Positions 1 to 21,722 of a stretch of DNA of 21,722 bases are shown piece by piece. Position numbers and translations under genes: made by a program. Origin of the DNA: a virus; the IMG/VR virus record IMGVR_UViG_3300017703_000408, positions 1-21,722 of that record. One strand, written 5' to 3'. How positions within the stretch are numbered: the stretch's first letter is position 1; each line of letters starts with the position of its first letter. Below the pieces are notes generated by a model that was not told where the DNA came from, ran no database searches, and saw only the letters and a list, made by a program, of their open reading frames with translations.

Positions 1-48
1 GTCGTGCCGGAAGTCGTGCCGGAAGTCGTGCCGGAAGTCGTGCCGGAG
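1..48. repeat. 12-bp tandem repeat at the contig edge
   Basis: The unit gtcgtgccggaa occurs three times, then once more with one change (gtcgtgccggag). It is cut by the window edge, so the full copy number is unknown. On the minus strand it encodes an in-frame Thr-Ser-Gly-Thr repeat at the visible end of the left-edge protein. Twelve bases keep the frame, so copy-number change would alter linker length without disrupting the gene. Confidence 0.9.
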
Positions 49-1409
49 GTCGTGGTGCTTCCTGTTCCAGACCCCGCGATCCTATCCCAGACCCAACTTC
101 CAAACCCGCTCGCCTTGCCCTTGAGGGACTCGTACTTGTCCTTCCCCCAAGTCTGCATCTCTTCCCACGCCTGCCCGATCTTGGCCCCGGGGTCTGACGC
201 CCACTCCACAATCGTCTCTACGATTTCCTTGGAGGTCGGGCCAGGCATGATGCCCACATCACGGAGTAATTGATTGACCACCCCTGTCAAAGGCCCGGCA
301 CCTGCAAACAGGGCTGCCGTGGTGGCAACCTGAATCAAGTCACCGACCACAGTGTCTTTGCCCGCAAGCTCCTGCTGCGCCTCGGCGCTTAGCGAAGCTA
401 ATAGCTGGCCCCGCACGCCGTCAAAGAGTTGCGCTGAGCTTGCGATATCCTCTTCCGTGTCGAGCTTGCGCTGCTCCTGTCTGCCCTCGAACCCTTCGCC
501 TATCTCGCGAATACGGTCCAGCGCAGCCCCAAGCCCCTCCGTCTGCTTGATCTGCCGGAGGCGCATAATCTGGTCGTCGGTGGCGTCCGTACCCACCTGC
601 TCGCGGAAGAGCGTGCGAAGCCCCTTGCCGCCGGCGTCCTCACCCGTCGCCTCGTCCAGCGCTATGTCTTTGGGGTCTTGCCCCGCACCGCCGTAGCGAT
701 CCAGCAGGGCGTCGGAGCCGCTCCACTGAGCCTCGAACTCCGAGTCCGATAGTGCCAGCGTCGCCTTCAGCCCACGGAGATTCTCTACCAACGCGTTGCG
801 AGTATCCGCCGCCAGTGACGGGTCCGCCAACTGCTGGTCGATCGCAGATACCTGTTTCTCGAAGTCCGCCCGTGCGCGCTGCACAGGAGTCATCCGGTAC
901 AGCCGGACATCCTCTTTGAGTTGCGGGGAGAGGTTGCCCTCTAGCTCCAACGCGCTAAGACGCGACACCTTGGTAGCCGTGTCCGCTGCGGCAGGGTTGG
1001 CAATCATCGAACGAAGAAGGTTGCTCGCCTCGTCGTCGGCAAGCATCTGGGCGTTACGCTCGGCGTTGCGGTTGCCCGTCTGCACGTTCGCGGCGCCACG
1101 TTCCCGTGCAGCCTGCGCATTACGCTGCGAGACTTCAATCTCGCGCTGAATCTCTGCCGGGGTCCGAGTAGCCCAATCCGCGCGCAGTTCCGCATACTCT
1201 TCTTCAGACGACTCTATGCCGGAGGCGTCACGGAGGTCGCGGAAGCTCCCGATGAGCGTCTCAAGGAGCGCGCTGTTGTTGGGGGCAGGCGCAGGGTCAG
1301 GGGCAGGGGTAGTCGGAGGCGTGTTGTTGGCAGCATTCTCCGCCGCCAAGCGCGCCGCGCGGTCAGCCATGCTTTCGACATTGGTACCGGGGTCGAGTGG
1401 ATTCGGCAT
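1..1409 (-). CDS. Large virion-associated protein, C-terminus cut off by window edge (internal virion/ejection protein candidate)
   Basis: The ATG at 1409 lies four bases after the stop of the upstream gene and is preceded by GAAGAGG. The frame stays open for 469 codons to the left edge, so the protein is incomplete. Residues 1-50 are low complexity (Ala/Asn/Pro, including a TPAPDPAPAP stretch). Residues 50-330 are charged and mostly helical, rich in Ala, Gln, Glu and Arg. Around residues 355-390 there is a hydrophobic stretch (VATTAALFAGAG) that could insert in or lie on a membrane. The visible end is a Thr-Ser-Gly-Thr repeat encoded by a 12-bp tandem repeat. No family is recognised. Its place after the nozzle-like gene would suit an internal core or DNA-ejection protein, but that rests on position alone. 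Confidence 0.8.
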   Translation of the reverse strand, partial: MPNPLDPGTNVESMADRAARLAAENAANNTPPTTPAPDPAPAPNNSALLETLIGSFRDLRDASGIESSEEEYAELRADWATRTPAEIQREIEVSQRNAQAARERGAANVQTGNRNAERNAQMLADDEASNLLRSMIANPAAADTATKVSRLSALELEGNLSPQLKEDVRLYRMTPVQRARADFEKQVSAIDQQLADPSLAADTRNALVENLRGLKATLALSDSEFEAQWSGSDALLDRYGGAGQDPKDIALDEATGEDAGGKGLRTLFREQVGTDATDDQIMRLRQIKQTEGLGAALDRIREIGEGFEGRQEQRKLDTEEDIASSAQLFDGVRGQLLASLSAEAQQELAGKDTVVGDLIQVATTAALFAGAGPLTGVVNQLLRDVGIMPGPTSKEIVETIVEWASDPGAKIGQAWEEMQTWGKDKYESLKGKASGFGSWVWDRIAGSGTGSTTTSGTTSGTTSGTTSGT

Positions 1410-1413
1410 CGCC

Positions 1414-2073
1414 CTACCTCTTCATCATCTCGGCTACCACTTTCCAGTTGCCGTCTTTGACGGTGGGTACGAAGCCATATTCCACCAGATGGTGGGCGCG
1501 CACCTTTACGTGGCAGTGTACTCTGAAGCCATGCTCTCTCGCAACGACACTGAAGTACACGTCGGGGCTGACACGCCCGCCGTTCGCGTTCTTCTGCGTC
1601 CTGACGAACCAAGGGCGCGGCACCTGACGGAACACTTGGTGCTTCACCATCAACGCGCACCCGCCCGTGGCCCCGACCTCGTGAACCCCCTCTGTTGACG
1701 GGGGCCAGCGGCGATTGAACAGCCACTTGTCCGTGTCGTTCTGCACGAGGAATATCGGAAGATCGTCTTCCGTCCTTCCCACGCAGAACCCGCTCACGAT
1801 GTCCTTGTCCGCGAGCAACAGATCCCAGATCGTGCTGTGCGGGTACACCATGTCTGTGTCCAGCATCAGCGCGTGAGTGAAGCCCTCGTCGACCGTCTTT
1901 TGAGCGATCTTGGTGCGCATCACATCGGGAGTCTTGCCCGTGACGAACTCTACAATAGTGCCACGTGGACGCGCCATCTGCGCCAAGGACTCCGCAAACG
2001 GAGCCGGTACAGTCGCCTGATTGCTCAGGACGCCAACGTAGACCTTGAACTCAGGCTTTGCCTGCTTTGCCAT
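1414..2073 (-). CDS. Glycosyltransferase-like protein (GT-A type), copy 2
   Basis: About 220 residues, GT-A-like. The N-terminal beta strand (FKVYVGVLSNQ) is followed near residues 69-80 by THALMLDTDMVYP, whose DTD fits the metal- and nucleotide-sugar-binding DxD motif. Later come an EVGATGGCALM loop and a PDVYFSVVAREHGFRV segment typical of the acceptor side. It shares these blocks with the protein at 9789-10613, so the two are paralogues. The likely role is sugar transfer to a virion protein, host glycan or DNA; the substrate cannot be told from sequence. The start chosen is the ATG at 2073; an in-frame GTG at 2079 is possible. GGGG near the start is a plausible ribosome site and partly overlaps a hairpin at 2081-2093. 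It could instead be an inactive glycosyltransferase fold used for binding. Confidence 0.8.
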   Translation of the reverse strand: MAKQAKPEFKVYVGVLSNQATVPAPFAESLAQMARPRGTIVEFVTGKTPDVMRTKIAQKTVDEGFTHALMLDTDMVYPHSTIWDLLLADKDIVSGFCVGRTEDDLPIFLVQNDTDKWLFNRRWPPSTEGVHEVGATGGCALMVKHQVFRQVPRPWFVRTQKNANGGRVSPDVYFSVVAREHGFRVHCHVKVRAHHLVEYGFVPTVKDGNWKVVAEMMKR

Positions 2074-2080
2074 ATCCACC

Positions 2081-2093
2081 CCGACTTTGTCGG
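2081..2093 (-). other. Stem-loop abutting a UAA stop codon
   Basis: On the minus strand CCGAC-AAA-GTCGG forms a perfect 5-bp stem with a 3-base loop. It begins directly after the TAA of the upstream small gene and ends at the G run that may serve as ribosome site for the glycosyltransferase-like gene. It could slow ribosomes, protect the 3' end or hide the next ribosome site. It is seen in sequence only. Confidence 0.5.
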
Positions 2094-2408
2094 TTATCCG
2101 CCAAACAGTGTGGCGAGGAGTTCGAGTATCTTGTCGATCTGGCTTAGACCGAGCGCCGCTGCGCCCGTGCCGCCCACCGTAGCTACCTGGCGGGTCTTGC
2201 TGCCCTTCTGATGGTCAGCCTGCTTCTTGGTCGCCTTCTCAAGCGCTACTATTCGCGCGTGATAGTCCAACTGGTTGCTGGTCAGCACCGGCAGGACTTC
2301 CAGTTTGTCGTCGATCTTCGCTCGATGTTCGTCCGCTTGGTCCAGCCGGTACAGCATCATCGGCTGGTTTCCGGCTAGCGCCTGGACTTGCTCTTCCACG
2401 CTCGCCAT
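2094..2408 (-). CDS. Small coiled-coil protein with hydrophobic C-terminus
   Basis: The ATG at 2408 is chosen because GGAGAG sits seven bases upstream; an in-frame ATG at 2447 has no such site. The 104-residue product begins MASVEEQVQALAG, then a charged heptad-like helix (about residues 18-65), a basic patch (KKQADHQKGSKTRQ), and a hydrophobic end (VATVGGTGAAALGLSQIDKILELLATLFGG in outline). A coiled coil followed by a hydrophobic tail is reminiscent of XhlA-type or other small phage membrane-associated proteins, but the tail is only moderately hydrophobic. No family can be assigned. The gene overlaps the frame at 2239-2541. Confidence 0.65.
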   Translation of the reverse strand: MASVEEQVQALAGNQPMMLYRLDQADEHRAKIDDKLEVLPVLTSNQLDYHARIVALEKATKKQADHQKGSKTRQVATVGGTGAAALGLSQIDKILELLATLFGG

Positions 2409-2541
2409 GGTCGAACTCTCCGTTTTCGAGCCTCGCGTTGAACGCACGTAGCGTATCTACGCCGTCGGTTGTGTGGACTATTGGGGGGGCTTCGGGAACC
2501 CGGTGAACGATAGCCTTGAACGCCGAAACTAGACTCTTCAC
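2239..2541 (-). CDS. Possible small overlapping gene, unknown function
   Basis: A GTG at 2541 is preceded by AAAGG at seven bases; an ATG at 2556 opens the same frame but lacks a ribosome site. The first 50 or so residues (MKSLVSAFKAIVHRVPEAPP, then VHTTDGVDTLRAFNARLENG) look like real protein. They fill the stretch between the fibre gene and the next small gene, which would otherwise be empty for about 180 bases. The remaining half overlaps the neighbouring coding frame by 170 bases and is rich in Pro, Arg, Ser and Gly, as expected of a frame shadow. Either this is a true overlapping gene or the real product ends or shifts frame near 2400. No family recognised. Confidence 0.4.
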   Translation of the reverse strand: MKSLVSAFKAIVHRVPEAPPIVHTTDGVDTLRAFNARLENGEFDHGERGRASPGASRKPADDAVPAGPSGRTSSEDRRQTGSPAGADQQPVGLSRANSSA

Positions 2542-2577
2542 GCGGCCGCCTTTCATTTTGATGGCGACGGGATAAGC

Positions 2578-2589
2578 CGCCTCTCGGCG
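2578..2589 (-). other. GNRA-loop hairpin abutting a UAA stop codon
   Basis: On the minus strand CGCC-GAGA-GGCG follows directly after the TAA of the fibre-like gene. The stem is only 4 bp, but the loop belongs to the stable GNRA class. There is no U-rich tract, so it does not look like an intrinsic terminator. Confidence 0.4.
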
Positions 2590-3630
2590 TTACTCTTCCA
2601 CAAGCTCGTCCGGTAGCGCCCTCGATGGCCGCGCTAGGCTTGGCTTGTGGGTTGACAGCGTAGACGCGTCCGTCAGGACGCCCCTAATCTCCTCGTACCA
2701 GTCTGCCGCCTCAGTGGGGAACCTGGCACGAAGGAAGTTGAACATCCGCTCCAGATGGAACACCCGCGTGGTGTCCGTAGGCCCGTCATACTCGTGGAAC
2801 CACCACTCCCCCGTCAACGGGTTGTGGGGGCTTATCTGCGTGGCGGTGCCGCCCTCGTCCATCGCAAACAACTCCGCGCTCGCGGACACGTCCTTCGAGA
2901 AGATGCACGCCATGTTGGCGACCGTGCCAGGGTTCGACCCCTGGTTGTCCATGTAGAACCCGCCGTCCTGAGACAGCCGAGACACCGTCGTGCGCCCCTT
3001 AGCGTCCGTAGTCTTGGCGAAGTTCCAGTTGCCGTTGTTCACAGTCAGCGACCAGTTCAGATCCGTCTGGTCGCTCTCCATCATGAAGAACTTGGGCGCC
3101 GATCCCGTCACCGTCGCCCCGGTAGCCGTGATCGACCCGGCGAACGTAGCGTCCCCCGTGGACTTCGCGATCGCGAGAAGCTCAGTCCCCGCCGTCACGT
3201 CGTAAAGCTCGAAGTTGTCGCTGTCGCTGTTGTCGATTCCGAGCGTGTAGACCTGCGCGCCCGTTAGCTCAAACTGGATGCTCGCGTCACCCGCGCCCGC
3301 CTGCTCGATGCTCAGTATCGACTCGTCGGCGGTGTCCATCGTGTCGTCGTTGTTGGCGTAGAACTCATACGCGCCGCTCACCGACCGGAGGCCAACCTCG
3401 ACCCACAGCGGCTTGCTGTTCGCGCCGATCAGCCGCGAGTACAGGTGCGTCTTACCGTCCGCGTCGACGCGCACGCGCTGCTCCCCAATCGGGACAGGGT
3501 CGCGCCCTAGCGTAGTCGTAGGCGCCGTCTCCACGCGATAGGGGCGCAGAGCCGTCTCCAAGGAGTCGAGCGCATAGGTGGCGCTCGTAGCGACTTCCTC
3601 TGCCTCTGTGCCAAGGACGCGGAACGCCAT
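2590..3630 (-). CDS. Tail fibre/appendage-like structural protein
   Basis: 346 residues. The N-terminal 30 residues are helical and may be the attachment end. Residues 115-175 (YTLGIDNSDSDNFELYDV, then LLAIAKSTGDATFAGSITATG) match a pattern common in tail-fibre and virion appendage proteins: a repeated beta segment closed by G-x-I-x-x-T-G. Residues 240-270 carry FSKDVSASAELFAMDEGG and TQISPHNP, followed by a Trp-rich strand and a helical end (MFNFLRARF). That FSKD/SPH block recurs in the protein starting at 18808. The ATG overlaps the upstream stop as TAATG, with GAGGCG eight bases upstream, so the gene is probably translationally coupled to the nozzle-like gene. It is probably exposed on the virion; the receptor is unknown. 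Confidence 0.75.
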   Translation of the reverse strand: MAFRVLGTEAEEVATSATYALDSLETALRPYRVETAPTTTLGRDPVPIGEQRVRVDADGKTHLYSRLIGANSKPLWVEVGLRSVSGAYEFYANNDDTMDTADESILSIEQAGAGDASIQFELTGAQVYTLGIDNSDSDNFELYDVTAGTELLAIAKSTGDATFAGSITATGATVTGSAPKFFMMESDQTDLNWSLTVNNGNWNFAKTTDAKGRTTVSRLSQDGGFYMDNQGSNPGTVANMACIFSKDVSASAELFAMDEGGTATQISPHNPLTGEWWFHEYDGPTDTTRVFHLERMFNFLRARFPTEAADWYEEIRGVLTDASTLSTHKPSLARPSRALPDELVEE

Positions 3631-5957
3631 TAGTGGTACGCCTCGTATTCAAGCTGGATCATCGTGATCTTGCCGAACTCTGTAATGCTGCCAGAATGCG
3701 TGATCGTCACCTCTACCTGCGCGCTATGCCCCTGCCCCATAAACCCGACGGTGTAGTTGTTGGCCTTCGACGGCTCGTAGGCGGAGGGGGTGATGCTAGC
3801 GGTTGTCTCGTCGTCCACGTACACCTTCACAGTGCAGGACATACCGTCGGCGCCCGCACCAAGCCCCTGAATGATCTTCACCCCGGTAAACTGCGTCAAC
3901 TCGTCGAAGCGATGCGGCGGGGGAGCCACCGTGAGGGTGAAAGTCTGGTCGGTATCCCTGGTAGACGTGGGCGCCTCTAACGTTGCCAGCGCGCTCCATG
4001 TCAAACTGCGCGCCCCCACACCTGCGGCATCCCCAGGAGCCACTAGGAAGGACGGCCCCGTGATTTGGGTATTGGCGTCTTGATTCACCCCGATAGTGCC
4101 GAGCATGGCGTTCGCGGAGAAGTCCGAGAAGGACGTCCAGTGATCGGTGTCTCGGTAGTAGACAAGCAGAGTATCGTGGACTAACCCGTAGCGTAGAGAA
4201 GTCGCTGTGCCAGCGGCCCCCGTGTCCTCTACCGCCCAAGACGACGTGATTACATCGGAGCCGTCATCCACGGCCGATATGATCCCCCAATTCTGAGCGT
4301 ACCCGAATAAGCCGTCACTCTCTACGTATGTGCCTTTTACGTAGGACGACAGATCCCACGATGTGCCGGCAGTGTGTGTCCGCTCCGTATCTGCCGCGCC
4401 GAAGACCACGTTGGCGCCTGCCGCAGCGTCCGTAAGTGTCCCGACCGGGCCGTCCAGATGGGTGTTGCCCACGGACACCACGTACTTGTCCTGATGCCTA
4501 CCTGCGTGGACAAACCACATGTCGCCAAGATCGTGCTGGCGAAGCCTACGCTCGACAGCCTTAGAGCGGACCACGAAGGACTGCCCGTTCGTCTCGTATA
4601 TCTGACTGTCTGTCCCCATGAACATGAGCGTGCCGTTATACGCCATCATCGTGCGCGGGAACCCGCACCCGACTGCGGAGGGGACTTCCCTGACCTCGAT
4701 GTCCCCGATGTGAGTCCCGATGATGTGGTAGCAGGAGTGCTGCGTAAACGCGAGGATGCCGTCCTGCGTCGGGTGAGCCTCCAACGCGGTTAGGCGACTG
4801 TGCGACCCCCCAACAGTGACGCTGTTTTCTGCGGGGAACCAGTCGGGGAACACACCGTCCGCAGTCACCTTGGAGAATCGCACCGTGTTAGGCGATATAG
4901 CCGCATACACGACGTTCTTGCTGGTCGCGAGGAAGTTGGGGAGTTCCGTCAACTGGTCGTGGTCTAGCGTGTCGTTCGCGGCCCCCAGCGTGTAACTAAG
5001 CGTCGAGCCTGCCCCACCAGGGTCATGGTACTCGGTACCAGTCACCCATACCGCATCCGTGGTCCCCGCCGTATCGTTATTAATGCTGTAGGTGTTGTTG
5101 GCGTCGAGCGCGGCGGCCTTTTTATACACCGTGGTGGCTTCCGCCGCTGCCTCGGTATCGTGAGAATCCGTGATGTAGTAGATGATCTTGTCCCACTGCG
5201 CATCCACCGAGTACGTCAGGGTGAAGTTCAGTGTCTTGTTGGACGCGTCTGTCTGCGCAGCTACTACCGTCGCAGGGGCCGTCTCGACCCCGTAGGTGCT
5301 GTTGTAATAGGTGTAGGTGACGCCGTACCACTTCGACGCTTCAAGGTCGTTGTTGCTGTCCCCGCCGATCGACCCCGCCGCGTCCGTTACGCTGACACTG
5401 GCAGGGGTAGTAGGCGCAGAAGCCCCGACGTTGTACACACGGGCGGTGCTTAGGACCAGTCCCGTAGCGTCGCCCCAACTCATGTGGCGATTGCCGCCCG
5501 CCCCCAGCCCAAAGAAGACGCGCTCGTCAAATGCCAAGAACGGGGCGTACAACTGCTCGTGCCAGTAAGCCTCTACATCTACCCCCGAAGTACTCGTGCT
5601 GTAGTTCTTCACACTAGCAGAGGAGATGGCGTAGGACTCTTCGTTGACCTGCAAGCACGCGTCGTGCGCGCTGATAGTGAACATAAAGTGGCGAGTGCGA
5701 GGGGAGGCTACCGCGCCGGCGGCAAGCCCCGCCTCGATCGCGGAGAAGGTCGCCATCTTCGTGATGAGTCCCCGAGTCGCCCCTGTATTGTCCGGGCCAC
5801 TAAGCAGGGCAGGGCGCGGGACAATCCTGCCCCGGTAGTCAATCTCCGCGTTGTCCATGACCTCTAGCACGCCGCGCTCGTCTGTACGGAATCCGTGATT
5901 CTCGTTCAGACCGCCCGTGAAGTCGCGCCACGAGATGTACTTCTTACGCGTTGCCAT
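3630..5957 (-). CDS. Large virion protein, probable tail nozzle (tail tubular protein B-like)
   Basis: 775 residues, Thr-, Ser- and Asp-rich and almost entirely predicted beta. It begins with KKYISWRDFTGGLNENHGF, then DNAEIDYRGRIVPRPALL. This N-terminal layout (a 'drop-in' gly-gly-leu segment, then one line on node positions, then a 'pr/rPG'-like strand) recurs in phage nozzle or stopper beta-propeller proteins. The length is close to T7 gp12 (about 790 residues), and the gene lies downstream of the adaptor as in T7-like phages. No transmembrane segment or enzyme motif is seen. The role as the outer tube of a short tail is inferred from architecture and position; a siphovirus-type tail protein is the alternative. 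The start overlaps the previous gene by 14 bases. Confidence 0.75.
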   Translation of the reverse strand: MATRKKYISWRDFTGGLNENHGFRTDERGVLEVMDNAEIDYRGRIVPRPALLSGPDNTGATRGLITKMATFSAIEAGLAAGAVASPRTRHFMFTISAHDACLQVNEESYAISSASVKNYSTSTSGVDVEAYWHEQLYAPFLAFDERVFFGLGAGGNRHMSWGDATGLVLSTARVYNVGASAPTTPASVSVTDAAGSIGGDSNNDLEASKWYGVTYTYYNSTYGVETAPATVVAAQTDASNKTLNFTLTYSVDAQWDKIIYYITDSHDTEAAAEATTVYKKAAALDANNTYSINNDTAGTTDAVWVTGTEYHDPGGAGSTLSYTLGAANDTLDHDQLTELPNFLATSKNVVYAAISPNTVRFSKVTADGVFPDWFPAENSVTVGGSHSRLTALEAHPTQDGILAFTQHSCYHIIGTHIGDIEVREVPSAVGCGFPRTMMAYNGTLMFMGTDSQIYETNGQSFVVRSKAVERRLRQHDLGDMWFVHAGRHQDKYVVSVGNTHLDGPVGTLTDAAAGANVVFGAADTERTHTAGTSWDLSSYVKGTYVESDGLFGYAQNWGIISAVDDGSDVITSSWAVEDTGAAGTATSLRYGLVHDTLLVYYRDTDHWTSFSDFSANAMLGTIGVNQDANTQITGPSFLVAPGDAAGVGARSLTWSALATLEAPTSTRDTDQTFTLTVAPPPHRFDELTQFTGVKIIQGLGAGADGMSCTVKVYVDDETTASITPSAYEPSKANNYTVGFMGQGHSAQVEVTITHSGSITEFGKITMIQLEYEAYH

Positions 5958-6228
5958 CCTCGGATGACTCCTCGGGTGCTTCCCCCACCGTATCTGGGGC
6001 GTCCTGCTCGGTGAACGTAAGCGCCTGCTCGTCGAACTGGACCTTCACGTCCCCGATGCCCATTGCCTTGCCCGCCGCCATGGACGTGTCCAACAGCCGC
6101 TTGTTCAGCCATTGGAGCCGCTGCCATGCCTCCGACTGCTCGACCTCTTTCCACGTCTCGTCACGTAGAGTCCGCACCGCCAGCACCGCCACACGGTCGT
6201 CGCCCTCGATCTTATGGACTTTGCCCAT
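5944..6228 (-). CDS. Small acidic protein, unknown function
   Basis: 94 residues, starting MGKVHKIEGDDRVAVLAVRT. A central helix (ETWKEVEQSEAWQRLQWLNKR) is followed by LLDTSMAAGKAMGIGDVKV and a very acidic end (EAPEESSEDGNA). GAGGCG about eight bases upstream supports the ATG at 6228. It overlaps the preceding gene by 17 bases and the following nozzle-like gene by 14, so it is clearly part of one translationally coupled run. No family is recognised. Its size and position between structural genes would fit a chaperone or connector accessory, but nothing shows it directly. Confidence 0.7.
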   Translation of the reverse strand: MGKVHKIEGDDRVAVLAVRTLRDETWKEVEQSEAWQRLQWLNKRLLDTSMAAGKAMGIGDVKVQFDEQALTFTEQDAPDTVGEAPEESSEDGNA

Positions 6229-6484
6229 TGAACATTCGCCTCATGTCGTCGCGCTGCTTCTTAGCCGCGCGCTTGTTGGCGGCGTCTACACGCCGGTTTT
6301 CCTTCGCAATCTCGCCCATCATGTGTTCGCTCACAAGGCGCGTCTCGCCGCCCCCGAGCTTGACAGAGGGGTTGGTGATCCGCTCACGGGCGTTGTGGTC
6401 CCCACGCGCATGTGGAAGCTCACGCTTCCTCGGCTTTGTCTTCTCGCGCGCCGCGCGCTGGTTAGGAAGTTCGCGCTTTCTCAT
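6212..6484 (-). CDS. Small highly basic protein, unknown function
   Basis: The ATG at 6484 is chosen because it overlaps the upstream stop as ATGA; a longer frame opening at 6616 lies wholly inside the upstream gene. The 90-residue product is very rich in Arg and Lys, begins MRKRELPNQRAAREKTKPRK and has a second KRELP block a few residues later, so the N-terminus carries a short internal repeat. The C-terminal half is a helix with alternating basic residues and Ala (ENRRVDAANKRAAKKQRDDM). DNA or RNA binding, or electrostatic contact inside the virion, is plausible. No family recognised. Confidence 0.65.
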   Translation of the reverse strand: MRKRELPNQRAAREKTKPRKRELPHARGDHNARERITNPSVKLGGGETRLVSEHMMGEIAKENRRVDAANKRAAKKQRDDMRRMFNGQSP

Positions 6485-7512
6485 ATGCCTACTCCCGTAA
6501 GAGCGAGTGACAGCCTCGGCGTCGCAGTACCCCAGATCGACAGCAGGGGGTCGTCGTCTGTCCCCGCCGCATCTGCCGAGTTGAACCGCACACGCGACCA
6601 GTTCGTGTCGCTCCACGTCGGCTCTACGTCCGCAGCGTCATACGTCGCCTCGCGGATGCCCAGCTTCGTAATCCCCGTCAGAGACACCTGCGCAATCCCG
6701 GTGCCGCTCAACGAGAAGACGTTGTCCGCCGCCGCGTTCCACGCCGCGTAGGTGATATCGCCGCTCAACGCCGTAGAACCGAACGAGTTGTAGTCCCCCG
6801 CTGCGGGGTTCGCATCGTCTGCCGGCGCGCTCGTGTAGATGTTGAATGTCGGGGAGATGGAGTTAGCATCGGTCTTGTCCGTCCCCGATAGCGTCACCGT
6901 CGCCTTGGTGAGGCTGATGCCGTTTGTGATCGTCGAGGTGTCGAACGTGAACAGCGTGCGCCACAGGTTGCGCCACGTATCGCTGCTGTTGTCGCCCCGT
7001 ATCGCCGCCTGGTTTGGAGACGACGCGCTCGTAGCAGTCGTCCCGACATGTCCCTGAACGTTTGCCCAAGTATCCCCGTTACCCGCCGTCGCCACATACC
7101 CTACCATCGAATCCGCCGTCGTCGTCTCTGGATGCGCCTCGGGGTTGAACGTCCCCGTCTCGGCAAACGCCACCTTCGGGAACGGCGACACCGGCGTCCA
7201 TACGGCGGACAGATAGTCCTGCCACTCCCGCATACGCTCGACGTAAGGAACCAGCCCGAGAGACATCTTCGGCGCGCACGAGTACTGCCCGATAACCGGA
7301 AGTGCGCGTGGACGGCGGAGACTCCACAGCGCGTGTAGAGCCGTAGGATGGTACTCGTCCAAGTAGAGCGCGTAGTTGGGGCCTATCTCCACCATAGGGC
7401 GGGCAGGGCTTCGTCTATGGACGCCCAGCAGACGCCGGCCGCGCGGCGTATTCCCCAACAGGACTAGCGCACGCTGGTGCTTCTCAAACCACGCCGTATC
7501 AAGCGCTGGCAT
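6481..7512 (-). CDS. Virion appendage protein with C-terminal beta-sandwich
   Basis: 343 residues in two parts. Residues 1-110 are rich in Arg, Pro, Leu and Trp (ENKHQRALVLLGNTPRGR-like start) and may anchor to the virion. Residues 115-343 follow a widespread phage and secreted-protein pattern: FNPEAHPETTTADSMVGY, then a WRTLFTFDTSTI strand, a LTKATVTLSGT strand and an LGIREATYD strand near the end. That is a jelly-roll-like beta-sandwich often found at the exposed end of fibres and in carbohydrate-binding contexts. The start overlaps the previous stop as TGATG, and GGAGGA lies six bases upstream. The binding target is unknown. It might be a decoration rather than a tail protein. Confidence 0.7.
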   Translation of the reverse strand: MPALDTAWFEKHQRALVLLGNTPRGRRLLGVHRRSPARPMVEIGPNYALYLDEYHPTALHALWSLRRPRALPVIGQYSCAPKMSLGLVPYVERMREWQDYLSAVWTPVSPFPKVAFAETGTFNPEAHPETTTADSMVGYVATAGNGDTWANVQGHVGTTATSASSPNQAAIRGDNSSDTWRNLWRTLFTFDTSTITNGISLTKATVTLSGTDKTDANSISPTFNIYTSAPADDANPAAGDYNSFGSTALSGDITYAAWNAAADNVFSLSGTGIAQVSLTGITKLGIREATYDAADVEPTWSDTNWSRVRFNSADAAGTDDDPLLSIWGTATPRLSLALTGVGI

Positions 7513-7823
7513 CAGCGGTCCTCCGTGCGAGTAGGCTTGCGACGTGGCGCCCGACGCCGCACCTGAGAGGGCAGCTTAGTCCGCGCGTCCGCATCGTTCA
7601 GGTAGTCGTTCAGGTAGTCGTTCATGTAATCCACCACCTGCGCCCTGGACACCGGGGTGCGGAAGACGAGACGTTTGTTCTGAAGAAGCGTGTTGCGCCC
7701 GTACTGGCGGGTGGTAGCGCCATCCTCGTCAACTACGCCAGCAAACGCCCCCTCGTACAGAGACACGTGCGCGATGTTGCCCACGACAGCCTGGATCTTG
7801 TAGTCGACGTGCGTACCCGCCAT
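7512..7823 (-). CDS. Small structural-module protein with DYLN repeats and basic tail
   Basis: 103 residues. The first 60 are beta-rich (THVDYKIQAVVGNIAHVSLY, then NTLLQNKRLVFRTPVS). They are followed by a short acidic repeat (MNDYLNDYLND) encoded by a 12-bp tandem repeat, and a basic tail rich in Arg (RRRAPRRKPTRTEDR). GGAGA six bases before the ATG supports the start, one base after the upstream stop. No family is recognised. The tripartite layout (folded domain, acidic repeat, basic tail) suggests a small adaptor or accessory virion protein. Confidence 0.7.
   Translation of the reverse strand: MAGTHVDYKIQAVVGNIAHVSLYEGAFAGVVDEDGATTRQYGRNTLLQNKRLVFRTPVSRAQVVDYMNDYLNDYLNDADARTKLPSQVRRRAPRRKPTRTEDR
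7596..7631. repeat. 12-bp tandem repeat, three copies (third degenerate)
   Basis: gttcaggtagtc occurs twice in a row, then gttcatgtaatc with two changes. It lies in frame and encodes the repeated Asn-Asp-Tyr-Leu/Met of the small protein at 7512-7823. Because the unit is a multiple of three, copy-number changes keep the frame. Confidence 0.85.
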
Positions 7824-7824
7824 C

Positions 7825-8202
7825 CTAAATCTCCATGTACACGACGACCCCGCCGACGGTCATCGAGGTGGAGCAGTTCAGGTCGAGGTCGTCCCCCGAC
7901 TGAGTCTCGCCCCAATAGACGCCCTCGCAGAACGGGATCACCATACCACCGTTCGCAGCTACCGGCATCGCGCCCACAAGCACCTGCGGCGACGCGTTGT
8001 CGTCCTGCACGGCGATCGTCCCCGCAGTGTCCGTCAGGATGACTAGGGCGAGTACACGGAGCTTCTTGCCCGTGACGCCCGCTACGATCTGCTGCGCGCC
8101 AGTACCCGTAAACGAGATGGGCGCCCGCTTAGCCTCATGCGCCTTGCCTACGTTATCGAGCGTGTCTTGTACCGTCCCTACCGAGGGGAATAGCCCGCTC
8201 AT
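7825..8202 (-). CDS. Small beta-rich virion protein
   Basis: 125 residues. After a helical N-terminus (LFPSVGTVQDTLDNVGKAHE) comes a compact beta domain: ISFTGTGAQQIVAGVTGKKLRVLALVI, a Gly/Ala-Met-Pro-Val-Ala-Ala-Asn-Gly-Gly turn (about residues 77-86), then a GDDLDLNCSTSMTVGGVVVYMEI end. This pattern of strands (T-G-x-x-I-V-A-x-V-x-G-K-x-I-R-V, then A-N-G-G, then L-N-L) is familiar from small beta-sandwich proteins in many tailed phages, where it is annotated as a structural or head-fibre-like protein. The start at 8202 has AGGAG six bases upstream, overlapping the stop of the adaptor gene. Confidence 0.75.
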   Translation of the reverse strand: MSGLFPSVGTVQDTLDNVGKAHEAKRAPISFTGTGAQQIVAGVTGKKLRVLALVILTDTAGTIAVQDDNASPQVLVGAMPVAANGGMVIPFCEGVYWGETQSGDDLDLNCSTSMTVGGVVVYMEI

Positions 8203-8211
8203 CGCAGTCTC

Positions 8212-9759
8212 CTAACTCTCATATCTGAGACGCTGCGCGCCGGATGGGCGAGAGCGCCGAACACGGTACGGGAAGAAGGTTGCCGTCTCGTCTCGAATCA
8301 CCTTGTAGCCGCTACGGTTACGCTGCCGCACCTGCCGGCGGATCACGTCCATCTCGCCCTGATACAGGCTCTCGTAGTAGTTCTGCTGAGTCTCAGTGCC
8401 TGGGCGCTTCGTGATCGCCATCTTCAAGCACAGATACATCAACGCACGTTCGGCATACATCGGGATCTCTAACAGATCGTCCGCGTCAGTCGCCTCGCCC
8501 GGCATCGCCGCATAGCGGATTCGGAGAGGGCCACCTTCGTCCGCGATGTGTATCTTGAACTGGAAGTCGTTGGTAGATGCTGCCCACGAGCCGGTGTACG
8601 TTGACTGGCTGCCGTTGGCATACCCAGCGTCGGGGTCTTGCGTCCAACTCAGGTGATTCTCGCTGGGGCTAGCGTAATACCCGCTCTGAGCAGGAATCTC
8701 AGCCACAAGCCAGGTGAGGGTGTTCGCCGCCAAGTACGAGGGGTGCGTGAACCAGATGTCGTTCCATGCGTTGTCCGACGGAGTCTCTATACTGCCCTTG
8801 GCGAGGTTCGCGCCGGACCCGACCAACGTCCCCGACGGGGCGCCTGAGTTGTCCGTGTCTAGCCGACAGGCCAGGTTCCCCAGCGGCGTGCCTGTCCGTG
8901 ACCCGAGGCGTATAGACACCCCAACGATGCCGCCTGCGCGCGTAAGGAGGAAGCTCTGCGCCTGCTTAGTCTCTGTGCCGCCGTTGTTGCCGATTGCCTT
9001 CGTCGTGCTTCCACTCGATATCGAATGCTCAACGGAGGTGGAATACGACCCCGTGCTGGCCGCGTCACGTAGGACCACCTCCAAGCGGTTGTGGATCGGG
9101 GACAGCACGCGATAGTGGTCGCCCAACTCGAAGTTATTACGCGCACCGCCTTGGATGCCCTGCGAACGACCTCCCGCGCCAAACGTGAGCGTCGTGTCGT
9201 TCGTCACCGCAGTGATAACGCCTTCGCTCTTGTCTGTGACATTCTCCACAGACTCCAACGTAGACCCCTGACCCAAGGCGGTTCCCTGAGAGTTGACCAC
9301 CTCCTCACCATCTGAGAATGCGCTGATACCCGTCCGGTCAGCGTCGACGATCGTCGTCGCACTGCCGCCCGTAGCGATCCCTTCGGTGATAATCTCCCGC
9401 GCCCGGCGCACGGAGAAGTAGTTGGGGGTCGACGTGTAGTTGTCGCCTCGGTAGTCTTCGAGCGTCTCCTCGGTGAACTGCTCCAACGGCTCCCACGTCG
9501 TGCCGTCCATGTACTCCACCGAGATGACCTCGATGGCGTCGTTTGGCACTTGGAAGACGCGCTGGCCCTCGTTCAGGTGATAACGCTCGGTCTTAGTTAT
9601 GAGCGCGAAGCCGTCGTGAGTGACAGTACTCGAAACGAGTTGGCGCTGCGCGACGGATATGTCGTCGTTGAGTTCCGCGTCCGTATGGAAACCCGCAGTG
9701 GTTTCCCCCAACTGCTTACGCAGCCGCGTCAGGAACTCTGACCGTATCGTGCCTGCCAT
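8212..9759 (-). CDS. Head-tail adaptor protein with two inserted beta domains
   Basis: 515 residues. Residues 1-120 look like a portal-ring adaptor: a helical start (SEFLTRLRKQLGE, AELNDDISVAQRQLV), then VFQVPNDAIEVISVEYMDG. Residues 412-515 resume that fold with a long helix (YAERALMYLCLKMAI, YYESLYQGEMDVIRRQ). Between them lie two inserts: about 130-220, ending GVITAVTNDTTLTFGAGG and FELGDHYRV, and about 265-405, a jelly-roll-like module (QAQSFLLTRAGGIVGVSIRL, TDNSGAPSGTLVGSG, TWLVAEI, NDFQFKIHI) resembling carbohydrate-binding or surface-exposed modules. T7 gp11-type adaptors are about 200 residues, so the inserts account for the extra length. GAGGG six bases upstream supports the ATG. Confidence 0.75.
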   Translation of the reverse strand: MAGTIRSEFLTRLRKQLGETTAGFHTDAELNDDISVAQRQLVSSTVTHDGFALITKTERYHLNEGQRVFQVPNDAIEVISVEYMDGTTWEPLEQFTEETLEDYRGDNYTSTPNYFSVRRAREIITEGIATGGSATTIVDADRTGISAFSDGEEVVNSQGTALGQGSTLESVENVTDKSEGVITAVTNDTTLTFGAGGRSQGIQGGARNNFELGDHYRVLSPIHNRLEVVLRDAASTGSYSTSVEHSISSGSTTKAIGNNGGTETKQAQSFLLTRAGGIVGVSIRLGSRTGTPLGNLACRLDTDNSGAPSGTLVGSGANLAKGSIETPSDNAWNDIWFTHPSYLAANTLTWLVAEIPAQSGYYASPSENHLSWTQDPDAGYANGSQSTYTGSWAASTNDFQFKIHIADEGGPLRIRYAAMPGEATDADDLLEIPMYAERALMYLCLKMAITKRPGTETQQNYYESLYQGEMDVIRRQVRQRNRSGYKVIRDETATFFPYRVRRSRPSGAQRLRYES

Positions 9760-9788
9760 GACATGCCCTCACGACTGGATGCGTCTCG

Positions 9789-10613
9789 CTAAACTCCGAA
9801 CCGCGCCTCGGCGGTGTATTCGCCATCTGCCCCATGGCTTGGGAAGACGAGGCTAGGCACCATGTGGCCGAACCGAAGATCGGTGCGGCACCATACCTTG
9901 AACCCCGCCGCCCTAGCCTTACGACAGAAGTAGACGTCTTCGCCAATTCGAGTGCCAGTTTCCTCGTCTGTGACATCCGCAAACCATGGCGGCTCCAACG
10001 CCTCTAACACTTCGCGTCGTATCAGCATCCCACACGCGCCCACCGCACCTACCTCGTGCAGCCCCGCAGGAGTCGGGAGCGTGGTCGGGACATCGTAAAA
10101 CTCGCCCGTGTCCGACGGCACCATGAAGTTGTGGTAGTAGGGGGCTACACGGGAGCATCCCCACCCCGCGACTACGTCCACATCGCTCCTCAGCAACTCC
10201 ATGAGCGTGCTGGGAGGGTAGACCATGTCGTTGTCGAGCATGAAGAGATGAGTCATCTGCTTCGCGCCCTGAGACGAGCGGACCTTCGCGCCCAGCATCA
10301 TCTCCACAGCCTCGTTCCGCATCGCGGCTATGGTCGCCTCGCGGATAATGTCCTGCGTCCACAACGCAGGCTTGTGGAGCGCTGAGAGGTTGTCCACAAA
10401 CAGCGCGGGCAGATGCTCCATGTTCGAGGGGATCGCTATCTGCACCGCCGGCTGCACCCTCGACATGGCGCTCGCCAACGCCCCGAACCCGTAGGATTCC
10501 TCGCTGCGATTCTCCAAAAGAGAATCCACCAGCGCACGCGCATCCTCATTAGGGATGAGCGAGGGAACCCCCTTTGGAGGTTCCATAACTGAGCTTGTAG
10601 GCTTTGCCTTCAC
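9789..10613 (-). CDS. Glycosyltransferase-like protein (GT-A type), copy 1
   Basis: 274 residues from a GTG at 10613, preceded by AGGAG at six bases; an ATG ten codons in lacks a ribosome site. THLFMLDNDMVYPPSTLMEL (about residues 121-140) carries DND, a DxD-type metal and nucleotide-sugar motif. Later blocks are LHEVGAVGACGMLIRREV, PPWF and EDVYFCRKARAAGFKVWCRT. These are shared with the product at 1414-2073, but this copy has a longer N-terminus (about 55 extra residues, low-complexity). It sits between a fibre-like gene and the adaptor, so it may modify virion proteins during assembly or act on host glycans. The donor and acceptor cannot be predicted. Confidence 0.8.
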   Translation of the reverse strand: MKAKPTSSVMEPPKGVPSLIPNEDARALVDSLLENRSEESYGFGALASAMSRVQPAVQIAIPSNMEHLPALFVDNLSALHKPALWTQDIIREATIAAMRNEAVEMMLGAKVRSSQGAKQMTHLFMLDNDMVYPPSTLMELLRSDVDVVAGWGCSRVAPYYHNFMVPSDTGEFYDVPTTLPTPAGLHEVGAVGACGMLIRREVLEALEPPWFADVTDEETGTRIGEDVYFCRKARAAGFKVWCRTDLRFGHMVPSLVFPSHGADGEYTAEARFGV

Positions 10614-10636
10614 GTCCTGCTCCTGAACGGTTGCGG

Positions 10637-11395
10637 TTAGCCGACGTCGATGATCGCGCCACGGTCTGCACGGTTCAACGGCAAGCCGACGAACGGGTCG
10701 TCCAAGCCAAGCGTCTCCTTGGCGACCATCTTGACAACGTCGCGGACTTGGTCGATGGCTTCACGGTTCTGCGCCGCTGCACCCCAGCCGAGCTTGATGC
10801 CCTTGGCGAGGTCCATCATGCGACCGCCCGCCTCACCCTGGGACGGGTCTTTGAGACGAGTGATGCCGATTTCGTCCGTGCGCCGCCAGAACTCCTCGCG
10901 GTCGGTGTCGTGGTCGTTGTGCATCTGAAGCAGGAACGCGTCGTCCCATGCGTCAAAAGTGTTCACATACGACGTCGCCCCCGCCTTCGGGGAAGCGTTG
11001 TCGACGAAGAGGTGGTCCTCCTCGATGCGCACCGCCTCATTCGAGGTGTCGTTATCCGCGACGAAGAAGGACAAGCGCGTCGTATAGTCGCCCGCCGCCA
11101 CTGTCAGCGCAGTGTTGCGGATGAACGTGCCGGTGTCCGGTGTCCCGCCCGAGTCGTCGCCAATGAAGCGGATCGTCCCGGTGACATCGCTGTCTGCCGG
11201 GCTAGCGCTGTCGTGGACGATGTCGAGGACATACCCGGTAGCGTCGGCGTCGTTGTTGTAGAACCGCGTCGGGGCCTTCAGTCGAAGGTTCCCGTCAGCG
11301 TCCACATCCGCATTCAGCAACCAGTGACGGTCATGGTTGAAGCCGCCGTTACGATACCGCGCCTGTGTCCACGTCGCCGTATTCGTCATCTGCAT
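10637..11395 (-). CDS. Fibre-like structural protein
   Basis: 252 residues. Residues 30-135 are beta-rich and Asp-rich (YVLDIVHDSASPADSDVTG, TRLSFFVADNDTSNEAVRI), the style of triple-stranded fibre shafts and appendages. From about 140 the pattern changes to helices: YVNTFDAWDDAFLLQMHND, EFWRRTDEIGITRL, then MMDLAKGIKLGWGAAAQNRE and a final helix. The helical end resembles the terminal part seen in many tail-fibre-like proteins. The ATG at 11395 follows AAAGGA at seven bases. It lies between the decoration gene and a glycosyltransferase-like gene, separated from the former by a strong hairpin. It may be a head fibre or an early tail component. Confidence 0.7.
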   Translation of the reverse strand: MQMTNTATWTQARYRNGGFNHDRHWLLNADVDADGNLRLKAPTRFYNNDADATGYVLDIVHDSASPADSDVTGTIRFIGDDSGGTPDTGTFIRNTALTVAAGDYTTRLSFFVADNDTSNEAVRIEEDHLFVDNASPKAGATSYVNTFDAWDDAFLLQMHNDHDTDREEFWRRTDEIGITRLKDPSQGEAGGRMMDLAKGIKLGWGAAAQNREAIDQVRDVVKMVAKETLGLDDPFVGLPLNRADRGAIIDVG

Positions 11396-11453
11396 TGGAG
11401 AGTCCTTTCGTCCCCAGCAGTGGTAGAGGAACGCATCTTCTACCCGAGAATTG

Positions 11454-11475
11454 AGAGGGGGCCGAAGCCCCCTCT
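11454..11475 (-). terminator. Nine-bp UUCG-loop hairpin, candidate terminator after the head genes
   Basis: On the minus strand AGAGGGGGC-UUCG-GCCCCCUCU is a perfect 9-bp GC-rich stem capped by a C(UUCG)G tetraloop, eight bases after the stop of the decoration gene. The bases that follow (CAATTCTCGGG) contain few U residues, so it may be a partial terminator or 3' stabiliser instead of a full intrinsic terminator. It would lower expression of downstream genes relative to capsid and decoration. Confidence 0.6.
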
Positions 11476-11483
11476 ACTTGGTC

Positions 11484-12332
11484 CTAGCTCATGCGCGGGA
11501 ACGCATGGCTGTAATCGCCCATGCAGAACGGGAACAGACGGTCGTTGCGGCAGAACGTGCTGTTCTGCCTCATGCAGAGGGTCAGCGGAAGCAGACCGTC
11601 CGCGTCGACGTCCATGCCCAGCGGAGCGCGCCCGACGATCGAGAGCGGCACTGCGGCGGTTCCGCCAGCAGCGATGCCCTGACCATGCCCGTCTTCGGCG
11701 CCCGGCAGCACGACCTCTTCCAAGGTCGTCGCCGTGGACGTGTCGAACAGGACGATGCCGAGGCCCTCGGTCTGCATCCAGAACCACTCGTCGTCCGCCA
11801 CAGCCGTGAGAGCAGTCCCCACGGGGATGTCGGCGGCTTCTTCCGTAAGCTCCACTCGCGTGAAGCACTGGATGGCGTATGTGGTTGTGGCAGCGAGGGC
11901 GGTCGCGAATGCGCCCGTCTCACCCGCCCAATCGTAGATGTCGATCTGAGTGTCCGACACCCTACGGATGATCGGCCCGCCCTGGGCTACGCCAGTGCTG
12001 CCGGTCGTCCAGAACATGTAGACATGTCCGTTTTCCTGCACGTCGTGCATGTCCTGAAGGGACGTGGTCGTGAAGACTGCGGTATCCGTAACCCGACGGG
12101 CGCCGATGGCTGTAACTGCCGCCAGCGTGCCAGTCATTATGATCCCGCCGTCCGCCGCGCCGGTTCCGCCCGAAGCCCCTTCGAGCTTGAGCAGATTGCC
12201 CTTCGCGAGAGCGCCGCCACTCGTGTTCTGCATGTACTTGAAGCACCGCCCATCGGGGGTGCGGATTTCCTTCCCAGCCGGATGTGCCGGGACGGAATTG
12301 GTCTGGTAGATGTCGCCGTAATAGTTACCCAC
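11484..12332 (-). CDS. Probable capsid decoration (cement) protein
   Basis: 282 residues from a GTG at 12332, with AAAGGA eight to nine bases upstream. It directly follows the major capsid gene. The N-terminus (PAGKEIRTPDGRCFKYMQNT, then GGALAKGNLLKLEGASGG) has the 'initial strand, then A-x-G-x-L' layout of decoration proteins. The middle is a series of Ala/Gly/Thr-rich beta strands, including LAAVTAIGARRVTDTAVFTT and IDIYDWAGE. The C-terminus has clustered cysteines (CMRQNSTFCRNDRLFPFCMG). Its role of stabilising the expanded capsid is inferred from position and composition; a fibre-like capsid protein is the alternative. Confidence 0.65.
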   Translation of the reverse strand: MGNYYGDIYQTNSVPAHPAGKEIRTPDGRCFKYMQNTSGGALAKGNLLKLEGASGGTGAADGGIIMTGTLAAVTAIGARRVTDTAVFTTTSLQDMHDVQENGHVYMFWTTGSTGVAQGGPIIRRVSDTQIDIYDWAGETGAFATALAATTTYAIQCFTRVELTEEAADIPVGTALTAVADDEWFWMQTEGLGIVLFDTSTATTLEEVVLPGAEDGHGQGIAAGGTAAVPLSIVGRAPLGMDVDADGLLPLTLCMRQNSTFCRNDRLFPFCMGDYSHAFPRMS

Positions 12333-12375
12333 GGTTGGGTTCCTTTCTGTTCGTCAAAGTGGACGCCAAGTCACG

Positions 12376-12389
12376 CCGGCGGTCGCCGG
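12376..12389 (-). other. Stem-loop abutting the capsid gene stop codon
   Basis: On the minus strand CCGGC-GACC-GCCGG begins right after the TAA of the major capsid gene. The stem is 5 bp, all G-C, with a 4-base loop. No U-tract follows, so a role as 3' stabiliser or ribosome-pausing element is more likely than termination. Confidence 0.5.
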
Positions 12390-13409
12390 TTAGACCGTGG
12401 TGATGTCCTCGATCTTGCCCTGACGGTGGCGATCATCACAGACGAGGTTGAGGTCAGCGATGACGTGGCCGACGACCGAGTCGTCTTCCTTCTCGAAGCC
12501 CAGGAACTCGAAGTTCGCGGAGTTTCGGATCGCCATGTACATGTGGTTGTGGTTGATGAAGAACATCGTGTTGGCGTCCGCCATCTCGTCGCGGACAAAC
12601 GTCATGTTGTCCCAGACGATGTTGTCGAACCCGATCGCTGCCAACTCGTCGTTCGTGAAGTACTGCTGGCCCTGCAACAGCACCTGGAGCGTCGCGTACA
12701 TGGCGTTGTTCTGATACACCATGATGTCTTCCGCCGACTCGTTGCCACGGCGGATCGACGCGCCCATCGACGCGATGTCTTCAAGACCGATCGTCCGGTT
12801 CGTGCCGCTGTTCGTGTCGACCTTGCCCGCCCAACGGTTGGCAGAGTCGAGGTCGTCCGTGCCGACGTCGCCAACGGCGAGTCCGGCATACGACAGCGAC
12901 GTGTCGATGATCGTTCCGAGGCCCTGGATGCGGTCGCCGTCCTGGCCCGTACCGGTGCCATAGACGTCCGCGCCAATGGCGAACTTCAGATCCTCGACTG
13001 CACGCGCCATCTGGCGGTCAACCAGAGAAAACAGCGTCAGTTGCTTGTTGCTGGACAGCCCGCGCAGGGAGTCCATGTCGAGCAGCCCGTTGATCCCCAC
13101 GTCCATGTTCGCACGCAGAGAGGGACCGTCGATCTGGATCGCGACGGCGTAGTGCTTCCACTTCACCGTTCCCTCGACGACCTGCTCGCGCTGCACGCGC
13201 GGGAGTTCGTCATAGGAGCTGTAGGTGGTCGTCGGCTGACGCTCCTTCCAGAGCGCAAACCGAATCTCGTTGCCCTCGTTGAACACGCGCGCACGGCGGA
13301 TCAACGTGTTGGAAAACGCGTAGGAGCGTTCGAGAATCTTCTCGTTCAGGCCCGCCCACGTATGGCGTACCGCACGTCCGAGTTCCGTGAGAATCTGCCC
13401 TGATGCCAT
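12390..13409 (-). CDS. Major capsid protein (HK97-fold)
   Basis: 339 residues, preceded by a scaffold gene and followed by a decoration gene. The N-terminal helix (LTELGRAVRHTWAGLNEKIL) leads into an E-loop-like strand region (FALWKERQPTTTYSSYDELP, EGTVKWKHYAVAIQI). The middle has MARAVEDLKFAIGADVYGTG followed by QGLGTIIDTSLSYAGLAVGD, the 'GLG-x-I-x-D' start of the peripheral domain seen in this capsid family, then NRWAGKV. The C-terminal part (MYATLQVLLQGQQYF, DNIVWDNMTFVRDE, MYMAIRNSANFEFLGF) ends with LVCDDRHRQGKIEDITTV. There is no sign of a fused protease, which fits the separate scaffold. GGAAGGA seven bases upstream is a strong ribosome site, and a stable RNA structure lies just above it. 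Confidence 0.85.
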   Translation of the reverse strand: MASGQILTELGRAVRHTWAGLNEKILERSYAFSNTLIRRARVFNEGNEIRFALWKERQPTTTYSSYDELPRVQREQVVEGTVKWKHYAVAIQIDGPSLRANMDVGINGLLDMDSLRGLSSNKQLTLFSLVDRQMARAVEDLKFAIGADVYGTGTGQDGDRIQGLGTIIDTSLSYAGLAVGDVGTDDLDSANRWAGKVDTNSGTNRTIGLEDIASMGASIRRGNESAEDIMVYQNNAMYATLQVLLQGQQYFTNDELAAIGFDNIVWDNMTFVRDEMADANTMFFINHNHMYMAIRNSANFEFLGFEKEDDSVVGHVIADLNLVCDDRHRQGKIEDITTV

Positions 13410-13451
13410 TTGGATGTCCTTCCATCCGAAGAGACAACCAAACCATCACCA

Positions 13452-13502
13452 CAGGTAAGTGGCATCCCCCGTAGGGGACGCTGGCGAAGGCGCGCTTACC
13501 TG
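13452..13502 (-). promoter_or_regulatory. Nested RNA structure in the capsid leader (UACG tetraloop)
   Basis: The 121-base gap between scaffold and capsid genes contains an outer perfect 8-bp inverted repeat (CAGGTAAG at 13502-13495 with CTTACCTG at 13459-13452). It encloses an 8-bp hairpin, GCGUCCCC-UACG-GGGGAUGC (13481-13462), with a C(UACG)G tetraloop of the UNCG class and one G-U pair. A small 3-bp hairpin could fill the rest, giving a three-way junction. It lies about 40 bases upstream of the capsid start and leaves its ribosome site free. No U-tract follows, so a 5' stabiliser or processing site fits better than a terminator. Confidence 0.55.
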
Positions 13503-13530
13503 CACACGCCCTCGCTGGCATCCGGCTGGT

Positions 13531-14634
13531 TCAATCAGCGAATATGGTCTTCGCCATGTTTGCTACACGAGCGTCACTCTGCTGAGGCTCGGAGAGTTTC
13601 GAGATTGCAGCCATGTCGAACGCGGGCATGTCGGCCGGAAGAATCGGCGGGCGGCGCGGCGCGGATGTACTCCGCGAGTTGGCGCCCTCGGACTCCACTT
13701 GGAGGTCGGCGTTGCTTGCGGCTGCCTCGGGTCTGCCATTCGCTTTGGAAGCCATGGCGCGGCGGGTAGCGTGAATGCACAGGTCGGTGAACGCGTCGTT
13801 GTTCCCGTCCGCGTGCGCGCGTATCGCCACGTTTGCTTCGTTTTCGCTCATGGCATACTGAGGCCCCATCAGCATTGCCTTACGCTCCTTGAACTCCGCC
13901 GTGAGTGTCGCCACCTTCGTGTCGAACTCACGCTTCTTCCGGTCCGCTGCCAGGGACTCGACCGTGGACTCCAATCCTGCGATCTTCTCCTGCTGCGCGC
14001 GATACCTCGGGTCGTCTTCCACGGAGGCGGGTTGGGTAGGCGCCGGCTCTTCGTTCGCGTAAGGGTCGGCATAGCCATATGGGTCGTCCTGCGCCGTAGG
14101 CGCTGCTGGCTGCCGCATCTTCTCCGCTAAGAGAGCCTTCGTCTGCTCCAATTCCCGCGATAGGGACTCACGGTCGGTTTCCGCCGTATCCAAGCGCTGG
14201 GTCAGTTCCTTCGCCTCTTGGCGATTCTTCGTTCCCCAGCGAGTCGCCTCTCGGTGATCCTCGGCCCGTTGATCTCGCTCCGCTTCTGCCTCTGCTGTTT
14301 GACCTCTGCTCGCTTCCAACTGCGCCACCAACTGCCCGATCCGTGAGTCAGCCGCCGTCCAATCGGAGGACGGCTGCGGGGCGGGGTCAGCGGCAGGTGG
14401 GTCGATGTCATCCGCCGTCTTGGGCGGAGTGCTGGGGGTGTCGCCTGTAACCGTGCCTGCATCCTGAGCTTGCGGAGCATCCTCGACCACGGCCGCTGTC
14501 TCGGTCTGTGGAGCAGACTGCCCCTCAACCGGATCGGACACCGCGTTCTGGATCATCTCCTGCACCCGAGCTTGGGTGCTTTTCGCGTCAAGGCCAGCAG
14601 ACGTAGGCCCCTGGGCGGCTGCCTTCTCAGCCAT
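13531..14634 (-). CDS. Capsid scaffold protein
   Basis: 367 residues, located immediately upstream of the capsid gene. The first 90 residues are low-complexity and acidic (Ala/Pro/Asp/Gln). Residues 95-175 form a long coiled coil rich in Glu, Arg and Ala (IGQLVAQLEASRGQTAEAEA, ESLSRELEQTKALLAE). A Pro/Tyr linker follows, then a second coiled coil (QQEKIAGLESTVESLAADRK). The C-terminal end is a short helical region (MPAFDMAAISKLSEPQQSD), likely the capsid-binding end. This composition and position are typical of phage scaffolds that guide procapsid assembly. No protease triad is seen. GAGGAAGG a few bases upstream supports the ATG. Confidence 0.8.
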   Translation of the reverse strand: MAEKAAAQGPTSAGLDAKSTQARVQEMIQNAVSDPVEGQSAPQTETAAVVEDAPQAQDAGTVTGDTPSTPPKTADDIDPPAADPAPQPSSDWTAADSRIGQLVAQLEASRGQTAEAEAERDQRAEDHREATRWGTKNRQEAKELTQRLDTAETDRESLSRELEQTKALLAEKMRQPAAPTAQDDPYGYADPYANEEPAPTQPASVEDDPRYRAQQEKIAGLESTVESLAADRKKREFDTKVATLTAEFKERKAMLMGPQYAMSENEANVAIRAHADGNNDAFTDLCIHATRRAMASKANGRPEAAASNADLQVESEGANSRSTSAPRRPPILPADMPAFDMAAISKLSEPQQSDARVANMAKTIFAD

Positions 14635-14653
14635 CGTTCACCTTCCTCGAAAT

Positions 14654-14701
14654 CACGGCAGTGTCGCTTGCCGTGGGTGCGCTCGCCCCCGAAGGGGAGA
14701 G
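14654..14701 (-). promoter_or_regulatory. Tandem hairpins in the scaffold leader (UUCG tetraloop plus 7-bp stem)
   Basis: In transcription order, first CUC-U-CCCC-UUCG-GGGG-C-GAG (14701-14682), 4 + 3 bp with one mismatch and a C(UUCG)G tetraloop; then CACGGCA-AGCGACAC-TGCCGTG (14675-14654), a perfect 7-bp stem. Both lie between the Lys-rich gene and the scaffold gene, ending about ten bases before the scaffold ribosome site. No U-tract follows either one. The likely role is message stability or attenuation between genes needed at different levels. Confidence 0.55.
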
Positions 14702-14707
14702 AAACTG

Positions 14708-14734
14708 TTAGCGCTTCTTAGCGCTTCTTAGCGC
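14708..14734 (-). repeat. 10-bp tandem repeat giving UAA in all three frames
   Basis: ttagcgcttc occurs twice, followed by a partial third copy. On the minus strand this gives TAA at 14730, 14720 and 14710. Because the spacing is ten bases, each falls in a different frame. The middle one is the stop codon of the Lys-rich gene. The repeat therefore stops translation in all frames before the structured leader of the scaffold gene. Confidence 0.85.
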
Positions 14735-14969
14735 CGTGCTTCTTCCGCCAAGCAGCCCCTTTGGCCTTCGCACGCTTGCGCATAGCCGCTGCCGAGTTGT
14801 TGCGCTTCTTAGGCTTGGCCTTAGCCTTCTGACGAGGGACTACCTTCTTGGCCTTAGCCTTCTTCTTGGACTGGCTAAATACAATCGACCCTGGAGCGGA
14901 CATGACTTTGCTCACGGGGGTCTTCCCGCTAGTCTTGGGCTTGGCCTTGCGCTTAACCTTAAGTGCCAT
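14718..14969 (-). CDS. Small Lys-rich histone-H1-like protein
   Basis: 83 residues, of which about 25 are Lys and 7 Arg. It begins MALKVKRKAKPKTSGKTPVS, has a short non-basic middle (VMSAPGSIVFSQS) and then runs of Lys/Ala (KKKAKAKK, QKAKAKPKKR, RKRAKAKG). This resembles the Lys/Ala/Pro tails of H1-like proteins. DNA binding or charge neutralisation of packaged DNA or of the scaffold is likely; no defined family applies. GGAG seven bases upstream supports the ATG at 14969, just after the portal stop. The end lies in a 10-bp repeat, so slippage there could change the last residues. Confidence 0.7.
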   Translation of the reverse strand: MALKVKRKAKPKTSGKTPVSKVMSAPGSIVFSQSKKKAKAKKVVPRQKAKAKPKKRNNSAAAMRKRAKAKGAAWRKKHGAKKR

Positions 14970-14980
14970 TCTACCGCTCC

Positions 14981-17023
14981 TTACCCGGATGGTGGCGCTG
15001 CGGGCGCCTCTGGTGCTACTTCACCGCCGCCTTCGAGAGCCATCGCGTCTAGCCCCCCGCCAGCATCCTCGGGAGCCATCGGAACGCCGCCCGCAGCGTC
15101 GATCATCTGAGGGGCGCCACCCGGCTGCATCTGCCCGGCCATTCCGCCCGGCATCGCGCCCTGCTGCGCTCCCAACATCGCCTGCAACTGCTGCTGCACC
15201 TGAGCCTCACGCAGTTGCACTTCCATGTTCTGCACGTTGAGCGTCTTCAACTGCACAGAACGAGTCAATTCCAATGTCCGCAGGAAGTCCTCGTCGACCT
15301 CGATGTCCGCGTGCTTGATCGCCTGCAACGGGTCGAACCAACCCGCCTGCATCATCTGCATCGCGTTTTCCTGCTTCTCTGCCTTCGTCGTCGGCTCGTC
15401 CCACATCGAACGGATGCGGACGTCCACCGGCATCTCGCGGATAGCGTCGTCCCAAGCCATCCACTCGCCGCTCTGCATATCACCGGACGCCAGCACGTCG
15501 TGGAAGCTCGCATTCTCCTGCATCAACCGGAACCGCTGATACACACTGCGCCGGCGAGCCATGCCCACGTTCGTGAGCTTCTCACGTATCCGCTTGAACG
15601 CGGCGTCCTGTAACGTCTGGGTCTGCTTCGCGGAGACGTGCGTACCAGGTGACACGCCCTCCATCGCGTCGTTCACGTTCGTCGTCTTCTCGACGTTCTG
15701 CTCGATCTGGTCCATCACGCCGAAGAGCGATGACGGCACGTTCATGCCTTCGAGCTTCTTGACCGAGTTAATCATCCCGCGCGGAACCTCGACCGCTAAC
15801 CCTGGACGGTTGGACAGCCAATCTTCGCGCAACGCGCCTTCCTCATACACCCACTGGCCGTTCGCCATCAAGATAGCCATCTGCATCACCTGCGATTGCA
15901 GGACGTTCAGAGCTACCTGCTGACCACGCACCACCTCCACGTCACCGAAGCCGTACGGGTCGCGTGGATCGCCGTAGTTCCTATAGAGGACAAACGGTAG
16001 CTGCCCGTGAGCAAACGGGTTGGCGTCGTCCAAGAGGATTGTGTCGCCCGCCATGTGGATGCGGCGACCCTTCGGGAACGCGCTAGGCTCGACCGGCTCC
16101 TCAGTCCCCTCCAAGCCCGGCACGGCGTCCTCGAAATACCAGAACTCGTAGACTGTCACCTGCGGGCGGTTATAGTCTTGCGTGTCGGGGTGAGGGTCTT
16201 TGAACGGGCTGGAATACTCGTAGCGCCTGTACAGCCCCTCGTCGTCGATGATCGAGATGTCGTCATGCTCGATCGCCTTCTCTTTGACCTTGCGCGTCTC
16301 GTTATTGGACAGCCGATACACCCGTTGGACTCTGTCCAAGTCCATCTTCTTCTTCCAGACTACGAACGACGCGTTGCCGTCGTAGATCCGGTTAGAGAGG
16401 CACTCTGGGTCCACCATGAAGTCGCGCGGGTCGATCTGGATGACCGCTGGACGCCCCGTCTTCGTGTCCCAATACGTCTTCTCCACCGCAAGCCCGCCGA
16501 CAGTCATGTCCAGCAGCATGTTCTTGAGGTGCGCGTCTTCGTCCGTGCGCTCGAACTCCGCCTGCATCATGTCCGTAGCGTCGGTGGCGAGGTCCGAGAA
16601 TATCCGCTCGCGGTACTCGGTCTGCCCGCCGGCAAGCGACTGGAAGGGCAGGAATCCCGCGTTGGGGACCGGGCGGTTGGGGAAGTCAGCGACGATATAG
16701 GGCGCAGGGCGCATGTCCATCATCAGGGAGACGATGGAGTGGACCATCCCGAAGGTGACGTTGCGGATGGTGCGGAACCGCCAAGGCGGCGCCTCAGACC
16801 TAGAGCCATCGGAATTGAGCCACTGGTCGCCGTGGTAGAACGCGTACGACCCGTCGAACTGCGCGAGGAAAGCGCGGAAGTTGTCGCCCTGCTCTGCTGC
16901 CTTTATAGAGGCGCGCAGAATCCTCGCAGTCCGCTTTGCATCGCGGATATTGTTAAGCTCATGGAGCCGTCGCTCCGGCGCTATGTCTGAGGCGCGAAGA
17001 TCAATTCCCAATGATCGCCCCAA
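14981..17023 (-). CDS. Portal protein (P22-like)
   Basis: 680 residues. The N-terminal clip/wing region contains FYHGDQWLNSDGSRSE and WRFRTIRNVTFGMVHSIVS, leading to MMDMRPAPYIVADFPNRP. A typical segment follows: DMTVGGLAVEKTYWDTKTG, IQIDPRDFMVDPECLS. Then come the crown/stem helices (FGDVEVVRGQQVALNVLQSQ, FGVMDQIEQNVEKTTNVND) and a C-terminal Gln/Gly/Pro/Met-rich tail from about 600. This matches P22-like and podovirus portals, the ring for DNA entry and exit and for the terminase. No ATG lies near the N-terminus: a TTG at 17023 lacks a ribosome site, while a TTG at 17011 has GGGG six bases upstream and is a likelier start. The frame upstream is shared with the previous gene, ended by a TAG at 17054. 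Confidence 0.85.
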   Translation of the reverse strand: MGRSLGIDLRASDIAPERRLHELNNIRDAKRTARILRASIKAAEQGDNFRAFLAQFDGSYAFYHGDQWLNSDGSRSEAPPWRFRTIRNVTFGMVHSIVSLMMDMRPAPYIVADFPNRPVPNAGFLPFQSLAGGQTEYRERIFSDLATDATDMMQAEFERTDEDAHLKNMLLDMTVGGLAVEKTYWDTKTGRPAVIQIDPRDFMVDPECLSNRIYDGNASFVVWKKKMDLDRVQRVYRLSNNETRKVKEKAIEHDDISIIDDEGLYRRYEYSSPFKDPHPDTQDYNRPQVTVYEFWYFEDAVPGLEGTEEPVEPSAFPKGRRIHMAGDTILLDDANPFAHGQLPFVLYRNYGDPRDPYGFGDVEVVRGQQVALNVLQSQVMQMAILMANGQWVYEEGALREDWLSNRPGLAVEVPRGMINSVKKLEGMNVPSSLFGVMDQIEQNVEKTTNVNDAMEGVSPGTHVSAKQTQTLQDAAFKRIREKLTNVGMARRRSVYQRFRLMQENASFHDVLASGDMQSGEWMAWDDAIREMPVDVRIRSMWDEPTTKAEKQENAMQMMQAGWFDPLQAIKHADIEVDEDFLRTLELTRSVQLKTLNVQNMEVQLREAQVQQQLQAMLGAQQGAMPGGMAGQMQPGGAPQMIDAAGGVPMAPEDAGGGLDAMALEGGGEVAPEAPAAPPSG

Positions 17024-17053
17024 GCGATTAAGTTGTTCGATCCGTAGCCGAGA

Positions 17054-17353
17054 CTACTTCGCGCGCGAAGAGTTCCGCAAGCCCATGAAGCGGTCGCCGC
17101 GATGCAGACTTTTGGCTGCCCGTTTGTTTCGAGACGCCTTGGTGTACATGTCGAACATTGTGATATCCGCACGGCCGTACTCGCGGGCTTTTGCCCTCTT
17201 CCTCCGGGCGCTGCCTGGCGCACCACGTGGGTTGAAGGACTTGATGACCTTGGGGACAGGGCGCGTAGGCGACCTGCGTTGCGTCTTAGAGTGCATCGGG
17301 GCGTGCTTGCCGCGCGGCAAAGGGACACGCTTTCCACGCTGCTTACGGGGCAT
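17054..17353 (-). CDS. Small basic protein, unknown function
   Basis: 99 residues, very rich in Arg and Lys. It begins MPRKQRGKRVPLPRGKHAPM, continues with Pro/Arg-rich sequence (SKTQRRSPTRPVPKVIKS), then GSARRKRAKAREYGRADITM and a basic end (ASRNKRAAKSLHRGDRF). GAGGA seven bases before the ATG supports the start, three bases after the previous stop. Nucleic-acid or portal/terminase binding is possible. No family is recognised; it differs from the other basic proteins in having more Arg and Pro than Lys/Ala. Confidence 0.65.
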   Translation of the reverse strand: MPRKQRGKRVPLPRGKHAPMHSKTQRRSPTRPVPKVIKSFNPRGAPGSARRKRAKAREYGRADITMFDMYTKASRNKRAAKSLHRGDRFMGLRNSSRAK

Positions 17354-17356
17354 GTG

Positions 17357-17818
17357 TCATTCCTCGGAGTCGTCGGACGCCCCCGCTTTTGCTTGGGCAG
17401 CTATTTCTTCGGGGAACCGCTCACGTACCCATAACACGAACTCGTCCATCGGCGCAACCCATCTTTCCGTGTTCGTCTTTCCGCCGATCACCTTCGTGAA
17501 CGGGAAGTCCGCTGCATCACGGAGTTTGCGCTTCTTCAGGGCATACGCAAACTTTTGCGGCGACATGCTCAGCGCCGCCGCTGCCATCCGGTAAGTGACA
17601 AGGTCGTCGCCCTCTACCGGATCGGGGTTCACCGCTTCCTCTTCAGTATACTGCTCGAACGGCGCGGAGTGTACAGCCGGCGCCGAGTCCGCCGCAACCT
17701 CGCGCTGCATCCACACGTCGTAGACCGTGTCGCGGCCCTGCACTTCCCGCTCGACGTGGACTATCTCCCAGCCGTCGGCGCAGAACTTCGACATCACCTC
17801 CGCCGTCCGGTTCTTCAC
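17357..17818 (-). CDS. DUF4177-like/helix-turn-helix protein, start uncertain (possible ACG at 17884)
   Basis: 153 residues from a GTG at 17818. The N-terminal part (MSKFCADGWEIVHVEREVQG, YDVWMQRE) resembles DUF4177-type proteins. An acidic linker follows, then a C-terminal domain (YRMAAAALSMSPQKFAYALK, then KVIGGKTNTERWVAPMDEFV) that fits an excisionase/MerR-like helix-turn-helix fold. The same frame continues upstream without an ATG, GTG or TTG to a TGA at 17902-17900 and encodes RQEYVPW, a strand expected at the start of a DUF4177 domain. A strong AAAGGAG sits five bases before an in-frame ACG at 17884. The real product may therefore begin there (175 residues). A DNA-binding regulator or packaging accessory is plausible. 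Confidence 0.7.
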   Translation of the reverse strand: MKNRTAEVMSKFCADGWEIVHVEREVQGRDTVYDVWMQREVAADSAPAVHSAPFEQYTEEEAVNPDPVEGDDLVTYRMAAAALSMSPQKFAYALKKRKLRDAADFPFTKVIGGKTNTERWVAPMDEFVLWVRERFPEEIAAQAKAGASDDSEE

Positions 17819-17874
17819 CTTCGGGTCGTGATAGTTGGGATTCGTCCACGGAACGTACTCTTGCCGGAACGCAT
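17815..17874 (-). CDS. Possible 19-residue leader peptide overlapping the GTG start
   Basis: An ATG at 17874, fourteen bases or so after AAAGGAG, opens a 19-codon frame. Its TGA (17817-17815) overlaps the GTG at 17818-17816. Such an arrangement could couple translation of the downstream gene. The peptide is basic (MRSGKSTFRGRIPTITTRR) and not obviously functional. The distance from the ribosome site is long, so this is a weak alternative to an ACG start. Confidence 0.2.
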   Translation of the reverse strand: MRSGKSTFRGRIPTITTRR

Positions 17875-17881
17875 ACCTCGG

Positions 17882-17897
17882 CGTAGGGACTCCTTTG
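17882..17897 (-). promoter_or_regulatory. Strong ribosome site followed by ACG
   Basis: On the minus strand AAAGGAG (17896-17890) is followed after five bases (TCCCT) by ACG (17884-17882), which is in frame with the DUF4177-like/HTH gene. No ATG, GTG or TTG in that frame lies between here and 17818. This decides between a non-canonical start and a shorter product. Confidence 0.5.
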
Positions 17898-17899
17898 GA

Positions 17900-18163
17900 T
17901 CACCATTCCGACTGCGCGGCAGGGCGTTTTCCCTCCCGCACCTCTTGCTGCTCAGCGCGCCACTGCTCCATAGCCTGATCGTCCGTCAGCACGCGCGAAT
18001 ACCGCTCGTGGTCAGGATCGTCGGGCATATCCACCGTGAAGCGCGACAGCATATCGCGTAGCTCCACATGCTCGGCGTGTTCCTCTTCCGTCAAGCCGCC
18101 CCACACGCCCAGAACCTCGAACCGGACGAACTTTGACAGAATGTCAGACAGCGCGACCTTCAT
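17900..18163 (-). CDS. Small protein, unknown function
   Basis: 87 residues, starting MKVALSDILSKFVRFEVLGV, then an amphipathic Glu/His-rich helix (LTEEEHAEHVELRDMLSRF), an acidic turn (DMPDDPDHE) and a C-terminal helix (QAMEQWRAEQQEVREGKR). The ATG overlaps the previous stop as ATGA. The stop (TGA) lies in the same frame as the next gene. No family recognised; the pattern would fit a protein-protein adaptor. Confidence 0.65.
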   Translation of the reverse strand: MKVALSDILSKFVRFEVLGVWGGLTEEEHAEHVELRDMLSRFTVDMPDDPDHERYSRVLTDDQAMEQWRAEQQEVREGKRPAAQSEW

Positions 18164-18414
18164 CCGAAGTCCACGTCCTTGACCGTCCCCACACGGCGGC
18201 GATCGTCGCAGACCACAGTAATCGGGACCGACATCACCCCCCGGTACTGCTGGAACTGGTCGTCAGACATCTGCGCCTCCGTCAGCGGGCGGCCGTCTTC
18301 GTCTCGCCACTCTTCCGGCGGCTGCGCGGTGAACGAGTGTCCCATCGCGACGTTGATGCGCGGTGAACGAGTGTCCCATCGCGACGTTGACGATGTCGCC
18401 GGTATCAGCGTCAT
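18160..18414 (-). pseudogene. Downstream fragment of the repeat-split Tat-signal protein
   Basis: This frame carries the natural C-terminus of the gene that begins at 18808. After the repeat-encoded NVAMGHSFTA it continues QPPEEWRDEDGRPLTEAQMS and ends VVCDDRRRVGTVKDVDFG. The frame itself opens inside the upstream gene, where its first 20 residues are a shadow; the ATG within the second repeat copy lacks a ribosome site. Removing one 34-bp repeat copy joins it to the upstream part in a single 204-residue protein. The ending resembles the end of the major capsid protein (VCDDRHRQGKIEDI). It overlaps the next gene as ATGA, as an intact gene would. Confidence 0.7.
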
Positions 18415-18808
18415 TCAAGGCGTTGCCTATAGGGGTGTCGAGCGCCGTTTGCAGCCCCCGGTAGACGTCCGAGTTCATTACGAGCATCTGCTCGTTTACA
18501 CTCTCGAAGCTCTGGCGCGTAGCCTCCGATAGTTCCTTGAGCAGGGGGTTGGTCGCCGGGCGCTTGCGCCACTCTGGGCGAGTGACGCCCCAACCGGGGG
18601 TCCACAGCCCGTCGTCGTCGTGGGGCGTAAGCTGCGTGCAGTTGCCGCTCTCGTCCTTGGAGAAGATGGCGTCAGCCTGACCATTCTCCATAGAGGTCGT
18701 CGAGTCGGGCCTGCTCGGTTTGCTGTGCGCGTCCCTGCCACTCAGCAACCCGCTCGCTAACACTGCTACCCCGCCCAGCGCCTTCGTCAGAAAGCTCCGC
18801 CTGTTCAT
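18263..18808 (-). CDS. Tat-signal-like structural protein, C-terminus frameshifted by a 34-bp duplication
   Basis: 181 residues as it stands, from an ATG at 18808 with GAGAGG seven bases upstream. It begins MNRRSFLTKALGGVAVLASG: RR-x-F-L-x-K followed by a hydrophobic stretch, like a twin-arginine signal. Residues 45-65 hold ADAIFSKDESGNCTQLTPHD, a block also found in the fibre-like protein at 2590-3630. Then comes a helical part (NPLLKELSEATRQSFESVNE) ending NVAMGHSFTA at residue 150. There the 34-bp duplication shifts the frame; the last 31 residues are an Arg/Ala-rich shadow. The intact form would be 204 residues. The start overlaps the upstream gene by 137 bases. Virion association is inferred from shared motifs and position. 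Confidence 0.65.
   Translation of the reverse strand: MNRRSFLTKALGGVAVLASGLLSGRDAHSKPSRPDSTTSMENGQADAIFSKDESGNCTQLTPHDDDGLWTPGWGVTRPEWRKRPATNPLLKELSEATRQSFESVNEQMLVMNSDVYRGLQTALDTPIGNALNDADTGDIVNVAMGHSFTAHQRRDGTLVHRAAAGRVARRRRPPADGGADV
18323..18390. repeat. Perfect 34-bp tandem duplication
   Basis: Two identical 34-bp copies, 18323-18356 and 18357-18390, adjoin without a gap (each starts tgcgcggtgaac). Because 34 is not a multiple of three, the second copy shifts the frame of the minus-strand gene. Both frames read NVAMGHSFTA across the repeat, which shows that one copy is the original sequence. Confidence 0.95.
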
Positions 18809-19616
18809 GCCACGGCCCTCTCACTATCTCTCTCGTGGTGCAGTCGACGTTGCACAGCATATGCTCGCTAACGTCCCCGCTCTCGACGTGGATCGTCCCG
18901 AATCCCTTGCGCAGAGCCATCTGGCTGCCCGACTCGCCTTCCGCCCAATCCCGCTGCACGACGCCATCTGCGAGCGACACGCCGTCTTCGGTGAACGGGC
19001 GCATATGCCCCTCGGCGTCTGCCGCGACCACCGTGCCTGCCTTGATATCCTCGCCCGCCTTGCCCCACACCCACTCGTTGCCCATTGTGTCGGTCTGCGT
19101 GGCCCCAACCATCCCGTGCGCCGGCGGACTCCAGATCCTCTGAGTGCGCCGGATCTGCTCGATGTCCTCGGGGACGAAGTGGTAGCCCCGGTAGATGTAC
19201 TCCGTGAAGCCCTCGCCGGGGGCGCTCATCGACATCTGGATAGCGTCGAGGTCGTCCGCGCTGAGGCGCAACTTCCCCTTCGACCAGGCGTCGCGCAGAG
19301 GCGATATAGGGGGGACGTAGGTGACAGGCGGCGGCGTGGCAACGAGCGACTCCCGCATCTCGCGGATGTCGGCAAACGTGAGCGTCTTGGGGTCGGCGGA
19401 CTCGTCCTCCACAGGGAACCACGGCCCGTCCTTCGCGCTGTGCTTGGACCAGCGGAGCTTCTGCGGGGGGATCGTCGTGAACCACGGGCCATCCGACGTA
19501 TACCCCGGCGTAGTTATGTCGACCTGCTCGGGGCGCGCCTCGCTCTTTACAGCCTTCGCCGCCACTGCCGCTGCTACGCCGCCCACCAGCTTGCCGAAGA
19601 ATCCGCGCCTGTCCAT
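18672..19616 (-). CDS. Tat-signal-like protein with decoration-like beta domain
   Basis: 314 residues. It begins MDRRGFFGKLVGGVAAAVAA, an RR-x-F-F-x-K start with a hydrophobic Ala-rich stretch and an AKA site near residue 22, resembling a Tat signal. Residues 40-70 contain two DGPWF repeats. Residues 185-245 (GKAGEDIKAGTVVAADAEGH, ADGVVQRDW, GSQMALRKGFGTIHVE) form a beta domain like DUF2190/decoration proteins. The C-terminus is a Gln/Glu-rich helix that overlaps the next gene by 137 bases. AGGAG six bases upstream and a position two bases after the terminase stop support the start. A head-associated protein is plausible; how a secretion-like signal serves it is unknown. Confidence 0.7.
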   Translation of the reverse strand: MDRRGFFGKLVGGVAAAVAAKAVKSEARPEQVDITTPGYTSDGPWFTTIPPQKLRWSKHSAKDGPWFPVEDESADPKTLTFADIREMRESLVATPPPVTYVPPISPLRDAWSKGKLRLSADDLDAIQMSMSAPGEGFTEYIYRGYHFVPEDIEQIRRTQRIWSPPAHGMVGATQTDTMGNEWVWGKAGEDIKAGTVVAADAEGHMRPFTEDGVSLADGVVQRDWAEGESGSQMALRKGFGTIHVESGDVSEHMLCNVDCTTREIVRGPWHEQAELSDEGAGRGSSVSERVAEWQGRAQQTEQARLDDLYGEWSG

Positions 19617-19617
19617 A

Positions 19618-21591
19618 TCACACTCCTAGCGACCCGAAGTCGAATCCATCCCTAGCGCCACCGTCGCCGCGCCAATCCGTAATCTCGGTGCTGATACCCT
19701 CGCCACGACGCTGACGCTCACGCATCATACGGTCGTGATTCTCCATCGGAGTACGAGGCGGCGTCAACAGCCCATGGGTATAGTATGCACCGGCTAACGC
19801 GATAGCGCAATCATCATGGTGGCCTTCCTCGCTCGATCCCTCCTCAAACGGGCGCCCCTTCATCGGCGCCGCCACAGCGCCGTTCTGGTTCACGATCTGA
19901 AGCGACATCAGTTCCTTGACAAGCACCGACGAGTTCAACGCCGCGTGTTCCTCGTAGACCAAGTTCTTCAACTCGGACATCATCGCACGCTTCGTCGTCC
20001 GCGACGTACGCAGTCCCCACGTAGGCGTTGCCGACGTCTTGCCAACGAAGAGCATCTCTTCGGTGCCGAGGTTGGGGTAGGCGTACGCGAACGAATTTCG
20101 ACCGAGTAAGTCACGGATGATTTCTTGCCCGACAGTATTCGACTCAGGTACCAGTAGAGCATTGTTGTACCACAGCCCCGCCATGAAACACTGATCGCTG
20201 AACTCAGGCGTCTCGGGACGATACCATCGCGTACCACGCAGCAACGCCACAACCTCTAACGGCTGACGCCGCAGCACCAGCATCACGTTGAAGTCGCCGC
20301 TATTCGGCTTATTCTCACTCGCGTCGATGAACCCAATGAACTCCTCGCCGGGCTGGGGAACCGCCCACACGTCCATCCAGCGCGCCGTCTCCTCCGCCTC
20401 CTTGAACCGAGGCACGTGCGTATAGAACGGCATCTCCATGTACCCGCGCTTCGGCGCCTCTACTGTCGCATTTAGGTGCACCTGCATCTTGCCGCCGTCG
20501 AGGTAATTCCCGCCGCTGCCCTGGAACGCCTCGTCCTCCGTACGCGGATACTCGATCTTGAACTTCCGCTTGTCCATCCCTGGGTCGTCAATCTCACTGC
20601 GACGCCATGAGATTTGCCCCAGCGTTACCCCGAACTCCTCAATTAACGATCGTTCATCACCGTATTCGTCCGACTCGTCCCAGCGAATGTCGTTCGTCAG
20701 CCACTCTTCCCGATCGTCGTCCAAGACGTGCTGGTACTCGTGGTGATCCGTCCACGCGATAAACACCGGCAGGATCGAATCGACGCGCCCCAACTCCTCG
20801 TTACGCTTCGCCTTGATCCACTCACGCCAGAACGGGTCGCCATACGCCTTTGCCGTCGTCTCCAACACAACGTTGATCGTCGGATTGCTCTTCGGCACTG
20901 CCCGCAGCAGCCCCGTCATCGTCGCCTCGGGATTGTCCATATGCGCATACTCGGACAGGTGCAGCGCGTGAATCGTCATCCCACGCCCTGTGCGCCCGAT
21001 CGTCGACTTGGCGCTCTCACGAGCCAGCAGAACCTCCACGACAGAGTTCAGCGGCTCCTCCATGACCATCTTCGCAGCGAAGCGCATTCCGCGCCCCTGC
21101 TCGATCATGCAGTCCTTCGGCATGTATGTCCGATACCGACGGTACATCCCGAATAACTCGCTCACCGTCTTCTCTTCGTGCGCCATCACACGGCAGTGGC
21201 GATTCGGATATGCTATCGCGTCAAGGAAGTTATCACTCGCAATCTCGGTAGAGATGCCCGTCTGGCGCGGCTTCAGCACCGCGTGGCGTACAGGAAGCCC
21301 CTCGTCCCGCTGACGCTGTACTGACTTCCGATATATCGCCTGGCAGTTGTTCCCGACGAACGGGATCAGATCCTGCTGCTTGTCCGTGATAGTGAGGAGG
21401 CACGCCTTCGCCAGATGGCGCTCTTTGACCAGCAGCCCGCGAGCTTCCTCAGCAGCCGAGCCTTGCTGCAAAGCGGGTGTATCAGCGGCACGCAGCGTAT
21501 TCACCGCGCCAATGAAGAGGTCGCGCACCGCAGGGTCGATCCCTGGCGCAGGGGCGGGGGTATCAGCGACCGCAGAGGCGAGTTGGCTCAC
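19618..21591 (-). CDS. terL: Terminase large subunit
   Basis: 657 residues, the DNA-packaging motor ATPase and nuclease that docks on the portal. ATPase: HAVLKPRQTGISTEIAS (about 103-119) fits the deviant Walker A of terminases; ALHLSEYAHM (about 209-218) is a Walker B with Ser-Glu at the catalytic end; VVLETTAKAYGD (about 241-252) is the coupling motif. Nuclease: FIGFIDASENKPNSGDF (Asp about 423), VPESNTVGQE (about 481-490) and GHHDDCAIALAGAYY (Asp about 593-594) give the RNase H-like acidic residues. The length is on the large side of the family, with a long N-terminal region. The GTG start at 21591 follows GGGAGGGG at about nine bases. No small terminase subunit is present in the window; it may lie beyond the right edge. 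Confidence 0.92.
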   Translation of the reverse strand: MSQLASAVADTPAPAPGIDPAVRDLFIGAVNTLRAADTPALQQGSAAEEARGLLVKERHLAKACLLTITDKQQDLIPFVGNNCQAIYRKSVQRQRDEGLPVRHAVLKPRQTGISTEIASDNFLDAIAYPNRHCRVMAHEEKTVSELFGMYRRYRTYMPKDCMIEQGRGMRFAAKMVMEEPLNSVVEVLLARESAKSTIGRTGRGMTIHALHLSEYAHMDNPEATMTGLLRAVPKSNPTINVVLETTAKAYGDPFWREWIKAKRNEELGRVDSILPVFIAWTDHHEYQHVLDDDREEWLTNDIRWDESDEYGDERSLIEEFGVTLGQISWRRSEIDDPGMDKRKFKIEYPRTEDEAFQGSGGNYLDGGKMQVHLNATVEAPKRGYMEMPFYTHVPRFKEAEETARWMDVWAVPQPGEEFIGFIDASENKPNSGDFNVMLVLRRQPLEVVALLRGTRWYRPETPEFSDQCFMAGLWYNNALLVPESNTVGQEIIRDLLGRNSFAYAYPNLGTEEMLFVGKTSATPTWGLRTSRTTKRAMMSELKNLVYEEHAALNSSVLVKELMSLQIVNQNGAVAAPMKGRPFEEGSSEEGHHDDCAIALAGAYYTHGLLTPPRTPMENHDRMMRERQRRGEGISTEITDWRGDGGARDGFDFGSLGV

Positions 21592-21611
21592 TTAGCGACG
21601 CCCCTCCCTAT

Positions 21612-21631
21612 TGTGGATAACCTGTGGATAA
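21612..21631 (-). promoter_or_regulatory. Two perfect DnaA-box nonamers upstream of terminase
   Basis: On the minus strand TTATCCACA occurs at 21631-21623 and again at 21620-21612. Both match the strong DnaA-box consensus TTATNCACA exactly. They are in the same orientation, 11 bp apart (one helical turn), 21 bp or more before the terminase start. A TTGACC hexamer lies just upstream (21640s), so DnaA could act as a regulator of a promoter here, or the boxes could belong to a replication origin that extends past the right edge. Confidence 0.55.
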
Positions 21632-21643
21632 CTAGGTCAAAGG

Positions 21644-21666
21644 AGGGGGCAGCAGCGGCCACCCCC
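21644..21666 (-). other. GC-rich hairpin before the DnaA boxes
   Basis: On the minus strand GGGGGTGGC and GCTGCCCCC can pair over 9 positions (two G-U) with a short loop, followed by TCCTTTGACC. It could end a transcript arriving from the right edge, but the following U content is low. Confidence 0.3.
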
Positions 21667-21722
21667 GACTGGTGCAACGTCACGACAACAATACCCCAAC
21701 GAGCAGCGGCGCGCAACGAAGA

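Follow-up and report, generated by a model that had tools for sequence, protein, structure and literature searches.

On the minus strand of the window (the whole stretch of 21,722 nucleotides that was analysed), five genes lie between those of the terminase large subunit and the portal protein. The second of the five, which begins at 18808, is interrupted by a perfect tandem repeat (Table 1). The gene that precedes it encodes a 314-aa protein whose N-terminus resembles that of the split protein (BLASTP E 0.001 in a two-sequence comparison).

Table 1 Coordinates of the split gene, its repeat and the neighbouring genes in the window
Feature	Position	Strand	Description
Terminase large subunit	19618-21591	(-)	phrog_2
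Preceding gene, 314 aa	18672..19616	(-)	N-terminus MDRRGFFGKLVGGVA, similar to that of the split protein; overlaps split gene by 137 bp
Present ORF of the split gene, 181 aa	18263..18808	(-)	150 putatively ancestral residues, N-terminus MNRRSFLTKALGGVAVLASGLLSG, then 31-aa out-of-frame tail
34-bp unit, copy 1 in reading order	18357..18390	(-)	TCAACGTCGCGATGGGACACTCGTTCACCGCGCA
34-bp unit, copy 2	18323..18356	(-)	Identical to copy 1 and adjoining it; 34 = 3 x 11 + 1, hence the frame shift
Orphaned 3' part, next frame	18160..18356	(-)	NVAMGHSFTAQPPEEW...KDVDFG; coding score +0.48 to +0.68 per codon
Next gene, 87 aa	17900..18163	(-)	Start within ATGA of the putative ancestral stop of the split gene
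Portal protein	14981-17023	(-)	phrog_156

Tandem Repeats Finder reported a repeat at 18323-18390 with a period of 34, 2.0 copies and a 100% match, which confirms the perfect 34-bp tandem duplication claimed in a previous sequence-only reading of this DNA. The two copies adjoin directly, with zero mismatches and zero spacer, and the chance expectation for a perfect adjacent repeat of 34 bp in the window is ~3e-13, with any period from 12 to 500 allowed. In a comparison set of 732 kb (82 loci of distantly related phages), perfect tandem repeats with a period of at least 30 bp were confined to one locus (L014), which begins with overlapping AT-rich repeats of 43/44 bp. No microhomology was found at the borders of the unit: the repeat comprises exactly 2 x 34 bp, with differing flanks on either side, ATCG ahead of it and GCCG behind it. 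The short identical border sequence that defines microhomology-mediated tandem duplications is thus lacking. A pair of loxP-like tyrosine-recombinase sites (34 bp, with 13-bp inverted arms and an 8-bp spacer) was rejected, as only 4 of the 13 arm positions match. A stable DNA hairpin was also rejected as the cause of the duplication, since the region, folded as DNA, was no better than its shuffles (z 0.65).

In the minus-strand reading, copy 1 carries on the frame ...DIVNVAMGHSFTA, and in copy 2 the same peptide, NVAMGHSFTA, is moved to the next frame, which then continues as QPPEEW...DVDFG. The coding potential on both sides of the repeat was assessed by codon log-odds, for which 15 other genes of the window served as the training set (true frame versus the two wrong frames); for the background distributions, each gene was scored by a model built without that gene. 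Over the 93 codons on the 5' side of the repeat, frame 1 scored +0.70 per codon, against -0.75 and -0.95 for the other two. On the 3' side, it was frame 2 that scored positively (+0.48 per codon, 54 codons), whereas frame 1, which ribosomes would now read, scored -1.07. None of 358 wrong-frame windows of equal length reached +0.48, and none of 179 true-frame windows was as low as -1.07. Since the shift of the coding signal from one frame to the other coincides with the repeat, the 181-aa ORF and the 3' ORF ending at 18160 were once one gene of 204 codons. A single ancestral gene cut by the 34-bp duplication, as proposed earlier, is thus strongly supported, and the full length of 204 residues given for it proved to be correct (150 shared residues plus 54 lost). 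The TGA of the ancestral frame sits within ATGA at 18163-18160, so that the proposed overlap of the restored gene with its neighbour was also found. Codon usage and reading frame are the two lines of evidence which point to an ancestral one-copy state.

The predicted present product of 181 aa keeps residues 1-150, gains a tail of 31 residues and lacks the last 54, so that the C-terminal quarter of the protein would be lost. The tail scored -1.02 per codon, like non-coding sequence, and none of 337 true-frame windows scored that low. The present stop at 18263 lies about 100 bases ahead of the start of the 87-aa gene. A polar effect is possible: translation of the 87-aa gene may drop, because ribosomes now stop at 18263. 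At its other end, the split gene shares 18672-18808 with the 314-aa gene, which is read in a different frame. In this overlap, the split gene scored +0.31 and the 314-aa gene -0.14, both being above typical wrong-frame sequence (2 of 442 wrong-frame windows reach -0.14). The overlap may therefore be dual-coding, or the end of the 314-aa gene may be shifted.

The N-terminus of the split protein is twin-arginine-like, as had been noticed before, although its score against TIGR01409 (16.0 bits, E 0.012), the profile for the twin-arginine signal with its RRxFL motif and hydrophobic stretch, is just under the curated cut-off of 16.7; a Tat signal is plausible but borderline. No family beyond this borderline signal was found for the protein in PHROGs, Pfam and NCBIfam. 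The AlphaFold models were unusable, with a mean pLDDT of 43 for the 181-aa protein and 37 for the 314-aa protein. The likenesses of the split protein to a 346-aa protein of the window (17 residues) and to the capsid protein (23 residues) were too weak to use. Elsewhere in the window, the proteins encoded at 9789-10613 and 1414-2079 both match phrog_1574 (unknown function; E 2.6e-21 and 1.4e-11, respectively), and the former also matches glycosyltransferase families.

The homologue search in IMG/VR returned only the near-identical record IMGVR_UViG_3300006750_000087 (23,536 bp), which shares 99.88% identity with the window; the alignment covers 19,415 bp and contains 23 substitutions but no indels. 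Its split gene is the same as that of the window at 661 of 661 bases, both repeat copies included, and an exact scan of IMG/VR with the two-copy junction matched this record only. Both records are thus in the two-copy state. The one-copy junction had no exact match in IMG/VR, where one relative was found and very near records possibly lay outside the search. The sharing of the duplication by two genotypes with private substitutions suggests that it predates their split and was most likely inherited from a common ancestor. Both records are metagenomic and close to clonal; their samples may be related and their assembly pipeline the same, so that they are not fully independent. A homologue with two copies, which the sequence-only reading had named as an argument against a disrupted gene, has thus been found. 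As a near-clonal relative, however, it most likely shares the allele by descent, and the short product is not thereby made normal. Fourteen of the 23 substitutions fall within 92 bp of the terminase gene, and 13 of the 23, most of them synonymous, lie in the 40 bp at 20626-20665, a cluster that points to a chimeric assembly or to recombination over a short tract.

More distant relatives of the split gene were sought in several collections. Neither the DNA search of INPHARED nor the protein search there with the 314-aa neighbour gave a homologue, the GTDB genomes contained no relative, and whole-record searches of 40 relatives were likewise negative. With a terminase profile, 79 relatives were found, but their identity of about 30% or less makes them too distant to carry the split gene. 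The tblastn search of 82 loci from distant relatives revealed no detectable relative of either the split gene or the 314-aa gene, as expected of accessory genes. The lineage is isolated, the closest terminase outside the near-identical record being about 30% identical.

We consider it likely that the repeat is a real, established loss-of-function duplication in a dispensable accessory gene, because the allele is common to at least two distinct genotypes. According to this explanation, a replication or repair error would have duplicated a 34-bp segment of an accessory phage gene in tandem. The length of this segment, not being divisible by 3, would have thrown the gene out of frame, so that a 181-aa protein with 31 foreign residues would have replaced the 204-aa protein and the stop would have been separated from the next start codon. 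As with tandem duplications in general, slippage between the two copies could in principle undo the damage. A simple accident of this kind would be the most economical origin. The suggestion that the event was recent fits the perfect copies and the non-coding new tail. Rapid loss of a pseudogene would be expected where the phage genome is compact; this is consistent with a recent event, yet leaves room for use. Two places downstream of the split gene lies a gene for a 175-aa protein. Its start at 17882-17884 is ACG in the window (SNP at 17883) and ATG in IMGVR_UViG_3300006750_000087, with AAAGGAG intact ahead of the lost start; the next in-frame start is GTG at 17818. The loss of this ATG in the window only suggests decay and fits a dispensable stretch.

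The repeat might alternatively act as a phase-variation switch. The gene would be OFF with two copies and ON with one, slippage or recombination at the repeat would convert each state into the other, and a mixture of both would be of advantage to the phage population. The anatomy would be sufficient for it: a perfect direct repeat, a frame-shifting length and an intact frame on both sides. The copy number of the 34-bp unit alters the reading frame, with the frame switch lying at the repeat, as in phase-variable genes, and in pneumococcal capsule genes phase variation is known to result from reversible tandem duplications within the ORF (Waite et al. 2001, 2003, as cited in PMC4243769). However, both records are two-copy only, the one-copy junction has no exact IMG/VR match, and the step from ON to OFF would require recurrence of the same duplication at a unit that no microhomology borders. 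The damage to the neighbouring 175-aa gene also suggests decay over regulation. Reversible switching is possible but unsupported, and we regard the switch as unlikely; somewhat less probable still is a reading in which the gene codes for an accessory protein exported by the Tat pathway and the 34-bp repeat is retained in the phage population to turn it on and off reversibly by a change between one copy and two.

The third explanation, also raised in the sequence-only reading, is an assembly or library artefact, in which the true molecule is single-copy and the second copy was introduced during assembly. Both records are metagenomic contigs, and repeats may have troubled the assembly: positions 1-54, at one end of the window, belong to an in-frame tandem repeat of about 4.5 copies of a 12-bp unit (TTSG in the protein), inside which the contig probably broke. 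On the other hand, the identical duplication is found in the second record, which carries 23 private substitutions. Assemblers more often collapse perfect short repeats than create them. We therefore hold an artefact to be very unlikely. It is most improbable that the two-copy form is functional as is, through use of the 181-aa protein or of a second product made by frameshifting or reinitiation: the allele is unchanged in two genotypes and the repeat holds an ATG in frame with the 3' part, but the codon statistics of the 31-aa tail are non-coding, direct reading found no Shine-Dalgarno-like sequence ahead of the ATG of copy 2, and the region folds as DNA no better than shuffles.

If only the established loss of function holds, the case is an ordinary one, indicating that the gene between terminase and portal is dispensable and warning that two adjacent ORF calls are one broken gene. 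If reads showed both states, this would be a rare case in which slippage drives switching in an uncultivated phage, and metagenomes would allow it to be measured directly. The duplication itself is a mutation of an ordinary type, and the phage lineage is little known.

Similar duplications have been described in other organisms. Spontaneous tandem duplications are known from the pneumococcal capsule genes of the type 3 locus, cap8E and tts (Waite et al. 2001, 2003, as cited in PMC4243769). As in these genes, a duplication inside the ORF breaks the phage gene and would be undone by the loss of one copy. Reversible switching in culture was reported for the capsule genes, whereas the phage gene has no known function and was seen in the two-copy form only. 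In the ssp1 gene of fission yeast, a short coding segment is likewise duplicated, which leads to a premature stop and is intrinsically revertible (as reviewed in PMC13207564). In contrast to the 34-bp unit, the units of the ssp1-type duplications have microhomology borders. In phage EfV12-phi1, evolving populations were found to carry a tandem duplication within the tail-fibre gene (PMC6365445). The EfV12-phi1 duplication is 1.8 kb long, in frame and linked to increased infectivity, whereas the one described here is 34 bp long and out of frame.
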